DNA of 64,000 nucleotides, from positions 1 to 64,000 of the forward strand of contig NZ_JAPFQL010000006.1 of the NCBI RefSeq assembly GCF_028446585.1. Direction: 5' to 3'. Below the pieces are notes generated by a model. The model worked only from the letters and a program-made list of their open reading frames with translations, had not been told where the DNA came from and did no database searches. Position numbers and translations under genes: made by a program. This document shows, in pieces, positions 1-64,000 of the stretch; within the stretch, counting starts at the first letter, position 1; each line of letters begins with the position of its first letter. The DNA is from Intrasporangium calvum (lineage in GTDB: Bacteria; Actinomycetota; Actinomycetes; Actinomycetales; Dermatophilaceae).

Positions 1-9
1 CCTCGGCTG

Positions 10-1047
10 ATGCTCGACACCGCCCGCTCGACCCGCCGGGACGCGGCCACCGACGTCCCGGCGGGCCGGGGCCGCCCCCGGCTCCGGCTCCGGCAGGCCC
101 ATCCACCACCTTCCCGGGGTGGGCGGGAGCCACGCAGCCCTTGGCGGCAACGGCTCAGCCGGTTCGACACCAAGGCCTCGCCGTACGCGTACATCTCGCC
201 GTTCTTCCTCATCTTCGCCGTGGTCGGGCTCTTTCCACTCCTCTACACGGCGTGGGTCTCACTCCACGAGTGGCACCTCATCGGCGGCCAGGGCGACTTC
301 GTCGGGCTGAAGAACTACCAGGACGTCCTCGAGCAGCGGTTCTTCTGGAACGCCGTCCGCAACACGTTCAGCATCTTCCTGCTCTCCAGCGTGCCGCAGA
401 TCATCCTCGCCCTGCTCATCGCCGTCGCCCTCGACAGCGGCATCCGCGCCAAGGGCTTCTGGCGGATGGGCGTGCTGCTCCCCTACGTCATCGCCCCCGT
501 CGCCGTCGTCCTCATCTTCAACGACCTCTTCGGCGACCGCTACGGCCTCTTCAACCAGCTCCTCGGCTGGGTCGGGGTCGAGCCGATCCAGTGGCACAAG
601 GACACGTTCTCGAGCCATCTCGCCATCGCCACCATGGTCAACTTCCGGTGGACCGGCTACAACGCGCTGATCTTCCTCGCCGCGATGCAGACCATCCCGC
701 GCGACTACTACGAAGCCGCCCTCATCGACGGCGCCGGCCGGATCCGGACGTTCGTCTCCATCACCGTGCCGCAGCTGCGGGCCACGATCATCTTCGTCAC
801 CATCACGTCGACCATCGGCGGCCTGCAGATCTTCGACGAACCCCGGATGTTCGACCAGTACGGCCAGGGCGGCGCCGACCGGCAGTGGCAGACGCTGACC
901 ATCTACCTCTACAACCTTGGCTGGAACCAGAAGAACTTCGGGCGGGCCTCGGCCGTCGCCTGGCTCCTCTTCCTCATCATCGTGCTCATCGCCATCGTCA
1001 ACTTCGTCGTCATCCGGCGGATCGCCTCGAAGGAGGAGAAGCGATGA
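10..1047 (+). CDS. Sugar ABC transporter permease, MalF-like
   Basis: One of two inner-membrane permease subunits of a binding-protein-dependent sugar importer. After a basic, Pro/Arg-rich N-terminal tail of about 60 residues come six or so hydrophobic segments. The EAA loop that docks on the ATPase is visible near residue 238 (YEAALIDGAGRIRTF). The start ATG overlaps a TGA (TGATG at 8-12), which implies translational coupling to an upstream gene, probably the solute-binding protein, outside the window. The stop overlaps the next permease start (ATGA). The GH1 enzyme two genes downstream suggests a beta-glucoside or oligosaccharide substrate; this is inference. Confidence 0.9.
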   Translation: MLDTARSTRRDAATDVPAGRGRPRLRLRQAHPPPSRGGREPRSPWRQRLSRFDTKASPYAYISPFFLIFAVVGLFPLLYTAWVSLHEWHLIGGQGDFVGLKNYQDVLEQRFFWNAVRNTFSIFLLSSVPQIILALLIAVALDSGIRAKGFWRMGVLLPYVIAPVAVVLIFNDLFGDRYGLFNQLLGWVGVEPIQWHKDTFSSHLAIATMVNFRWTGYNALIFLAAMQTIPRDYYEAALIDGAGRIRTFVSITVPQLRATIIFVTITSTIGGLQIFDEPRMFDQYGQGGADRQWQTLTIYLYNLGWNQKNFGRASAVAWLLFLIIVLIAIVNFVVIRRIASKEEKR

Positions 1048-1940
1048 CCGTCGTCACGCGACGCCTCGACCAGTCCGGCCGGCGGGACGCCCACACCCAG
1101 GGAGCGACCGCCCGAGCGGCCCGGCGAGCGCAAGCCAGCCCAGCGGCATACGTCTTCCTCACGATCGTCCTGCTCGCGAGCGCCTTCCCGCTCTGGTGGT
1201 CCTTCGTCATCGGCAGCAAGGACGCGGCCGCCATCAACAGCGGCGAGGTCTCGCTCCTGCCCGGTGGCAACTTCCTCGAGAACGCCAGCACCGTCGTCTC
1301 GACGCTGCCGTTCTGGAAGGCGCTCGGCAACAGCATCATCGTCTCGACCGTCGTGGCCGGCCTGGTCGTGCTCCTCTCGACGCTTGCCGGGTTCGCCTTC
1401 GCCAAGCTGCGCTTCCGCGGGCGCGAGGGACTCCTGCTCTTCGTCATCGCCACGATGTGCGTACCGACGCAGCTCGGCGTCGTGCCGCTCTTCATCGTCA
1501 TGGCCAAGCTCGGCTGGATCGGCGGCCTGTGGGCCGTCATCCTGCCCGCGCTGGTCAACGCCTTCGGCGTCTTCTGGATGACCCAGTACCTGCGCGAGGC
1601 GCTGCCCGACGAGCTCATCGAGGCGGCTCGCGTCGACGGGGCCTCGAGTCTGCGGATCTTCTGGAGCGTGGCACTGCCCGCAGCCCGGCCCGGCGCAGCC
1701 ATGCTCGGCCTCTTCACCTTCATCGCCACGTGGACCAACTTCTTATGGCCCTTCATCGTCCTCGAGCCCGGCAACCCCACGCTGCCCGTGGCACTCCAAC
1801 AGCTGCAGGCGGCCTACTACGTCGACTACTCGCTCGTGCTCGCCGGCGTGGTCCTCGCCGCGATCCCCCTCCTCATCGTCTTCATCTTCGCTGGACGGCA
1901 GCTCGTCTCCGGCATCATGCAAGGAGCAGTCAAGGGATGA
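1044..1940 (+). CDS. Sugar ABC transporter permease, MalG-like
   Basis: Second permease subunit, 298 residues, partner of the MalF-like protein just upstream. It has the usual MalG architecture with about six membrane segments and an EAA loop near residues 193-207 (LIEAARVDGASSLRIF). Start chosen at the ATG in the ATGA overlap with the preceding gene; the stop again overlaps the next start (ATGA at 1937-1940), so the operon is tightly coupled. Residues encoded at 1134-1152 (ASPAAYV) contain a copy of the dispersed GCCCAGCGGCATAC repeat, right at the start of the first membrane segment. Confidence 0.9.
   Translation: MTVVTRRLDQSGRRDAHTQGATARAARRAQASPAAYVFLTIVLLASAFPLWWSFVIGSKDAAAINSGEVSLLPGGNFLENASTVVSTLPFWKALGNSIIVSTVVAGLVVLLSTLAGFAFAKLRFRGREGLLLFVIATMCVPTQLGVVPLFIVMAKLGWIGGLWAVILPALVNAFGVFWMTQYLREALPDELIEAARVDGASSLRIFWSVALPAARPGAAMLGLFTFIATWTNFLWPFIVLEPGNPTLPVALQQLQAAYYVDYSLVLAGVVLAAIPLLIVFIFAGRQLVSGIMQGAVKG
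1136..1152 (-). repeat. Dispersed repeat copy inside malG-like gene
   Basis: Reads AGCCCAGCGGCATACGT, the complement orientation of the window-wide motif GTATGCCGCTGRGC. It is translated as SPAAY in the permease. Confidence 0.7.
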
Positions 1941-3478
1941 CCCTCAACCTCACCTCGTCGGACCATCGCGCTGATCCCCTCGCGCCACAGACTGCTTCGG
2001 CTGGACCGGGTCGGCTCCTGCCCGAGGGTTTCGTGCTGGGCGTGGCCACGGCCGCCTACCAGATCGAGGGCGCGCGTCACGAGGACGGCCGCGCAGACTC
2101 CATCTGGGACACCTTCTCCCACACGCCCGGAGCGGTCGTGCGCGGGGACACCGGGGACGTGGCGTGCGACCACTATCACCGCTTCGCGGAGGACGTGGCG
2201 CTCATGAAGAGCCTTGGGGTGCAGTCCTACCGGTTCTCGACGTCGTGGGCGAGGGTGTGCCCCGACGGCCGGACGGTCAACACCAAGGGCCTCGACTTCT
2301 ACGAGCGGCTCGTCGACTCGCTGGTGGAGGCTGATATCACTCCGTGGCTGACGCTCTACCACTGGGACCTGCCCCAGGCGCTGGAGGACCGTGGGGGCTG
2401 GCCGACGCGGTCCACCGCCGACCGGTTCGTGGACTACGCGTTGGCCGTCCACGACCGGCTCGGCGACCGGGTCTCCACGTGGACCACCCTCAACGAGCCG
2501 TGGTGCTCCGCGTTCGTCGGCTACACCAGCGGGGAGCACGCGCCCGGCCGACAGTCGCCCGTCGACGGTCTCGCCGCCGCCCATCACCTCATGCTGGCGC
2601 ACGGCCGGGTCGTCACAGCCCTGCGCGAGCGCGACACGTCCCTGCGCCTCGGCCTCACCCTGAACTTCACCGTCGCGGACCCGGTCGACCCCGGGGACCC
2701 ACGCGATGTCGACGCCGCGCGGCGGGTCGACGGACAGATGAACCGCATCTTCCTCGATCCGATCTTCCGCGGGGAGTACCCTGCCGACGTCGTTGCCGAC
2801 GTCCAGGGGCTGGGCCTCGAGGACCACATCCTGGACGGGGACCTGGCCACGATCGCGGCGCCGATCGACGTCCTCGGCGTCAACTACTACAACGGCGGCG
2901 CCTTCAGCCACCTGCCACCACTGACCACCCTGAACGCCGCTCCGGCCACCGGGCGTCCGACCCGCTCGCCCTTCCCCGCTGCTGACGGGGTGCACGGACA
3001 CCCCCGCGGCCTCCCGGTGACGTCGATGGACTGGGAGGTGCAACCGGAAGGCCTGACGCGCCTGCTCATCCGGCTGCACGAGGAGTACACCGGCCCCGCG
3101 GGCACCACCTTGCATGTCACCGAGAACGGTGCCGCCTTCGACGACCTCGCCGACGAGAGCGGTTTCGTCGACGACCAAGCCCGGGTGGACTACGTGCGCT
3201 CGCACCTCTCGGCGGTGGTCGACGCCGTCGACGCCGGCGTGCCGGTCCAGGGCTACTTCTACTGGTCCTTCCTCGACAACTTCGAATGGGCGTGGGGCTA
3301 CGCCAAGCGCTTCGGTATCGTCCGCGTGGACTACGAGACCCAAGAACGGATCCCGAAGGCCAGCGCCGTCGACTACGCCCGGATCATGCGGACCCGGCAG
3401 GTCGTGGCGGTGGCGGCCGACGGTTCCGACGAGGACGATGGGCCCGAACAGACTGCAGGCGACGAGGGGAACCCCTGA
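1937..3478 (+). CDS. Family 1 glycoside hydrolase (beta-glucosidase type)
   Basis: Retaining GH1 enzyme of 513 residues that hydrolyses terminal beta-linked sugars, probably in the cytoplasm because no signal peptide is visible. The acid/base motif TLNEP lies near residue 186 and the nucleophile motif TENGA near residue 396, both intact. The N-terminal substrate pocket motif (GVATAAYQIEGA) is also present. The start overlaps the stop of the upstream permease. A hydrophilic acidic C-terminal tail follows the conserved KRFGIVRVD region. Context says it cleaves sugars brought in by the two permeases. Exact specificity (beta-glucoside or beta-galactoside) cannot be read here. Confidence 0.92.
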   Translation: MTLNLTSSDHRADPLAPQTASAGPGRLLPEGFVLGVATAAYQIEGARHEDGRADSIWDTFSHTPGAVVRGDTGDVACDHYHRFAEDVALMKSLGVQSYRFSTSWARVCPDGRTVNTKGLDFYERLVDSLVEADITPWLTLYHWDLPQALEDRGGWPTRSTADRFVDYALAVHDRLGDRVSTWTTLNEPWCSAFVGYTSGEHAPGRQSPVDGLAAAHHLMLAHGRVVTALRERDTSLRLGLTLNFTVADPVDPGDPRDVDAARRVDGQMNRIFLDPIFRGEYPADVVADVQGLGLEDHILDGDLATIAAPIDVLGVNYYNGGAFSHLPPLTTLNAAPATGRPTRSPFPAADGVHGHPRGLPVTSMDWEVQPEGLTRLLIRLHEEYTGPAGTTLHVTENGAAFDDLADESGFVDDQARVDYVRSHLSAVVDAVDAGVPVQGYFYWSFLDNFEWAWGYAKRFGIVRVDYETQERIPKASAVDYARIMRTRQVVAVAADGSDEDDGPEQTAGDEGNP

Positions 3479-3481
3479 CGC

Positions 3482-4519
3482 ATGACCCCGGCAACCGTGG
3501 ACTCACCCGGCCGACCGACCCTCGAGGAGGTCGCCCGGCTGGCCGGCGTATCCCGTGCCACGGTCTCGCGTGTCATCAACGCGTCGCCCAAGGTGAGTCC
3601 TGAGGTCCAGGCGGTCGTGGAGGCAGCGATCGCCGAGCTCAACTACGTGCCGAACCGGGCCGCCCGGTCCCTGGTCGCCCGCGCGACCATGTCCATCGCG
3701 CTGGTCGTGCCGGAGGATGCTCACCGCTTCTTCGGTGACCCCTACTTCGCCGACATCGTCCAAGGCATCAGCGACCGGCTGGACGACAGCGACTACGTCC
3801 TCAACCTGCAGCTCACTCATCCGAGCTCCCCGTCCGAGAAGACGCGGCGCTATCTGCTCGGCGGGAACGTCGACGGCGCGCTCGTCGTGTCGCACCACTC
3901 CGGCGACCACTTCCTCGCCTCCATCGGCCAGTCCCTGCCCGTCGTCTTCGGCGGCCGGCCCATGGGAGCAGCAGGGACACCCGGACGGCCGACCGACTAC
4001 TACGTCGACGTGGACAACCGGCTCGGGGCGGTCCAGGGGACGCGGCACCTCATCGCCTCCGGGCGGCGCGCCATCGGCACCATCACGGGGCCCCGGGACA
4101 TGCCGGCCGCGCTCGATCGCGAGCAGGGGTGGCGGGACGCGCTCCTCGAGGCCGGCCTCTCCGACGAGCGGGTCGCTCATGGCGACTTCACGGAGGAGGG
4201 CGGGGCCGCCGCAGCCGAGGAGCTGCTCGACCGGCACCGTGACCTCGACGCGATCTTCGTGGCCAGCGACCTCATGGCGAGCGGGGCGCTGGGCATCCTC
4301 GCCGGGCGCGGGCGGTCGGTCCCGGCGGATGTGGCCGTGGTCGGGTACGACAACAGCCGCTATGCCACTCGCGGACCGATCCAGCTCACCACAGTGGCGC
4401 AGCCGACCCGGCAGATGGGCATCGCGATGGCGGACACGCTGCTCCGGCTGCTGGCCGGCGAGCAGCCCCAGCACGTGCAGCTGTTGCCGACGGAGCTGAT
4501 CCTGCGCGACTCCGCCTGA
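3482..4519 (+). CDS. LacI-family transcriptional regulator
   Basis: 345-residue repressor-type regulator. The N-terminal LacI helix-turn-helix is at residues 12-32 (TLEEVARLAGVSRATVSRV), followed by the hinge and a periplasmic-binding-protein-like sensor domain. It starts 3 bases after the GH1 stop and is the last gene of the sugar operon, so it probably senses the transported sugar or its product and represses the operon. Its operator must lie upstream of the window; none is seen in the sequence given. Confidence 0.93.
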   Translation: MTPATVDSPGRPTLEEVARLAGVSRATVSRVINASPKVSPEVQAVVEAAIAELNYVPNRAARSLVARATMSIALVVPEDAHRFFGDPYFADIVQGISDRLDDSDYVLNLQLTHPSSPSEKTRRYLLGGNVDGALVVSHHSGDHFLASIGQSLPVVFGGRPMGAAGTPGRPTDYYVDVDNRLGAVQGTRHLIASGRRAIGTITGPRDMPAALDREQGWRDALLEAGLSDERVAHGDFTEEGGAAAAEELLDRHRDLDAIFVASDLMASGALGILAGRGRSVPADVAVVGYDNSRYATRGPIQLTTVAQPTRQMGIAMADTLLRLLAGEQPQHVQLLPTELILRDSA

Positions 4520-4569
4520 CCCTGCCTGTGGAGGGTGGGGCCACTCGAGTGGGCGGGGAGATGCGCGAA

Positions 4570-4600
4570 GGCCCGGCTCCTCGAAGTGAGGAACCGGGCC
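4570..4600. terminator. Bidirectional hairpin terminator
   Basis: Inverted repeat GGCCCGGCTCCTC / GTGAGGAACCGGGCC with a 3-base loop. It lies between the convergent lacI-type gene and rplI, so it can end both transcripts. Confidence 0.7.
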
Positions 4601-4623
4601 CTGGCAGGTCAGCCGCCCGAGAC

Positions 4624-5070
4624 TCAGGCGGAGACGACCTCGAACTTCAGCGTCGCGGCCACGTCGGCGTGCAGCCGGACGGTCGCCTCGTAGGCGCCGA
4701 GCGTCTTGATCGCCTGCTTGACCTCGATCTTGCGCTTGTCGAGCTGCGGGCCACCGGCGGCCTTGACCGCGTCGGCGATGTCACCGTTGCTGACGGCGCC
4801 GAACAGACGGCCGGACTGGCCGGCCTTCGCCGCGACCTGGACCGGCAGCGACTCGATCTGGCCCTTGATGGAGCGGGCCTGCTCGATGTCCTGGATGGCG
4901 CGGACCTCGCGGCCCTTGGTCAGGGCGTCGACCTGCTTCTGCCCGCCCTTGGTCCACGGCGTCGCGAGACCCCGGGGGAGCAGGTAGTTGCGGCCGTAGC
5001 CGTCGCGGACCTCGACGATGTCACCAGCAGCACCGAGGCCGCTGACCTCGTGCGTGAGAATGAGCTTCAT
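4624..5070 (-). CDS. rplI: 50S ribosomal protein L9
   Basis: L9 of 148 residues, the usual length. The N-terminal rRNA-binding domain with the motif [11 protein letters not shown] is intact, followed by the long helix and the C-terminal domain. It is the last gene of the rpsF-ssb-rpsR-rplI operon on the minus strand, 34 bases downstream of rpsR. The AGGAG-type ribosome site sits just before the start ATG. Confidence 0.97.
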
Positions 5071-5104
5071 GGGGTGCTTCTCCTAGTTTCTCGAGCGAGC
5101 GGGC

Positions 5105-5341
5105 TCAGCGAGCCGAGCTCGAGTAGGGCAGCAGGGCCATCTCACGGGCGTTCTTCACGGCCGTGGCGATGAGACGCTGCTCCTGGACGGACACCCCGGT
5201 CACCCGACGAGCGCGGATCTTGCCGCGGTCGGAGATGAACTTGCGCAGCAGCGCGGTGTCCTTGTAGTCGATGTTCTCGACCTTCGCCGCCTTCAGCGGG
5301 TTGGCCTTCTTCTTGGGCTTGCGCACAACGGGCTTGGCCAT
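5105..5341 (-). CDS. rpsR: 30S ribosomal protein S18
   Basis: S18 of 78 residues with the conserved core ([17 protein letters not shown], then [12 protein letters not shown]). The sequence contains no cysteine, so it is the zinc-independent C-minus form. It lies between ssb and rplI in the conserved operon and has an AAGGAG ribosome site upstream of its ATG. Confidence 0.97.
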
Positions 5342-5405
5342 CGTGGTGCTCTCCTTCTGGAAAGCCCGGGGTTTCGGCCCCGGGATGGGGTTTCACAAAT
5401 ATTTC

Positions 5406-5440
5406 GTATGCCGCTGAGCTGGCTCAGCGGCTCATGCGGG
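5406..5440. repeat. Dispersed repeat as hairpin between ssb and rpsR
   Basis: Forward copy GTATGCCGCTGAGC followed at once by a partly decayed reverse copy. The perfect stem CCGCTGAGC / GCTCAGCGG (5411-5430, 2-base loop) could attenuate or process the ssb-rpsR transcript. Confidence 0.7.
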
Positions 5441-5460
5441 CTGCGTGCCCTGCCGGTCGA

Positions 5461-6090
5461 TCAGAACGGCGGCTCGTCGTAGCTCGGGGCGCCCTGGCCC
5501 CAGCCACCACCCTGGCCGCCCTGCTGACCACCCTGCTGACCACCCTGCGGAGCCTGGGGCGCTTGGCCCCAGCCACCCTGCTGACCACCCTGCTGGGGAG
5601 CGCCCTGCTGGCCGCCGCCACCGGGGCCGGTGGCCCACGGGTCGTCGCCGCCCTGCTGGCCGCCGCCGTTCCAGCCGCCACCCTGCTGGCCGCCGCCGCT
5701 CCAGCCACCGCCACCGCCACCGCCGCGCTGGGTCTTGTTGACCTTCGCGGTGGCGCTGCGCAGCGAGGGGCCGATCTCGTCGACGTCCATCTCGATCACG
5801 GTGCGCTTCTCGCCTTCCTTCGTCTCGTAGGAACGAGACTTCAGTCGGCCCGAGACGATGACCCGCGTGCCGCGCTGGAGCGACTCGGCGACGTTCTCCG
5901 CCGCGTCGCGCCAGACGGAGCAGCGCATGAACAGCGTCTCGCCGTCCTTCCACTCATTGCTCTGGCGGTCGAACATCCGCGGCGTGGAGGCCACGGTGAA
6001 GTTCGCGACCGCTGCACCCGACGGCGTGAAACGCAGCTCGGGGTCGGCGGTCAGGTTGCCGATGATCGTGATGACGGTGTCGCCTGCCAT
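5461..6090 (-). CDS. ssb: Single-stranded DNA-binding protein
   Basis: 209-residue SSB. The OB-fold fills residues 1-110 (starting [18 protein letters not shown]). It is followed by a long Gly/Gln-rich linker made of GGQQGG-type repeats and the acidic tip DEPPF that recruits partner proteins. It binds single-stranded DNA at replication forks and in repair. It sits between rpsF (50 bases upstream) and rpsR in the standard operon. Confidence 0.97.
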
Positions 6091-6140
6091 GGATGGCTCC
6101 GTTCAGTCCTTCGTTGGGTGATCGGGGGTGATCGAGAGGA

Positions 6141-6428
6141 TCAGGCGCCGGGACGGAGCAGCTTGGTCCGCATGATCGACTCGCTGAGGTTCAGCTGACG
6201 GTCGAGCTCCTGAGCCGTGGCGGGCTCTGCGGTGAAGTTGACGACGGCGTAGATGCCCTCGGACTTCTTCTTGATGTCGTAGGCGAGCCGGCGACGGCCC
6301 CAGATGTCGACGTTGTCGACGGTGCCACCGTCCTTCTTCACGACGTTGAGGAACTTGTCCATCGTGGTGGAGACGGTGCGCTCCTCGGTCTCCGGGTCGA
6401 GGATGACCATGAGTTCGTACTGACGCAT
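6141..6428 (-). CDS. rpsF: 30S ribosomal protein S6
   Basis: S6 of 95 residues ([15 protein letters not shown] onward, ending near TKLLRPGA). It heads the rpsF-ssb-rpsR-rplI operon. A TTG twelve bases upstream (6440) is in frame, but the GGAGG ribosome site abuts it directly. The ATG at 6428, 12 bases from that site and beginning MRQYELMV as in the family, is preferred. Confidence 0.95.
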
Positions 6429-6613
6429 GCTTCTACCCAACCTCCTTCGGTCTTGGCGGTCACGGGTCTCTCCCGTGACAGGAGGGTTGCAATAACGTCC
6501 CGCCGCGACCCACCCTCGCAGATCGGGCCGACATCACATCGGCTCTCTCCACAGGCCACCCCGGGCTCTCACCCAGGGCGGAAGGGCACACGGCGAACCC
6601 GCCAAGACTACCC

Positions 6614-6630
6614 GGCTCAGCGGCATACGC
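6614..6630 (-). repeat. Dispersed repeat, single copy
   Basis: GGCTCAGCGGCATACGC lies just past the 3' end of the minus-strand glycosyltransferase gene and upstream of rpsF. Between rpsF and this gene (6441-6650) nothing else is seen. Confidence 0.7.
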
Positions 6631-6650
6631 CGAAATCGGTGGAGCCGGCC

Positions 6651-8003
6651 CTACGAGAACTTGACGATCAACCGGTCCTCGGCACCCGCCATCGAACCCG
6701 CGAGCGCGTCCGGCTCGGCCTCTGCGGACCCCCAGCGCTCCCGCGCGCGGAGCCAGACCATCGCGACCAGCCAGAGCACGGCGATGACGCGCAGCATCGA
6801 GAAGAAGGCGTACCAGGCGTTCGGCATCCCGCGATCGGGGACCTTGGTCGCCGCGATGGTCAGCCACACCGCGACGAAGTGCATCGCCTCGGCACCGGCC
6901 CAGATCAGGTGGTCGCGCCACTGCACGAGGCACCACGCGACGAGGGGAACGAGCCACAGGGAGCTCTGCACCGTGAACGACCTGCCGGTGACCAGGACGA
7001 TCCCGACCATCACGAGCGACACCTCCGCCACCGTGGGCCGGCGGGCACTCGACAGCGCCAGCACCGCGCCGGCGAGCACCGCGACGACCCACCCACCGGC
7101 GGCGAGCGCCGTCAGCGCCCACGACGGCAGCGGGTTGCCGGCGAGCTGGGGCAGCAGCCACGGCGAGCCGTAGCCGGCACCCGCCGACAGCCAGGCGCGG
7201 TAGGACGCCACGGCCGCCTCGGGGTGCAGGAGCCAGAGGGCCCCGAAGACCGCGAGCACCGTGGCCACCGCATGCGAGGCCGTCCGGGCGAACGACCGCC
7301 GCTGACCCGAACGCAGGGCCAGCAGGCCGATGGCGATGAGGATGAGCACCGGGTAGGACCGCGCGGCGATCGCGAGGCCGAGCAGGACGCCCGCGGCCCC
7401 CGGCCGGCGGCGCGACCAGGCCCACATCCCCGCACTCGCCAGCGCCACGCCGAGCAGGTCGGCGGAGACGAAACCGACCAGCGCCACGACCGGGGCCAGC
7501 GCCACGTGCACCGCGGCCCAGGGAGCGCGGGCGGTCGACGCGACCATCCACACGATGGCCAGGAGCAGCAGCGTGAGGACGACGGCCCAGAGTGCGAAGT
7601 ACCAGGCGATCCGCGTGCCCTCCCGGTCGGCGGCCGGGACGATGCTCGCCATCGCCATCAGGGCCAGGCCGGTCAGTGGGGGCTGGCCGGTCGTCGGGGC
7701 GCCGTCCGCCCCTTGGAGGAAGCTGGCCAGTCCAGCACCGAGGTTGCCGTCCCGGTAGGCATTCGGCAGGTCGGAGTAGCACGCGTTCCAGAACTGCCCG
7801 TCGCCCGACCAGTGGGTGCGCAGGCACGGGATGCGCAGGGCGACCCCGAACCCGGCCGGGATCGCCGCGAGCGCGGAGAGGACGGCGGCCGTGAGCAGCC
7901 ACGGCAGCTCACGACCGGCGTACCGGCCGCGTGGGCCTCCGATGACCTCGGTGGCGGCAGTGGCCACGGGGTCACTCAGGCCGGCCCCCCGGACGCCGGC
8001 CAT
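6651..8003 (-). CDS. Polytopic membrane protein, probable GT87/GT-C type glycosyltransferase
   Basis: 450-residue integral membrane protein with roughly ten hydrophobic segments. Early in the protein a loop reads GDGQFWNACYSDLPNAY, rich in acidic residues after the first membrane segment, as in GT-C mannosyltransferases that use polyprenyl-phosphate sugars. The start ATG overlaps the stop of the upstream penicillin-binding protein (TGATG), so the two are translationally coupled, which suggests a cell-envelope role. The family call rests on topology and the loop; substrate unknown. Confidence 0.65.
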   Translation of the reverse strand: MAGVRGAGLSDPVATAATEVIGGPRGRYAGRELPWLLTAAVLSALAAIPAGFGVALRIPCLRTHWSGDGQFWNACYSDLPNAYRDGNLGAGLASFLQGADGAPTTGQPPLTGLALMAMASIVPAADREGTRIAWYFALWAVVLTLLLLAIVWMVASTARAPWAAVHVALAPVVALVGFVSADLLGVALASAGMWAWSRRRPGAAGVLLGLAIAARSYPVLILIAIGLLALRSGQRRSFARTASHAVATVLAVFGALWLLHPEAAVASYRAWLSAGAGYGSPWLLPQLAGNPLPSWALTALAAGGWVVAVLAGAVLALSSARRPTVAEVSLVMVGIVLVTGRSFTVQSSLWLVPLVAWCLVQWRDHLIWAGAEAMHFVAVWLTIAATKVPDRGMPNAWYAFFSMLRVIAVLWLVAMVWLRARERWGSAEAEPDALAGSMAGAEDRLIVKFS

Positions 8004-10303
8004 CAGTTCCCGTTGCCCGGCTTGGTGCTCGTGGTGGTCTCCTCCGGCACGATCGTCACCGAGATCGATGGGTCCGCCGTCGTCGTCGTGCTCGTCGGAT
8101 CCACCGGCTTGCCTGGCGGGGTCTTCGTCGGCGCGGTCGTCGTCGGCGCAGTGGTGGTCGTCGTGGTCGTCGTGCTCGTCGTGGGCTGGGTCGTCGTCGA
8201 GGTCTCGGTCGGGAGGTCGTCGTCGCCGATGCCGGCGCGCTCCGGGAAGGGCAGTACCTCGACGCCCTCGAAGGTCGGCTGCATGAAGTCGAGCCAGATG
8301 TTCGCCGGGATGGTCGAGCCGTCCGGCGCGACGGACTCCTCCGGGGAGAGCGACACCGAGGACTGCCCGTCCTCGGTCGGCTTGTAGGTCCCGACCGACA
8401 CCGCCATCTGCGGCACGAAGCCGCTGAACCACTTGGAGAGGTTCTCCTCCGACGTTCCCGTCTTGGCGGCGACCGGCCGGGCGAACTCGCGACCGATCTT
8501 CGTCGCCGTGCCACCCTCCTTGGTCGTGTAGGTCATCGCGTCGGTGACGTCTGCCGTCACGTCCTTGGCGAAGGCCCGGCGCGTCGACGGCTTGGCCGTG
8601 TAGGTGTAGGAGCCGTCGGCCGTCGTCACCTTGGCGATGACGTACGGCGTGGACCGCACCCCCTGCGCGGCGATGGTCGAGTAGGCGGAGGCCATGTCGA
8701 TCACCCGAGGGGACGCGGTGCCGAGGACGTTGCCGAGGTCGTTCTTGAGGCCGAGCGTCTTCTCCGGGATGCCGGCCGCGATGGCCGCCTGGCGGGTCTT
8801 CTCGGGCCCGATCTTCTCGTTGAGCTCGACGAAGGCGGTGTTGATCGACCGTCCGATCATCCGGCGCATGTCGACCTTGCCGTAGTCGCGGTCGTCGTAG
8901 TTGTTGACCGGGTGCGGGTAGCCGTCGAACTCCTTGGGAGAGTCGCCGTCGAACTTCGTCTTCGTCGAGATCCCCTCGCGGACGGCGGCGAGCACGGTGA
9001 ACGGCTTGAAGTTCGAGCCGCCCTGCATGATCGCCTGGGTCGCGTTGCTCAGCTGGCGCTTCGAGTAGTCGGACCCGCCGTACATCGCGATCACCGCCCC
9101 GTCACCCGGCTTGAGCGCGACGAGGCCGCCCTGGACGCCCTTGGGGAGGTTCTTCGCCATCGCCTTGACGGCGTTGGACTGGGCCTTGCGGTCGATCGTC
9201 GTGACGATGCGCAGGCCGCCCTTGGCGATGTCCTGGTCGGTCAGTCCGATGCGGACGAGCTCCTTCTTGACCTCGGCGGTGATGTAGCCGGACGTGCCCT
9301 TGGAGAGCCGGGCCCCCTTGTACTCCTTGATCTTGGGCAGCTCGACGTGCTCGGCGCGCTCGGCCGCGGTGAGCCAGCCCTCCTCGACCATCCCGTCGAG
9401 GACGTACGCATAGCGCTGCTTGAGGCGCTCCTCGGCCTTCTCGCCCTCGGCCGGGTCGTAGAGCGACGGAGCGTTGATCACGGAGGCGAGGACAGCGCCC
9501 TCACCGACGGTGAGCTTGTCGACGGACTTGCCGAAGTAGGCGCGGGCGGCCGTCTGGATGCCGTAGGCGCCGCGGCCGTAGTAGATGGTGTTGAGGTAGT
9601 CCTGGAGGATCTGGTCCTTCTCCATCGAGCCGTCGATCTTGATGGCGATCAGGATCTCCCGCGCCTTGCGTTCGATGGTGCGGTCCTGGCTGAGGAAGTA
9701 GTTCTTGACGTACTGCTGCGTGATCGTCGAGCCACCGACCTGCGCCTCACCGGTGAGGCTCGTCTTGACGGCGCGGAGGATGCCGCCGACGGAGATGCCG
9801 TTGTTGACGTAGAACGTCCGGTCCTCGGCCGCGATGTGCGCCTTCTGGACGAAGTCCGGCACCTTCGTCAGGTCGACCATCTGGCGGTTGCCCTCGTCCT
9901 GGACGATCCGGTCGATCTCGGTCTTGCCGTCGGAGTAGTAGATGATCGAGACCTGCCGGCTCGCGAACTCGTTGGGCTTCGGGACGTCCGTCTTGGCGTA
10001 GGCGAACCAGACGCCGAGGATGCCGAGGACGAAGAGCACGGCTCCCGCGAGGGTCCCCCACTTGAGGGTCGGGATCACCCAGCGCTTCCACCCGGTGCGG
10101 CCCTTGCCGTCACCTCCGGCCCCGCCGGCACCACCGCGCCCGCCACGTCCACCGCGACCACCGCCGCCGGCGCGGAACTCGAGTGCGCCGTCGGCGGTGG
10201 GCTCGCCGGAGCTCGGGTCGGGTCGCTGCGGCTGCGCGCCTCGCCGACTGCGCTTCTCGGCGGCCAGCTGCGCAGCACGGATCTCGCGCCTGCTCTGTGT
10301 CAC
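8003..10303 (-). CDS. Class A penicillin-binding protein (bifunctional transglycosylase/transpeptidase)
   Basis: 766-residue enzyme that polymerises and cross-links peptidoglycan outside the membrane. A charged, Gly-rich cytoplasmic tail precedes one membrane anchor at about residues 82-103. The GT51 domain shows AEDRTF and GGSTITQQ. The transpeptidase has SNFK (near 426), SIN (near 486) and KTGTS (near 614), all intact. The C-terminus is a Thr/Pro-rich tail with runs of threonine. The start is a GTG. It is the first gene of a two-gene operon with the GT-C type membrane protein. Confidence 0.95.
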   Translation of the reverse strand: MTQSRREIRAAQLAAEKRSRRGAQPQRPDPSSGEPTADGALEFRAGGGGRGGRGGRGGAGGAGGDGKGRTGWKRWVIPTLKWGTLAGAVLFVLGILGVWFAYAKTDVPKPNEFASRQVSIIYYSDGKTEIDRIVQDEGNRQMVDLTKVPDFVQKAHIAAEDRTFYVNNGISVGGILRAVKTSLTGEAQVGGSTITQQYVKNYFLSQDRTIERKAREILIAIKIDGSMEKDQILQDYLNTIYYGRGAYGIQTAARAYFGKSVDKLTVGEGAVLASVINAPSLYDPAEGEKAEERLKQRYAYVLDGMVEEGWLTAAERAEHVELPKIKEYKGARLSKGTSGYITAEVKKELVRIGLTDQDIAKGGLRIVTTIDRKAQSNAVKAMAKNLPKGVQGGLVALKPGDGAVIAMYGGSDYSKRQLSNATQAIMQGGSNFKPFTVLAAVREGISTKTKFDGDSPKEFDGYPHPVNNYDDRDYGKVDMRRMIGRSINTAFVELNEKIGPEKTRQAAIAAGIPEKTLGLKNDLGNVLGTASPRVIDMASAYSTIAAQGVRSTPYVIAKVTTADGSYTYTAKPSTRRAFAKDVTADVTDAMTYTTKEGGTATKIGREFARPVAAKTGTSEENLSKWFSGFVPQMAVSVGTYKPTEDGQSSVSLSPEESVAPDGSTIPANIWLDFMQPTFEGVEVLPFPERAGIGDDDLPTETSTTTQPTTSTTTTTTTTAPTTTAPTKTPPGKPVDPTSTTTTADPSISVTIVPEETTTSTKPGNGN

Positions 10304-10427
10304 TCCACCACTTCCATTTCATGCGCAGGCTCGAGACACCTCTCGAGCCGCATATCAGTATGACCCGACACCCCGTCACACGCCGAAACGGACCCCGCCA
10401 CCCACAGCGGGCACACAGCAGCGAACC

Positions 10428-10479
10428 GAGCCCAGCGGCATACGGCACCAGCCTCTCCCGTATGCCGCTGAGCTGGCTC
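10428..10479. repeat. Dispersed repeat, inverted pair upstream of two divergent genes
   Basis: Reverse copy GAGCCCAGCGGCATACGG (10428-10445) and forward copy CCGTATGCCGCTGAGC (10458-10473) form a hairpin with 12-base loop. It lies between the divergent penicillin-binding protein and sigma factor genes, so here it cannot be serving simply as a terminator. Confidence 0.75.
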
Positions 10480-10564
10480 CCACGATGAGGCAACCTTGGC
10501 GGGTGGCTGGGTGGTCCACCACGATGTGACGATCCTGATGCAACGCGGGGAGGCAGGGGAAACC

Positions 10565-11104
10565 GTGGGACGAGACGACTTCGATGCGTTCGTCGCAGCA
10601 CGGTCCACCCGACTGCTGCGGACCGCCTATCTCCTGACCCACGACCGCTCGCTCGCCGAGGACCTGCTCCAGACCGCGCTGGCCAAGGCCTGGTTTGCCT
10701 GGGGTCGGATCGACGGAGCGCCCGAGGCGTATGTCCGCCGGATCATGGTCAACACGTATGCGACGTGGTGGCGGCGCAGGTGGAACGGCGAGGAGCCGAC
10801 CGAGACGCTGCCCGAGCGGCACGGGGCCGGCGACCGCGCCGGCGACCGGGCCGGTCAGGTCGACGACCGGACAGACCTCTGGCGGGCGCTCGGGCGCCTC
10901 CCGAAACGGCAACGGGCCGTCGTCGTCCTCCGCTTCTACGAGGACCTGTCCGAGGCCGACACTGCCGAGCTGCTCGGCTGCACGGTCGGCACGGTGAAGA
11001 GCCAGGCGAGCAAGGCGCTGGCCAAGCTGCGCCTCGACCCGCGCCTGCTCGACTCCGCTGCCGCCACCCCCACCCCCGCGACCTCGAAGGAGGGCTCCCG
11101 ATGA
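10565..11104 (+). CDS. SigE-family (ECF-type) RNA polymerase sigma factor
   Basis: 179-residue sigma factor with region 2 (FVAARSTRLLRTAYLLTHD, then AEDLLQTALAKAW) and region 4 helix-turn-helix (DLSEADTAELLGCTVGTVKSQ). An ATG lies at 10538, but the GTG at 10565 follows a good GGCAGGGGA ribosome site and gives the usual N-terminus, so it was chosen. The upstream sequence GGCAACC at 10489-10495, with GGTCC about 18 bases on, could be an autoregulated ECF promoter; weak evidence. The gene overlaps the membrane partner gene by ATGA. Confidence 0.92.
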   Translation: MGRDDFDAFVAARSTRLLRTAYLLTHDRSLAEDLLQTALAKAWFAWGRIDGAPEAYVRRIMVNTYATWWRRRWNGEEPTETLPERHGAGDRAGDRAGQVDDRTDLWRALGRLPKRQRAVVVLRFYEDLSEADTAELLGCTVGTVKSQASKALAKLRLDPRLLDSAAATPTPATSKEGSR

Positions 11105-12180
11105 ACCTCACCGACCTGCGCACCGAGCTCGACCTGCGCGCCCAGGACCTCACCGCCGACGTGTCCTCCCTCACCGCTGGCATCGACGGGAAGGTGCGGG
11201 CGACCAAGCGACGCCGCGCAGCCGCGGGCGCCGTGGCCGCATGCGCCGTCGCAGCCGTCGTCGGCGTGGCCGCGTGGAACGGCATGGCGCGCCCGACCAC
11301 CCCGGCACCGGCAGGGACCAACCAGGTGACGCTCCGCGCTGACGCCCTGCCGTCCCGCCCCGTGGCCATGTCCCCGGACGACGTCGTCAAGGACGGGCTC
11401 CGCTTCCGGGCCGAGACTCTCGCCGGCGACCGCCTTGCTGCCGGCGCCATCGGCGACCTCGGCCAGCGGTCGCTGTCCGTCAGGTGGAGGCCCACGACCC
11501 AGCAGGTCACCTATGCCGTGGAGTGCTGGCTCCCGTCCGACACGGACGACGCGGCCTGGCGGAACACGTGGGTCCGGCACTCGGTCCCGGGCCAGGAGGG
11601 GCACTTCAGCAGCACGTGCCAGCGGGACCTGCCCGCTGACGGGGTGCTGGCCTCGACCGGAGTCACGCCGGGCGAGCCCGGTGAGGGTGACCGCACGCTG
11701 GGCGTCGGCATCGAGACGACCCTCGATGTCGAGCTCGTCGACCGGGACGGCAACCCGGTCACGAACCCCCAGGCCCGCATCGCGGTCGGTGTCTATGAGC
11801 TGGGCCCGCGCACTGAGGTCCATGACGAGACCCGCGCGGTCGTCCTCTCACTGCCCGAGGTCATCGAGCACCAGGGTTACGCCTACCAGCTGACGTCGAT
11901 GGTCGACGGCTCGCTGCCGACGACGACGCTGCCGAGCTCCGTGACCCCGACCGGCATGCCCTTCCTCGTCAGCTACGGGTCGACGACCGAGCCCGGCGAC
12001 GCCACTGCGCCGACCTTCTCCCTCACGGGTCTGGACGTCGAGGCCTCGTCCCTCGTCGGCGGTGGGTGGTCGACCGTGGCGCAGCCCGCGAGGGGAGCGG
12101 GACGCGTGGGACTGGCCCTCGAGGGACCGGCCCCCGAGTCCGGCACGGCGTTCATCGCGATCTACACGCCGGTGCCCTGA
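11101..12180 (+). CDS. Membrane-anchored partner of the SigE-type sigma factor
   Basis: 359-residue protein with one membrane segment at about residues 41-57 after a short basic cytoplasmic part, then a large extracytoplasmic domain not recognised as a known family. It has paired cysteines (ECWLPS and SSTCQRD). The start overlaps the sigma stop, so the two are co-translated. Position and topology suggest an anti-sigma or signal-sensing role, but no ZAS zinc motif is visible, so the function is inference. Confidence 0.7.
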   Translation: MNLTDLRTELDLRAQDLTADVSSLTAGIDGKVRATKRRRAAAGAVAACAVAAVVGVAAWNGMARPTTPAPAGTNQVTLRADALPSRPVAMSPDDVVKDGLRFRAETLAGDRLAAGAIGDLGQRSLSVRWRPTTQQVTYAVECWLPSDTDDAAWRNTWVRHSVPGQEGHFSSTCQRDLPADGVLASTGVTPGEPGEGDRTLGVGIETTLDVELVDRDGNPVTNPQARIAVGVYELGPRTEVHDETRAVVLSLPEVIEHQGYAYQLTSMVDGSLPTTTLPSSVTPTGMPFLVSYGSTTEPGDATAPTFSLTGLDVEASSLVGGGWSTVAQPARGAGRVGLALEGPAPESGTAFIAIYTPVP

Positions 12181-12217
12181 CCCTGCCGGTCGCTCACTCC
12201 TGACCCGGCTGTGTCGC

Positions 12218-12244
12218 GGGGATGTATCGCGGCGATATATCCCC
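12218..12244. promoter_or_regulatory. Palindromic operator upstream of padR-ino1
   Basis: Near-perfect palindrome: left arm GGGGATGTATCGC, right arm the complement of GGGGATATATCGC, centred at 12231. It lies 18 bases before the PadR start, where an autoregulatory PadR-family operator is expected. Confidence 0.7.
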
Positions 12245-12261
12245 AGTGTTAGAGTGCGAGC

Positions 12262-12897
12262 GTGGCCAAGAGTGAGCGACCGCAGAGCCGACGCGCGGCC
12301 CTGCTCGAGTTCGCGATCCTCGGCGTCCTGCACGACGGGGCGCTGCACGGCTATGAGCTGCGCAAGCGGCTCACCACCGCCCTCGGCATCTTCCGGGCCC
12401 TCTCCTACGGCTCCCTCTACCCGGCCCTGCGGAGCCTGGTCGAGTCGGGTCACATCTCCGAGACTCCCGAGCCGACCGCCTCGGGCAAGCGGCCGAGGAT
12501 CACCTACCAGCTGACCGCGGAGGGCAAGGAGCACTTCCAGGACCTCGTCGCGGCCAGCGGGCCCGACGCCTGGGACGACGACGACTTCGACGTCCGGCTC
12601 GCCTTCTTCTCCCGCACCGAGCGCGAGGTGCGCCTCCGCATCCTCGAGGGCCGCCGGTCGCGCCTCGAGGAGCGCCTCGCCCGGGTGCGCGAGGTCAGCG
12701 CCCGCAACCGCGAGCGGATGGACGCCTACACCCTCGCCCTCCAGCAGCACGGCGAGGAACGCGCGGAGCGAGAGGTCCGTTGGCTCGAGGAGCTCATCCG
12801 CGCCGAACGCCGCGCTGCGCTGGATCCCGGCCCAGCGGCATACGACCTCGATGTTCTTCCACCCACCAGAACGACCCCACCACAGAACAAGGAGTGA
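12262..12897 (+). CDS. PadR-family transcriptional regulator
   Basis: 211-residue regulator. The winged helix of PadR is at residues 13-85 (LLEFAILGVLHDGALHGYEL and SYGSLYPALRSLVESG), followed by a helical C-terminal dimerisation part rich in Arg and Glu. GTG start. It is directly upstream of ino1 with the ino1 ribosome site (AAGGAG) inside its last codons, so it probably controls inositol synthesis together with itself through the palindrome just upstream. A copy of the dispersed repeat is encoded near its C-terminus as GPAAY. Confidence 0.93.
   Translation: MAKSERPQSRRAALLEFAILGVLHDGALHGYELRKRLTTALGIFRALSYGSLYPALRSLVESGHISETPEPTASGKRPRITYQLTAEGKEHFQDLVAASGPDAWDDDDFDVRLAFFSRTEREVRLRILEGRRSRLEERLARVREVSARNRERMDAYTLALQQHGEERAEREVRWLEELIRAERRAALDPGPAAYDLDVLPPTRTTPPQNKE
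12829..12845 (-). repeat. Dispersed repeat copy inside padR
   Basis: GGCCCAGCGGCATACGA, translated as GPAAY near the C-terminus of the PadR protein. Confidence 0.65.
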
Positions 12898-12900
12898 TCC

Positions 12901-13992
12901 ATGGGATCCGTACGCGTCGCCATCGTCGGCGTCGGCAACTGCGCGAGCTCGCTCGTCCAGGGTGTCGAGTACTACAAGGACGCTGACCCGGCCGGCACCG
13001 TGCCGGGCCTCATGCACGTCCAGTTCGGCGACTACCACGTCAAGGACGTCGACTTCGTCGCGGCGTTCGACGTCGACGACAAGAAGGTCGGCAAGGACCT
13101 CTCGGAGGCGATCAACTCCTCCGAGAACAACACCATCAAGATCTGCGACGTCCCGACCTCGGGCGTCGAGGTCCAGCGCGGCCACACGCTCGACGGCCTG
13201 GGCAAGTACTACCGCCTGACGATCGACGAGTCGGCGGCGGAGCCGGTCGACGTCGTCCAGGTCCTCAAGGAGCGCAAGGTCGACGTCCTCGTCTCCTACC
13301 TCCCGGTGGGCTCCGAGGAGGCCGACAAGTTCTACGCGCAGTGCGCCATCGACGCGGGTGTCGCCTTCGTCAACGCCCTCCCGGTCTTCATCGCGAGCGA
13401 CCCGGAGTGGGCCGCGAAGTTCGAGGCCGCCGGCGTGCCGATCATCGGCGACGACATCAAGAGCCAGGTCGGCGCGACGATCACGCACCGCGTCATGGCC
13501 AAGCTCTTCGAGGACCGCGGCGTCACGCTCGACCGGACGTACCAGCTCAACGTCGGCGGCAACATGGACTTCAAGAACATGCTCGAGCGCGAGCGCCTCG
13601 AGTCCAAGAAGGTCTCCAAGACGCAGGCCGTGACCTCCAACCTCACCGGCGCCCTCGCCGACAAGAAGGAGGACCGCAACGTCCACATCGGCCCGTCGGA
13701 CTACGTCGCGTGGCTCGACGACCGCAAGTGGGCCTACGTCCGGCTCGAGGGGCGCGCCTTCGGTGACGTGCCGCTGAACCTCGAGTACAAGCTCGAGGTG
13801 TGGGACTCCCCCAACTCGGCCGGCATCATCATCGACGCGATCCGCGCTGCGAAGATCGCCAAGGACCGGGGCATCGGTGGCGCGCTCATCTCCGCGTCGT
13901 CCTACCTGATGAAGTCCCCGCCCGTGCAGCGCGAGGACACCGAGGGCCGCGCGAAGCTCGAGGCGTTCATCGCGGGCACCGAGGAGCGCTGA
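12901..13992 (+). CDS. ino1: Inositol-3-phosphate synthase
   Basis: 363-residue NAD-dependent enzyme converting glucose 6-phosphate to myo-inositol 3-phosphate, the first step to phosphatidylinositol and mycothiol. The Rossmann motif is VGVGNCASS at the N-terminus. The conserved core shows [15 protein letters not shown] and [12 protein letters not shown]. Co-transcribed with padR; strong ribosome site AAGGAG six bases before the ATG. Length fits the short actinobacterial form. Confidence 0.97.
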
Positions 13993-14010
13993 GCCCTCAC
14001 CCGCCAGGGT

Positions 14011-14024
14011 GTATGCCGCTGGGC
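14011..14024 (+). repeat. Dispersed repeat running into the ino1 terminator
   Basis: GTATGCCGCTGGGC; its last bases form the left arm of the GGGCCCGC terminator stem. Confidence 0.7.
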
Positions 14025-14049
14025 CCGCTTCCCGATGGGAGGCGGGCCC
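14021..14049 (+). terminator. Terminator downstream of ino1
   Basis: Hairpin GGGCCCGC ... GCGGGCCC with inner pairing CCC/GGG, followed by TTG. It also lies just past the 3' end of the convergent protease gene. Confidence 0.65.
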
Positions 14050-14091
14050 TTGCGCGTGGCCGGGTCGGACCGCTGGCGAGCTGCGGAACGG

Positions 14092-15414
14092 TCAGGGCCG
14101 GTCTGCGTCCCCCCGCTTGAGGACTGGGCGGCCGTTCACGGCATGGGCGACCGCGATCTGGTGGAGCGCCGCCCACGCCTCGCGCGGCTTCTCGTGGCTC
14201 CAGGCCATGCGCGCGGCGACCAGGCCGGCGACGAGCGGGGTCGCGAACGAGGTGCCGCTCCAGCTGGCCAGCCAGTTGGTGAACACCACATGGCCGGGCT
14301 GGTCGCCGGGGGTGTCCGGGTCGATGTCCTCGTAGTCGTAGCGGCCGTTGGGATAGCCGTTGACGACGTCCGTACCGCGCGCCCACACGTCGACCCAGCT
14401 GCCGTAGTTGCTGTAGCCGGCTGCGGTGGCGTCGTCGTCGTCGAGGGCGCCGACGGCCACGATCTCCGGATGGGGCAGACCAGCCGGGTAGAAGCCCACG
14501 TCCTGTGCGTCATTGCCTGCCGCGCAGACGAGCAGCGTGTCGGTCTTGGCGAGGTACTCGCGGAACACCTCGAGACCGAGCAGCTCACGGGCCGGGTCCT
14601 CACCCGGGGCGAGAGTGGTGCCCGCCGAGAGGCTGATGATGTCCGGTCCGGTCTGCAGGACCTGGTCGAGGATCGGACCCAGGTCGCTCGAGATCTGACC
14701 GCCGGAGGTGAGCAAGGCGGGCCAGACGCGAACCTCCGCATCGGGAGCCATGGTCGCCACCACCCCGCCGACGAAGGTGCCGTGCCCGCGGTAGTGGCCG
14801 TCGGCCTGTGGTCCGCCCGGCTGGCCCGAGACGTTGCTCAGCCAGTCGTGCTGCTCCACCACCGACTGGTGGAAGTCGGTGTCGATGACGGCCACCTTGA
14901 CCTTGCGGTCGGTCGGCCTCGGCGACCAGTCGGCCACAGCCGGCACCGGGCCACGGTCTTGCGAGACCAGGACCGGCTCGGTGGCGGGGCACGCCGACGC
15001 CGACGGGCAGATGTGCAGGACGAGGTCCTTGCTCGCGTCGATCTCGCGATCGCGCAGGTCGGAGATGACCGCATCCAGGTCCGCGCCGGCCGGGAGGGCG
15101 ATCGTCGTGACTCCACGTTGCGGCTCGCGGTCGACGGGCTCCTCGACCCGGGCTCCGTCGCCGATCGTGTCGCGCAGGATGCCGAGCACGCGCTCGACGT
15201 CTCGGTCACGCACGAGGATGACCTCGTCCCGATAGAGGTAGTCGACATCCTCATCCGTCGCGACCTCGCGGATCACCACGTTGCGGTCGACGTTCTCCGG
15301 TGCGCTCTGGAGACCCTCGACGATCCGGTCGAACTGGACCCGGAGCCGACCACGCTGGCGGCCGTTGGGGACCGAGGGTTCCCACCAATAGGGAAGATTC
15401 GGCTGGTTGCTCAT
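14092..15414 (-). CDS. Cytoplasmic S8 (subtilisin-like) serine protease
   Basis: 440-residue protease with a complete triad: Asp in VAVIDTD (near 176), His in GHGTFVGG (near 210) and Ser in SGTSFATP (near 386); the oxyanion Asn is in AAGND (near 299). There is no signal peptide or membrane anchor, so it probably acts inside the cell. Residues 1-165 hold charged alpha/beta modules that could serve as a propeptide or partner-binding domain. It is divergent from the TPR-CHAT gene, whose start lies 83 bases away, and the two probably share a control region. A role in a protease cascade is inference from context. Confidence 0.88.
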   Translation of the reverse strand: MSNQPNLPYWWEPSVPNGRQRGRLRVQFDRIVEGLQSAPENVDRNVVIREVATDEDVDYLYRDEVILVRDRDVERVLGILRDTIGDGARVEEPVDREPQRGVTTIALPAGADLDAVISDLRDREIDASKDLVLHICPSASACPATEPVLVSQDRGPVPAVADWSPRPTDRKVKVAVIDTDFHQSVVEQHDWLSNVSGQPGGPQADGHYRGHGTFVGGVVATMAPDAEVRVWPALLTSGGQISSDLGPILDQVLQTGPDIISLSAGTTLAPGEDPARELLGLEVFREYLAKTDTLLVCAAGNDAQDVGFYPAGLPHPEIVAVGALDDDDATAAGYSNYGSWVDVWARGTDVVNGYPNGRYDYEDIDPDTPGDQPGHVVFTNWLASWSGTSFATPLVAGLVAARMAWSHEKPREAWAALHQIAVAHAVNGRPVLKRGDADRP

Positions 15415-15497
15415 GACGCTGCTGCCATCATGTGGAGGGTCAGGGGGTGCCTGTCAGTCATTGCAGCTCTCCAGTCAAGCGAAGGATGTTGTCCGTG

Positions 15498-18233
15498 ATG
15501 CCGGAGTCCCGAAGCGGGCGACCTGATACACGTGCGGCGGGGAAGCCTCGTGGACCCGCGCCCGAAGGTGCCGACGATCCGGCCTCATTGCTCCCCCTCG
15601 CAATATCCCGGCCGCAGTCGGCCCTCGCAAGCGCTATGCGGATCATCGACACCTCGGAGGATGCGTCCGCCCTCTCGTTCGCGCACCAGGCCGCCGCCAT
15701 CGTCCACCGCGACGCCGGGCGCAGTGACGAGTCCGTGACGCACGGGTTCGCCGCGCTTCGCCTCGCCCGGGAGGTCAGCGCGCTCCGGCAGGCAGACGTC
15801 ATGGCGACCCTTGGCGTCGTGCTCGCCTATGCCGGCCGCACCAGGGATGGCCTGCGCCAGTTCGACGCGGCCAAGGAGCTGACGCCCGCGGCCGACCTGC
15901 CCCGGCTGCTGCTGCGCCGCGCGCACGTCCTGGCCCTGGTCGGGCGGGACCGCGAGGCGCACGCTGACCTCACCCAGGCCATCACGGGCAGCCGCGCCGT
16001 CGAGGACCGGCTCTGGGAGGCACGCGCCCTGAACAACCGGGTCGTCGTCAGCATCTCGCTGGGCCTGGTCGACGACGCCGACGAGGACGCCCAGCTGGCG
16101 GAGCAGCTCTTCGAGTCCCTCGGTCAGGAGTTCGAGGCGACCGAGGTCCTGCACAACCGCGCAGCCACCGCGATGCTGCGTGGGGACCTGCCCCGAGCCC
16201 TGGAGCTGTTCGACCGGGCCGCCGACCGCTATGCCGCCCTCGGCAGGAGCGGTCCTGAGCTCGACCTCGACCGCGTCGAGGCCCTCCTCACGGCCGGGCT
16301 CTACGACGAGGCCGAGACGGTCGCCGTCGAGGGGCTCGCCCGCCCCGACCTGGCTCCGGTCAAGCGGGCCGAGCTGGTCCTGGCCCAGGCCCGGGCCGCC
16401 CTCGCCACCGGCAAGGCGGCGCTGGCCGGAGAGCGGGCCAACGCAGCAGCGGAGCTGTTCAGCGAGCAACTGCGGGACGCGTGGGTCGACCGGGCCAGGC
16501 TCCTGCGTCTGCGCGCCCAGCATGTGGCCACCCATCCGGAGCTCCAGGCCTGGATGCTCGAGCCCCGCGAGGCGCCGGAGCTGTCGGCCCGGTCCCGCAT
16601 CGCTCAGGAGAAGCGGCTCCTCCGGGAGGCGGACGACCTCGTGGCGTCGTTGCGCGCCTCCGGGTCCCTCGACCTGCCCATGGCCCTGCTCCTGCGCGGG
16701 CGGATCGCCCGCTACGCCGGGCTCCCCGAGGTGGCGCGCGACAGCCTGACCGCCGCTGCGGCCGCGCGCCGGTCGGGGCCACCCCTCTCCCGCGCCGCGG
16801 GGTGGCTCGCGGCGGCCCTGCTCGCCGACCAGTCCGGTGACCGTCGCGCGCTGTATGCCGCCTGCCGGCACGGCCTCGACGCGGTCGACGAACATCGGGC
16901 CATCCTCGGCGACCTCGAGCTGCGAGCGCTCGCGAGTGGCCACGGCATCGAGTTCGCCCGCTTGGCAGTCGCTTCCGCTGTGCGCTCCGGTCGCGCCCGT
17001 GACCTCTGGTGGTGGGCCGAGCGGTGGCGGGCCGCCGCCCTCAACGGCACGATCACGAGACCTGACGACCCCGCCCTGCGCCGCGACGTGGCCGCCCTGC
17101 GCGACGTGACCCGGCGACTCGACACCCAGACGGATGGGGATCCGGCTCTCCTTGCCACCTGGCAGGCAGAACGCAGGCGGCTCGAGTCGTCGATCCGGCA
17201 CGCCCACCACCGGATGCGCTCAGACCACGACAGCGACTTCGGCGTCCCGGCGGGCCTCGATCTCGACGCCGTGCTGGCCGAGCTGGGTGACGGCGTCCTG
17301 CTCACCTTCGTCAACGACGGTGGCAGCCTGCACCTCGTCATGGTGTGTCGGCGGCGGGTCCGCCACCTCGAGGTCGGCAGCGCTGCCAGCGCCGAGAAGG
17401 AGGCCGACTTCGCCCGGTTCGCGCTGCGCCGTGCGGCGTCCGGCCGGCTCGTCGACCTGGATGCAGCGGGGGCCCGTCTCGAGGCGGCGCTGCTGGGCCC
17501 CCACGAATCGACGCTCCGCCAGCTCGTCGGCGACGACGACCGGCCCGTCATCGTCGTGCCACCAGCCGGGCTCCTCACCGCCCCGTGGGGCCTGCTGCCA
17601 CTGTTCGCGCGCTCCCCACTGTCGGTCAGCCCCTCCGTCACCCAGTGGCTCAAGGCCCGACGCTCCGGCCGGGGCCGGGACGCCGGGCACGTCTCCCTCA
17701 TCACCGGTCCCGACCTGAGCACGCGCGAGTCCGAAGTCACGAACCTCAGCCCCATCCATCACGGTGCACTCGTCCTGCCAGCGGACAAGGCGACGGTTGC
17801 GGCCGCCCTCGAGATCCTGGACGGGGCCGGGCTGGCCCACATCGCCGCGCACGGCACCTTCCGAGCCGAGGCGCCGCTCTTCTCGTCACTCCAGCTGGCG
17901 GACGGCCCGCTCACGGTGCACGACCTCGAGGAGCTGCAGCAGCCGCCCCGGTCGATCATCCTCTCCGCCTGCGACTCGGGCGGGGCCGCTCCGATCGGCC
18001 CGCACGAGGCACTGGGTCTCGTGTCAGCCCTCCTGGGCATGGGCACGGCCGACGTCCTGGCCAGCGTCGTGCCGGTCAACGACCAGGCCACGCTCAGCGT
18101 CATGGGTCACGTGCATGGTGTCGCCGGCCGGGGTGGGACCCTCACCGAGGGCTGGCTCGCAGCGCGGAAGGCCGCCGCGGGCGACGTCCTGCACGCCGCG
18201 ACCGCCGCATCGTTCACGGCGTGGGGTGCCTGA
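15498..18233 (+). CDS. TPR-CHAT protein, caspase-like protease
   Basis: About 911 residues. Residues roughly 50-520 are helical tetratricopeptide-type repeats (for example ATEVLHNRAATAMLRGDLPRA). The C-terminal CHAT domain (about 610-911) carries His in HIAAHGTF (near 783) and Cys in LSACDSGG (near 822), the caspase-like dyad, both intact. The GTG at 15432 and ATG at 15486 have no usable ribosome site. The ATG at 15498 (or GTG 15495) lies 9-12 bases after AAGG. The gene ends 6 bases from the convergent small protein gene. CHAT proteases act in prokaryotic conflict and cell-death systems; the trigger and target here are unknown. Confidence 0.88.
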   Translation: MPESRSGRPDTRAAGKPRGPAPEGADDPASLLPLAISRPQSALASAMRIIDTSEDASALSFAHQAAAIVHRDAGRSDESVTHGFAALRLAREVSALRQADVMATLGVVLAYAGRTRDGLRQFDAAKELTPAADLPRLLLRRAHVLALVGRDREAHADLTQAITGSRAVEDRLWEARALNNRVVVSISLGLVDDADEDAQLAEQLFESLGQEFEATEVLHNRAATAMLRGDLPRALELFDRAADRYAALGRSGPELDLDRVEALLTAGLYDEAETVAVEGLARPDLAPVKRAELVLAQARAALATGKAALAGERANAAAELFSEQLRDAWVDRARLLRLRAQHVATHPELQAWMLEPREAPELSARSRIAQEKRLLREADDLVASLRASGSLDLPMALLLRGRIARYAGLPEVARDSLTAAAAARRSGPPLSRAAGWLAAALLADQSGDRRALYAACRHGLDAVDEHRAILGDLELRALASGHGIEFARLAVASAVRSGRARDLWWWAERWRAAALNGTITRPDDPALRRDVAALRDVTRRLDTQTDGDPALLATWQAERRRLESSIRHAHHRMRSDHDSDFGVPAGLDLDAVLAELGDGVLLTFVNDGGSLHLVMVCRRRVRHLEVGSAASAEKEADFARFALRRAASGRLVDLDAAGARLEAALLGPHESTLRQLVGDDDRPVIVVPPAGLLTAPWGLLPLFARSPLSVSPSVTQWLKARRSGRGRDAGHVSLITGPDLSTRESEVTNLSPIHHGALVLPADKATVAAALEILDGAGLAHIAAHGTFRAEAPLFSSLQLADGPLTVHDLEELQQPPRSIILSACDSGGAAPIGPHEALGLVSALLGMGTADVLASVVPVNDQATLSVMGHVHGVAGRGGTLTEGWLAARKAAAGDVLHAATAASFTAWGA

Positions 18234-18239
18234 CCCGAC

Positions 18240-18722
18240 TCAGCCCACGTCGAACCACGTGGTCGCCATGACGCGTTCGCCGGCCCGCTCGAGCACGATC
18301 CGCGCCAGGCCGAGCGGCACCCGCTCGAAGCTGAAGCGCTCGTCCTCGAGGTCGACGGTGCGCGTCAGCGACCGGGTCTCGAGGATCACGTGGGCGCCCT
18401 CCGCCAGCGTGCCCGACTCGTCGGTCACGACGCCGAGGATCCGGCCGAAGTCGCCCCGCCAGGTGACGTCCAGCTCGATCGACACGGACCCGTGCTCAAA
18501 GACGAGCAGGCGCGACGTGCCCCGGGCGCTGTCCGTGACGCGGAGCGCCGCGGACATGGCCTCGCTGGCCAGCTTCATCAAGGCGGTGTCGGCGTGGTGC
18601 AGGGCGAAGGCCGCCCGGCCCAGCTCGACGACGTCGGGGGGCACGGGATCGAGCACGGCGACGATGGAGCCGAGTTGCTCCAGGAGCTCGATGTCGTCAG
18701 GGTGCAGGTCGTGGGTGGTCAT
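18240..18722 (-). CDS. Small protein with C-terminal beta-sandwich, sigma-coupled
   Basis: 160 residues. The N-terminal part (LDPVPPDVVELGRAAFALHHAD) is helical. The C-terminal half (GVVTDESGTLAEGAHVILE...) reads like a carboxypeptidase-regulatory or Cna-B type beta-sandwich. No membrane segment or signal peptide. Its ATG overlaps the sigma factor stop (ATGA), so it is co-translated with it, and its 3' end meets the CHAT gene head-on. It may be an anti-sigma-like or adaptor protein of the protease system; this is inference and no family is firmly recognised. Confidence 0.7.
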   Translation of the reverse strand: MTTHDLHPDDIELLEQLGSIVAVLDPVPPDVVELGRAAFALHHADTALMKLASEAMSAALRVTDSARGTSRLLVFEHGSVSIELDVTWRGDFGRILGVVTDESGTLAEGAHVILETRSLTRTVDLEDERFSFERVPLGLARIVLERAGERVMATTWFDVG

Positions 18723-19309
18723 GAGGGTCGACCCCCTCCGCTCTCAAATGCGTAGCCGGTGTCGGAGACCAGTGACCGCAGCGTGGAGAGGCAACGCATG
18801 CGCGTGGGGCCGATGGAGCCCACGGGCATGCCCAGAGAGGCGGACACCTCTGCATAGTTGGGTCGGTCGCACACCATGAGGACGCGCAACAGCCGTTGGC
18901 ACCGCTCTGACAGCCTGCTGAAGCAGGACCAGAGCTGAACGTCGCGCTCCTTCTCGAGGAGCGAGGCGTCCAGTGCCGCCGACTCGACGTCGACGAGCAT
19001 CGGCCCGAGATCGTCGTCGCGGACGAGGACGTCACGTCCGCGCCGTCGCAACAGCGAGAGGCATTCGTGCCGAGCCGTCGTGGCCAGCCACCCGGGGAGT
19101 GCTTCGGGCTGCTCGATCCGGTGCAGGTTGTCGAGCAGGCGAAGCCAGGTGTTCTGCACGACGTCAGCGGCGTCGTCCATGGAGAGCCGGTGCGCCCGTC
19201 CGACCGACCAGAGCAGGCTCGAGAACCGCTCGACGATCGCGTTCCACGCCTCGGGGTCTCCTTGGGCCGCGGCGGTCACGAGCTCGGTGAGACCGCTGGG
19301 TTCGTGCAT
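18719..19309 (-). CDS. ECF-type sigma-70 family sigma factor
   Basis: 196 residues. Region 2 is visible (DPEAWNAIVERFSSLLWSV, then DAADVVQNTWLRLLDNL) and region 4 as well (CDRPNYAEVSASLGMPVGSIGPTR). Upstream in-frame ATGs exist, but the ATG at 19309 (MHEPSGLTEL) has GAGAGG eight bases before it. It overlaps the 160-residue gene, forming a two-gene operon adjoining the CHAT and S8 protease genes, and may control their expression. No cognate promoter motif could be identified by eye. Confidence 0.9.
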   Translation of the reverse strand: MHEPSGLTELVTAAAQGDPEAWNAIVERFSSLLWSVGRAHRLSMDDAADVVQNTWLRLLDNLHRIEQPEALPGWLATTARHECLSLLRRRGRDVLVRDDDLGPMLVDVESAALDASLLEKERDVQLWSCFSRLSERCQRLLRVLMVCDRPNYAEVSASLGMPVGSIGPTRMRCLSTLRSLVSDTGYAFESGGGRPS

Positions 19310-19406
19310 GTCACGCCTCTCTCTCAGCGTGTTCATCGTAGGTCTCACGGTCTAGAGAGTCGGTAGGAACCGGTCAGATACACCCCAACAGGAAGGCCGC
19401 GCTGGG

Positions 19407-19453
19407 AGCCAGCCCAGCGGCATACGGAAGAAGGTGTATGCCGCTGGGCTCGG
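19407..19453. repeat. Dispersed repeat, inverted pair
   Basis: Reverse copy AGCCCAGCGGCATACGG (19411-19427) and forward copy GTATGCCGCTGGGCT (19436-19450) form a strong hairpin. It lies downstream of the DUF4190 gene and upstream of the sigma factor operon, in the position of a terminator for the former. Confidence 0.75.
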
Positions 19454-19485
19454 TGCGGCGTGCGAGGCTCGGGCCGGGGGCCGGC

Positions 19486-20289
19486 CTACTTGAGGACCGA
19501 CCCGCGCACTCCACCGTCGAGGGAGGAGGCGATGCACAGGGCCGTCGCGTCCACCTCCCAGGCGAACCGCGAGTCCGGGTAGATGAAGAAGAACTCGACG
19601 CGGTCAAGCTTGGACTCGTCCAGCAGCGGCTCCGACGCCACGATGCACCTGCGCTCGGCGAGGGCGCCCACCGCTTCTTCGCTCCCGGGGAAGGGCTCGT
19701 CCCCGAAGTCGACGATCGTGATGAGCTGCATCTCGTGCTCGTCGTCGCAGCTGCTCAGTGACGCCCAGTCCAGGGATGCCGGGCTGATCCCGGAGAAGCA
19801 GTCGCCGGGACGCAGCTCGTCGATGGTGACCCGTCCGGTGGTGGGGTGCGCCGCCGACGGGGCCGCCACCCCGTCCTCCACTCGTTCGCTGCCCACGAAG
19901 GCGAGCAGCGCCGCAAGGATGAGGCCCCAGCTGATCGTCGTGAGGGAGCCGACGACGATCCCGGTGATCGCCATGCCACGCCCTCGCTGGGCCCGGGCGC
20001 GCAGCTGGCGCAGCGCGATGATGCCGAGGACGAGCGCGACGAGGCCGGCACCCGGGACGAAGAAGGCGAGACCGCACACCAGGGCCGCGATGGCGAGACC
20101 GTTGGCGCCGTCCGGGGCCGGCCCCGGCGGGGCTGCATAGGGCGACACGGGCGAGCTCGAGCCGGGCGGGGGCGGTGGGAGCAGTGGACCGTCGCCAGAG
20201 GGGGGCGACAGGGGCGGGGGCAGGGTCACGGCAGGACGATGCCACGACGATTCCCGGCGCGCTCCCCGAGACCGGCCCGTGCCGGTCAC
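19486..20289 (-). CDS. DUF4190 membrane protein with septum-formation-like domain
   Basis: About 267 residues. A Pro/Ser-rich cytoplasmic tail is followed by the DUF4190 hairpin of two membrane segments (AIAALVCGLAFFVPGAGLVA, then GIVVGSLTTISWGLILAALL). An extracytoplasmic domain follows with GDCF and SSCDDEHEMQ, resembling the septum-formation domain. The GTG start at 20289 lacks a clear ribosome site, so a later GTG (20229) is possible. It lies 21 bases after the phosphatase gene and is probably co-transcribed. Confidence 0.75.
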   Translation of the reverse strand: MTGTGRSRGARRESSWHRPAVTLPPPLSPPSGDGPLLPPPPPGSSSPVSPYAAPPGPAPDGANGLAIAALVCGLAFFVPGAGLVALVLGIIALRQLRARAQRGRGMAITGIVVGSLTTISWGLILAALLAFVGSERVEDGVAAPSAAHPTTGRVTIDELRPGDCFSGISPASLDWASLSSCDDEHEMQLITIVDFGDEPFPGSEEAVGALAERRCIVASEPLLDESKLDRVEFFFIYPDSRFAWEVDATALCIASSLDGGVRGSVLK

Positions 20290-20310
20290 GATTCGGCAGC
20301 GGTATCGCGG

Positions 20311-21078
20311 TCAGCTGCCAGCGGCCTCTTGCGCAGCGCGGTCCTGAGCGGAGAGCTGGACCACGACCGCCGTCACGTTGTCCCGCCCTCCGGCTGCCAC
20401 GGCGCGACGCACCAGTTCCCCAGCGGCTTCCGTTGCGTCGGCCGACCCGATGAGCACGGCTTCGATCTCGTCCTTGGTCAGCTCGTTGGACAAGCCGTCC
20501 GAGCAGATGACGAAGGTTTCACCGGGGCGGGGTGGCAGGACCCAGGTGTCGACGACTCCCATCGGCTCGCGACCCAGCGACCGGGTGATGATGTTGCGGC
20601 TCGGGTGCCGCTGGGCCTGCTCCTCGGTGAGGAGCCCACGCTCGACGAGCTCCCAGACCTCCGAGTGGTCGACGGTGACCTGGGTCAGCTGGTCGTCGAC
20701 GAGCTGGTAGACCCGCGAGTCTCCGATGTTGAAGACGACCCACTCCTGGGACTCCGCGCCCGTCGTGAGGGCGAGGCCGGCCACGGTCGTGCCCATGCCG
20801 GCCCGCTCCGGGTGCTGCGCAGCAGACTCCAGGATCCGGCGGTTGGCCTCGCCCAACTGGTTGACGACGTCCTCGACGGCCAGCTGCGGACGGTCGGAAA
20901 GCTCGACGAGCGCGTCGACGGCGATGGTGCTCGCCACCTCGCCCGCGGCGTGCCCGCCCATGCCATCGGCGACCACGAAGACGGTGCCTGCGGCCCGCCC
21001 ACAGTCCTCGTTGTGGCGGCGGACCCGCCCGACGTCGGACGCGACGCCGACCGAGATCGCGGACTGGTCGATCGTCAT
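20311..21078 (-). CDS. PP2C-type Ser/Thr protein phosphatase
   Basis: 255-residue soluble metal-dependent phosphatase with the full set of PP2C motifs: RRHNED, VADGMGGHAAGE, GDSRVY, CSDGLSNEL and GGRDNVTAVVV. It removes phosphate from proteins modified by Ser/Thr kinases. No transmembrane tail, unlike PstP of the pknAB cluster. It lies downstream of the CCA-adding enzyme on the same strand with a 136-base gap, and upstream of the DUF4190 gene. Confidence 0.95.
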   Translation of the reverse strand: MTIDQSAISVGVASDVGRVRRHNEDCGRAAGTVFVVADGMGGHAAGEVASTIAVDALVELSDRPQLAVEDVVNQLGEANRRILESAAQHPERAGMGTTVAGLALTTGAESQEWVVFNIGDSRVYQLVDDQLTQVTVDHSEVWELVERGLLTEEQAQRHPSRNIITRSLGREPMGVVDTWVLPPRPGETFVICSDGLSNELTKDEIEAVLIGSADATEAAGELVRRAVAAGGRDNVTAVVVQLSAQDRAAQEAAGS

Positions 21079-21214
21079 GATGTCCTTTCGTCACTTCGGA
21101 CGGTATCCGCTGGTCGAATCCCCGGGAACGGAGTTGCGCCGCGGCGCGGCAAGTCAATCAAAGACCGGTCTCCCATGTCAGTCCCGGGTCAGACAAAGGA
21201 GGCGTGGACTCTGA

Positions 21215-22690
21215 TCAGCGCCGCGCGGCCCACCAGGCGATGAGCTTGTCGCGCGCCGCGTCCTTGCCGATGGGCCCCTCGTCGAGGCGGACCCCGAGGA
21301 GGAACTTGTAGGCCTCGCCGAGGACGGGCCCCGGCGGGATCCCCAGCGCCTCGGCGATCTCGTTGCCGTTGAGCTCGGGGCGGACGGCCGCCAGCTCCTC
21401 CTGCTCCGCGAGCCGCTCGATGCGGCGCTCGAGGTCGTCGTAGGCGCGGGAGAGCCGATCGGCCTTGCGGACGTTGCGCGTCGTGCTGTCCGAGCGAGTG
21501 AGCCGGTGGAGCCGCTGGAGCAACGGCCCGGCGTCGGTGACGTAGCGACGCACCGCGGAGTCGGTCCACTGCCCGTCGCCGTAGCCGTGGAAGCGCAGGT
21601 GCAGCTCGACCAGTCGCGCGACCGCCTTGACGGTGTCCTTGTCATAGCGCATGGCCTTGAGCCGCTTGGCCGTCATCCGCGCCCCGACGAGCTCGTGGTG
21701 GTGGAAGGAGACACCGCCACCCGGCTCGAACCGGCGGGTCGCCGGCTTGCCGATGTCGTGGAGCAGCGCCGCGAGCCGGAGGACGAGGTCGGGGCCCGGC
21801 ACCCGGTCATCGGGAGCGTCTGCGGGCCCCTCGAGGTCGATCGCCTGCTCCAGGACCGTGAGGGAGTGCTCGTAGACGTCCTTGTGGCGGTGGTGCTCGT
21901 CGACCTCGAGCCGCAGCGCCGGCAGCTCGGGGAGGAACTCGTCGGCGAGACCGGTGTCGACGAGGAGCGTCAGGCCCGGCCGAGGCGTCGGCGACAGCAG
22001 GAGCTTGGTGAACTCGTCCCGGATCCGCTCGGCGGAGATGATCGACAGCGTGGCGGCCCGCTCGGTCATCGCCGTGCGCACCTCGGGCGCCACCTCGAAG
22101 CCGAGCTGGGACGTGAAGCGGGCCGCCCGCATCATCCGCAGCGGGTCGTCGGCGAAGGACTCCTCCGGCGGTGCCGGCGTCATCAGTCGCCGCGCAGCCA
22201 GGTCGGCGAGACCGTCGTGGACGTCGACGAACTCGAGGCTCGGCAGCCGGATCGCCATCGCGTTGACGGTGAAGTCACGTCGGACGAGGTCCCCCTCGAG
22301 GGTGTCGCCGAACATCACCTCCGGCTTGCGGCTCGTCCGGTCGTAGGTGTCGGCCCGGTAGGTCGTGATCTCGACGTGGTGGCTCCCCTTGCGCAGGCCG
22401 ATCGTGCCGAACTCACGGCCGATGTCCCAGTGCGCGTCGGCCCAGCCCCTGACCGCCGCGAGGATGGCGTCAGGTCCAGCGTCGGTGGTGAAGTCGAGGT
22501 CCGGGGAGGTCCGGCCGAGGAAGGCGTCGCGCACCGGGCCGCCCACGAGGGCGAGCTGGTGCCCACGGTCGGCGAAGCGCTGCCCGAGCTCCTGGAGCAG
22601 CGGCAGCACAGGAGCCAGCTGGGCGACCGCCCCGCGCAGCAGCGGCAGGTGCGTCGGGTCGGGCGTGGTCGCAGTGGGACGGTCAGACAC
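21215..22690 (-). CDS. pcnB: CCA tRNA nucleotidyltransferase with HD domain
   Basis: 491 residues. The class II nucleotidyltransferase head shows LVGGPVRDAFLG, DLDFTTDA and RRDFTVNAMA; the C-terminal HD domain shows LLHDIGKPATRRF. It adds or repairs the CCA end of tRNAs. GTG start at 22690; the longer open frame upstream runs through the NUDIX gene region and is not coding. This gene next to a NUDIX gene and a DUF6049 gene is the standard actinobacterial order. Confidence 0.95.
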   Translation of the reverse strand: MSDRPTATTPDPTHLPLLRGAVAQLAPVLPLLQELGQRFADRGHQLALVGGPVRDAFLGRTSPDLDFTTDAGPDAILAAVRGWADAHWDIGREFGTIGLRKGSHHVEITTYRADTYDRTSRKPEVMFGDTLEGDLVRRDFTVNAMAIRLPSLEFVDVHDGLADLAARRLMTPAPPEESFADDPLRMMRAARFTSQLGFEVAPEVRTAMTERAATLSIISAERIRDEFTKLLLSPTPRPGLTLLVDTGLADEFLPELPALRLEVDEHHRHKDVYEHSLTVLEQAIDLEGPADAPDDRVPGPDLVLRLAALLHDIGKPATRRFEPGGGVSFHHHELVGARMTAKRLKAMRYDKDTVKAVARLVELHLRFHGYGDGQWTDSAVRRYVTDAGPLLQRLHRLTRSDSTTRNVRKADRLSRAYDDLERRIERLAEQEELAAVRPELNGNEIAEALGIPPGPVLGEAYKFLLGVRLDEGPIGKDAARDKLIAWWAARR

Positions 22691-22708
22691 GGGGTCAAGC
22701 CTATTTGA

Positions 22709-22809
22709 GATGCCGTATGCCGCTGGGCTCGTTCCGGACCGGCCTGACCTCCCAGCCCTCCCGCCCACCGAGCGGTGGGCAGGGAGCGTGCCCAGCGGCA
22801 TACGGCATC
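22709..22809. repeat. Dispersed repeat, perfect 20-bp inverted pair with long loop
   Basis: Arms 22709-22728 and 22790-22809 are exact reverse complements over 20 bases (core GTATGCCGCTGGGC). They are separated by 61 bases in the divergent promoter region of pcnB and the NUDIX gene. Confidence 0.8.
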
Positions 22810-22852
22810 CGCGGTGGGGGCGCGAAGTGGGCTGCTTGGTTATGGTGGCGAC

Positions 22853-23338
22853 ATGACCGCGCAGGCCGCCCCGAGCTCCCAGCCGGGAAGGCGTCTGCCC
22901 GCGGTCGAGGAGCGGTCGGCGGGCGGCATCGTCGTCGACATTCGCGACGGCTGCGCGCTCATTGCGATCATCGCCCGACGCAACCGCGCCGGCCGCATCG
23001 AGTGGTGCCTGCCCAAGGGCCACGTCGAGCCCGGCGAGACCCTCGTCGAGACCGCCGCGCGCGAGGTCGCCGAGGAGACCGGCATCGTCGGCCGCGTCCT
23101 CATCGAGCTGGGGACGATCGACTACTGGTTCGCCACCTCGACCAAGCGCGTCCACAAGTACGTCCACCACTACCTCCTCGAGGCGCTCGGCGGTGAGCTG
23201 TCCATCGAGAACGACCCGGACCGCGAGGCCATCGACGTCGCCTGGATGCGTCTCGACGAGGTCCACCGACAGCTCACCTTCCCCAACGAGCGCCGCATCG
23301 CGCAGGCGGCGTGGAACCGGTTGGCAGGCACGGCGTGA
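22853..23338 (+). CDS. NUDIX hydrolase
   Basis: 161 residues. The NUDIX box lies near residues 60-82 (GHVEPGETLVET, then AAREVAEETGI), with all catalytic Glu residues present. It hydrolyses a nucleoside diphosphate-linked substrate; its standard position next to pcnB hints at RNA or nucleotide housekeeping, but the substrate is not readable. The ATG at 22853 follows a GGTGG site; the in-frame ATG at 22775 lies inside the repeat region and was rejected. The stop overlaps the next start (GTGA). Confidence 0.92.
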   Translation: MTAQAAPSSQPGRRLPAVEERSAGGIVVDIRDGCALIAIIARRNRAGRIEWCLPKGHVEPGETLVETAAREVAEETGIVGRVLIELGTIDYWFATSTKRVHKYVHHYLLEALGGELSIENDPDREAIDVAWMRLDEVHRQLTFPNERRIAQAAWNRLAGTA

Positions 23339-25617
23339 CACTGACTCGGTCGTGGCGCACCGTCTCCCGGACGGTCGCCCTGACGGCACTGCTCGGCCTC
23401 ACCGCCCTCGTCCCGGCAGCCGGCGCCGTGCCCGGCGAGCCCGAGCCCGGGCGGCCGGCGACGGCCGACTCCCCCGCGGCCGCGGTCCCGAGGGTCGCCG
23501 CAGCCGACGACGAGGCCGTCATCACGCTGACGGCTGTCACCCCGACCGTCCTCGACGGCACGGGCAGGACGCGGGTCACGGGCAGCGTGACGGCTCCGGC
23601 TTCCGGCCCGCTCGTCGGAGCAGAGATCCGGCTCGTGCTCGGCTCGCAGCCCTTGACCGTCCGCACCGACATCGACCGGTGGGTCAAGCAGCACGGTGCG
23701 GCCGCGGGACGCACGGTGGCCCGGACGGCCAAGCCCCTGCCCGAGGTGCCGGCCGCGCAGACCGCGCCGTTCACCATCGACCTCGAGGAGTGGCAGGTCG
23801 CCGGGGCGGTCGGGTCGGGCGCCTTCGCCGCCGTGCCCGTCGCGATCGAGGCCTACCAACGCGGCGCGACGACCCCGATCGGGGCGGTCCGCACCTTCCT
23901 GGCCTGGCAGTCCCGCGTCGAGTTCGAGCCACTCCAGATCGCGCTCGCCATCCCCGTGACCCTCGACCCCGACGTCCGGCTCTTCTCGCGCGACGACGAC
24001 GTCCGGGAGAAGGCGTGGAGTCGCGCGGTCGGCCCCGGTTCCCGGGTCGACCGGATCGTCACCGGCACCGCCGGCTCCTACGCGACGTTGGGCGTCGATC
24101 CGGCGGTCCTCGTCGCCGGGCCGGGTGAGGTGTCCGGTGCCTTCGTGGGGGCCGACCCGACGCCGTCGACGACGCCGTCGGCCACCCCGTCGGCCACACC
24201 AACGGGGAGCGCCACCGGAGACCGCCCTGCTCCCGTCGAGCCGGGGACACCTCCCGCGTCATCGGATGCCGACCGGCTCGCCACGGCTCTGGCAGGGCGC
24301 AACCTGTTCGCTCTGCCGTACGCCGATGCGGACGTCGCCGCGACCGGAGCGCTCGACCCGACCAACGGCCTGGTCCGGGACCTCGTCGCCCGCGCCGCGA
24401 CCGTCGGTGAGCGCCTCGGAGAGCCGGTGCGAGGCGACATCGCCTGGCCGGTGGACGGCCTCCTGCCCGCGGGCCGGGCCGCAGCGGTGCAGTCCCTCCA
24501 CGCCACCTCGGCGACGCGCAAGGCTGCGGCGATCATCGTCAACCAGGCCGCGATCACCTCCACCTCTCCCTACACACCGACGGCCCGGCGGGTCTCGACC
24601 GAGGGCACTCCGCTCCTCGGCTCCGACGCCCGACTGTCCGCCCTGCTGCCCAAGCGCTCCGAGGCGACCGCCGTCCTCGCGACGCAACGGTTCCTCGCCG
24701 AGACGCTCGTCCTGCTCGGGGAGCGCCCCGGGACGGCACGCTCGGTCCTGCTCACGGCGCCCCGCAGCTACGACCCGGACCCCGCGGCCCTGTCGGCGTT
24801 CCTGCGGGCCACCACCGAGTCCGTCGCCTGGCTCGAGCCCGTCGCGATGGAGACGCTGCTCGGCGGCCACGGCAGCGACCGTGCGGTGCCCCAGGAGCAG
24901 CCGAGCAAGTCAGCCCGATCCACCGCTCCGAAGCCCACCTTGAGCTCGCTCCGGCTCATGCAGCTCGCCAAGCAGCGCGACACCCTCGACGCGGTGGCCA
25001 CGGTGCTCGAGGACGGCGCCTCGTTCGAGCGGACCTATGGCGCGCTCCTGGACGAGCTGGCCAGCGTCCGGTGGCGCTACCGGCCGGCGGCCTGGGCGGA
25101 GCTGAACAACTCGGTCAGCGCCGACGTGAAGGACGCCACCTCGGCCATCCGGGTCCTGCCCCGCCGAGTCAACTTCCTCGCCGAGAACGGCACGATACGG
25201 ATCCCCGTCCGCAACGGCCTCGACTATGCCGTCGAGGACCTGCGTCTCGTGGTCGTCCCGCTGAACCGGCGACTGCAGGTCCTGGAGCAGCCGGGGCCGG
25301 TCAGCATCGCGGCCGGCCCGGACGCCAGCCGCAACATCAGTGTGCGCGTCCACGCGGTGGCCGCGGGGCGGGCCGACCTGCTCGCCTACCTGACGACCGC
25401 CGACGGCACCCGCATCGGCTCAGAGGCCGTGATCCCCGTCTCGGTCAACCCACTCGACTCGACGTTCTACTGGATCGGCGGGGTGCTCGCAGGACTGGTG
25501 CTCCTCGCAGGCGTGATCCGCGCCGTCACCAAGGGGACGTCGCGCATCGAGGAGATCGGTGACCTCGAGACCGTCGCCGAGCGCGACGAGGCCGCGCAGG
25601 AGCGGAACCGCAGCTGA
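23335..25617 (+). CDS. DUF6049 secreted/membrane protein
   Basis: 760 residues. It has an N-terminal signal peptide (VALTALLGLTALVPAAGA), a long extracytoplasmic region, and a C-terminal membrane anchor at about residues 711-735 followed by a short acidic cytoplasmic tail. GTG start in a GTGA overlap with the NUDIX gene. In actinobacteria this family precedes the lipid II flippase gene murJ and is thought to work in cell-wall synthesis. Here murJ is missing and a pseudokinase gene begins about 48 bases downstream. Confidence 0.85.
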   Translation: MTLTRSWRTVSRTVALTALLGLTALVPAAGAVPGEPEPGRPATADSPAAAVPRVAAADDEAVITLTAVTPTVLDGTGRTRVTGSVTAPASGPLVGAEIRLVLGSQPLTVRTDIDRWVKQHGAAAGRTVARTAKPLPEVPAAQTAPFTIDLEEWQVAGAVGSGAFAAVPVAIEAYQRGATTPIGAVRTFLAWQSRVEFEPLQIALAIPVTLDPDVRLFSRDDDVREKAWSRAVGPGSRVDRIVTGTAGSYATLGVDPAVLVAGPGEVSGAFVGADPTPSTTPSATPSATPTGSATGDRPAPVEPGTPPASSDADRLATALAGRNLFALPYADADVAATGALDPTNGLVRDLVARAATVGERLGEPVRGDIAWPVDGLLPAGRAAAVQSLHATSATRKAAAIIVNQAAITSTSPYTPTARRVSTEGTPLLGSDARLSALLPKRSEATAVLATQRFLAETLVLLGERPGTARSVLLTAPRSYDPDPAALSAFLRATTESVAWLEPVAMETLLGGHGSDRAVPQEQPSKSARSTAPKPTLSSLRLMQLAKQRDTLDAVATVLEDGASFERTYGALLDELASVRWRYRPAAWAELNNSVSADVKDATSAIRVLPRRVNFLAENGTIRIPVRNGLDYAVEDLRLVVVPLNRRLQVLEQPGPVSIAAGPDASRNISVRVHAVAAGRADLLAYLTTADGTRIGSEAVIPVSVNPLDSTFYWIGGVLAGLVLLAGVIRAVTKGTSRIEEIGDLETVAERDEAAQERNRS

Positions 25618-25665
25618 CTCGCCCTAGTATGAAGCAGGCCACCAGCAGCGGAAGGGGTGACGAGG

Positions 25666-27570
25666 GTGCACGGAATCGGACCCGGGACCGTGCTCGGGGG
25701 ACGCTATGCCGTCACTCTGCGCACCTCCGAGACCCGGACGCACGAGCGGTGGCGCGCCGCGGACCAGACCCTCGACCGTGAGGTCGTCCTCGTGTGCTTC
25801 CCGGTGGGCTCGTCCGTCGCCGCGCCGACCCTCGACGCCGCCCGTCGCGCTGCCGCGATCGAGGACACCCGGCTCACCCGCGTCCTCGACGTCGGGATCG
25901 ACGGGGACACGGCCTTCATCGTCGAGGAGCCGCTGACGGGCGCCATGCCGATGTCCCACCTGCTCCAGGCCGGGGGCCTGCCCGCGGAGGAGGTGCGCCG
26001 GCTGGTCGGCGAGGCGGCCAGCGCGCTCGAGCGCGCCCGGCACCGTGGCCTGCACCACCTCGTGCTGACACCGTCGTCCCTCCTGCGCCTCCCCGACGGC
26101 GAGGTGAAGGTCCGCGGCCTCGCCATCGAGGCGGCACTCAGCGACGCAGACCTGGCCTCGGACGAGCGGGCCTCGCGCGTCGACGCCGTGGGGCTGGTCA
26201 AGCTCATCTACGCCGGCCTCACCGCACGGTGGCCCGCCACGCCCGGTGGGCAGACGCCGGTTCGGCCGGTCGGCCTCGAGCCCGCGCCCAGCGTCGTCGG
26301 CGGCGTCGCTGCTCCGTCCGAGATCGCTGTCGGAATCCCCAACGACCTCGACCTCATCTGCCGCATGACCCTCAACGAGGACCGCGGCCCGATCTCGCCC
26401 GGCGACCTCGCGCTCCAGATCGCACCCTGGCCGTCCGAGCAGCCCACGAGCGATGGTGCGAGCGGCATCCGGCTCCCGGCCGCGCAGGTCGGTGACGGCG
26501 CCGGCCGCCAGTCGCCGCCCGTCGCACAGCGCTACACCCCACCCCCGGGGCGCAGCAGTGGCGACCTCTACTCGCGCCTGTCCGGTGCGGCAGGAGGGGC
26601 CGTGGCAGGAGGGGCCGGGGCAGGGCAGATTGCGGCCAAGGGGGCTGAGCCCGCTGGGTCGGCGGCCCTCGCCGCGCCGGGCACCTCAGCCAGTGTCGGT
26701 GGCGCTGCTGCTGGCGCTGCTGCTGGTGCCGCGAGCGGGATCGGCGAGCGGATCGGCTCCTTTGCCCGGGCGGCCGCCGAGAAGTCACGGCTCCCCGACC
26801 TGACAGGTGACCAGTTCGAGGGGGAGGACATCGCCCTCGCCGAGGCCCTCGAGGAGGCGCCGAGGACGCGGCTCGAGCCGCCACTGCCCGTCTTGGGTGG
26901 CACGCCTGAGGGCCCGTCGGGCGCCCAGTCCCGGATCGCGTTGGCGATCGTCGGGGCCCTCGTCCTCGTCGCCCTGGTCATCGGGATCAACAACGTCGCC
27001 AAGATCGGCGAGTCGGACAGTCCGGCCGAGGCCCGTCCCACGGTCACGGTGACGCGGACGAACACGACACCCGAGCCCTCAGCGACGGCGTCGCAGCCGT
27101 CGACCCCCAGCACGACCACCCAGGCGCCGCCGGCTGAGCCGGTCCGCATCGTCGGTGGCTCCAGCTTCGACCCCCAGGACGACGGTGAGGAGAGCCCTCG
27201 ACTGGTCCCCCTCGCCTTCGACGGCGACCCGGAGACCGCGTGGAAGTCGCGGTGGTACGCCACCGACACCTACAACCGCAGCAAGGAAGGGGTCGGTCTC
27301 GTCCTCGACCTCAGCGCCCCCACCGTGGTCCGCGAGGTGGAGCTGACCCTGCCGGCCGCGCAGGACGTCACGGTCTATCTCACCGACGAGGCACAGCTCG
27401 AGGGCGCTCAGCAGATCGGGCAGATCCGCGACACGAGTGGCACGGTGACGATCAAGGCCCCCCGGGACATCGAGCCCGGCACCAAGCTCATCGTCTGGGT
27501 GACGCGCCCGGCGCCGGACGAGGCACCCACCCACCACCGGGCCCAGATCGCCGAAGTGGTGGTGCGCTGA
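25666..27570 (+). CDS. Membrane pseudokinase with discoidin-like C-terminal domain
   Basis: 634 residues. The N-terminal kinase fold (about 1-250) lacks the catalytic residues: no Lys where VAIK is expected (EVVLVCFPVG), LHHLVLTP in place of HRD, and VRGLA in place of DFG. An Ala/Gly-rich linker, one membrane segment (about 423-445) and a Thr/Pro linker follow. The extracytoplasmic domain resembles F5/8 type C carbohydrate-binding modules. In mycobacteria the same domains are fused to MurJ; here they stand alone. GTG 25666 follows AAGGGG by 8 bases and was preferred to GTG 25657. Confidence 0.85.
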   Translation: MHGIGPGTVLGGRYAVTLRTSETRTHERWRAADQTLDREVVLVCFPVGSSVAAPTLDAARRAAAIEDTRLTRVLDVGIDGDTAFIVEEPLTGAMPMSHLLQAGGLPAEEVRRLVGEAASALERARHRGLHHLVLTPSSLLRLPDGEVKVRGLAIEAALSDADLASDERASRVDAVGLVKLIYAGLTARWPATPGGQTPVRPVGLEPAPSVVGGVAAPSEIAVGIPNDLDLICRMTLNEDRGPISPGDLALQIAPWPSEQPTSDGASGIRLPAAQVGDGAGRQSPPVAQRYTPPPGRSSGDLYSRLSGAAGGAVAGGAGAGQIAAKGAEPAGSAALAAPGTSASVGGAAAGAAAGAASGIGERIGSFARAAAEKSRLPDLTGDQFEGEDIALAEALEEAPRTRLEPPLPVLGGTPEGPSGAQSRIALAIVGALVLVALVIGINNVAKIGESDSPAEARPTVTVTRTNTTPEPSATASQPSTPSTTTQAPPAEPVRIVGGSSFDPQDDGEESPRLVPLAFDGDPETAWKSRWYATDTYNRSKEGVGLVLDLSAPTVVREVELTLPAAQDVTVYLTDEAQLEGAQQIGQIRDTSGTVTIKAPRDIEPGTKLIVWVTRPAPDEAPTHHRAQIAEVVVR

Positions 27571-27573
27571 CCG

Positions 27574-28152
27574 GTGGGCCCAGTCACGCCCCTGAGTCTC
27601 GCCGAGGCCAGTGACAGCGAGCTCCTCGCCCGGCACGTCGCCGGCGACGATCACGCCTTCGGCGAGCTCTTCCGCCGGCACAAGGACCGGATGTGGGCCG
27701 TCGCCCTGCGGACCTGCCGCGACCCGGAGCTCGCGGCGGACGCCGTGCAGGACGGTTTCATCTCGGCGTTCCGGCGGGCGGGCTCCTTCCGCGGTGACGC
27801 TGCGGTCACGACGTGGCTGCACCGGATCATCGTCAACGCCTGCCTCGACCGGTTGCGCCGGGTCCGACCCACGTCGCCGCTTCCGGAGTACGACCTGGCC
27901 GACCACCGCGACCACCACTCCTCGACCGAGGTCCGACTCGACGTCGAGGAGGCGCTGGCCCGGCTGCCCGACGGTCAGCGCGCTGCGCTGGTCCTCGTGG
28001 ACATGCATGCCGTGCCGGTCGCCGAGGCGGCCCAGATCCTCGGGGTGGCAGAGGGGACCATCAAGTCGCGGTGCGCGCGGGGTCGGGCCGCGCTCGCCGA
28101 GCATCTCGGCCTGCTGGCGGGGGAACCGGAGACCGGTCCTCGCACGTCGTAG
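27574..28152 (+). CDS. sigM: ECF sigma factor SigM
   Basis: 192 residues, region 2 (DDHAFGELFRRHKDRMWAVA, then AADAVQDGFISAFRRAG) and region 4 (VPVAEAAQILGVAEGTIKSR). It begins 3 bases after the pseudokinase gene and precedes an anti-sigma-type gene and trxBA, the standard actinobacterial sigM locus. GTG start. It probably responds to envelope or redox stress. Confidence 0.92.
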   Translation: MGPVTPLSLAEASDSELLARHVAGDDHAFGELFRRHKDRMWAVALRTCRDPELAADAVQDGFISAFRRAGSFRGDAAVTTWLHRIIVNACLDRLRRVRPTSPLPEYDLADHRDHHSSTEVRLDVEEALARLPDGQRAALVLVDMHAVPVAEAAQILGVAEGTIKSRCARGRAALAEHLGLLAGEPETGPRTS

Positions 28153-28246
28153 CACGAGGTCGGTTCCATGAGCGGGGAGTCTGGGACAGGCCACACCGTC
28201 CTCCATAGACAACCGCACCACTCCTGAAGGACCGTGAAGGAACATC

Positions 28247-29092
28247 GTGGACCACCCCCGGCAGACCCCTGACACCGGAGACGAGACCCCGGACGCCCGG
28301 CTCCTCGACGCCGCGACGGAGGCCCGCGTGCGTCAGCTGCTGGCAGCGGCGGCCGACCCCGGGCCGATGCCGGAGCGCGTGGCCCAGCGCATCGAGTCGC
28401 TGCTGACCGACGAGGTGGCGCTGCGGGTCGATCCCGGACCCCTCCAGGGCCCCCTCCAAGGCCTCCTCCAGGGCGCCGACCGGGACGCGGCCGTCCTGGC
28501 CCCGCTCATTCGCCAGCGGCAGCGCCCGCGGCCGCTGTTCGCCCTGGCGGCAGTCGCTGCAGCTGCCGCCGTCGTCGCCGTGGGCGGTTCGGCGCTGCAC
28601 CTCAACAAGCGCACCAACGGCGTCGCGTCGCTGGGCAACCCCGGCGCGGTCGTCACCACTCCGGGGGCGCCGACGGTGACGCCCACAGTGACGGCGACGG
28701 TGACGCCGACCGTCACCGGTCCCATCCCCCCGCCGGTGGGGCGCTCCCACCCCAACCTCCACATCCAGCTCTCGTCCACGGACTACACGGCCGGCGACCT
28801 CCCGGCCCAGGCCCGGCAGCTCCTCAGCAGCCCGAGCGCCCCGCTCGAGGTCCTGGCCGCCGAAGCGCCGACCCTCGGGCCGATCGCCACCGAGGTGGGC
28901 CTGCTCTCCTGCCTTCGGGCCCACGCCCTCCCCACCGACGTGCCGGTCCATGTCGACCTGGCCACCTACGAGGGCCAACCGGCGGCTGTGATCGTGGTCA
29001 CCCAAGCCGATGGCAGCACCGTCCGGGTCGTCGAGCGGACGTGCACGGAGGCCGCACCGGAGGCGCTCACCGAGCCCGTGCCGGTGCCGTAG
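28247..29092 (+). CDS. Membrane protein in sigM operon, probable anti-SigM
   Basis: 281 residues. An acidic cytoplasmic N-terminus (1-100) contains a short tandem repeat GPLQGPLQGLLQG, followed by one membrane segment near residues 100-118, a Thr/Val/Pro-rich linker with repeated TVTPTVT, and an extracytoplasmic domain ending in a Cys pair (LLSCLRA and RTCTE). GTG start six bases after AAGGA. Position after sigM and topology match the RsmA-type anti-sigma place; no zinc motif HxxxCxxC is present, so inhibition of SigM is inference. Confidence 0.7.
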   Translation: MDHPRQTPDTGDETPDARLLDAATEARVRQLLAAAADPGPMPERVAQRIESLLTDEVALRVDPGPLQGPLQGLLQGADRDAAVLAPLIRQRQRPRPLFALAAVAAAAAVVAVGGSALHLNKRTNGVASLGNPGAVVTTPGAPTVTPTVTATVTPTVTGPIPPPVGRSHPNLHIQLSSTDYTAGDLPAQARQLLSSPSAPLEVLAAEAPTLGPIATEVGLLSCLRAHALPTDVPVHVDLATYEGQPAAVIVVTQADGSTVRVVERTCTEAAPEALTEPVPVP

Positions 29093-29114
29093 GCCCCGTT
29101 CGCGGGCGCAGGTT

Positions 29115-29130
29115 CGTATGCCGCTGGGCC
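29115..29130 (+). repeat. Dispersed repeat, single copy
   Basis: CGTATGCCGCTGGGCC, 22 bases after the stop of the putative anti-sigma gene, then a GGCCGGCC palindrome. Confidence 0.7.
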
Positions 29131-29164
29131 GGCCCCCACACGCTGGCGTGCCGGGTGCCGGGAT

Positions 29165-29190
29165 GGAATAGTCCACGCCTAGGATCGGTT
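29165..29190 (+). promoter_or_regulatory. SigR/SigH-type promoter for trxBA
   Basis: GGAATA at 29165 and GGTT at 29187, separated by 16 bases. They match the GGGAAT-N16-GTT thiol-stress promoter pattern known for trxBA in Streptomyces and mycobacteria, 75 bases before the trxB start. Confidence 0.6.
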
Positions 29191-29264
29191 GAGCCAGACA
29201 GCACCGTCCTGCCTGCCCCAAGGGTCCTTCGGCGGTGCGTTCCCCGGTATAGGAGCACCACGTC

Positions 29265-30293
29265 ATGTCCGACGTCCGCAACGTCATCATCATCGGTTCG
29301 GGGCCTGCTGGATACACCGCAGCTGTCTATGCGGCCCGTGCGAACCTCCGCCCGCTCGTCTTCGAGGGTGCGGTCACGGCCGGTGGCGCCCTGATGAACA
29401 CCACCGAGGTCGAGAACTTCCCCGGCTTCCGCGACGGCATCATGGGCCCGGCTCTCATGGAGGAGATGCGCGCCCAGGCCGAGCGGTTCGGCGCCGAGCT
29501 GATCACGGATGATGTGACGTCCGTCGACCTGAGCGGTGACGTCAAGACCGTCACCGACGGCGCCGGCACCACCTACTCGGCCCACTCGGTCATCCTCGCG
29601 ATGGGCTCTGCCTACCGTGAGCTCGGGCTCCCCCGCGAGCGGGAGCTCTCCGGCCACGGTGTCTCCTGGTGCGCGACGTGTGACGGCTTCTTCTTCCGCG
29701 ACCAGGACATCGCCGTCGTCGGTGGCGGCGACTCCGCCATCGAGGAGGCCACCTTCCTCACCAAGTTCGCGCGGTCGGTGACCATCGTGCACCGCCGCGA
29801 CGAGCTGCGCGCCAGCAAGATCATGGCCGAGCGCGCGTTCGCCAACGACAAGATCAGCTTTGCCTGGAACAGCGAGGTGGCCGAGATCCACGGCGCCGAC
29901 AAGCTGACCGGAGTGACGCTGCGCGACACCGTCACCGGCGAGACGCGCGAGCTGGCCATCACCGGTCTCTTCGTTGCCATCGGCCACGACCCGCGCAACG
30001 AGCTCGTCAAGGGCGTCGTCGAGCTGGACGACGCGGGATACGTCACGGTTGACGGTCGGTCCACCCGCACGAGCGTTGCCGGCGTCTTTGCCTGTGGGGA
30101 CCTCGTCGACCACACTTACCGTCAGGCGATCACAGCGGCCGGCACCGGCTGCTCCGCGGCCCTCGACGCCGAGCACTACCTCGCCGCGCTCGAGGACGCC
30201 GACTCGCCCGAGCAGGCGGCCGACCAGGCCGCGCTCATCGACGAGACGGACGCCGGGCCCATCCCGACGACCACCGTCAGCGCCAACGCCTAG
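29265..30293 (+). CDS. trxB: Thioredoxin reductase
   Basis: 342-residue FAD/NADPH enzyme that reduces thioredoxin. FAD motif [10 protein letters not shown] at the N-terminus; redox centre WCATCDG near residue 135; NADPH motif [13 protein letters not shown] tail motif GVFACGDL. First gene of trxBA, with a likely SigR/SigH-type promoter upstream. A C-terminal hydrophilic tail of about 25 residues exceeds the usual end. Confidence 0.97.
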
Positions 30294-30337
30294 CCTCACA
30301 TCGCAGCACCGACCACACGAGAGGGAGACACCCACCG

Positions 30338-30661
30338 ATGGCACTCAAGGAAACAACCGACGCCACCTTCGCCGATGACGTGCTCATGAGCGAGAAGCCC
30401 GTTCTCGTCGACTTCTGGGCGGAGTGGTGTGGTCCCTGCCGGAAGGTCGCCCCGATCCTCGAGGAGATCAACGAGCAGTACGGCGACAAGATCGAGGTCG
30501 TCAAGCTCGACACGGACTCCAACATGGACACGGCTGCTCGCTACGGTGTCGTCTCGATCCCGACGCTCAACGTGTACGTCAAGGGCCAGGTCGTCAAGAG
30601 CATCGTCGGCGCGCACCCCAAGCCCAAGCTGCTCCGCGAGCTCGAGGAGTTCATCTCCTGA
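30338..30661 (+). CDS. trxA: Thioredoxin
   Basis: 107 residues with active site WCGPC (near residue 30) and the cis-proline motif SIPTL. The small cytoplasmic protein is reduced by TrxB, 44 bases upstream in the same operon, and keeps cytosolic protein thiols reduced. GAGGGAG ribosome site upstream of the ATG. Confidence 0.97.
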   Translation: MALKETTDATFADDVLMSEKPVLVDFWAEWCGPCRKVAPILEEINEQYGDKIEVVKLDTDSNMDTAARYGVVSIPTLNVYVKGQVVKSIVGAHPKPKLLRELEEFIS

Positions 30662-30767
30662 CCGGCTGTCCCTGAGGGGAGGCCCGGCCCGGAGGGGTGG
30701 TCCGCCGGTGGCGGGGCCGCCCCTTCGGCGTACTACAGTGCACAGGTCCCGTTCCGGAAGGATCCCC

Positions 30768-32018
30768 GTGTCACCTCAGCCGGCCGTCGTGCTCCGACGT
30801 GGCGACTCCGGTCCCGCGGTCGCCGACGTGTGTGACCGCCTCATCGTCACGGGCGACCTCGCGTCCTCGTGGGCCGATCGCACCGCACCGCGGGACACGG
30901 CCGTCTTCGACGACGAGGTCGAGCGGGCCGTCAAGTCGTTCCAGCAACGACGCGGCCTCATCGTCGACGGCGTCGTGGGACGGTCCACCTACTCCGTGCT
31001 CGACGGGGCCCGATGGTCGCTCGGTGACCGCGTCCTGCGGTTCGTCCCCGACCACTTCCTGGAGGGTGACGACGTCGGGCGGCTCCAGGCGCGGCTCGTC
31101 GAGCTCGGCTTCACGCTCGGCAAGGTCGACGGCATCCATGGCCCGGCCACCGACACCGCCCTGAGGTCCTTCCAGGCCGCGGTCGGCCTGACCTCCGACG
31201 GGATCCTCGGCCCCGAGACGCTCCGCGCCTTCGACGCGCTCCGAAGGTCCGTCACGGGCGGATCCGCCAACGCGCTCCGCGAGCGCGAGCACATCCGCCG
31301 GGGTGGCTTCAGTCTGACCGGACGCACTGTGGTGCTCGACCCCGGACACGGCGGCAGCGATCCCGGTGTCATCGGTCACGGTCTCGTCGAGGCGGAGCTC
31401 GCCCTCGACCTCGCCAGGCGCATCGAGGGGCGACTGACCGCCCACGGCGTTGAGGTCGTCTTCACGCGGACCGGCACCTCGGGTGGTGAGGAGGTCGACC
31501 GCGCCGCCTTCGCCAACTCCCTCGACGCCGACCTCGTCCTGTCGATCCACAGCGACCACTCGGCGGCCACCGCTGCCCACGGCGTCGCGACCTTCTTCTA
31601 CGGCCACGGCGACCCGGGGCGACAGTCGCCCGGGGCCTGGTCCACCATCGGCGAGCACTTCGCCGAGCTGCTCCTGCGTGAGGTCGTCGCCCGCACCGGC
31701 TTGATCGACTGCCGCTCACACCCCCGCACCTGGCCACTGCTGCGGCGCACCAGGATGCCTGCCGTCCGGCTCGACGTCGGCTACCTCAGCCACCCGCATG
31801 ACGCGGAAGTGCTCTCCGACCCCCAGACCCGCGACCGCATCGCGGAGGGCGTCGTCGTCGCCCTGCAACGTCTCTACCTCGGCGACGCCGACACGGCCCG
31901 CACCGGCGTGCTCAAACTCGCTGACCTTCGCCGACACATCGAACGCGCCCGTGCGACAGGGGAACTCGGCGCTCCCCCACCCGTCATGCCTCGTGTTGCC
32001 CCTCCCGGGACGGACTGA
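30768..32018 (+). CDS. cwlM: CwlM-like peptidoglycan amidase-fold protein
   Basis: 416 residues. Two N-terminal peptidoglycan-binding repeats (about 5-75 and 90-155, e.g. VKSFQQRRGLIVDGVVG) precede an amidase_3 domain with LDPGHGGSDPG and SIHSDHS. There is no signal peptide, as in mycobacterial CwlM, which is cytoplasmic and activates MurA rather than cutting peptidoglycan. The GTG at 30768 follows GGAAGG by 7 bases; longer frames upstream cover trxA and are not coding. Position after trxA is standard. Confidence 0.9.
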   Translation: MSPQPAVVLRRGDSGPAVADVCDRLIVTGDLASSWADRTAPRDTAVFDDEVERAVKSFQQRRGLIVDGVVGRSTYSVLDGARWSLGDRVLRFVPDHFLEGDDVGRLQARLVELGFTLGKVDGIHGPATDTALRSFQAAVGLTSDGILGPETLRAFDALRRSVTGGSANALREREHIRRGGFSLTGRTVVLDPGHGGSDPGVIGHGLVEAELALDLARRIEGRLTAHGVEVVFTRTGTSGGEEVDRAAFANSLDADLVLSIHSDHSAATAAHGVATFFYGHGDPGRQSPGAWSTIGEHFAELLLREVVARTGLIDCRSHPRTWPLLRRTRMPAVRLDVGYLSHPHDAEVLSDPQTRDRIAEGVVVALQRLYLGDADTARTGVLKLADLRRHIERARATGELGAPPPVMPRVAPPGTD

Positions 32019-32053
32019 CCCGGCAGACCCTGCCGCCTCCGGCCAGGGGATCC

Positions 32054-32746
32054 TCAGGGTCCCTCCACGGAGCGAGCCCGCGTCGCACCGTCAGGGTGGG
32101 TGTCCGGGACCGGACGCACGCCCGGCACCTTGGCGAGGACCCGGCTCACCGCGGCCGCGACCTCCTCCCGCACCGTCACGACAGTCCTCAGGTCGAGCCG
32201 GAGCCTCGGGTAGGCGGGGTGGTCCCGCGCCACCCGGAAGCCCACCTGCTCCAGGAAGGCCGCCTCCAGGACGCAGGGGTGCCTGCGGACGGCGGTCGGG
32301 CGGGCGCCGATGACGTCGATGGAGCGGGCCCGATGCTGCAGCGCCTCCTTGACGGCGCCCTGGACGAGCACCTTGCGCAGCCCCCGACCCTGCAGGTCCG
32401 CGTTGACCCGCACGGTGAGGAGCATCAAGGTCGAGGGATCGGAGGGAGCGGTCGGGAACGCCGCGAGACGCGGGACGTGACGGGCCGGAGCGATGAGCAC
32501 GTTGCCTGCCGGGCGACCGTCGACGTAGGCAACGCGTCCGGGTGGTCCCCAGTCGGCCGTCACCTCGCGGACCCAGTCCGCGAGGAGGTCCACCGGTTCC
32601 CGCGTGACCACCGCGCCGTTGCGCGGCACCGTCTGCCAGAACGTGCACAGCGCCGAGTCGCCCGCGAGGTCAGCGACGCGATCGACGGTCAACGGACGCA
32701 GGTCACGCACGGGGCGACTCCCGCCAGCGGCGTTCCATGAACCCAT
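32054..32746 (-). CDS. GNAT-family N-acetyltransferase
   Basis: 230 residues; the acetyl-CoA-binding motif is NADLQGRGLRKVLVQGAV. The acceptor is unknown. The open frame extends to 32797, but those extra codons are the dispersed repeat. The ATG at 32746 (MGSWNAAGG) after GGTGGGA is preferred. It is convergent with cwlM and divergent from the GST-like gene. Confidence 0.85.
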   Translation of the reverse strand: MGSWNAAGGSRPVRDLRPLTVDRVADLAGDSALCTFWQTVPRNGAVVTREPVDLLADWVREVTADWGPPGRVAYVDGRPAGNVLIAPARHVPRLAAFPTAPSDPSTLMLLTVRVNADLQGRGLRKVLVQGAVKEALQHRARSIDVIGARPTAVRRHPCVLEAAFLEQVGFRVARDHPAYPRLRLDLRTVVTVREEVAAAVSRVLAKVPGVRPVPDTHPDGATRARSVEGP

Positions 32747-32784
32747 TCTGTCCCACCGCCGAAGGAGACGAGCGCGCCGGAGCC

Positions 32785-32801
32785 AGCCCAGCGGCATACG
32801 G
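32785..32801 (-). repeat. Dispersed repeat in a divergent promoter region
   Basis: AGCCCAGCGGCATACGG between the divergent GNAT and GST-like genes, 17 bases before the latter's start. Confidence 0.7.
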
Positions 32802-32817
32802 TATCTATCGTGGGGTC

Positions 32818-33837
32818 ATGACGGACCAGGGCAGCTACGTCGAGCCGAGCTACGAGCGGGACACCCGCTACATCACCACCCGCATCACCGCGGACGGACG
32901 CGACGGCTACCCCGTGGAGCCCGGGCGCTACCGCCTCGTCGTGGCGCGCGCCTGCCCCTGGGCCAACCGCGCGATCATCGTCAGGCGGCTCCTGGGGCTC
33001 GAGGACGCGCTCTCCATGGGGATCTGCGGCCCGGTGCACGACAAGCGCAGCTGGACCTTCGACCTCGACCCCGGCGGCGTGGACCCCGTCCTCGGCATCC
33101 CGCGGATCCAGGACGCCTACTTCAAACGGGACCCGGGCTACCCACGCGGCATCACCGTGCCGGCGATCGTCGACATCCCGACTGGTGCCGTGGTGACCAA
33201 CGACTTCCCTCAGATGACCCTGGACCTGTCGACCGAGTGGCGAGAGCACCACCGGGAGGGGGCCCCGGACCTCTATCCGGAGGCGTGGCGGGACGAGATC
33301 GACGAGATGGCGCGGGTGAACTACACGGAGGTCAACAACGGCGTCTACCGGTGTGGCTTCGCGGGCACCCAAGAGGCCTACGACGCCGCCTACGACCGGC
33401 TCTGGCGCCGCCTGGACTGGCTGGAGGACCACCTCGCGACGCGCCGCTACCTGGTCGGCGACCACATCACCGAGGCGGACGTGCGGCTGTTCACGACGCT
33501 CGTGCGGTTCGACCCCGTCTATCACGGTCACTTCAAGTGCAACCGGGTCAAGCTCATCGAGCTGCCCAACCTCTGGGGCTACGCCCGCGACCTCTTCCAG
33601 ACACCCGGCTTCGGGGACACGGTCGACTTCACGCACATCAAGGCGCACTACTACGTCGTCCATCGGGACATCAACCCCACCGGGGTGGTCCCAGCGGGTC
33701 CGGATCTGTCTGGCTGGGCGGCGGAGCACGGCCGCGCCGACCTGGGCGGGTCCCCCTTCGGTGACGGCACCCCGCCGGGGCCGCCGCGCGAGGTCGTTCC
33801 ACCCGAGCACAATCCAGTCCTCGAGCTTCTCCCCTAG
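32818..33837 (+). CDS. Xi-class glutathione S-transferase-like (glutathionyl-hydroquinone reductase) protein
   Basis: 339 residues. The thioredoxin-like half carries the catalytic Cys in ARACPWANR, the CPWA motif of Xi-class enzymes, and the helical C-terminal half contains DHITEADVRLF. Such enzymes reduce thiol-conjugated quinones. Most actinobacteria use mycothiol, so the thiol may not be glutathione. The ATG at 32818 was chosen; the longer frame starts upstream of the repeat. A Pro/Gly-rich tail ends the protein. Confidence 0.88.
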   Translation: MTDQGSYVEPSYERDTRYITTRITADGRDGYPVEPGRYRLVVARACPWANRAIIVRRLLGLEDALSMGICGPVHDKRSWTFDLDPGGVDPVLGIPRIQDAYFKRDPGYPRGITVPAIVDIPTGAVVTNDFPQMTLDLSTEWREHHREGAPDLYPEAWRDEIDEMARVNYTEVNNGVYRCGFAGTQEAYDAAYDRLWRRLDWLEDHLATRRYLVGDHITEADVRLFTTLVRFDPVYHGHFKCNRVKLIELPNLWGYARDLFQTPGFGDTVDFTHIKAHYYVVHRDINPTGVVPAGPDLSGWAAEHGRADLGGSPFGDGTPPGPPREVVPPEHNPVLELLP

Positions 33838-33841
33838 GACA

Positions 33842-33857
33842 CCGTATGCCGCTGAGT
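33842..33857 (+). repeat. Dispersed repeat supplying a start codon
   Basis: CCGTATGCCGCTGAGT; its ATG is the probable start of the MpaB-type gene. Confidence 0.65.
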
Positions 33858-34769
33858 TCGTTTGCGCCGCAAGCTGATCCGGGTGAGTGGATGAGTCGCG
33901 TGGTCGGCCCGCTGCGGGGCGCCATCGGTGACGCGATGCGGTCCCGGATCGCTGGACCCGACCGGGAGGCGAAGGAGGACCGGATCTGGCGCACGCCCGG
34001 GCCGCGCTGGTTCCGCGAGGGTGACCCCATCTGGACGGTGCACGCCGATCCGTCGATGTATGTCGGTGGCCTGCGTGCCCTGCTCGTGCAGAGCCTGCAC
34101 CCGCTCGCGATGGCCGGGGTGGCCGGCCACTCGGGGTTTCGTGGCGACCCCTGGGGCCGACTCCAGCGGACCGGTGCCTTCATCGCGACGACGACGTACG
34201 CCCGCATCGACGACGCGGAGGCCCTCATCAGGGCCGTGCGCTCGGTGCACTCCCGCGTCTCCGGCGTCGACGCCCAGGGTCGCGCCTACGCCGCGAGCGA
34301 TCCCCACCTGCTCCGCTGGGTCCACGACGCGGAGACCGAGAGCTTCCTCACCGCCTACCAGGCGTACGGCGCGCGGCCGCTCAGCCCGGTCGAGGCTGAC
34401 ACCTACGTGGCACAGATGGCCTCCATCAGCGAACGGCTGGGGGTGGAGGCTCTGCCGCGGACCGTCGCCGAGCTCGACGCAGACCTCGCGGGCTACGAGA
34501 GCGAGCTCGAGGCCTCGCCCGAGGCTCTCGACACCGCGCACTTCCTGCTGCGCGAGCCGCCGCTGCCGTGGGTGACGCGTCCGGTCTACGGCCTGCTCGC
34601 CGCGGCGGCCGTTGTCACCCTGCCACCGGTGGCGCGTGCGCTGCTGGAGCTGGACTCGGCTGCCGGGCGGCACGTGCCCGAGTCCGTCGTGCGGCGAGGC
34701 GGACGAGCGTTCACCGGAACGCTCCGGTGGGCCATCGACCACCCTGCCTACGAAGGCCTGGCCCGCTGA
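33846..34769 (+). CDS. MpaB/DUF2236-type oxygenase
   Basis: 307 residues of the latex-clearing/MpaB-like haem oxygenase family, with the typical HPLAMAGVAGHSGF, followed by ERLG and a hydrophobic segment near the C-terminus (PVYGLLAAAAVVTLPP). Substrate not known. The ATG at 33846 comes from the dispersed repeat and has AGGA eight bases before it; a second ATG at 33891 (MSRVVGP) is possible. It begins 8 bases after the GST-like gene and is probably co-transcribed. Confidence 0.82.
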   Translation: MPLSSFAPQADPGEWMSRVVGPLRGAIGDAMRSRIAGPDREAKEDRIWRTPGPRWFREGDPIWTVHADPSMYVGGLRALLVQSLHPLAMAGVAGHSGFRGDPWGRLQRTGAFIATTTYARIDDAEALIRAVRSVHSRVSGVDAQGRAYAASDPHLLRWVHDAETESFLTAYQAYGARPLSPVEADTYVAQMASISERLGVEALPRTVAELDADLAGYESELEASPEALDTAHFLLREPPLPWVTRPVYGLLAAAAVVTLPPVARALLELDSAAGRHVPESVVRRGGRAFTGTLRWAIDHPAYEGLAR

Positions 34770-34859
34770 GGGCTCACCGTCAGGACTGAAGGGGCGATGC
34801 CGGCGAGCATCGTTGACCGCCGGGCCGGTGACATGGACCTCGTGGGATCGAAGGGCGTG

Positions 34860-35750
34860 TCATCGCTTGGTCGAGAAGACGATGCGCTGGTCCTCCGGAG
34901 CGACCGTGGCCATGTAGTCGACGACCTCCTCGTTCAGCGAGGGCCAGGTCTTGTGCGTCTCGACGGGCACCACGGTCCCGACCACGTGGTCGGCATGGAC
35001 CTCGATGAGATTCCACGACTGGGGCCCGTCCACTCCCATGAGGAGCTCGCGGGGAACTCCCGCATCATCGACGTAGCTGACTCCCCCGGCCACGAAGACC
35101 GGGATGCCGCCAAGCGTCCCGAAGCTGGTCACGTGCAGATGCCCGCTCAGAATCGCGCGGACGTCCGTGCCCGCCAGCGCGGCCCGCAACCTCGGCACGT
35201 CCTCGAAATCGAGGAGCTGCATGAGGGGCGAGTGGTAGGCAATGGGCGGATGGTGCATGACGAGGACCGTGCCGTGGTCAGCGGGGACGGCCAGCTGATC
35301 GGCCAGCCAGGCGTACTGGGCGTCGGAGAACCCGCCGTGGTGGAAGCCGGGCAGGGCGGAGTCGATGGCGATGATGCGCAGTCCACCCACCAGGGTCACC
35401 GTGTCCTGCGGCTCGTCGGTGTCTTCGCCGAACAGTCCGGCCGCCAGGGCCCGGCGCTCATCGTGGTTGCCACCCGTGAGGACAACAGGTGCGTCGAGCC
35501 TCCCGGCCACGGGCTCCACGATCTCCCGCAGCAGCCGGTAGGCCTCCGGCTGTCCGCTGTCGGCAAGATCGCCGGAGAGGACCAGTGCGTCGAATCGCTC
35601 ACCAGAGCCTTCCACTCGGGCGAGTGCCTTGCGGAACTGGGCAGCGGAGTCGATGTGACCGTGGAGCAGCGCGTCCCCGGCCATCAGGTGCATGTCGCTC
35701 AGATGAGCGAGGACGTGAGTGGGGGTTGGCTGTGTTCCCTTGACCGCCAT
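34860..35750 (-). CDS. Calcineurin-like metallophosphoesterase (class III cyclic nucleotide phosphodiesterase type)
   Basis: 296 residues with the full metal-site set: LSDMHL, SGDLAD, GGNHDE, MHHPP and GHLH. These match CpdA-like cyclic nucleotide phosphodiesterases, although the real substrate could be another phosphoester. Cytoplasmic, no signal peptide. It stands alone on the minus strand; the 90-base gap to the MpaB-type gene shows nothing else. Confidence 0.88.
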   Translation of the reverse strand: MAVKGTQPTPTHVLAHLSDMHLMAGDALLHGHIDSAAQFRKALARVEGSGERFDALVLSGDLADSGQPEAYRLLREIVEPVAGRLDAPVVLTGGNHDERRALAAGLFGEDTDEPQDTVTLVGGLRIIAIDSALPGFHHGGFSDAQYAWLADQLAVPADHGTVLVMHHPPIAYHSPLMQLLDFEDVPRLRAALAGTDVRAILSGHLHVTSFGTLGGIPVFVAGGVSYVDDAGVPRELLMGVDGPQSWNLIEVHADHVVGTVVPVETHKTWPSLNEEVVDYMATVAPEDQRIVFSTKR

Positions 35751-35860
35751 GCACGTAGCGTATGCGGCCCGGCTTCACTCGGTGGGCGTAGCGTGACGGC
35801 GAGGCCCTCGTGGACCCGACTGCCGCCGACTGCCCCCGACTGCCCCCGAGGAGGAACACC

Positions 35861-36262
35861 GTGCCCCTGCCCCACGTCGTCACCGTGTGGAACAAGCGCT
35901 ACCTCAACAAGCTCCTCGTGCATCTGGCCGGCCATGGACCGTTCGTCGAGCTCGAGCACGTGGGCCGGCGCACGGGTTCGGTCTACCGGGTGCCCTTGGT
36001 GGCGATCCGGCACGGCGGCCAGGTCACCATTGCCCTGACGTACGGACCCCGGGTGGACTGGCTCCGCAACCTGCGGGCCGCTCAGGGTGGGCGAATGCAC
36101 CTCGGCCACAGCCTGCTGGTGCTCGGGCCGCCACGACGCATCGCGACCGCGGAGGGACTGCGACGGATGCCCCCCGGTGCCCGGCAGATCCTTGCGTTGA
36201 CCGGCACCCGCGACTACGTCGAGTTCGACATCCAGTCGGAGACGCCTTTCACCGGGTGGTGA
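35861..36262 (+). CDS. Deazaflavin (F420)-dependent nitroreductase/quinone reductase family protein
   Basis: 133 residues of the split-barrel Ddn family: VELEHVGRRTGSVYRVPLV, then GPRVDWLRNL. Such proteins use F420H2 to reduce quinones or nitro compounds. The GTG at 35861 follows a very good GAGGAGG site by 6 bases; the ATG at 35810 has none. It ends 3 bases before the convergent nei gene. Confidence 0.85.
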   Translation: MPLPHVVTVWNKRYLNKLLVHLAGHGPFVELEHVGRRTGSVYRVPLVAIRHGGQVTIALTYGPRVDWLRNLRAAQGGRMHLGHSLLVLGPPRRIATAEGLRRMPPGARQILALTGTRDYVEFDIQSETPFTGW

Positions 36263-36265
36263 TGG

Positions 36266-37135
36266 TCAGCGTCTGCGCCGGCGCTGGCACCCGGGGCACC
36301 AGTAGAGGGTCCGGCCTCCGATGAGCTGCTCCCGCACGATTCGTCCGCAGCGGTCACAAGGCTGGCCCGTGCGCTTGTAGGTGTGGAACCGGCGCTCGAA
36401 GTGATCTCCCAGGCGTTCGCCGGTCAAGGCCTCGGTGATGCTCAGTGACGAGCCGTCGGCCACCATCTCGGCCGCGGCATCGACCTGGTCCTGCATGGTG
36501 AGGATCTGGGAGAAGGCCATCCCAAGTGGCAGGAGGATGACCAGGTCGTTCCACACCCGCTCCCACAGCACCCGTCCCAGCTCCTTGCCGGGGGTGAAGG
36601 GGTCGATGCGATGCCGGAAAAGGACCTCGCAGCGGTAGACGTTGCCCACGCCGGCGACCACGGACTGATCGAGCAGCAGATCGGCGATCGCCTTGCGGCT
36701 CCGGGCAATTCGGTCCCAGGAGCGGAGCGCTCCAGTGTCCTGATCCGGTCGGTGCAGCGGGTCCGGGCCCAGCTTGGCGAGGACGGACTGGCGATCCTCC
36801 TCGTCGACCAGGGCGCAGATCATCGGTCCCCGCAGTTCCGCGACGTGGCTGCGACCTTCGAGCCGTAAACGCGCCGGCGTGCCGGGGCTGTCGTATTGAA
36901 CTGCATGTTTCACGTGAAACGAGCCGATGAGGCCCAGGTGCACGTGCAGTATCAGGTCCTCGAAGTCGATGAAGAGGTGCTTGCCACGCGCGGTGGCTTG
37001 GTCGAGTGGTCGGCCGTCGAGCAGTGCCGCGTCCGCGGCGAAGCGCCCCTGCGGGCTGGACACGGCGAGTCGCTCGCCCCCGAGCGTCCGGTTCAGCCGA
37101 GCCGCAAGGGCGTGGATCGTGTGTCCTTCGGGCAC
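36266..37135 (-). CDS. nei: Endonuclease VIII-like DNA glycosylase (Fpg/Nei family)
   Basis: 289 residues. The mature N-terminus PEGHTIH (catalytic Pro2, Glu3) marks Nei rather than Fpg. The helix-two-turn-helix (VVAGVGNVYRCEVLFRHRI) and C-terminal zinc finger (CDRC and CPGC) are present. It removes oxidised bases. GTG start at 37135, one base past the parB stop, so it is probably in the parA-parB transcript. A parS site at 36906-36921 is inside the coding sequence, read as SFHVKH. Confidence 0.93.
   Translation of the reverse strand: MPEGHTIHALAARLNRTLGGERLAVSSPQGRFAADAALLDGRPLDQATARGKHLFIDFEDLILHVHLGLIGSFHVKHAVQYDSPGTPARLRLEGRSHVAELRGPMICALVDEEDRQSVLAKLGPDPLHRPDQDTGALRSWDRIARSRKAIADLLLDQSVVAGVGNVYRCEVLFRHRIDPFTPGKELGRVLWERVWNDLVILLPLGMAFSQILTMQDQVDAAAEMVADGSSLSITEALTGERLGDHFERRFHTYKRTGQPCDRCGRIVREQLIGGRTLYWCPGCQRRRRR
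36906..36921. other. parS: parS site within nei
   Basis: TGTTTCACGTGAAACG, 15 of 16 matches to the parS consensus bound by ParB. Confidence 0.9.
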
Positions 37136-37136
37136 G

Positions 37137-38228
37137 TCAGGAGCGCGACTCGAGGCCCATGATGCCCATGATCCGCTTGAGGTCCTCCATCGAGGCGAAC
37201 TCGACCGTGATCTTGCCCTTGCGCTGCCCCAGCGAGATCGCCACTCGGGTCTCGAGGTGGTCGGCCAGACCGGTCGTGAAGTCGTCGAGCTGCGGGTGAC
37301 GCGTGCCTGCGCGGGGACGCCGCGGCTTGGGCACCACATCGCCATCACCGAGGGCGACCAGCTCCTCGACGGTCCGGACTGACAGCCCTTCGGCGACGAT
37401 CCGCTGAGCCATGCGCTCCATGGCCGCAGCGTCCGCCAGGCCGAGCAGCGCCCGCGCGTGACCGGCGCTGAGGACTCCGGCTGCGACACGCCGCTGCACG
37501 AGTGGCGGGAGCTTGAGCAGCCGGAGCGTGTTGGAGATCTGGGGTCGCGAGCGGCCGATGCGGTGGGCGAGCTCCTCGTGGGAGCAGCCGAAGTCATCGA
37601 GCAACTGCTGGTATGCAGCTGCTTCCTCGAGTGGGTTCAGCTGGCTGCGGTGCAGGTTCTCCAGGAGGGCATCCCGCAGCAGCGCGTCGTCCTGGGTGTC
37701 CTTGATGATGGCGGGGATCGTCTCGAGCTCGGCCTGCTGCGCCGCACGCCAGCGCCGCTCGCCCATGATCAGTTCAAACTGCTTGCCCTCTGCCTCGGCC
37801 AGTTGGCCAGCGGGGATGCGGCGCACGACGATGGGCTGCAGGACCCCGATCTCCCGGATGGAGTGCACCAGCTCAGCCATGTCGTCCTCGTCGAAGACCG
37901 ACCGGGGCTGCTTGGGGTTGGGGCGGATCAGGTCGGTGACCAGCTCTGCGAACTCGGCGCCGGGCACAGGGGCCAGCCCCTCCACCTCCGGGGCCACGGG
38001 CTCCGAGCCGGTGGCCGCGGGAGCTTGTGCCACCACGGGGGCTGATCCGTTGGGCGAGGAGGCGCCCGATCCGTTGCTGGCTGTGATGCCGTCCCGGGAC
38101 TCCCCCGCCGGCCCGCCGGCCTTCTGCTCCGGGAAGAAGACGTCTACCGGACGGCCGCCCCCGCCAGACGGCGCGCTCGGGATGAGCGCTCCCAGTCCAC
38201 GACCCAGTGCCCGCCGCTTCTCCGCCAT
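37137..38228 (-). CDS. parB: Chromosome partitioning protein ParB
   Basis: 363 residues. The N-terminal segment [10 protein letters not shown] contacts ParA. After a Pro/Ser/Gly linker, the CTP-binding motif GERRWRA and [14 protein letters not shown] are present, then the helix-turn-helix and a C-terminal dimer domain. It loads as a CTP clamp on the five parS sites seen between 36.9 and 41.2 kb and cooperates with ParA upstream. Confidence 0.97.
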
Positions 38229-38342
38229 CTAGCTGTCCCTCCACGTTGTCGCCGCGACCATCGCGCCGGCCCAAGTCTAGGTGACCGTGCACGCAGGCAT
38301 CGGCACGAGCAACTGGCGTCGCTCTCGTGTCGTCACCTGCAC

Positions 38343-38358
38343 CGTTTCACGTGAAACA
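38343..38358. other. parS: parS site upstream of parB
   Basis: CGTTTCACGTGAAACA, 15 of 16 consensus matches, in the parA-parB gap. Confidence 0.9.
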
Positions 38359-38397
38359 GGAACCGAGGTCGCCACGGACACATGAAACGGGCGGGCC

Positions 38398-38413
38398 TGT
38401 TTCACGTGAAACA
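38398..38413. other. parS: Perfect parS site inside a 36-bp palindrome
   Basis: TGTTTCACGTGAAACA, a perfect parS consensus. It is the centre of a perfect palindrome from 38388 to 38423 whose outer arms are CGGGCGGGCC / GGCCCGCCCG. The palindrome lies 22 bases past the parA stop and could also serve as the parA terminator. Confidence 0.92.
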
Positions 38414-38444
38414 GGCCCGCCCGGTGTCTTAGCGGCGCTTCGGG

Positions 38445-40283
38445 TCAAACCTGACCCGCGGCCCCTCGATCAGCGATCTCTCCCGCCGCCTCCAAGTAGG
38501 CGAGGGCGCCGCTGCTGGTGGGGTCGTAGGTCATCACCGTCTCGCCGAAACTGGGCGCTTCCGACACGCGAACGGAGCGCGGCACGGTGATTCGCAGTAC
38601 CTGCTCGGGGAAGTGCTCACGCACCTCATCGGCCACCTGAGCAGACAACCGGGTCCGGCCGTCGTACATCGTCAGGAGAATCGTCGATACGTGCAGCGCA
38701 GGATTGAGGTGAGACCGCACGAGCTCGATGTTCTTGAGGAGCTGTGAGAGTCCCTCGAGTGCGTAGTACTCGCACTGAATGGGGATGAAGACCTCGGTCG
38801 CCGCCACCATGGCGTTGACGGTGAGCAGGCCGAGACTCGGCGGGCAGTCGATCAGGATGTAGTCGTACTCGTGGCCTGTCTCGGCCGCCGCGACGATCGC
38901 CTTCTGCAGGCGCGACTCACGGGCTACCAAGGACACGAGCTCGATCTCCGCCCCAGCCAGATCGATGGTTGCCGGAGCGCAGAAGAGCCCGTCAACGGTT
39001 GTGCAGGGCTGAACCACGTCGAGCAACGGAGTGCCGTCGACCAGTACGTCGTAGATCGACGGGACTTCGGCGTGGTGGTCGATGCCCAGAGCGGTGCTGG
39101 CGTTGCCCTGCGGGTCCAGGTCGATGACGAGGACCTTGAGGCCCGACTGAGCCATCGCGGCAGCGACGTTGACTGTCGTGGTCGTCTTGCCCACGCCACC
39201 CTTCTGGTTCGCAACCGTCATGACGCGACTGTCGAGGGGCTTGGGGAAGGGGCGACCAGTCAGCTGGATCCGCCGGCGCAGGTTCTCGGCCACCGCGTGC
39301 TCGTCATCGACCGACGCGTGGTGAGTGTCGGTGGGCACCTCGGTCGTCACCCCGGCACCTGCTTCCGCGGGGGCTGTCGGGATGGACGCCAACCTGTCAT
39401 CCACATGGTTTTCCCCAACACCAAGGCCGGCCGATTCGTGCGGCACAGGCGCGTCGGCCGGCAGGTTTTCCACAGCCTCGTCCACAACGAGCTCGACCGC
39501 TGACATTGCAGGGGCTCCGCCATCGGCCGTGAGACTGCTGAGTCCCTCCGGCGGTGCGACGTCGCCACGGAAGTCGCGGGCCGTCCCCACCCCGGCTTCC
39601 TCGGCGGTGTGCTCCCCGTTTCCGTCGGGACTCGTCCGGGTGTCCAGGTCGGGGACTTGGTCAGTGCCGGTGCCCGCGCCTGATCCTGGGTGATCCTGCT
39701 GGTCGAGCGTCCCGGTGGAGAAGTAGATGTCCGCTCCGATCGCCCGACCATCGACGGCTGAGCGGGGCTCGGCGGGAGCGCTGGCGCGCAGTGCCGCACC
39801 CAGGCCTTCTGAGCGGAGGGTCTGGCCGGGCCGCAGTCCTCCTGCGACAGCCGGCTGCTGCTCGACAGTCGTCCCCGCTCCGCTGGCCGATGCGGCCCGC
39901 GCCGACACATCAGGCTCGGCAGGGACACGTGGACCCGTTTCGGAGGAGAGGGCCGACTCCTGCGTGTCTGCAGCGCCGTTCGGCTCTGGGGCGGGCCACT
40001 CGTAGGCCGGTGCCGAAGTGGTTCCCATCAATCCCGGGCTCTCTTCCGTGCTGGGGGAACCGTGGAGCTCTGACTCGGCCACGACGTCCGCCGCCCCGTC
40101 TTCGGTTTCACGTGAAACAGCTGCTGTGGCGTCCACCCAGCCGAGTCGTCGATGATCAGCCGTCGGCTCTGGAGTGGCAGTCGGCCAGCCAAGGTTGCTC
40201 ACGGGGTCGTTCCCTCCAGACGGATGTTCGCCAGTGCTTCTGCGGAACAGCTTGCGCCAACGTGATGGTCTCTTGTCGATCAT
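38445..40283 (-). CDS. parA: Chromosome partitioning ATPase ParA with long N-terminal extension
   Basis: 612 residues, about twice the usual ParA. The ATPase occupies roughly residues 345-612, with the deviant Walker A QKGGVGKTTTT, then DLDPQGNAST and LIDCPPSLGL. Residues 1-340 are low-complexity and acidic, rich in Ala/Glu/Gly/Pro/Ser/Thr, with no recognised domain. The ATG at 40283 overlaps the rsmG stop (ATGA), supporting the long form. A parS site (40104-40119) lies within the extension, read as VSRETE. It moves origins apart with ParB. Confidence 0.93.
   Translation of the reverse strand: MIDKRPSRWRKLFRRSTGEHPSGGNDPVSNLGWPTATPEPTADHRRLGWVDATAAVSRETEDGAADVVAESELHGSPSTEESPGLMGTTSAPAYEWPAPEPNGAADTQESALSSETGPRVPAEPDVSARAASASGAGTTVEQQPAVAGGLRPGQTLRSEGLGAALRASAPAEPRSAVDGRAIGADIYFSTGTLDQQDHPGSGAGTGTDQVPDLDTRTSPDGNGEHTAEEAGVGTARDFRGDVAPPEGLSSLTADGGAPAMSAVELVVDEAVENLPADAPVPHESAGLGVGENHVDDRLASIPTAPAEAGAGVTTEVPTDTHHASVDDEHAVAENLRRRIQLTGRPFPKPLDSRVMTVANQKGGVGKTTTTVNVAAAMAQSGLKVLVIDLDPQGNASTALGIDHHAEVPSIYDVLVDGTPLLDVVQPCTTVDGLFCAPATIDLAGAEIELVSLVARESRLQKAIVAAAETGHEYDYILIDCPPSLGLLTVNAMVAATEVFIPIQCEYYALEGLSQLLKNIELVRSHLNPALHVSTILLTMYDGRTRLSAQVADEVREHFPEQVLRITVPRSVRVSEAPSFGETVMTYDPTSSGALAYLEAAGEIADRGAAGQV
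40104..40119. other. parS: parS site within parA
   Basis: GGTTTCACGTGAAACA, 15 of 16 consensus matches, in the codons of the ParA N-terminal extension. Confidence 0.88.
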
Positions 40284-41086
40284 CTAGTACGACGTCCTCG
40301 ATCGCGAGACGACGAGCCGGACGTTCGGCCACTCTTGGGCCGGTCCGCACGCCTTCGGGCTGAGCCGGCGCTCGACGGCGCCTGACGGCGGAAGCGCCGA
40401 CGGTCAATGGAGTCCCCGATGGTCACACGCAGGACGATAGTCGGGTCCGCCACCATGCCTTCGCCAAAGGTCTCCACGGCGGCGTCGACAGCCCCCAGGC
40501 GGAGGAGCCGGGCGCGGCTCTCGGTCAGCTCCTCGTGAGCACGACTGCCCTTCAGTGCGAGCAACGAGCCGCCCGGCTCCAGGAGTGGCAACGTCCACTG
40601 GGCCAGTTGCACGATCCCCGACACCGCACGGGCAGTCACCCACGGGGCCGACAACTGGTCCCACAGCGACTCCGCCCGAGCGGTGTGGATCGTGACGTTG
40701 TCAAGGTCGAGCTGTGCGCTGACCCCCGAGAGCCATCCCGTTCGCCGGCTCAACGGTTCCACGAGGTGGATGTGCAGATCCGGTCGGGCAATCGCAAGGA
40801 CGAGACCGGGCAGGCCGGCGCCGGAGCCCACGTCGATCACGGGCTGACCCGACTCGCCTTCCGGAATGGCGTAGTGCAGCAAGCCGCAGTTGAGGATGTG
40901 ACGCTCCCACAGGCGGGGCGCTTCCCTCGGGCCGATCAGACCGTGACTGATCCCCGTGTCGGCGAGGATGGCGACAAAGGCCTCGGCCATGGCGATCCGC
41001 TTTCCGAACACCGCCGCCGCAACGGGGGGTGTGCGCAGTTCACCCGATTCGCCGGTCGGGGTCACCCCTGCACCAGAGTCGGCCAT
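40280..41086 (-). CDS. rsmG: 16S rRNA (guanine-N7) methyltransferase RsmG
   Basis: 268 residues. The SAM-binding core is PVIDVGSGAGLPGLVLA, preceded by RLWERHILNC. It modifies 16S rRNA (G527 in E. coli numbering); loss gives low-level streptomycin resistance in other species. A basic Arg/Ser-rich C-terminal tail of about 35 residues is longer than usual. The stop overlaps the parA start. Confidence 0.95.
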   Translation of the reverse strand: MADSGAGVTPTGESGELRTPPVAAAVFGKRIAMAEAFVAILADTGISHGLIGPREAPRLWERHILNCGLLHYAIPEGESGQPVIDVGSGAGLPGLVLAIARPDLHIHLVEPLSRRTGWLSGVSAQLDLDNVTIHTARAESLWDQLSAPWVTARAVSGIVQLAQWTLPLLEPGGSLLALKGSRAHEELTESRARLLRLGAVDAAVETFGEGMVADPTIVLRVTIGDSIDRRRFRRQAPSSAGSARRRADRPKSGRTSGSSSRDRGRRTR

Positions 41087-41151
41087 GGTTCTCCCGTCAT
41101 CGCATCCTGGGGTCGCCTCCGGCCCCCTCAGGCGAAGGCCGGACTTCGTCC

Positions 41152-41167
41152 TGTTTCACGTGAAACG
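41152..41167. other. parS: parS site between khpB and rsmG
   Basis: TGTTTCACGTGAAACG, 15 of 16 consensus matches, upstream of rsmG. Confidence 0.9.
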
Positions 41168-41177
41168 GCGACACCGA

Positions 41178-41792
41178 TCACTTGGGCAGGATGATGATGT
41201 GCCGGTTGGGGTCAACGCCCTCCGACTCAGAGACGAGACCCGCAGCAGCGACCACGTCGTGCACGACCTTGCGCTCAAAGGCGCTCATCGGCTCCAGTGC
41301 CTGCTTCTGCCCGGACTCGCGCACCGCCGCGATGGCGGTGTCGGCGAGAGCGACGAGCGCAGCCCGCCGCTCCGCGCGGTAGCCGGCCACGTCCAGCATC
41401 AGCCGGCTCCGTTCGCCAGTCTCGGCCTGAACTGCGAGCCGTGTGAGCTCCTGGAGTGCCTCCAGAACACGACCGTCCTGACCGACGAGTCGACGCGGCA
41501 CACGCCCCTCGTCCGAGTCGACGATCGCCACGGCGGCACGGTCCCCATCAACATCGACGTCGAGGTCTCCGTCGAGGTCCGCAATGTCGAGGAGGGTCTC
41601 GAGGAAGTCGGCCGCGACCTCTCCTTCACGCTCCAGCTGGGCCGTCCGCGCCGACTTGCCCTTCACGTGCGGGGCGTCCGAGCTGTCGGTGGTTCCCTCG
41701 TCAGCGACGACGGGAGTCGTGGGGTCAGCGCTGGGGTCGGCGCTGGGGTCGGTGGCGAGCTCGGTGTCGCCCTCGTGCGTGGTCTCACTCAT
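41178..41792 (-). CDS. khpB: Jag/KhpB-type RNA-binding protein (KH-R3H)
   Basis: 204 residues. An acidic N-terminus is followed by a KH domain (GRVPRRLVGQDGRVLEALQ) and an R3H domain (ERRAALVALADTA, then MSAFERKVVHDVVA). It binds RNA and partners KhpA; its place between yidC and rsmG is standard. ATG at 41792 has GGAG ten bases before it; the upstream in-frame start at 41828 was rejected. Confidence 0.92.
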   Translation of the reverse strand: MSETTHEGDTELATDPSADPSADPTTPVVADEGTTDSSDAPHVKGKSARTAQLEREGEVAADFLETLLDIADLDGDLDVDVDGDRAAVAIVDSDEGRVPRRLVGQDGRVLEALQELTRLAVQAETGERSRLMLDVAGYRAERRAALVALADTAIAAVRESGQKQALEPMSAFERKVVHDVVAAAGLVSESEGVDPNRHIIILPK

Positions 41793-41927
41793 CGGGAAAT
41801 TGCTCCTTCGTTCACAAAGTTCCCACAACCTGTGGACAACTGCATCGCACGGTTGCGTCTTTCACGTGTTGGGGCCGGTTGCCCTGACGGAAGGCGGGAG
41901 CGGCTGGCACAGCCTGCCCTCGCTACC

Positions 41928-43055
41928 TCAGTTGCGGTCCTTGGCGGACGGGGGCTTCTTCGGCTTCTTCTGCTTCGCGCCACCCTGCGGACGCGGGCCG
42001 GACGAACCCGCCTTGGGCGTCGAGGCCTCGCCGGTCTCCGGCCGCTTCGCCGGTGAAGGGGTCTCGCCTGCGGGACGCGGGGTGCCCGTGCCCTTGGCGC
42101 GCTTCTTGCTCTTCGGCTGCTGGCGCTGGCCGGACTTCTGCGACTCGGTCTCGGCCTCGGTCGCAGCAGTGTCGAGACCGGGCACCGTGACGTGCTTGGT
42201 CGCACGCCCCTTGCGCTTGTCGCGCTCCTCCATCGCCTGGTAGGCGAGAGACCCCGGAGCCGGCATGTTGCGGATGACGTAGAACTGCTGACCCATGGTC
42301 CACAGGTTCGTCGTGGTCCAGTAGATGAGGACACCGACAGGGAAGTTCACACCGGAGATCGCGAAGAAGATCGGCATGAGATAGAGCAGGACCTTCTGCT
42401 GCTTCGCGAACGGGTTGTCCAGCGCGGCCGCCGGCATGTTCTTGCGCATCAGCTGGTGCTGCGTGGTGAAGGTCGTCACCGACATCGCGAGGATGAGGAC
42501 GACCGTGAGGATCTTGGTGCTCAGGCCGTTGGCCGTGAAGAACGCATCGGAGAGGCGGGAGCCGAAGATCGTCGAGTTCTCGATCGACAGGGCCACTGCC
42601 TGGGTGATCGGCCCGACCGGGCTGCCACCGTTGGCGACGTTGCCCTCGGCGATGGCCCGCAGGTTGTTGAGCAGCTGGAAGAGCGCGAAGAAGAACGGCG
42701 ACTGCAGCAGGATCGGCAGGCAGGAGCTGAACGGGTTGGTCCCGGTGCGCCGGTAGAGATCCATGATCTCGGCCTGCTGCGCCTTCTGGCTCTCCGGGTC
42801 GCGCTTGCCCTTGTACTTCTTCTGGATCTTCTGCATCTCGGGCTGGATGAGCTGCATCTTGCGCGACGAGTGGATCTGCTTCACGAAGAGCGGGATGAGC
42901 AGCACCCGGACGATGACAGTGAGTCCGACGATGGACAGCGCCCATGCCCACCCCGTCGGCAGACCGATGAGGTCGAAGAGCCAGTGCCACGCGTACATCA
43001 CCCACGCCTCACCCAGCTTGATGGGGTAGAGCACGGTGTTGAAGAAGTCGAGCAA
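41928..43055 (-). CDS. yidC: Membrane protein insertase YidC
   Basis: 375 residues, five-segment Gram-positive type without the large periplasmic domain. Core motifs: NPFSSCLPILLQSPFFFALF, and GVLIYWTTTNLWTMGQQ. It ends in a long basic, Pro/Lys-rich cytoplasmic tail. No ATG fits; the TTG at 43055 (MLDFFNTVLYPI) follows AGAGGA by 6 bases and is preferred to the TTG at 43112 next to the yidD stop. Confidence 0.95.
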   Translation of the reverse strand: MLDFFNTVLYPIKLGEAWVMYAWHWLFDLIGLPTGWAWALSIVGLTVIVRVLLIPLFVKQIHSSRKMQLIQPEMQKIQKKYKGKRDPESQKAQQAEIMDLYRRTGTNPFSSCLPILLQSPFFFALFQLLNNLRAIAEGNVANGGSPVGPITQAVALSIENSTIFGSRLSDAFFTANGLSTKILTVVLILAMSVTTFTTQHQLMRKNMPAAALDNPFAKQQKVLLYLMPIFFAISGVNFPVGVLIYWTTTNLWTMGQQFYVIRNMPAPGSLAYQAMEERDKRKGRATKHVTVPGLDTAATEAETESQKSGQRQQPKSKKRAKGTGTPRPAGETPSPAKRPETGEASTPKAGSSGPRPQGGAKQKKPKKPPSAKDRN

Positions 43056-43112
43056 CGTCAGTCCTCTGTCGTCAGGCGGCGGATCGGATGACCGCTCGCC
43101 ACTGATGGGCAA

Positions 43113-43460
43113 TCATGCCGGATGGTCAGGTGCGGTGCCGGGATCGGTGTCCGACGGCGGCCGGTAGTGCTCGGGTCGCCAGGAGTTCCGTTCGGACCAG
43201 GTGAGCGGGACGGGGTCGACCCCCCCGGGGGTCCAGGGATGGCAGCGCCCGAGTCGGCGGGCCGCCAGCCAGCCACCCTTGAGGGGGCCGAACCGCTCGA
43301 GCGACTCGACCGCATACGCCGAGCACGTGGGGTGGAAGCGGCAGGTCGGGGGTCGCAGCGGCGACACGAACCGCTGGTAGAGCCGGACGAGCCAGATGAG
43401 GGGCAACGCCAGCTGGCGGCCGAGCGTCGAGCTGGAACCGCTCCCCCCTCCGGTGGTCAC
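43113..43460 (-). CDS. yidD: Membrane protein insertion efficiency factor YidD
   Basis: 115 residues. The conserved core is [19 protein letters not shown], then [18 protein letters not shown] with the Cys pair, and GRCHPW. Small amphipathic protein that helps membrane insertion beside YidC. GTG start overlapping the rnpA stop (GTGA). Confidence 0.96.
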
Positions 43461-43825
43461 GACGACAACCGAGGGCGCGAGTGGAGTAGTCGATTCACCT
43501 GGGACGCAACGGAATCCGCCAACTCCTGGTACGTCGCGTGCGCAGCCGCAGGGTTGGCCCGGACCACCACGTCAACCCCTTCGGGTATGCCGCTGAGCTG
43601 GGTCGCCATGATGGCGCGCAGTCGCCGTTTGGTCAGGTTTCGCGTGACGGCGTTGCCGACGGCCTTGGACACAACAAAACCGACGCGCGGCGGAAGATCC
43701 GTCCTCGCATCGGTCCGGTTGGCATGCACGACGACGAGTCGCCCGCCCGCTCTGCTGGCGCCTGGTCCGCGCACTGCCGACGTGAAGTCCGCCCGCTCAC
43801 GCAGACGGTGACGTGCCGGCAGCAC
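43457..43825 (-). CDS. rnpA: Ribonuclease P protein component
   Basis: 122 residues. The RNR-type motif [14 protein letters not shown] binds RNase P RNA. GTG start at 43825, eight bases after the rpmH stop; longer frames upstream run antisense to nothing known but read through rpmH and are not coding. A copy of the dispersed repeat (43584-43602) falls inside, translated as LSGIPEG. Confidence 0.95.
43584..43602 (+). repeat. Dispersed repeat copy inside rnpA
   Basis: GGGTATGCCGCTGAGCTGG, within the coding region of rnpA on the opposite strand. Confidence 0.65.
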
Positions 43826-43833
43826 GCCGGCCC

Positions 43834-43971
43834 TCAGGCAGAGAGCTCGGCGCGGCCCTTGCGACGACGGGCGGCGAGGATGGCGCGGCCGGCACGCGTG
43901 CGCATCCGCAGGCGGAAGCCGTGCGTCTTGGCGCGGCGACGGTTGTTCGGCTGGAAGGTGCGCTTGCTCAC
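43834..43971 (-). CDS. rpmH: 50S ribosomal protein L34
   Basis: 45 residues, the usual length. The whole protein matches L34 ([19 protein letters not shown], then [15 protein letters not shown]). GTG start at 43971 with a GAGAACC-type upstream region. Its promoter must lie in the 550-base gap toward dnaA. Confidence 0.97.
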
Positions 43972-44523
43972 GAGGTTCTCCGTTGCTTGCGGGCGGAACC
44001 GGCACAGGCCGACCCGTCCCGAGTCCAATCGAGTGGTTCAACTGCGGATTGCAGCTATGCGGCGACCGCAATCGGCAAGCCCGCGGAGAGCCATCGGATC
44101 CGAGGAACCGAGGGGCCGCGCCACGGGCATGCGAAAGAGGTCGCGGACACGCTCGGTCAACGATACGGGAGCGTGCGAAGAGGGGTCAAACCAGCGCTGC
44201 GGCCCCTGGCTCGGACCACAAACCTTCCCATCGTCGACGCGCCCAGCACGAATGCAACTCGACACGCCGCGCGAATCCTCGATTTCTGCCATTCAGGTTG
44301 TCAGTGCCATCCCGAGTTGTTAGGTTTTCGGTTCTCACGGTGACTGCTCTCCTGTCCCCTCCGCCACCATGCACAGGGTGTGGACAACCGTGTGGAAAAC
44401 GTCGACAGGCAGGTCGGCGAGGTGACAGGGTGGACGTCACCGGCCCCGTTCACGGCGGGTCGGAGCGCAGTGGGGCACAGGGACAGCCAACGACAGGCAG
44501 AGCAGTCAGGGACGGGTGAAGCG
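43972..44523. other. rpmH-dnaA intergenic region
   Basis: 552 bases without a gene. It holds the promoters of divergent rpmH and dnaA, and one DnaA box TGTGGACAA at 44379-44387, probably for dnaA autoregulation. An open frame from 44380 could extend DnaA by 48 residues, but it has no family support. Confidence 0.7.
44298..44326 (+). promoter_or_regulatory. Probable dnaA promoter
   Basis: TTGTCA at 44298 and TAGGTT at 44321, 17 bases apart, a good housekeeping-sigma match; a DnaA box lies 53 bases downstream. Confidence 0.55.
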
Positions 44524-46296
44524 GTGACGGGCGGAGACGTCGACTACGACCAGGTCTGGCAACGGACCCTCGCCACCCTCGGCTCGTCGGGTGTGACCGC
44601 GCAGGAGCGGGCCTTCGTCAGGCTGTGCCGTCTCGTCGGCGTCCTCGACCAGACCGCACTGGTCAAGGTGCCGAACACCTACACGAAGGACTTCCTCGAG
44701 ACCCGGCTCAAGGCTCAGGTCGTCGCGACGCTCTCCGAGCTGCTCGGTCATCCCGTTCACCTGGCGGTGAGCGTCGACGAGACCCTCGACCAGGACGACT
44801 TCCGGCTCATCACCGACGAGCCCACCGGGCAGCCGGCACTGGCCGAGACCGGTCGGGTCGCGCACGCGTTCGGGACCGTGGCCACCGACCCGCACTTCGC
44901 CGCGACGGCTCCGGTCACCCCCAGCAGCGATCCGCTGAAGGATCTCGAGGCGAGCGCCCCCGACCTGTTGGCGGCCGACTTCGATGCAGCTCTGCCCACC
45001 CCCTTCACGGTCCCCCTCGCGCCCAGCGGGTCAGCTTTCGACGGGCTGCACGGCGAGCACCCACACATCAACCAGGTGCCGCGGCAGCTCCATCCCGACC
45101 AGCTCCGGCCGAGCCTCCACCCGGACCAGCTCCGTCCCGACCAGCTCAGGTTCGACCAGCTGCGCGCCGACCAGCAGGAGAACGGCCACGTCCATCCGCT
45201 GCCGGCGCGCGGAGGCGAGAGCGGACCCCTCCGCCAGCAGCGCGCGGAGCCGACCCAGGCCAGCGACACCCGGCTCAACCCGAAGTACACGTTCGACACT
45301 TTCGTCATCGGGGCGAGCAACCGCTTCGCCCATGCTGCTGCGGTGGCCGTTGCCGAAGCGCCGGCCAAGGCCTACAACCCGCTCTTCGTCTACGGGGAGT
45401 CCGGGCTGGGCAAGACGCACCTGCTCCACGCGATCGGCCACTACGCCCGCACCATGTTCCCCAACGTCCGAGTGCGGTACGTGAACTCCGAGGAGTTCAC
45501 CAACGACTTCATCAACAGCATCCGCGATGACAAGGCGAGCGCGTTCCAGAGCCGCTACCGCAGCGTCGACGTCCTGCTCATCGACGACATCCAGTTCCTC
45601 CAGGGCAAGCTCCAGACCCAGGAGGAGTTCTTCCACACGTTCAACACGTTGCACAACGCCAACAAGCAGATCGTGATCACCTCCGACCTGCCCCCCAAGG
45701 AGCTCTCCGGCTTCGAGGACCGGATGCGCACCAGGTTCGAGTCGGGCCTGCTCACCGACGTGCAGCCCCCCGACCTCGAGACCCGCATCGCGATCCTGCG
45801 CAAGAAGGCCATCCAGGAGCGCATGTCGGTGCCGGACGACGTCCTCGAATACATCGCGAGCAACTTCAGCACCAACATCCGCGAGCTCGAGGGCGCCCTC
45901 ATCCGGGTGACCGCCTTCAGCAACCTCAACCGCCAGGCCGTGGACCTGCCGCTCGCCGAGATCGTGCTCAAGGACGTCCTGCCCAACGAGACGCCCAACC
46001 AGGTCACGGCCGCGACGATCATGGCGGTCACCTCCGCGTACTACGCGGTGACCATCGAGGACCTCTGTGGCTCGTCACGGTCACGGCAGCTCGTCACGGC
46101 GCGGCAGATCGCCATGTATCTGTGTCGTGAGATGACTGACCTGTCCCTGCCGAAGATCGGCCAGCACTTCGGGGGCCGGGACCACACGACGGTGATGCAC
46201 GCCGATCGCAAGATCCGCGAGCTGATGAGCGAGCGTCGGGCGATCTACAACCAGGTCACCGAGCTGACCAACCGGATCCGCCAGCAGTCCAGCTGA
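44524..46296 (+). CDS. dnaA: Chromosomal replication initiator DnaA
   Basis: 590 residues. Domain I (1-85), a long variable linker, AAA+ domain III (Walker [14 protein letters not shown], Walker [10 protein letters not shown]) and domain IV with the box-reading motif [15 protein letters not shown]. The linker holds a run of imperfect repeats of HPDQLRP at about residues 189-218. GTG start at 44524 chosen because it gives the usual N-terminus ([10 protein letters not shown]). It opens oriC, whose boxes follow. Confidence 0.96.
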
Positions 46297-46326
46297 CCCT
46301 CGCCGCGACTCACGTCGCCGCGGCCC

Positions 46327-46350
46327 GCCACCGACCTCGCGGTCGGTGGC
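46327..46350 (+). terminator. dnaA terminator
   Basis: Stem GCCACCGACC / GGTCGGTGGC with loop TCGC, 30 bases after the dnaA stop. Confidence 0.7.
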
Positions 46351-46354
46351 TGCG

Positions 46355-47098
46355 CTCTGCCTGCCGCGTCCGCCGGTCCGGGGACCGCGTGCTCCTCGCG
46401 GCCGACCATTTCTGGTGGCTCGCACCTGTTGCGAAGCACACCTCTCGGGGTACGGGTCCGCCGATCCCGCGGGGCCGGCACGCCGCACGGGGATCGAGCG
46501 CTGGCCGCTGTCCCCACCGGTGGACAACCGTTGTGCACCGTATCCACAGGGTCTTCCACAGCTGTGTGCACAGCGAGACCGGTCCGTGACCAACCGTGGC
46601 CCGCGCTCAACCTCCCCCATTGTCCACTGCCTGTGGATAACTTTGTGGAGGGCACCGTCCACATCTCCCACAGGCGACCTGTGGACAACCGCTCGAAATC
46701 GCACACGTCGCACGAGTCATCCACAAGGGCCTGTGGACAGCTGTGGACAAAGTGCCTGATGTTGCGGAAAACAACGGGTGTTGCTGTGGTCGGCCTGTGG
46801 ACACCCATTTCGCCGTCCACACCCCAGCCTTGTGATCGCCCGCGCCACCCACAGAAGCTCCACAACGGCTTCATGCACCGCGACGTGCGCCGATGCGAGT
46901 TGTCCACACTTTCCACACCACCTACGACTATGACGAGACTCCAGATCATGGCGATCCGCCCCGCGTACACCTGTGGAACGGACCCGGATGATCGAGCCGG
47001 GCGGGGCCGGGCCCCGAGCGTCGGCGCTGTGGTGCAGAATCGCTGGAACGGGCTAGTGTCTGAGGCCCACACGTCCATCGTCATGAAGTGAGTCCGTC
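46355..47098. other. oriC: Replication origin oriC
   Basis: Gene-free dnaA-dnaN gap dense in DnaA boxes. Clear ones: 46632-46640 TGTGGATAA, 46680-46688 and 46742-46750 TGTGGACAA, 46900-46908 TTGTCCACA. Near matches: 46519-46527, 46541-46549, 46620-46628, 46717-46725, 46732-46740, 46796-46804, 46813-46821. Boxes occur in both orientations. The least GC-rich stretch (about 46756-46786, GTTGCGGAAAACAACGGG) could be part of the unwinding element. The dnaN promoter must be near the right end. Confidence 0.93.
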
Positions 47099-48226
47099 GT
47101 GAAGTTCCGGGTTGAGCGAGACGTCCTGGCAGAGGCAGTCACCTGGGTGGCCCGCGGGGTTCCCGCTCGCCCGCCCGTGCCGGTTCTCGCCGGTGTGCTG
47201 CTCGAGGCCTCCGAGGACGGCAGTCTCACGCTCTCCGCCTTCGACTACGAGGTGTCGGCGCGCATCACGGTGCCAGCCGACGTCGCCGAGCCCGGCCAAG
47301 TGCTCGTCCTGGGACGGCTGCTCGCCGACATCTCCCGCAACCTGCCCGCCAAGCCCATCGACGTGAGCACCGACGGCACGAAGCTCAACGTCACGTGTGG
47401 CTCCTCGCGCTTCAGCCTCCGCGAGATGCCGGTCGCCGACTACCCGACCCTTCCAGCCGCCCCGGAGGCGAGCGGAACGATCGCCGGCGACGTCTTCACC
47501 CAGGCCGTGGCCCAGGTCTCCATAGCGGCTGACCGGGGGGACACCCTGCCGATCCTCACCGGCGTGCGCATGGAGGTGGAGGGCGACAAGGTCGTCCTGC
47601 TCGCCACCGACCGCTACCGACTCGCCATGCGCGAGCTCACGTGGACCCCCGCCAGCCCCGACGCCAACCACGTCGCCCTGATCCCGGCCCGCCAGCTCTC
47701 CGAGACGGCCAAGGCGCTGGGCGCCTCGGGCTCGGTCCAGCTGGCCTTCGGTGGGGGCGGCGACGGGCTGATCGGCTTCGAGGCCGGCCAGCGGCAGGCG
47801 ACGACCCGTCTCCTCGACGGCGAGTACCCCAAGGTCACCTCGATCTTCCCGACCTCGGTCGACACCGAGGCCGTGATCGAGACGGCCGCCCTCGAGGAGG
47901 CGGTCAAGCGCGTCGCCCTCGTGGCCGAGCGCAACACCCCGGTGCTCCTCAAGTTCACCGACGGTCAGGTCGCCATCGAGGCCGGCACCGGCGACGACGC
48001 CCAGGCGAGCGAGGCGGTGGAAGCGGTGCTCCACGGCCCCGAGATCCAGATCGCCTTCAACCCGCAGTACCTCCTCGACGGACTCCACGCCGTCGGCCGG
48101 CCGTGGAGCCGGCTCTCCTTCACCCAGCCCAGCCGCCCGGCCGTGCTCACGGGGCAGGCCGAGGCCGACAGCGACGCCGACACCACCTACCGCTACGTCC
48201 TCATGCCGGTCCGCTTCGCCAGCTGA
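47099..48226 (+). CDS. dnaN: DNA polymerase III beta sliding clamp
   Basis: 375 residues, three clamp domains. The N-terminus KFRVERDVLAEAVTWVARG and C-terminal TYRYVLMPVR are typical. The clamp rings DNA and tethers polymerase III. GTG start at 47099, just after oriC. Confidence 0.97.
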   Translation: MKFRVERDVLAEAVTWVARGVPARPPVPVLAGVLLEASEDGSLTLSAFDYEVSARITVPADVAEPGQVLVLGRLLADISRNLPAKPIDVSTDGTKLNVTCGSSRFSLREMPVADYPTLPAAPEASGTIAGDVFTQAVAQVSIAADRGDTLPILTGVRMEVEGDKVVLLATDRYRLAMRELTWTPASPDANHVALIPARQLSETAKALGASGSVQLAFGGGGDGLIGFEAGQRQATTRLLDGEYPKVTSIFPTSVDTEAVIETAALEEAVKRVALVAERNTPVLLKFTDGQVAIEAGTGDDAQASEAVEAVLHGPEIQIAFNPQYLLDGLHAVGRPWSRLSFTQPSRPAVLTGQAEADSDADTTYRYVLMPVRFAS

Positions 48227-48283
48227 CCGGCCGCCCGGCTCACCCATCCCAGGCCCCGCCCGAGGCGCGCCGACAGCGGCAGC

Positions 48284-48304
48284 CGGCTCAGCGGCATACG
48301 GCAT
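48284..48304 (-). repeat. Dispersed repeat, single copy
   Basis: CGGCTCAGCGGCATACGGCAT between dnaN and gnd, 58 bases after the dnaN stop. Confidence 0.7.
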
Positions 48305-48387
48305 GGGTATCGGCCCGAAGGACGACAGGACAACCCGCGCGGACTAGCCTCACTGGCATCTGCGCTCCCACGAGGAAGGCACCGCAC

Positions 48388-49512
48388 ATGCAGCTCGGTC
48401 TGATCGGTCTCGGCAGGATGGGTGGCAACATGCGGGAGCGGCTGCGCCGTGCCGGGCATGAGGTCATCGGCTACGACCGCAACCCGGACGTGTCCGACGC
48501 GCCCTCCCTCGAGGCCATGGTCGAGGGCCTCAGCACGCCGCGCGTCGTGTGGGTCATGGTGCCCTCCGGCGACCCCACCCGTGACACCGTCGCTCGCCTC
48601 GCCGAGCTGCTCGAGGCGGACGACCTCGTCATCGACGGGGGCAACTCCCGCTTCACCGACGACTTCGAGAACGCCAAGGTGCTTGGCGAGAAGCAGATCG
48701 GCTACGTCGACTGCGGTGTGTCCGGTGGCATCTGGGGCCTCGAGAACGGCTACGGCCTGATGTGCGGCGGCGACCCGAAATGGGTCGAGCGAGCGATGCC
48801 CATCTTCGACGCACTGCGGCCCGAGGGCCCGCGCGAGGAGGGCTTCGTCCACGCCGGGGAGGTCGGTGCCGGGCACTACGCGAAGATGGTGCACAACGGC
48901 ATCGAGTACGGCCTCATGCACGCCTACGCCGAGGGCTACGAGCTGCTCGAGGCGAAGGACATCGTCAAGGACGTCCCCGGCACCTTCAAGGCCTGGAGCC
49001 GCGGCACGGTCGTGCGCTCCTGGCTGCTCGACCTCATGGTCGACGCCCTGGAGGAGAACCCGCACCTCGACGAGGTGTCGGACTACACGAACGACTCCGG
49101 CGAGGGTCGCTGGACCGTCGAGGAGGCCATCGCGCTCGGGGTGCCGGTGCCGGTCATCTCGGCCTCCCTCTTCGCCAGGTTCGCCTCCCGCCAGCAGGTG
49201 TCCCCGGCGATGCAGGCCGTCTCGGCGCTGCGCGGCCAGTTCGGCGGGCACCAGGTCATGACGCTCGCCGAGGGCATTGCGCTGCGTGAGGGCACGGTCC
49301 CGGCCACCCCGGCGAAGCACGACAAGGTCGCCCACGACGAGCAGTCGTTCGACGAGAAGGGCAAGGCCAGTGAGCGGGCGTTCGAGCGCGCCTCCGAGGC
49401 CAACGTGCAGACGGCGGCCGACGCCGTGGAGGCGGGAGCCCCTCCGGCAACCCAGCGCACCGACGAGGCGGACACCGCGCTCGGCACGGAGCGCGCCAAG
49501 CACTCCGACTGA
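48388..49512 (+). CDS. gnd: 6-phosphogluconate dehydrogenase, decarboxylating (short form)
   Basis: 374 residues. Rossmann motif GLIGLGRMGGNM, substrate motif DCGVSGGIWGLENGY, catalytic region GAGHYAKMVHNGIEYG. It makes ribulose 5-phosphate and a reduced cofactor. The short form usually ends near residue 295, after FGGHQV. This protein has an extra tail of about 75 charged residues, rich in Glu, Ala and Lys. ATG follows AGGAAGG; dnaN-gnd-recF is the common actinobacterial order. Confidence 0.95.
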   Translation: MQLGLIGLGRMGGNMRERLRRAGHEVIGYDRNPDVSDAPSLEAMVEGLSTPRVVWVMVPSGDPTRDTVARLAELLEADDLVIDGGNSRFTDDFENAKVLGEKQIGYVDCGVSGGIWGLENGYGLMCGGDPKWVERAMPIFDALRPEGPREEGFVHAGEVGAGHYAKMVHNGIEYGLMHAYAEGYELLEAKDIVKDVPGTFKAWSRGTVVRSWLLDLMVDALEENPHLDEVSDYTNDSGEGRWTVEEAIALGVPVPVISASLFARFASRQQVSPAMQAVSALRGQFGGHQVMTLAEGIALREGTVPATPAKHDKVAHDEQSFDEKGKASERAFERASEANVQTAADAVEAGAPPATQRTDEADTALGTERAKHSD

Positions 49513-49521
49513 GCGGGCCAG

Positions 49522-50769
49522 GTGCACGTCCGCCACCTGACCCTCAAGGACTTCCGCAGCTACCCGGGGGCCGAGGTCCCGCTGTCCCCCGGCGTCACGA
49601 CCCTGATCGGACTCAACGGCCAGGGCAAGACCAACCTCGTCGAGGCCATCGGCTACCTCGCGACGCTCGGCTCGCACCGGGTCTCGACCGACCAGCCGCT
49701 CGTCCGCTTCGGGGCGAGCCAGGCCATCGTCCGCGGGGCCGTCGTGCGGGGCGGCCACGAGACGATGATCGAGCTGGAGATCACCCCCGGGCGGGCCAAC
49801 CGCGCGCGGCTCGGGCGGGCCCCCGTCTCCCGGCCGCGCGATGTCCTCGGCACCCTGCGGACGGTGCTCTTCGCCCCGGAGGACCTGGCCCTCGTCAAGG
49901 GCGACCCGTCCGAGCGCCGCCGCTTCCTCGACGACCTCCTCGTCCAGCGCCAGCCGCGCTGGGCCGGGGTGCGGGCGGACTACGACAAGATCCTCAAGCA
50001 GCGCAACGCCCTGCTCAAGTCGGCGGCTCCGGTCCTGCGCCCCGGGCGCCGTGGCTCGAACCGTCCCCGTCCCGGCGACGCTCCGCTCGACGAGGCTCGG
50101 GAGTCCGCCCTGCACACGCTCGACGTGTGGAACGAGCACCTGGCCACCGTCGGCTCCCAGCTGCTCTATGCCCGGCTCCGGCTGCTGCGCGACCTCCGAC
50201 CCGACCTCGGTGAGAGCTATGACGCCGTGTCGGCGACCGACGCCCGGGCCACGGCGCGCTACAAGAGCTCGCTGCACGAGGAGGCGGCTGAGCGGCTCGC
50301 AGCGGGGGACGTGCCAGAGATCGCCGAGCTGCGGCAGGCTCTGCTCGACAGCCTGGCCGCGGTCCGCGGATCGGAGATCGAGCGGGGCGTCAGCCTCGTC
50401 GGACCGCACCGCGACGACGTCGTCCTGACGCTCGGGGACCTGCCGGCCAAGGGGTACGCGAGCCATGGCGAGTCCTGGAGCTTCGCCCTCGGGCTCAAGC
50501 TCGCGGCCTATCGACTGCTCGCTCGCGACCTCGGCGACGACCCGGTCCTGGTGCTCGACGACGTCTTCGCCGAGCTCGACTCCGGGCGTCGCGAGCGGCT
50601 CGCCGAGCTGATCGGCGACTGCGAGCAGGTGCTCATCACCGCGGCCGTCGGGGCGGATGTCCCCGCCGGACTGCGCGAGCGAGGGCACACCTACGAGGTC
50701 GAGCTCGGCGAGATCCGCGGAGTCGATGCCGAGAGGCCGCCGGCGGAGGATCATGGGCCCGATGCCTGA
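49522..50769 (+). CDS. recF: DNA replication and repair protein RecF
   Basis: 415 residues. SMC-like ATPase with Walker [11 protein letters not shown], the RecF-typical [12 protein letters not shown] and Walker [17 protein letters not shown]. It loads RecA at single-strand gaps. GTG start 9 bases after gnd; the end overlaps dciA. Confidence 0.96.
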
Positions 50770-51334
50770 CGAGCCCGCCCCGCGCAGCGCCGATGACGGG
50801 CGCGACGACGAGACCCGGATCGCCGATGACGCCAGGATCGCCGACGCGGCCGCCTCGGCCCTGGCCCGCGCCCGCGCCGTGGCCCGCGAAAAGGGGCTGC
50901 GACCCGGGATGAAGCCGCGCCGCCGGCCGCGCGCCGACGACTCGGCCCAGGTCCGCTCGGGGGCGGGCCGGGACGGGCGCGACCCGACGCTCCTCGGCGA
51001 TCAGCTGGACCGGCTCCTCGTGGACCGGGGCTGGCAGCTCGACGTCGCCGTGGGATCCGTCATGGGCCGGTGGTCCGAGATCGTTGGTCCGGACATCGCC
51101 ACCCACGTCGAGCCGGTCTCCTTCACCGACGGCATCCTCACCGTCCGGGCTGACTCGACCGCGTGGGCGACGCAGATGAAGCTGCTCGCCTCGTCGGTGC
51201 TCGGGCGGGTCGAGGCGGAGATCGGGGCCGGCGCGGTCGACCAGCTGCGCGTGCTCGGGCCCGGCGCCCCGTCGTGGTCGCGGGGCCGGCACCGGTCCCC
51301 GGACTCGCGGGGCCCCCGCGACACCTACGGCTGA
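50762..51334 (+). CDS. dciA: DciA/DUF721 helicase-loading protein
   Basis: 190 residues. The DUF721 domain fills the C-terminal half ([18 protein letters not shown], then [16 protein letters not shown]); the N-terminus is charged and disordered. In DnaC-less bacteria DciA helps DnaB loading. The ATG at 50762 is 11 bases from GGAGGA; the ATG at 50753 is too close. It overlaps recF by 8 bases. Confidence 0.9.
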
Positions 51335-51394
51335 CCCGGACACTGCCGCCCGTCTCGGCGGGCGAGTGTCCCCGGTCGGGCGCAGGATGGCTCC

Positions 51395-52894
51395 ATGCAC
51401 CCCGCGACGGACTCCCCCGCCCCTGCCGCGCCGGCGCCCCACGCCTGCTGCTCGATCATCCCGCCCTACATCCTCGAGGCGCTCAGCCGCAGCGACGAGC
51501 CGACGGTCGCCGCCGCAGCAAGGGCGTCCCTGGCCCACGACGAGGCGATCCGGCAGGCCCGCCGCTCCCGTCAGCGAGTCACGCCCCCCACCGATGTCAA
51601 CGAGCCCGGCCCGGGCACCCCGCCCGAGCCGCCCACGGAGCCGCCCACCGAGCCGCCGCCCCCAACCGGCAGAGGTCCGCGCCGGACCATCGGCGACGCC
51701 CAGGGCCGCCGCACCCTGCCCGGCGAGACGGTCCGCTCCGAAGGTGACCCAGCCACGGGCGATCCCGCCGTGGACGAGGCCTATGACGGACTCGGCGCGA
51801 CCTGGGAACTGTGGTCAGCGGCATACGGCAGGGACTCCCTCGACGGCAAGGGCATGCCGCTGCTCGCGACGGTCCACTACGGCCAGCGCTACGACAACGC
51901 CTTCTGGGACGGGCGGCAGATGGTCTTCGGCGATGGCGACGGGGTGATCTTCGACCGGTTCACCAAGGCGCTCGACGTCATCGGGCACGAGCTGGCCCAC
52001 GGTGTCACCGAGCACACCGCGGGGCTGCTCTACCAAGGTCAGCCCGGCGCCCTCAACGAGTCGGTCTCGGACGTCTTCGGCGTCCTCGTCAAGCAGCGCG
52101 CCCTGGGTCAGACGGCGGCCGACGCGGACTGGCTCGTCGGCGCCGACCTGCTCCTGCCGACCGTCCAGGGTCAGGCCCTGCGCGACATGCGCAACCCGGG
52201 CACGGCCTACGACGACCCCGAGCTGGGCAGGGATCCCCAGCCGGCCCACATGGACGACTACGTCGTCACCGACAGCGACTTCGGTGGGGTGCACATCAAC
52301 TCCGGCATCCCCAACCGTGCCTTCGTCCTCGCCGCGCTGTCCATCGGCGGCCCCGCCTGGGAGGACGCCGGCGCGATCTGGCACGCAGCGCTGACCGGCG
52401 ACGGGATCCGCGCCGACTGCGACTTCGCGACCTTCGCGCAGCTGACGATCGCGGCCGCGGCGGAGCGCCACGGTGACGGGTCGCTCCAGCACTCCGCGGT
52501 GCGGGAAGGATGGGCTCAGGTCGGCGTCCGCATCCTGGCCGACGAGCCTGAGCCCGAGCCCGCCGAGCCGGGTCCGCCGAGCGGTCCGGCCCAGGGCGAG
52601 GTGCCGGGGGTCGATGCCGAGGTGCTCGTGCGCCGCACGGGCGGGTTCGCCGGGCGGGTTCGCGAGCGTCGGGTGACGATCGGCGACCTGCCCGAGCGGG
52701 ACGCCCGCGACTGGCAGCACCTGCTGGCCGCGCCGACGCTCCAGCGGATCGCCGCCACCGCGGGGGGCGACCACCCGGACGCCTTCTGCTATGACGTCGT
52801 GTGCCCCCAGGTCCACGTCGACGTCACGGTCGCCGAGCCGCACCTGCCGGAGGCGATCCACCAGCTGCTCGAGCGCACTCTCGAGGACGGCTGA
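51395..52894 (+). CDS. Protealysin-like M4 metalloprotease fused to an emfourin-like inhibitor domain
   Basis: 499 residues, no signal peptide. The N-terminal CSIIPPYILEALSR is the short propeptide motif of protealysin-like enzymes. A Pro/Glu linker follows, then the catalytic domain with HELAH (near 197) and NESVSD (the third zinc ligand), and VHINSGIPNRAF. After a second Pro-rich linker, residues about 405-499 (VLVRRTGGFAGRVRE onward) look like emfourin, the protein inhibitor normally encoded by a separate adjacent gene. A dispersed repeat copy is read as SAAYG. Confidence 0.85.
   Translation: MHPATDSPAPAAPAPHACCSIIPPYILEALSRSDEPTVAAAARASLAHDEAIRQARRSRQRVTPPTDVNEPGPGTPPEPPTEPPTEPPPPTGRGPRRTIGDAQGRRTLPGETVRSEGDPATGDPAVDEAYDGLGATWELWSAAYGRDSLDGKGMPLLATVHYGQRYDNAFWDGRQMVFGDGDGVIFDRFTKALDVIGHELAHGVTEHTAGLLYQGQPGALNESVSDVFGVLVKQRALGQTAADADWLVGADLLLPTVQGQALRDMRNPGTAYDDPELGRDPQPAHMDDYVVTDSDFGGVHINSGIPNRAFVLAALSIGGPAWEDAGAIWHAALTGDGIRADCDFATFAQLTIAAAAERHGDGSLQHSAVREGWAQVGVRILADEPEPEPAEPGPPSGPAQGEVPGVDAEVLVRRTGGFAGRVRERRVTIGDLPERDARDWQHLLAAPTLQRIAATAGGDHPDAFCYDVVCPQVHVDVTVAEPHLPEAIHQLLERTLEDG
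51813..51829 (-). repeat. Dispersed repeat copy inside the M4 protease gene
   Basis: GGTCAGCGGCATACGGC, less conserved at its left end (no GCC), translated as SAAYG. It could be coincidence. Confidence 0.45.
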
Positions 52895-52904
52895 CCTCTT
52901 TCGG

Positions 52905-52923
52905 CCGTATGCCGCTGGGCTCG
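52905..52923 (+). repeat. Dispersed repeat fused to a terminator
   Basis: CCGTATGCCGCTGGGCTCG; its CTGGGCTCG end is the first part of the terminator stem. Confidence 0.7.
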
Positions 52924-52945
52924 CCGGGTGCCCCGGCGAGCCCAG
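52915..52945. terminator. Bidirectional terminator
   Basis: Perfect 14-bp stem CTGGGCTCGCCGGG with loop TGC, between the convergent M4 protease gene and the sigma partner gene. Confidence 0.75.
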
Positions 52946-52953
52946 TTCGTGGC

Positions 52954-54303
52954 TCAGTTCGTGGTCAGGACGTAGGGGTCGTTGCCTTCGGGGATGTCCG
53001 CGGTCCACAGGGGCTTCGCCTCGCCGGCGACGGCGCAGGATCCGTCGAGCGAGCACACCTGGAGGCTGCGCAGGCCGTCGGTCCCGTTGACCTGGGCGGT
53101 CAGCACGCCGCCCTCGCCGAGGTGGGCGGTGACGAAGGAGCCTCCGACTGCCGGGTCCCGGGAGCCGCCCTCGGCGACGATCTCCCCGGTCGACGCGTCC
53201 AGCACCACGAGGGACGGGTAGCGGAACTTGCCGTCGTCGAGCAGGGCGTCGGGCAGGCCGTCGATGACCCCGGTCCCGACGAGGTGCGTGCCGTCCTCGG
53301 AGAACGACGTCAGCAGGATCGGGCCGCAGAGCCGCCACAGGGTCGCCCCGGTGCCCAGATCACGGAGTTCCTGGCACCAGTCCTCCAGCTTCTGGGGAGT
53401 CCGCCCCGGCCAGGTCACGAGCCCGGTCCCTGCGGGTCCGACCAGGGACACCGACCCCTTGATCCGCTCGAGCTGGTCGGTGGTCACGTCCCAGGCCACG
53501 GTCGTCCGCCCGTCCATGGCCACTCCGTACGCCGTGGTGCCCACCAGGCCCGCCGGGATGTAGCCGCCGCCGGCACCGTCGGTCGTGCACTCGCAGGTCG
53601 AGGCGTCGAGCTGGCCCAGCTTCGTGCCGGTGGCGTCGTAGTAGGCGAGGTCGCCGCCCAGGGTGGAGATGAGGAAGTGCTGGCGGTCGGGAGCGACACG
53701 GACGCCGCCGGCCGGGATCTCCTTGACGATGGCACCGGACGAGTCGACCAGGACGTAGCTGCGACCGTCGGCGGGTTTGAACGCGAGCAGCCCGTCCCCG
53801 ACCCGGAGCACGTGACCGGACCGACGCAGCTCATCCGGGAGCGGGATGGTCCGGTCGCCCTCGTGGAAGACGCCGTCGACGACATAACCGGCATTCGTCT
53901 GCCCGGTCACGGACCCGGTCGCGGGTGTCAGCTGCACGGGCGCCGGGTCGCCGGAGGCGATGATCGTGGGGATCGCGGTGGGCGTGGCCGAGTCGCTTGC
54001 AGACCCGCTCGATGTGCTGGGCGTGGGGTTGGTGGCGGTGGCCCCGGTCTGGGTGCTCGGGGCAGGCGTGGGAGCGGTGGACGTGCCTGCGGGCACCTGG
54101 TGGGTCACGGGACGCAGGGAGTTCCACCCGATCGGCACCGCGACGGCCAGGGCCAGCGCACCCACCGCGACGGCCGTGGTGACCTCGCGGCGGCGGTTGG
54201 CGCGGTCGCGGGCGATGGCGCGCTCGGCGAGGTCACCGACGACGTGGACGCGTCCGCTGTGCTCGTCGAAGAGGTCCTTGAGTCGGGGATCGGTGGTGTT
54301 CAT
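52954..54303 (-). CDS. Membrane-anchored partner of second SigE-type sigma factor
   Basis: 449 residues. A cytoplasmic helix-rich part (1-60) is followed by one membrane segment near 63-80, a Thr/Pro/Ser linker, and an extracytoplasmic domain that reads as a beta-propeller, with repeated strands such as HFLISTLGGDLAYYD and HLVGTGVIDGLPDAL and several Cys pairs. The ATG overlaps the sigma stop (ATGA). It is probably the regulator or sensor paired with the sigma factor; inference from place and topology. Confidence 0.72.
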   Translation of the reverse strand: MNTTDPRLKDLFDEHSGRVHVVGDLAERAIARDRANRRREVTTAVAVGALALAVAVPIGWNSLRPVTHQVPAGTSTAPTPAPSTQTGATATNPTPSTSSGSASDSATPTAIPTIIASGDPAPVQLTPATGSVTGQTNAGYVVDGVFHEGDRTIPLPDELRRSGHVLRVGDGLLAFKPADGRSYVLVDSSGAIVKEIPAGGVRVAPDRQHFLISTLGGDLAYYDATGTKLGQLDASTCECTTDGAGGGYIPAGLVGTTAYGVAMDGRTTVAWDVTTDQLERIKGSVSLVGPAGTGLVTWPGRTPQKLEDWCQELRDLGTGATLWRLCGPILLTSFSEDGTHLVGTGVIDGLPDALLDDGKFRYPSLVVLDASTGEIVAEGGSRDPAVGGSFVTAHLGEGGVLTAQVNGTDGLRSLQVCSLDGSCAVAGEAKPLWTADIPEGNDPYVLTTN

Positions 54304-54809
54304 GCGGGGGCCTCGCTCATCTTCAGGCGCATCGCCGCGATCGCGCGGCTCGTGTGGCTCTTGACGGTTCCGACGGAACAGCCGAGGATCTCGGCGGTCT
54401 GGGCCTCGGTGAGGTCCTCGTAGTAGCGCAGGACCACGACGGCGCGCTGTTGGGCGGGCAGCGTCTGGACGTGTCGCCACAGGTCGAGGGACTCGGCGCG
54501 GTCGACGGCCGCCGCGGGGGCCGGCGGGTCGAGGATCTCCAGGACGTGGCTCCCGGCTGACTCGCGGCGGCGCAGGACGCTGCGCCAGCGACTGTTGCGC
54601 TCGTTGACCATGATCCGCCGCACGTAGGCGTCCGGTTGCTCCACGGACCGGACCCGGTCCCAGTGGCGGTAGCACTTGGCCAGGGCGTTCTGCAGGAGGT
54701 CCTCGGCCGCGTCGCGGTCTCCCGTCAGCAGGTAGGCGAGGCGGGCGAGCGACTGCTCACGTGCCCTCACGTACTCGGTGAAGTCGGCCCGGCGAGCCGC
54801 GTCGTCCAT
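54300..54809 (-). CDS. SigE-family (ECF-type) RNA polymerase sigma factor
   Basis: 169 residues. Region 2 (FTEYVRAREQSLARLAYLL, then AAEDLLQNALAKCY) and region 4 (EDLTEAQTAEILGCSVGTVK). The ATG at 54809 follows AGGAGG by about 4 bases; upstream in-frame starts were rejected. Same class as the factor at 10.6 kb but clearly a distinct protein. It sits with its partner between dciA/M4 protease and gyrB. Confidence 0.92.
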   Translation of the reverse strand: MDDAARRADFTEYVRAREQSLARLAYLLTGDRDAAEDLLQNALAKCYRHWDRVRSVEQPDAYVRRIMVNERNSRWRSVLRRRESAGSHVLEILDPPAPAAAVDRAESLDLWRHVQTLPAQQRAVVVLRYYEDLTEAQTAEILGCSVGTVKSHTSRAIAAMRLKMSEAPA

Positions 54810-55040
54810 GACGCCTCCTGTCTGCCCCTGCGGCATCATCGTGATGGTCACACCCCTCCAAACCCCCCTGCCGGGCCGGAGGTTGTCACCGCACGGGGAC
54901 ATCTTTCAGCCCGAGAGGCGATCGCGCCACAGGGCCGCCGGGGGCCCGGGTTGTGATCCTCCCCCCGGAATCCGGGGTTCTCGGGCGGGAAATTGGCCCT
55001 CAGAGGCCGCTGAGGGGCACGTTGGGGGCGCTCGGACCGT

Positions 55041-57224
<2,184 letters not shown>

Positions 57225-57225
57225 T

Positions 57226-57292
57226 CCGTATGCCGCTGAGCTCGCCCCGCGCGGAGGGCACCTTCCGCGCCTACCGAGCCCAGCGGCATACG
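57226..57292. repeat. Dispersed repeat, inverted pair between gyrB and gyrA
   Basis: Forward CCGTATGCCGCTGAGCTCG (57226-57244) starts two bases after the gyrB stop. The reverse copy CGAGCCCAGCGGCATACG ends at 57292, 39 bases before gyrA. A long hairpin could form between the two gyrase genes. Confidence 0.75.
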
Positions 57293-57331
57293 ACCAAGTC
57301 CTGAACCTGACAGAACGACAAGGGAACTGAC

Positions 57332-60034
57332 GTGAGTGACGACCTGCCCCCCATCGACGGCGACGACGTCGACGAGACGCCCGACGAGCAGGAGAACGTC
57401 GACGACCTCGGCACGGCGCCCGTCGAGCGGGAGCCCGGCCAGCACGACCGGGTCGAGCCGATCGACCTCAACACCGAGATGCAGCGCTCGTACATCGAGT
57501 ACGCCATGTCGGTCATCGTGTCGCGTGCCCTGCCGGATGTGCGCGACGGCCTCAAGCCCGTGCACCGCCGGATCGTCTACGCGATGTACGACGGTGGCTA
57601 CCGCCCCGACCGCGGCTACAACAAGTGCGCCCGCGTCGTCGGCGACGTCATGGGCCACTACCACCCGCACGGCGACTCGGCGATCTACGACGCCCTCGTG
57701 CGGCTCGTGCAGGACTGGTCGATGCGCTACCCGCTCGTCGACGGTCAGGGCAACTTCGGCTCGCGCGGCAACGACGGCGCCGCCGCCCCGCGTTACACCG
57801 AGTGCCGGATGGCCCCGCTCGCCCTCGAGATGGTGCGGGACATCGAGCAGGACACCGTCGACTTCGTCCCCAACTACGACGGCAAGACGATGCAGCCGTC
57901 CGTGCTGCCGAGCCGCTTCCCCAACCTGCTCGTCAACGGCTCCGCCGGCATCGCCGTCGGCATGGCGACCCAGATCCCGCCGCACAACCTGCGCGAGGTC
58001 GCGGAGGGCGCGCAGTACTACCTGCACAACCCGGACATCTCGCGCGAGGAGCTGCTCGAGGCCCTGCTCGGCATCATCAAGGGACCGGACTTCCCGACCG
58101 GGTCGCTCATCATGGGCCACCGCGGCATCGAGGACGCCTACCGGACCGGGCGCGGCTCGATCATCATGCGGGCCGTCGTCAACGTCGAGGAGATCAAGAA
58201 CCGGCAGTGCCTCGTCGTCACGGAGCTGCCCTACCAGGTCAACCCCGACCAGCTGGCCGTCAAGATCGCCGACCTCGTCAAGGACGGCAAGATCTCCGGC
58301 ATCGCCGACATCGCCGACGAGACGTCCGGCCGCACCGGCCTGCGGATCGTCATCACGCTCAAGCGTGACGCCGTCGCCAAGGTCGTGCTCAACAACCTCT
58401 ACAAGCACACCCAGCTGCAGACGACGTTCGGCGCCAACATGCTCGCCCTCGTCGACGACGTGCCGCGGACCCTGCCGCTCGACGGCTTCATCCGGCACTG
58501 GGTCGACCACCAGATCGAGGTCATCAGGCGGCGCACCGAGTTCCGGCTGCGCAAGGCCGAGGCCGAGATCCACCTGTTGCGCGGCTACCTCAAGGCGCTC
58601 GACATGCTCGACGAGGTCATCGCGCTCATCCGCGGGTCGCGGACCGTCGAGGACGCGCGCGACGGCCTGATCCAGCTGCTCGACATCGACGAGGTCCAGG
58701 CGCAGGCCATCCTCAACATGCAGCTGCGCCGCCTCGCCGCCCTCGAGCGCGAGCGGATCCAACAGCAGCACGACGAGCTGCAGGAGCTCATCGACGAGTA
58801 CCACGCCATCCTCGCCTCGGTCGCCCGGCAGCGGGAGATCGTCTCCGAGGAGCTGCAGGGCATCGTCGACAAGTACGGCGACGAGCGGCGGACCGAGATC
58901 GTGCCGTTCGACGGGGACATGTCGATGGAGGACCTCATCCCCGAGGAGGACGTCGTCGTCACGATCACGCGCGGCGGCTACGCCAAGCGGACGCGGACGG
59001 ACCTCTACCGGTCGCAGCGCCGCGGCGGCAAGGGCGTCAAGGGCGCCCAGCTGCGCGGTGAGGACGTCGTCGAGCACTTCTTCACCACGACGACCCACCA
59101 CTGGCTGCTCTTCTTCACCAACCTCGGCCGGGTCTACCGGGCCAAGGGCTACGAGCTGCCCGAGGGCAGCCGCGACAGCAAGGGCCAGCACGTCGCCAAC
59201 CTGCTCGCCTTCCAGCCCGGCGAGCAGATCGCGCAGGTCCTGGCGATCCAGGACTACGAGGCGGCCGACTACCTCGTGCTCGCCACCCGGGCGGGCCTGG
59301 TCAAGAAGACGCGCCTGCGGGACTACGACTCCCCTCGCTCGGGCGGCCTCATCGCGATCAACCTGCGCGAGGGCGACGAGCTCGTCGGGGCGCGTCTCGT
59401 GGCGCCGGCCGACGACCTGCTCCTCGTGTCGCGCAAGGGCATGTCGGTGCGGTTCACCGCCACCGACTCGGCGCTGCGGCCGATGGGACGCTCGACGTCC
59501 GGTGTGACCGGCATGAAGTTCCGGCCCGGCGACACCCTGCTGTCGATGTCCCGGGTGCCGGCGGGGATCGAGGGCATCGACGTCTTCGTCGTCTTCGAGA
59601 ATGGCCTGGCCAAGCGGACACCGGTGACCGAGTACCGCGTCCAAGGGCGCGGCGGCTACGGCATCCAGGTCGCCAAGCTCTCCGAGAAGGGCGGCGACCT
59701 CGTCGGGGCCCTCGCGGTCAGCGGCAACGACGAGGTCATGGTCGTCATGGAGAAGGGCAAGATCGTGCGCTCCCGCGTCGACGAGGTCCGCCACACGAGC
59801 CGCAGCACGCAGGGCGTGAAGTTCGCGACGCCCGACAAGGGCGACTCGATCGTCGCCGTGGCCCGCAACGCCGAGTCCGTGACCGAGGAGGAGCTCGAGG
59901 AAGTCGGCGACCTCGAGGGCACCGCTCCGACGGCTCCCATCACTACGGTTGGCAGCACCGATGGCGTACCGTCGGACGAAAGCGGCCAGACGGCGACGGA
60001 GTCGTCGGACGGCGACACAGGAGGTGACGCATGA
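57332..60034 (+). CDS. gyrA: DNA gyrase subunit A
   Basis: 900 residues. Breakage-rejoining domain with the catalytic Tyr in APRYTE, then six-blade C-terminal domain containing the GyrA box (SQRRGGKG). The quinolone-resistance region reads [12 protein letters not shown], with Ser and Asp at the two classic positions (wild-type pattern). An acidic N-terminal tail of about 45 residues precedes the core. GTG start. The end overlaps the DUF3566 gene. Confidence 0.97.
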
Positions 60035-60756
60035 GCACGCCCAGCTCTGAGGGATGGGGCACGAGCGGGTATGGCTCGGGCTCCGCCGGATCGACGACCG
60101 ACTCGGGATCATCGAGCGACTACTACTCGCGCCCGTCGGGCTACACGCCTGCATCGGACAGCGGTAGCAGCGACAGCAACGGGCTCGGCGGCGGGTCGAC
60201 GGCCGGTGAGGCCACGCTCTCGCGAGGTGCGATCACCTCCCGCACCGAGCCGACCCGGCCGATGGGCGCCCAGCCCACCACGCCGGCGACGCACTCCGAG
60301 GGCACTGTGACAGGCGGATCTGAGGCTGCGAGCACCGCGCGCGCGGCCACCACGACGCGCACCCAGGCCGCGGCCAAGACCAAGAAGGGCCCGCGGCGGG
60401 TGCGCCTCGCCGTGGCCCGGGTCGACCCGTGGTCCGTGATGAAGATGAGCTTCCTGCTCTCGGTGGCCCTCGGGATCGCCGGCGTCATCCTCACCGCAGT
60501 GCTGTGGATGATCCTGTCGACGATGAACGTCTTCACCGACATCGAGGGTGTGCTCCAGTCCCTCCAGACGGCTGGGTCTGCCGACAACTTCTCGATCCGT
60601 GACTACGTCGGCTTCGGCCGCGTCGTCTCGCTCTCGATCGTCATCGGCGTCATCGACGTCATCCTCCTGACGGCGATCGCGACCGTGATGGCCTTCCTCT
60701 ACAACATCTGCTCCGCTCTCGTCGGCGGCATCCAGCTGACCCTGACCGACGACTGA
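60031..60756 (+). CDS. DUF3566 membrane protein
   Basis: 241 residues. A Ser/Gly/Thr-rich disordered half is followed by the DUF3566 domain with two membrane segments ([16 protein letters not shown] and [17 protein letters not shown]) and the ending [12 protein letters not shown]. In actinobacteria this gene routinely follows gyrA. Role not established. The ATG overlaps the gyrA stop. Confidence 0.9.
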
Positions 60757-60764
60757 GCCCCGTT

Positions 60765-60794
60765 TTGGAGGTGCGCGGGCGCATCCGGTAACGT
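60765..60794 (+). promoter_or_regulatory. Probable promoter of tRNA-Ile
   Basis: TTGGAG at 60765 and TAACGT at 60789, 18 bases apart, 47 bases before the tRNA. Confidence 0.5.
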
Positions 60795-60840
60795 TTGCGC
60801 TCGCGCCCGTTGTCCGCAACGGGGGCACGAAGGTGACGAT

Positions 60841-60917
60841 GGGCCTATAGCTCAGACGGTTAGAGCGCTTCCCTGATAAGGAAGAGGTCACAGGTTCAAG
60901 TCCTGTTAGGCCCACCA
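60841..60917 (+). tRNA. tRNA-Ile (GAT)
   Basis: 77 bases. Acceptor stem GGGCCTA pairs with TAGGCCC, the CCA is encoded, and the anticodon GAT is at 60875-60877. The T-loop GTTCAAGTC is typical. Confidence 0.98.
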
Positions 60918-60945
60918 TCACCGCCGCCACGAGAGGAACAGAGCA

Positions 60946-61131
60946 GTGCTCAAGCGTCTTGCCCTCATCGCCGGAGCCGCAGCAGGCATCGTCTTCGTCC
61001 GCAAGAAGGCACGCCAGCAGCAGGCCGAGCAGGACCTGTGGAATCAGGCCACCGATGACGTCAGGGCCCAGGCACCCGCTCCCGCCCCCTCTCCGGCGGC
61101 CGACCAGGACACGACCGCGGCGACGTCCTGA
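60946..61131 (+). CDS. DLW-39 family small protein
   Basis: 61 residues. An N-terminal hydrophobic stretch (LALIAGAAAGIVFV) is followed by a charged region with the DLW motif (EQDLWNQATDDV) and an Ala/Pro tail. Usually found between the Ile and Ala tRNAs near gyrA in actinobacteria, as here. GTG start after GAGAGGAAC. Function unknown. Confidence 0.85.
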   Translation: MLKRLALIAGAAAGIVFVRKKARQQQAEQDLWNQATDDVRAQAPAPAPSPAADQDTTAATS

Positions 61132-61156
61132 TCCACCGCGGGCCGCGTGCCCGCCC

Positions 61157-61232
61157 GGGGCCATGGCGCAATTGGTAGCGCACCTGCTTTGCAAGCAGGG
61201 GGTTAGGGGTTCGAGTCCCCTTGGCTCCACCA
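61157..61232 (+). tRNA. tRNA-Ala (TGC), target of element insertion
   Basis: 76 bases with CCA. Acceptor GGGGCCA pairs with TGGCTCC; anticodon TGC at 61190-61192. Its 3' half from 61190 onward is duplicated at 63869-63914, so the element restored a full tRNA on integration. Confidence 0.98.
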
Positions 61233-61235
61233 CAG
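61190..61235 (+). repeat. attL: Element left attachment site
   Basis: 46 bases from the anticodon to 3 bases past CCA, identical to 63869-63914. Confidence 0.92.
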
Positions 61236-61239
61236 TTCA

Positions 61240-61270
61240 GAGCCCCTTTCCGGTCACCGGGGAGGGGCTC
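61240..61270 (+). terminator. Element-borne tRNA-Ala terminator
   Basis: GAGCCCC ... GGGGCTC with inner TCCGG/CCGG pairing, followed by TT. It replaces the chromosomal terminator at 63918. Confidence 0.7.
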
Positions 61271-61350
61271 TTCCGTGCCCCGACTGCTGAAAAGTACTGC
61301 AGTCGCCACGCGCGGCGAGTTTGACCTTGGAGGACGTCCGGGCCTTGCCT

Positions 61351-61450
61351 ACTTGCTGGCGCTGACTCGAGGAAGTGTCGAGCCTCGTCCACAGTCCACA
61401 CGACGGGCTTCTTCGCCTGTGGCACGGGCACCCGGAGCACGGCTGCAGCA
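61351..61450 (-). pseudogene. Tyrosine-recombinase (integrase) fragment
   Basis: The minus strand encodes KKPVVWTVDEARHFLESA (core 61360-61428). It resembles the stretch that begins the catalytic domain of actinophage-type integrases (linker VPxxxKPVxWxVDEAxxFLE). The reading loses similarity on both sides. No catalytic Arg or Tyr remains. It lies beside attL where the integrase gene is expected. Confidence 0.6.
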
Positions 61451-61489
61451 GGAGTTCGACCGCGCCGGCCGTCGACACACTCAGGAACG

Positions 61490-62302
61490 CTAGGAGCTGA
61501 GGGCCTCAAGGAGGTCTTGCGCCAGCAGCACCACACTCTCGGACACGGCAGTTGGATCACCGACCAACTCCTCCGCAGCGCCGGCCATGAGGGACCCGCG
61601 GGCACCTGCTCCTTGCGCGAAGAGATCTCGGAGTTGATCGAGTGCCTCGCGTGTCACCTCCGCGCTGACGCCCTCGCTCAGCAGCTGACTGATCGCTTCG
61701 ACGAATACCCGCGTCTCGACTGCCCGCAGCAGACGGTAAACGTCGTGGGCGTCCTTGTTGTCCTGCCTCGACGGAGTCTCGAGCCGGTCGTGGATCTTGT
61801 GCAGCTTGGCCACTAGCAGCGCTGCCGGTCCGGCCACGGAGACCTCGAACTCCCGAGGGCCGCCTGCACTGTCGAGCGCCCGGATGACCATCTTGGAGTT
61901 GTCGATCAACGCCGCCTCGATGCCTCGCGCCCTGCGCATCGACTTCGAGTCGTGCGGCGGCACGTGAACTCCGCGACGTCCGGCTCCGGCCACGGCGTCG
62001 GGCACCATCAGGTCGACCGGCACTCCGCGTGGGGAGATCCACGACCCAATCGCGCTCGGCCGCGGATCTGGCGAGAAGCCCGCCGCGCTCATCGCCTCCT
62101 CGACCAGCGGGTCGGAGCTCAGCAGTTTGGGATCCACCGCGACGTCGCCATCGGTGGTGAACTCGGCGAGGGCAATCTCCGTCGCTCCGGTGTGCAGGTA
62201 GACGGCTTGGGCGCCGACGATGACAAGCGCGTCGAGGTGCAACGCCAACGCTTCCAGCGCGTCGAGCAGGCCCATCCGCGCCATGGTCATTTCGTCAGTC
62301 AC
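61490..62302 (-). CDS. AbiEii/AbiGii-type nucleotidyltransferase toxin
   Basis: 270 residues. The nucleotidyltransferase fold starts with LVIVGAQAVYLHTG and the metal motif TTDGDVAVD; a helical C-terminal half follows. AbiEii-type toxins transfer nucleotides to RNA (tRNA for related MenT enzymes) and arrest growth. The GTG at 62302 overlaps the partner gene by 8 bases; an ATG at 62290 is also possible. The pair and its place on a tRNA-borne element fit phage defence. Confidence 0.8.
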   Translation of the reverse strand: MTDEMTMARMGLLDALEALALHLDALVIVGAQAVYLHTGATEIALAEFTTDGDVAVDPKLLSSDPLVEEAMSAAGFSPDPRPSAIGSWISPRGVPVDLMVPDAVAGAGRRGVHVPPHDSKSMRRARGIEAALIDNSKMVIRALDSAGGPREFEVSVAGPAALLVAKLHKIHDRLETPSRQDNKDAHDVYRLLRAVETRVFVEAISQLLSEGVSAEVTREALDQLRDLFAQGAGARGSLMAGAAEELVGDPTAVSESVVLLAQDLLEALSS

Positions 62303-63377
62303 GACGCCACCGCTGCTCGTTGGCCTTCATCCACTCGATCAGGTACTCGCCCTCGGCAGGCTCGCGGCCAGGCCCATTCAGCAGGTCGGCCGCAACCTGC
62401 GCGGGTGCCGCCACCGGGTAGCCGCCTTCGGCAGGTGCGGTGTTCTGGAACGGCACGTCACCGACCGTCCTGGGTTCCAAGAGGATCACGTTCGGAGCAG
62501 CCGCGTTGGGCCGCAGGCCCCACTGCTCCGAGGCCTCCTGGATCGACGACACGTAGACGTAGGCAGCCTTGGCCGGCGCGTAGGTCGCCCATTGCTTCGC
62601 AGCGATCGATCCCGTCACGGCCGCGGGGAAGGTCGACTCTTTGGCCACCTTGCTCAGGAAAGCGTCCACTCCCCGCGGCTCGATGAACGCCATCACGCGG
62701 GTCGTTGTCTGAAAGGCGGCGTCCGAGCTCCACGCGCGCAGCAACCGCTCCCAGTCGGTCACCCGGTAGCGCTTGTCCTCCTTGACGACGAGGCCCTCGC
62801 GTTCCAGGTACTCCAACACTCGGTACGCCCCGCCCGTGGAGGCGCCCGACGCAGCAATGAGCTCACGGACCGTCCAGTCGCGGTCGTAGTCCAACAGCGC
62901 ACGAGCAACACGCGCCGCGGGCTCACCTTTGAGTGTTCCCCGCGGGCGGCCCTTGCGCCACGGATCTCGGTCCTCCCCCCGGTCAGAGATGTAGATGACC
63001 GGAGAGTCGACGCCAATGCGTATGTTGCCGGTGGCGTCTACGTAGGAGAGCCCGTCCGCTGCCAGAGCCTCACGCACGGATGTCGACAGATAGCGAGCTG
63101 CCACGACAGGGACATCTCCGGGATTCGACGCGATGAGGCGAACCTGGTCAGAGATACGCGCGACGTCACGGCGCTCGACGACCTGCCTGACCTCCAAGAG
63201 GAGTCTCGCGGCCCTACCATCGGGAGCTTCAAGCTGAATCCACAGATCGGGCCGCAGCGAACCCTGCTGTGGCTCAACGGCGTGCGTGACCTTCCAGGTC
63301 TCGGGCAGGCGGTCACGCACGAGCTTGACGATACGACGCTCCACCTCGGAAATGGTCAGTACCTCGTTGGTCGCCAT
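62295..63377 (-). CDS. AbiEi-type antitoxin/regulator with nuclease-like N-terminal domain
   Basis: 360 residues. The N-terminal 110 residues (RPDLWIQLE, then LLLEVRQVV) resemble a restriction-endonuclease-like fold. A winged helix follows at about 130-205 (WTVRELIAASGASTGGAYRVLE). The C-terminal domain contains NVILLEPRTVGDVPF. Such proteins repress their operon and neutralise the AbiEii toxin, the gene for which overlaps. The ATG at 63377 follows GGAG by 10 bases; 63410 is an alternative. Confidence 0.78.
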   Translation of the reverse strand: MATNEVLTISEVERRIVKLVRDRLPETWKVTHAVEPQQGSLRPDLWIQLEAPDGRAARLLLEVRQVVERRDVARISDQVRLIASNPGDVPVVAARYLSTSVREALAADGLSYVDATGNIRIGVDSPVIYISDRGEDRDPWRKGRPRGTLKGEPAARVARALLDYDRDWTVRELIAASGASTGGAYRVLEYLEREGLVVKEDKRYRVTDWERLLRAWSSDAAFQTTTRVMAFIEPRGVDAFLSKVAKESTFPAAVTGSIAAKQWATYAPAKAAYVYVSSIQEASEQWGLRPNAAAPNVILLEPRTVGDVPFQNTAPAEGGYPVAAPAQVAADLLNGPGREPAEGEYLIEWMKANEQRWRRD

Positions 63378-63440
63378 GAGTGCACATCTCCGTTCAGGTA
63401 TCCATGCCATTCCGCTGGCGGCGAAGATTGAGACTTATCT

Positions 63441-63460
63441 GAACACTGTAGCGCTTGTTC
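63441..63460. promoter_or_regulatory. Possible operator of the AbiE-type operon
   Basis: Inverted repeat GAACA-N10-TGTTC, 64-83 bases before the antitoxin start, where self-repression would act. Confidence 0.4.
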
Positions 63461-63868
63461 GGGAAAACAGCCGCTTCCGCCGGCAGCGGATCACCCCACT
63501 TAACCGAACGTCAACCCCGACTCTCAGAGGTAGGCAGCGACGTGCAGTGGCACGGCGGGTTCCGCAACCGGCGATGGGACGCCAGCTATCTGCGCCGCCT
63601 AGATTCCGTCCGTGACGTCCTCACCAGCGGCGGACGGACCCTGACCCAAGGGGTGCCGGCGTCCCCCAGTCAACTAGGTTGACATCCCCTTCGACCGCCA
63701 GTGACGCCTCGGCGCCGAGACACGGAGCCCCCTGCACGGCATACGCCCCCGCCTCGATGCGTCGCCGCCGCAGCGAGACCCAGCCTGCGCAGCACAGTTG
63801 CTGTCAGGTGACGGCTGACGCCGCGCCGCACGCTCAGACGACCCCGCGCGATGATCTCGCGCCGAGTC
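63461..63868. other. Gene-free right part of the element
   Basis: 408 bases with only short open frames lacking ribosome sites or family likeness. No excisionase or repeat structure seen. Confidence 0.5.
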
Positions 63869-63914
63869 TGCAAGCAGGGGGTTAGGGGTTCGAGTCCCCT
63901 TGGCTCCACCACAG
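63869..63914 (+). repeat. attR: Element right attachment site
   Basis: Exact 46-base copy of 61190-61235 (3' half of tRNA-Ala with CCA). Confidence 0.92.
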
Positions 63915-63917
63915 CCG

Positions 63918-63939
63918 GACCCGCCCGCCCAGGCGGGTC
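63918..63939 (+). terminator. Original tRNA-Ala terminator
   Basis: GACCCGCC ... GGCGGGTC followed by TT, directly beyond attR; it was the tRNA terminator before insertion. Confidence 0.6.
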
Positions 63940-63954
63940 TTCGTGCATCTCTGG

Positions 63955-63972
63955 CCGTATGCCGCTGGGCCG
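63955..63972 (+). repeat. Dispersed repeat, single copy
   Basis: CCGTATGCCGCTGGGCCG after the old tRNA-Ala terminator, at the window end. Confidence 0.7.
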
Positions 63973-64000
63973 GCCCGGGTGCCCACCCGGCAGACGGTGC

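Follow-up and report, generated by a model that had tools for sequence, protein, structure and literature searches.

Four genes lie side by side at positions 14092 to 19309 of the 64-kb stretch of DNA from the soil actinobacterium Intrasporangium calvum analysed here (the window): a gene for an S8 subtilase, a divergently transcribed gene for a TPR-CHAT caspase-like protease and, convergent with the latter, a two-gene unit encoding an ECF sigma factor and a protein of 160 amino acids. The features of the locus are as follows.

14092..15414, minus strand: intracellular S8 subtilase of 440 aa, modelled as a pro-enzyme (ORF; Pfam S8, 2e-22)
15013..15228, minus strand: propeptide-like domain of the subtilase, residues about 63–134 (beta-alpha-beta elements at 57–134 in the AlphaFold model)
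15500..15531, minus strand: putative ECF54-type promoter of the subtilase gene, GTGTATCA-N16-CTCC (17.2 bits)
15432..18233, plus strand: TPR-CHAT caspase-like protease of up to 933 aa, start uncertain (ORF; Pfam CHAT, 1e-20, and TPR)
17850..17852, plus strand: codon for the CHAT catalytic histidine, His807 (invariant, 113/113)
17970..17972, plus strand: codon for the CHAT catalytic cysteine, Cys847 (invariant, 113/113)
18240..18722, minus strand: 160-aa adaptor, proposed soluble anti-sigma factor (ORF; AlphaFold pLDDT 84.8)
18719..19309, minus strand: ECF sigma factor, ECF54-like (ORF; Sigma70_r2, 5e-12; TIGR02937, 2e-16)
19353..19383, minus strand: putative ECF54-type promoter of the sigma-adaptor unit, GTGTATCT-N16-CTCT (22.2 bits)

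The sigma and 160-aa genes overlap by 4 bases, and 6 bases separate the CHAT stop codon from the 160-aa gene. The CHAT frame is open from a GTG at 15432, with an ATG at 15498 as the alternative that leaves an 83-base gap to the subtilase gene; the start is uncertain because conservation between genera sets in at about residue 52 of the long frame and, whichever start is taken, its first codons contain the subtilase promoter. ORF coordinates, Pfam matches and alignments returned the four genes, their gaps and their active sites exactly as the initial annotation had given them. Its statements that both active sites are intact and that neither protease is secreted held as well: His807 and Cys847 are invariant in all 113 CHAT homologues, as are Asp178, His211, Asn301 and Ser389 in all 109 homologues of the subtilase, and all four proteins of the cluster have hydrophobicity too low for a signal peptide or a membrane anchor (maximum KD19 at most 1.7). 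CRISPR had likewise been called absent, and we saw no CRISPR-like array or repeats within the 64-kb window and no Cas7-11-like effector among the flanking genes examined (INO1, PadR, DUF4190, PP2C and polyA polymerase). A large ORF at 11848–13686 on the minus strand was discarded as antisense to INO1.

Conservation and genomic setting of the cluster

A single set of 198 genomes of the class was searched with profiles of the four families. The sigma factor occurred in 68 of these genomes, the CHAT protease in 76, the family of the 160-aa protein in 69 and the S8 subtilase in 63. At least one family is present in 79 genomes, 62 of which carry all four, with pairwise co-occurrence across the 198 genomes at Fisher p values, which ignore phylogeny, of 1e-36 to 3e-46. 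The initial annotation had proposed conservation of the neighbourhood as a check on the cluster and taken a lack of co-occurrence as the result that would speak against it; the outcome of the survey was decisively the opposite. Judged by this comparison, the four genes are a real, widely conserved unit. All four lie together in at least six gene orders among 114 loci. One is that of the window, where CHAT diverges from S8 and converges on sigma-adaptor; others are a straight operon in the order S8-sigma-adaptor-CHAT and a Streptomyces type with adaptor, sigma and S8 divergent from CHAT. In family f38 (for example genomes G113, G224 and G176) the S8-CHAT and sigma-adaptor pairs are unlinked on the chromosome, yet they co-occur. 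At one locus of Nonomuraea endophytica (L112), a single CHAT gene is common to two inverted S8-sigma-adaptor sets.

In most Intrasporangiaceae genera with the window layout the cluster adjoins INO1, as it does in the window, in the congener G001 and in Intrasporangium, Humibacillus, Terracoccus, Terrabacter and others, and this fixed chromosomal place implies that it is an old chromosomal resident. No cluster relatives were found on viral contigs and nothing resembling the full cluster on plasmids; a sigma match on a Streptomyces plasmid (H8) proved to lie within a biosynthetic cluster rather than a four-gene module and was set aside.

The initial annotation had been unable to name this arrangement as characterised. 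However, sigma factors of the actinobacterial ECF54 group have already been described, from genomic context alone, as encoded near subtilase, CHAT and carboxypeptidase-like genes (PMC8999054, which cites Casas-Pastor 2021 and Huang 2015). The four-gene cluster fits this group, an assignment likewise made from gene context: its ECF sigma factor (Sigma70_r2, TIGR02937) comes with no hydrophobic segment and thus no anchored anti-sigma factor, and by Pfam its neighbours comprise a subtilase, a CHAT protein and a carboxypeptidase-like protein (CarboxypepD_reg, matched by 7 of 15 family members, at up to 1.9e-6, and below threshold by the window protein). The other gene orders and, as described below, the promoter, the zymogen-like subtilase, the fold of the adaptor and the linked RNA do not appear in the available text of that source, and a search of the literature found no experimental study of an ECF54-type module.

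Architecture of the two proteases and the sigma-adaptor pair

In the AlphaFold model of the subtilase (pLDDT 88.5, with a low-confidence linker at about 135–150), the N-terminal domain aligned with the propeptides of 3whi, 2e1p and PCSK9. Since the whole model finds its best structural matches among pro-subtilisins in unprocessed form, with the alignment starting at residue 63 (Z 28–30), this domain appears propeptide-like. The subtilase therefore models as an intracellular zymogen, with a catalytic triad and a propeptide-like domain predicted to inhibit it. Like pro-Tk-subtilisin and pro-subtilisin E, it holds propeptide and catalytic domain in one fold; unlike them, it is made without a signal peptide, from a gene that is divergent from a CHAT gene and preceded by an ECF54-type promoter. 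Operon-type subtilases (loci L053, L054, L057, L060, L062, L064 and L066) carry tandem aromatic- or glycine-rich repeats between propeptide and catalytic domain (GYGDGV, GYWGGVG, GHWGGIG, GAWGATG), in varying copy number.

When the CHAT profile was compared with solved structures, it matched the Csx29-type CHAT protein 8d9f (E 9e-5), with the CHAT core alone aligning, and the NCBIfam Csx29 model scored 12.5 bits on the TPR-CHAT protein against a cut-off of 300.

The sigma factor conserves a region-4 motif, MPxGSIGPTRxRCL. The adaptor gene lies directly downstream of it in 66 of 68 places, and the two proteins show the highest distance correlation of any pair in the cluster (r 0.92, versus 0.85–0.88 for the other pairs). 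In its AlphaFold model, the 160-aa protein consists of a helical hairpin (8–21 and 29–59), a flexible linker and an eight-strand sandwich that aligned to Ig/Fn3-like folds, the structural comparison covering mainly residues 68–160; several nearly invariant columns of the family fall in or beside the linker. Neither Pfam nor the 160-aa profile run against the sequences of solved structures, which gave no convincing match, revealed a recognisable anti-sigma domain or family in this protein, whose two N-terminal helices are modelled. We take the 160-aa protein most likely to be a soluble anti-sigma factor that would bind sigma through its hairpin, although the want of a recognisable anti-sigma domain speaks against this.

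A shared promoter motif and its outputs

Dyad counting upstream of the sigma genes led to the motif TGTATCA-N16-CTCT, which many genera, irrespective of gene order, carry upstream of the first gene in the sigma unit. A weight matrix built from 29 non-redundant instances, with a site threshold of at least 12 bits, recovered the motif in 104 of 150 leading sigma or S8 units, as against 1.1% in shuffled sequence, a result that is partly circular since the training set overlaps the scored loci. More weight is therefore given to independent sites, namely that of the window S8 gene, a pair beside pheA in the same genome (23.8 and 18.4 bits) and the pheA pair of G001. The window S8 site was excluded from training on account of its -10 box, CTCC, and is identical in G001. 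Both strands of the 64-kb window contain exactly two sites of at least 12 bits, the ones before sigma and before S8. Before CHAT the motif was found in 0 of 109 genes, and in Kribbella-type loci the subtilase is without it.

With the motif preceding both the sigma-adaptor unit and the subtilase gene, the suggestion in the initial annotation that the sigma factor adds transcriptional control gains substance. Sigma autoregulation is well supported by these promoters, and the targets of the sigma factor very probably include its own unit and the subtilase gene but not CHAT, a pattern that fits CHAT as a pre-made sensor.

When one mismatch was allowed, the motif occurred at four sites in the I. 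calvum genome: the sigma promoter, two intragenic positions (L240 and L241) and a site beside pheA (C57:34614, locus L239). Strict matches inside coding frames (for example L175, L179 and L182) were taken as chance. Elsewhere, an ECF54-type promoter lies 52–54 bases upstream of metacaspase (Peptidase C14) genes in two genera (L186 1582–2406 and L180 1580–2404; genomes G021 and G028). At L237 and L228, in g76 genomes, one stands ahead of G-rich repeats, CACGGGGGA, and a terminator-like hairpin; G runs there number 10 and 12, versus 4.4 and 5.0 in shuffles. The motif also lies 8 bases upstream of an ATPase gene (AAA_16-like, below cut-off; L236 3–1493, minus strand, G241), and a similar site occurs at G109:C7:113331.

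The two ECF54-type promoters beside pheA point away from each other, and this pair recurs in G001 at 189866/189898. Several operon-type relatives carry the entire cluster next to pheA, with the same divergent promoters serving S8 on one side and an RNA on the other. One promoter of the I. calvum pair heads a 173-nt sequence without a conserved reading frame that ends in a terminator-like hairpin; related sequences were sought only where the promoter led, and the putative RNA was located at L239 1500–1700, at L055, L057, L062, L064, L066 and L067, and in G001 from about 189866 downward. Folding of the whole transcript gave a z-score of -5.2 against dinucleotide shuffles, a fairer measure than the z-scores of short segments, which are biased because the segments were picked after folding. 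Seven loci have in common an outer stem, a bulge rich in G and an inner hairpin whose loop is likewise G-rich. The outer stem was missed by a MAFFT/RNAalifold alignment and recovered by register-by-register comparison, and among three sequences of equal register it shows compensatory changes in 6 of 12 pairs and 0 broken pairs. Between the I. calvum and G001 copies the stems differ while the main G tracts are unchanged; G-run enrichment in the divergent transcripts was not significant in most single loci. Rfam gave no family match for the pheA-side RNA in L239, L064, L062, L055 or L066. It appears that the sigma module also switches on a putative, previously undescribed structured non-coding RNA.

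The other pheA-side promoter heads a gene for a 130-aa protein (L239 989–1381, minus strand; in G001 about 189980–190367, plus strand) that shows 40% identity (E 1e-18) with operon-type subtilases in their propeptide domains. Differences between the I. calvum and G001 genes number 18, 21 and 56 at the three codon positions, and this excess at third positions indicates that the gene is maintained as coding in the two species. A role for this propeptide homologue as an inhibitor of the subtilase is possible.

The congener G001 also carries a 6C RNA (RF01066, 47.8 bits). As 6C-family RNAs act on G tracts via C-rich loops (PMC10470900), titration of 6C RNA by the G-loop RNA, through a proposed pairing, is an attractive idea; computed RNA duplex energies with 6C were uninformative at such G+C content.

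A proposed protease-gated sigma switch

The conserved module, with its intact active sites, shared promoter, zymogen-like subtilase and near-obligate sigma-adaptor pairing, lends itself to a model in which it acts as a cytoplasmic, CRISPR-free, protease-gated ECF sigma switch, a model that we consider evenly poised between right and wrong. The sigma factor and the 160-aa protein would be co-translated, and we infer that the 160-aa protein binds sigma and holds it, as an anti-sigma factor, by its helical hairpin. TPR-CHAT, made from a promoter outside sigma control, would be the sensor, its TPR repeats recognising a cytoplasmic danger signal. Once activated, it would cleave the 160-aa partner, the probable site being the linker that joins hairpin and sandwich, and so free the sigma factor. 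Free sigma would then transcribe TGTATCA-N16-CTCT promoters, namely those of its own unit (a positive feedback) and of the pro-subtilase, and in the window genus also those of the G-loop RNA and the subtilase-propeptide homologue at pheA. The pro-subtilase, processed by CHAT or by itself, would become an executor or amplifier, and the free propeptide homologue might serve as a brake on it. If this is true, a caspase-like protease would control bacterial transcription independently of CRISPR, which would suggest where the sigma branch of the type III-E CRISPR protease system originated. A sigma group defined by context only would become a testable circuit with two promoters, an inhibitor candidate, two intact proteases and an RNA output, in a module widespread in Actinomycetes, Streptomyces included, where genetics is feasible.

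The closest described parallel is the type III-E system Cas7-11/Csx29/Csx30/CASP-sigma (Craspase), in which the TPR-CHAT protease Csx29 cleaves Csx30, an inhibitor of the ECF factor CASP-sigma (PMC10028731). The initial annotation had aptly drawn the comparison with the CRISPR-linked TPR-CHAT protease, but had underused it, as the action of Csx29, too, reaches an ECF sigma factor by way of a small inhibitory protein. Both systems combine a TPR-CHAT protease, an ECF sigma factor and a partner protein, and positive autoregulation has been proposed for Craspase as for the cluster. The cluster differs in showing no CRISPR array or Cas7-11, in its extra pro-subtilase, in having a 160-aa Ig-like protein in place of Csx30 and in a homology to Csx29 confined to the protease core. 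With no CRISPR parts nearby and a failed match to the Csx29 model, the cluster falls outside the Craspase family. Its principle, the protease-gated release of an ECF sigma factor, is shared with RseA/DegS-type anti-sigma proteolysis, although here all parts are cytoplasmic and there is neither a membrane anti-sigma factor nor a site-2 protease. The fullest version of the model, in which CHAT cleaves an Ig-like anti-sigma factor, the freed ECF54 sigma drives pro-subtilase, propeptide inhibitor and a G-loop RNA that titrates 6C, so that one proteolytic event would reprogram both protein turnover and post-transcriptional control, and the type III-E protease system is a CRISPR-captured relative, is decidedly unlikely to be correct in every part.

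Three other readings place the same genes in a different logic. The ECF54 description proposes, from gene context, that these sigma factors are protease-controlled and have no anti-sigma factor (PMC8999054). Applied here, one or both proteases would degrade sigma until a signal halts proteolysis, and the 160-aa protein would be an adaptor presenting sigma to them, a role to which its Ig-like binding sandwich is suited; a subtilase gene under the same promoter would then provide negative feedback. Autoactivation of sigma and a near-invariant, co-translated partner are nevertheless better suited to an inhibitor, and CHAT stands outside sigma control (0/109), so that we regard destruction of sigma as a rather doubtful explanation.

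An abortive-infection or programmed-death role, in which CHAT would sense infection and activate a pro-subtilase that kills the cell, with sigma topping up the subtilase, draws on the fact that some described conflict systems count subtilases among their several peptidases (PMC7159879) and on the metacaspase gene behind the same promoter in two relatives. Set against this are the fixed site beside INO1 in most Intrasporangiaceae with this layout, the absence from viral contigs, the lack of anything like the full cluster on plasmids and of any toxin or pore gene, and the results of PADLOC, which matched no described defence system and returned a generic subtilase hit (3e-10) and weak BovA and IetS matches. 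A conflict or cell-death role, which the initial annotation had put forward together with a phage challenge, thus finds no direct support in the present comparisons; such a role is possible, and the killing scheme itself unlikely. The module might instead be a developmental or stress regulator that answers protein damage or envelope stress, its main output being a G-loop RNA that captures 6C and relieves 6C targets. The ECF54-type promoter and conserved G-loop RNA beside pheA in I. calvum and its relatives, the 6C RNA of the congener and the action of 6C-family C-rich loops on G tracts are all in keeping with this, but G-rich loops could have other partners and the RNA-RNA pairing is putative, which leaves this the most improbable of the readings considered.

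Several further elements of the genome were recorded apart from the cluster. Other CHAT genes (C101 90–4344 and C140 4842–12310) adjoin metacaspase-like (C14) genes. The window contains a second ECF sigma gene at 10496–11104 on the plus strand, with regions 2 and 4 intact, upstream of PadR-INO1 and syntenic in several relatives. A 14-mer, GTATGCCGCTGGGC, which occurs 612 times in the genome (0 for the reversed control), has 19 sites with at most one mismatch between 1138 and 63970 of the window (expected 0.03), for example at 14011–14024, 19412–19425 and 19436–19449, the last two forming an inverted pair at 19412–19449. The copies at 14011 and 19412/19436 were ruled out as the border of a mobile element because of the 612 genomic copies; the 14-mer is a dispersed REP-like or terminator-like element.

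Follow-up and report, generated by a model that had tools for sequence, protein, structure and literature searches.

The tRNA-Ala(TGC) gene of an Intrasporangium calvum genome (contig NZ_JAPFQL010000006.1, of which the first 64,000 nucleotides, hereafter the window, were analyzed) is followed by a partial second copy of itself, raising the question of what was inserted at this site and why two genes have persisted there. An initial annotation had described a 46-bp duplication of the tRNA 3' half around 2.7 kb, with an abortive-infection pair as cargo. The longest exact repeat found is indeed this 46-bp sequence, TGCAAGCAGGGGGTTAGGGGTTCGAGTCCCCTTGGCTCCACCACAG (Table 1), and the probability of such a repeat arising by chance between any pair of places in 64 kb is of the order of 1e-19. 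Its left copy starts at the anticodon and runs to 3 nt beyond the tRNA end. The bracketed span comprises two minus-strand genes and a scrap of an integrase gene, the only homology- or family-supported ORFs inside the repeats being 61490-62302 (-) and 62295-63410 (-), the latter with a conserved start at 63377 according to alignment with relatives. The described position next to the origin region also holds, since the locus is preceded by genes which, by inspection, we take to be dnaA (44380-46296), dnaN, recF, gyrB and gyrA; what are presumably a DUF3566-like gene and a tRNA-Ile gene likewise lie upstream.

Table 1. Features of the tRNA-Ala locus, in window coordinates
Feature	Positions	Strand	Basis
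Rebuilt tRNA-Ala(TGC)	61157..61232	+	ARAGORN
attL core, 46 bp	61190..61235	+	Exact repeat; same core flanks the congener's AICE
Terminator-like hairpin within element	61239..61271	+	Folding, -29 kcal/mol, z -4.1; kept in AICE left ends
AGTACTGCAGT, probable integrase arm site	61293..61303	+	Common to AICE left ends of several genera; function inferred
Integrase relic, codons 184-212	61359..61439	-	tblastn 22/29, E 4e-10; blastn 65/81
Cassette (operators, antitoxin, toxin)	61440..63509	-	DNA homology limits against same cassette in other genera
Toxin, probable nucleotidyltransferase, 270 aa	61490..62302	-	PF12281 25.9 bits, AbiEii 18.4 bits; MenT fold neighbours; invariant motifs
Antitoxin, 360 aa	62295..63377	-	Homologous to AbiEi_2 proteins, residues 37-342; start by alignment
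Predicted operator unit 2, 53-bp concentric palindrome	63392..63444	-	Motif analysis
Predicted operator unit 1, 53-bp concentric palindrome	63457..63509	-	Motif analysis
Right segment, 359 bp	63510..63868	.	Without convincing match; without AGTACTGCAGT within 3 mismatches
attR core, 46 bp	63869..63914	+	Exact repeat
Hairpin outside attR, possible old tRNA terminator	63918..63939	+	Folding, -20 kcal/mol, z -1.2; weak

The origin of the span was traced by comparison with the only congener examined (G001), which lacks the toxin-antitoxin pair and carries a 29.4-kb element in the same tRNA gene. This element has a 48-bp att pair (cores at approximately 16977-17022 and 46342-46389) and encodes a 401-aa tyrosine integrase (PF00589), a pSAM2-type RepSA protein (PF20199, 303 bits) and an FtsK-domain protein (PF01580). 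It thus possesses all that characterizes pSAM2-type AICEs, namely an integrase, a RepSA, RepAM or Prim-Pol protein, an FtsK-type Tra protein and att sites (PMC3218068), and is accordingly assigned to them. Native DNA further to the right is common to both genomes at 69-82% identity. The left end of the island is identical to that of the congener AICE at 93 of 104 positions (89%) through AGTACTGCAGT, after which approximately 575 bp of the integrase gene are absent, codons 184-212 are kept and the cassette follows; the integrase relic of the initial annotation is therefore real, though very short, with 22 of its 29 residues identical to the congener integrase. At the right end just 10 bp or so past the core match the congener AICE (55/56 with the core). 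DNA homologous to the cassettes of other genera extends at most from 61440 to 63509, a stretch of 2.07 kb, so that the island resolves into an AICE left end, the cassette, 359 bp and attR. Searches with these 359 bp returned only scattered matches of 26-47 bp, with E values of 5e-5 or weaker, which were judged to be composition-driven. The AICE-like left end, the integrase codons that follow it and the presence of both att cores indicate that the island would be a deletion derivative of a larger AICE, a CIME-like remnant in which the att cores are kept and the recombination and conjugation genes are lost. The earlier reading of a compact tRNA-Ala island was thus correct as to repeats, relic and terminator, but is to be amended to a deletion remnant of a larger element.

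AICE left ends at tRNA-Ala in several genera contain the core, mostly the hairpin and usually a AGTACTGC-like site, and this supports the proposal that the element brought its own terminator for the rebuilt tRNA. The old terminator had been placed outside attR; a hairpin is present there, but it is only a weak candidate for that terminator. Of 184 family genomes, 23 encode integrases of the island's clade. Apart from the congener integrase itself, the four closest (74-82% identity) are located beside the same tRNA-Ile/tRNA-Ala pair, as are some of the more distant; several others have no tRNA within the short flanking stretch examined. With the same clade at tRNA-Ala in several genera, its description as a common attachment site is borne out. 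No empty tRNA-Ala site was found among 14 sites in other genera, whose emptiness is unprovable because their right flanks are not orthologous, and, apart from the congener, only G085 among them showed a second att copy.

Further arrangements were observed at this tRNA. G085 (L111:1122-5508) carries a comparable 4.3-kb island, in which a gene resembling aquaporins and one resembling alcohol dehydrogenases accompany a broken integrase, 81% identical to the integrase of the congener AICE across 88 residues. Pairs homologous to that of the window lie directly 3' of the same tRNA-Ala in two other genera (G166, L077 7336-9849; G014, L079 8109-10261), with the antitoxin adjoining the tRNA; their orientation is opposite to that in the window, which suggests independent arrivals. 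In L077 three 109-nt repeats with tRNA-end fragments separate the tRNA from the pair. Just outside attR of the congener (G001:C1 ~46390-46460; L105 390-460) a second left-end relic, consisting of a hairpin and GAAGCACTGCAGT, is a sign of repeated insertion or accretion at tRNA-Ala. A gene judged HipA-like by inspection, with no obvious HipB neighbour, also lies just outside the congener AICE (L105:1051-2340; G001:C1:47051-48340). Past the window, contig positions 64356-70315 (C120; L062:4356-10315) contain an IS110-family transposase gene, after which come genes for a Fis-type regulator and for amidohydrolase-like, DUF59-like and alcohol dehydrogenase-like proteins. These bring to mind a propane oxidation cluster, and the congener does not share this stretch.

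AbiE-type systems comprise two kinds of linked pair, COG5340-COG2253 and COG4861-COG4849 (Dy et al. 2014, PMC3985639), and Rv0837c, the antitoxin of one of four Mycobacterium tuberculosis systems, belongs to COG4861 (Beck et al. 2020, PMC7319586). The window genes form a two-gene operon with the antitoxin upstream of the nucleotidyltransferase, the antitoxin stop overlapping the toxin start by 8 nt, and the same order is seen in relatives. None of the curated AbiE models reached its cut-off anywhere in the window, the antitoxin scoring 14.2/21 bits with AbiEi_2 and the toxin 25.9/26.3 bits with PF12281 and 18.4/22.5 bits with AbiEii. Alignment of the antitoxin with PF09952 proteins of the same phylum extended over residues 37-342 (27% identity, E 1e-21), and the genes after these homologues encode nucleotidyltransferases homologous to the toxin (E 2.5e-9 and 5e-9). 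Because the Pfam cut-offs are missed, the pair is termed AbiE-like, a relationship that rests on pairwise homology. For comparison we take AbiEi_2 to be COG4861, the nucleotidyltransferases to be COG4849 and Rv0837c to be MenA2. On these homologies the pair appears to be a divergent COG4861-COG4849-type pair rather than a classical COG5340-COG2253 AbiE, and the name AbiEi/AbiEii-type given to it initially is accurate in the broad sense but not in the classical one. The toxin of an AbiE-type system arrests growth and the antitoxin relieves this without complex formation; a toxin-antitoxin function of the present pair is well supported by inference.

The antitoxin, whose start was placed at 63377 rather than 63410, is laid out as a PD-(D/E)XK-like domain, a winged helix and a C-terminal domain. 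Its N-terminal part (pLDDT ~80) matched EndoMS/NucS, PaqCI and AF1548, PD-(D/E)XK-fold proteins that are known or likely nucleases, and its middle part matched winged helices; as no Foldseek match reached E 0.001, this assignment constitutes moderate evidence. Residues of nuclease type are incompletely kept, with EVR in the window protein as against E-x-K in most close relatives, so that binding would be a likelier role for the N-terminal domain than cutting. The idea of a new three-domain architecture was abandoned because proteins of the ordinary AbiEi_2 type align over the same layout. For the toxin the predicted model was of low confidence (pLDDT 53). Foldseek alone gave no clear fold; a second aligner ranked MenT toxins first, the best neighbours being MenT3 (Z 11.1, rmsd 4.3, 224 residues), followed by MenT1, JHP933 and MenT4. 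Residues G30, A31, T49, D51, D53, K166, K169, R173, K183, D184 and D187 are invariant in 24 toxins, as are the motifs TxDxD, K..K...R and KDxxD. When compared with the four AbiE nucleotidyltransferase motifs hG[G/S]-DhD-KLxAaxxR-(K/R)DxxD (PMC3985639), motif IV is matched by KDAHD, motif III reads KLHKIHDR, and motifs I (GA) and II (DGD) are atypical, although the G30-A31 and D51/D53 concerned do not vary among the 24 relatives. The toxin looks like a nucleotidyltransferase of the MenT/AbiEii fold. By motif spacing its T49-x-D51 would correspond to T39-x-D41 of MenT1, in which T39 is the phosphorylated threonine and D41 a magnesium ligand (PMC11375011). Both genes are under purifying selection, with dN/dS values against five relatives of 0.11-0.22 (toxin) and 0.13-0.21 (antitoxin). 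Sequence searches of solved structures with the pair proteins returned nothing significant.

The most interesting new detail of the locus is the operator. Upstream of the antitoxin gene four half-sites make up two predicted 53-bp units, compared with a mean of 0.03 chance matches in the window, and none of 100 shuffles reached four. The consensus of 24 units from 15 loci is GTTCGGGnAA-N9-TCCGCnGnCnGCGGA-N9-TTnCCCGAAC, in which the N9 spacers are almost without information, and the units are conserved across genera. Half-sites numbered 45 against a mean of 4.9 in shuffles, an enrichment that is partly circular because the motif was read off the same sequences; not circular are the fixed offset of 43, seen in 15 of 26 loci, distant relatives included, and the absence of the pattern from the rest of its own genome. 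A sigma-70 promoter scan detected nothing, and a non-exhaustive literature search found no published report of the operator sequence. In the Rv2827c promoter, the region from -1 to -131 contains two inverted-repeat pairs (PMC7319586), a layout comparable to that of the two units. On this pattern the units very likely represent the autoregulatory operator of the pair, and their conservation, fixed offset, absence elsewhere and Rv2827c-like layout make autorepression by the antitoxin likely. We tentatively suggest that in COG4861-type antitoxins the winged helix may read one palindrome and the catalytically degenerate PD-(D/E)XK-like domain the other, which, if true, would mean that an entire branch of AbiE-like systems uses a new operator code.

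The initial annotation described the cargo as fixed at its site; the pair is absent from the congener, and its distribution is patchy (18/186 family genomes; 28/396 in an order-wide sample). At five loci the toxin gene is broken and the antitoxin gene open, and the reverse was never seen, these events being few and some frameshifts possibly sequencing errors. An integrase lies within the examined flanks at seven loci, and four pairs, that of the window included, adjoin a tRNA gene. Antitoxin homologues are carried by 26 plasmids, and none was found in phages and IMG/VR. Relatives with the pair but no att repeats, which the initial annotation had regarded as evidence against an island, do exist; their presence shows only that other elements carry the cassette as well. 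In Arsenicicoccus cauae (L073:4951-13150) a close relative of the pair is flanked by a different tyrosine integrase on one side and by a TrwC-type relaxase on the other. Two Nocardioides loci (L104:10000-10102; L103:10000-10331) hold toxin scraps only, one of them matching across 104 bp at 92% DNA identity, which points to cassette loss.

These data are best accommodated by a decayed, CIME-like AICE derivative with an autoregulated COG4861-COG4849 toxin-antitoxin operon that first stabilised its element, a reading we consider quite probable. The tRNA-Ala(TGC) gene beside gyrA would have received an AICE, whose tyrosine integrase presumably recombined the 46-bp tRNA 3' half such that the tRNA was rebuilt at attL and supplied with a new terminator. 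Deletions would then have removed replication and transfer functions and nearly all of the integrase, sparing the att cores, the left end and the 2.07-kb cassette. Basal transcription would yield antitoxin first, which most likely binds the two 53-bp operators and represses the operon while keeping the nucleotidyltransferase inactive, perhaps by promoting phosphorylation of the invariant T49, the putative equivalent of MenT1 T39 and MenT3 S78. Were antitoxin lost or in short supply, the enzyme would halt translation, probably through nucleotide transfer to tRNA or a comparable substrate, as its fold and invariant TxDxD, K and KDxxD residues suggest. The pair would most likely have persisted because antitoxin loss is costly. 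What the pair offered at first was most likely stabilisation of its former carrier, given that the S. suis AbiE system stabilises its ICE, its AbiEi acting at oriT (PMC11062541). Phage defence by the pair, as implied by the initial annotation, is possible, though the odds are against it.

Other explanations of the locus concern either its mobility and descent or its genes. CIMEs move by accretion with an ICE, and the island might still be mobile but non-autonomous, excised in trans by an AICE integrase at the same tRNA or carried along by tandem-AICE accretion. Both cores are perfect, the left arm site is present, integrases of the clade are common in the family and the second left-end relic of the congener points to accretion; nevertheless, no close relative of the integrase was found elsewhere in its own genome and no arm site AGTACTGCAGT near attR within 3 mismatches, so that the island is probably immobile and such mobility unlikely. 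Descent from a prophage or other integrative element, AICE-like only in integrase and left end, would fit a link to AICEs consisting of that left end and 29 integrase codons and a right segment without an assignable match. It is rather improbable in view of the left end, which is 89% identical to that of an AICE occupying this site in the congener, and of the lack of antitoxin homologues in phages or IMG/VR. That the repeat is due to chance or was duplicated locally, with no part played by site-specific recombination, is hardly credible: nothing beyond the repeat itself favours it, and the shared core, left end and integrase relic, with an intact element at the same site of the congener, contradict such a source.

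It is likewise unlikely that the pair no longer functions as a toxin-antitoxin system, the nucleotidyltransferase having another role or only the antitoxin mattering, as a regulator. This would accord with the atypical motifs I and II, with relatives that keep only an open antitoxin gene, and with the lack of detectable activity of MenT2, partner of a COG4861 antitoxin (PMC11375011; PMC7319586), but the catalytic residues are invariant, the toxin dN/dS is low and the operators are intact. The stabilising toxin-antitoxin operon on an AICE remnant remains our preferred reading. Under it a toxin-antitoxin cargo can outlast the conjugative element that carried it, at a tRNA attachment site close to the origin. 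The COG4861 branch, that of the MenAT2 antitoxin, is poorly characterized, and the locus offers a minimal natural example with intact genes; these, together with a precisely defined, conserved operator and clear AICE descent, bring autoregulation, the function of the nuclease-like domain and the toxin chemistry within direct experimental reach.

The locus adds a new and divergent member to kinds already known, the COG4861-COG4849-type pair and the AICE-derived CIME, and the island itself is a well-defined but fairly ordinary example. It resembles pSAM2-type AICEs (PMC3218068) in its tRNA 3'-end att site, left end and integrase relic, and differs from them in having lost replication, transfer and integrase functions. 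With CIMEs, which are decayed ICE derivatives (PMC7563491), it shares its size, both att cores and a content of cargo only, without recombination or transfer genes; unlike them it is AICE-derived, has an unrecognisable right arm and lacks a tandem helper. The pair is like other COG4861-COG4849 pairs in gene order, nucleotidyltransferase motifs III and IV and near-full-length AbiEi_2 homology of the antitoxin. It differs from them in falling below Pfam cut-offs, in motifs I (GA) and II (DGD), and in conserved 53-bp operators, of which the non-exhaustive search found no report for such pairs. Classical AbiE and MenAT3/MenAT4 have in common with it the nucleotidyltransferase fold of the toxin and an upstream winged-helix antitoxin, and the two pairs of inverted repeats in the MenA4 promoter parallel its double operator; in contrast, the window antitoxin carries a further domain, PD-(D/E)XK-like, at its N terminus, and 53-bp concentric palindromes take the place of 23-bp repeats.
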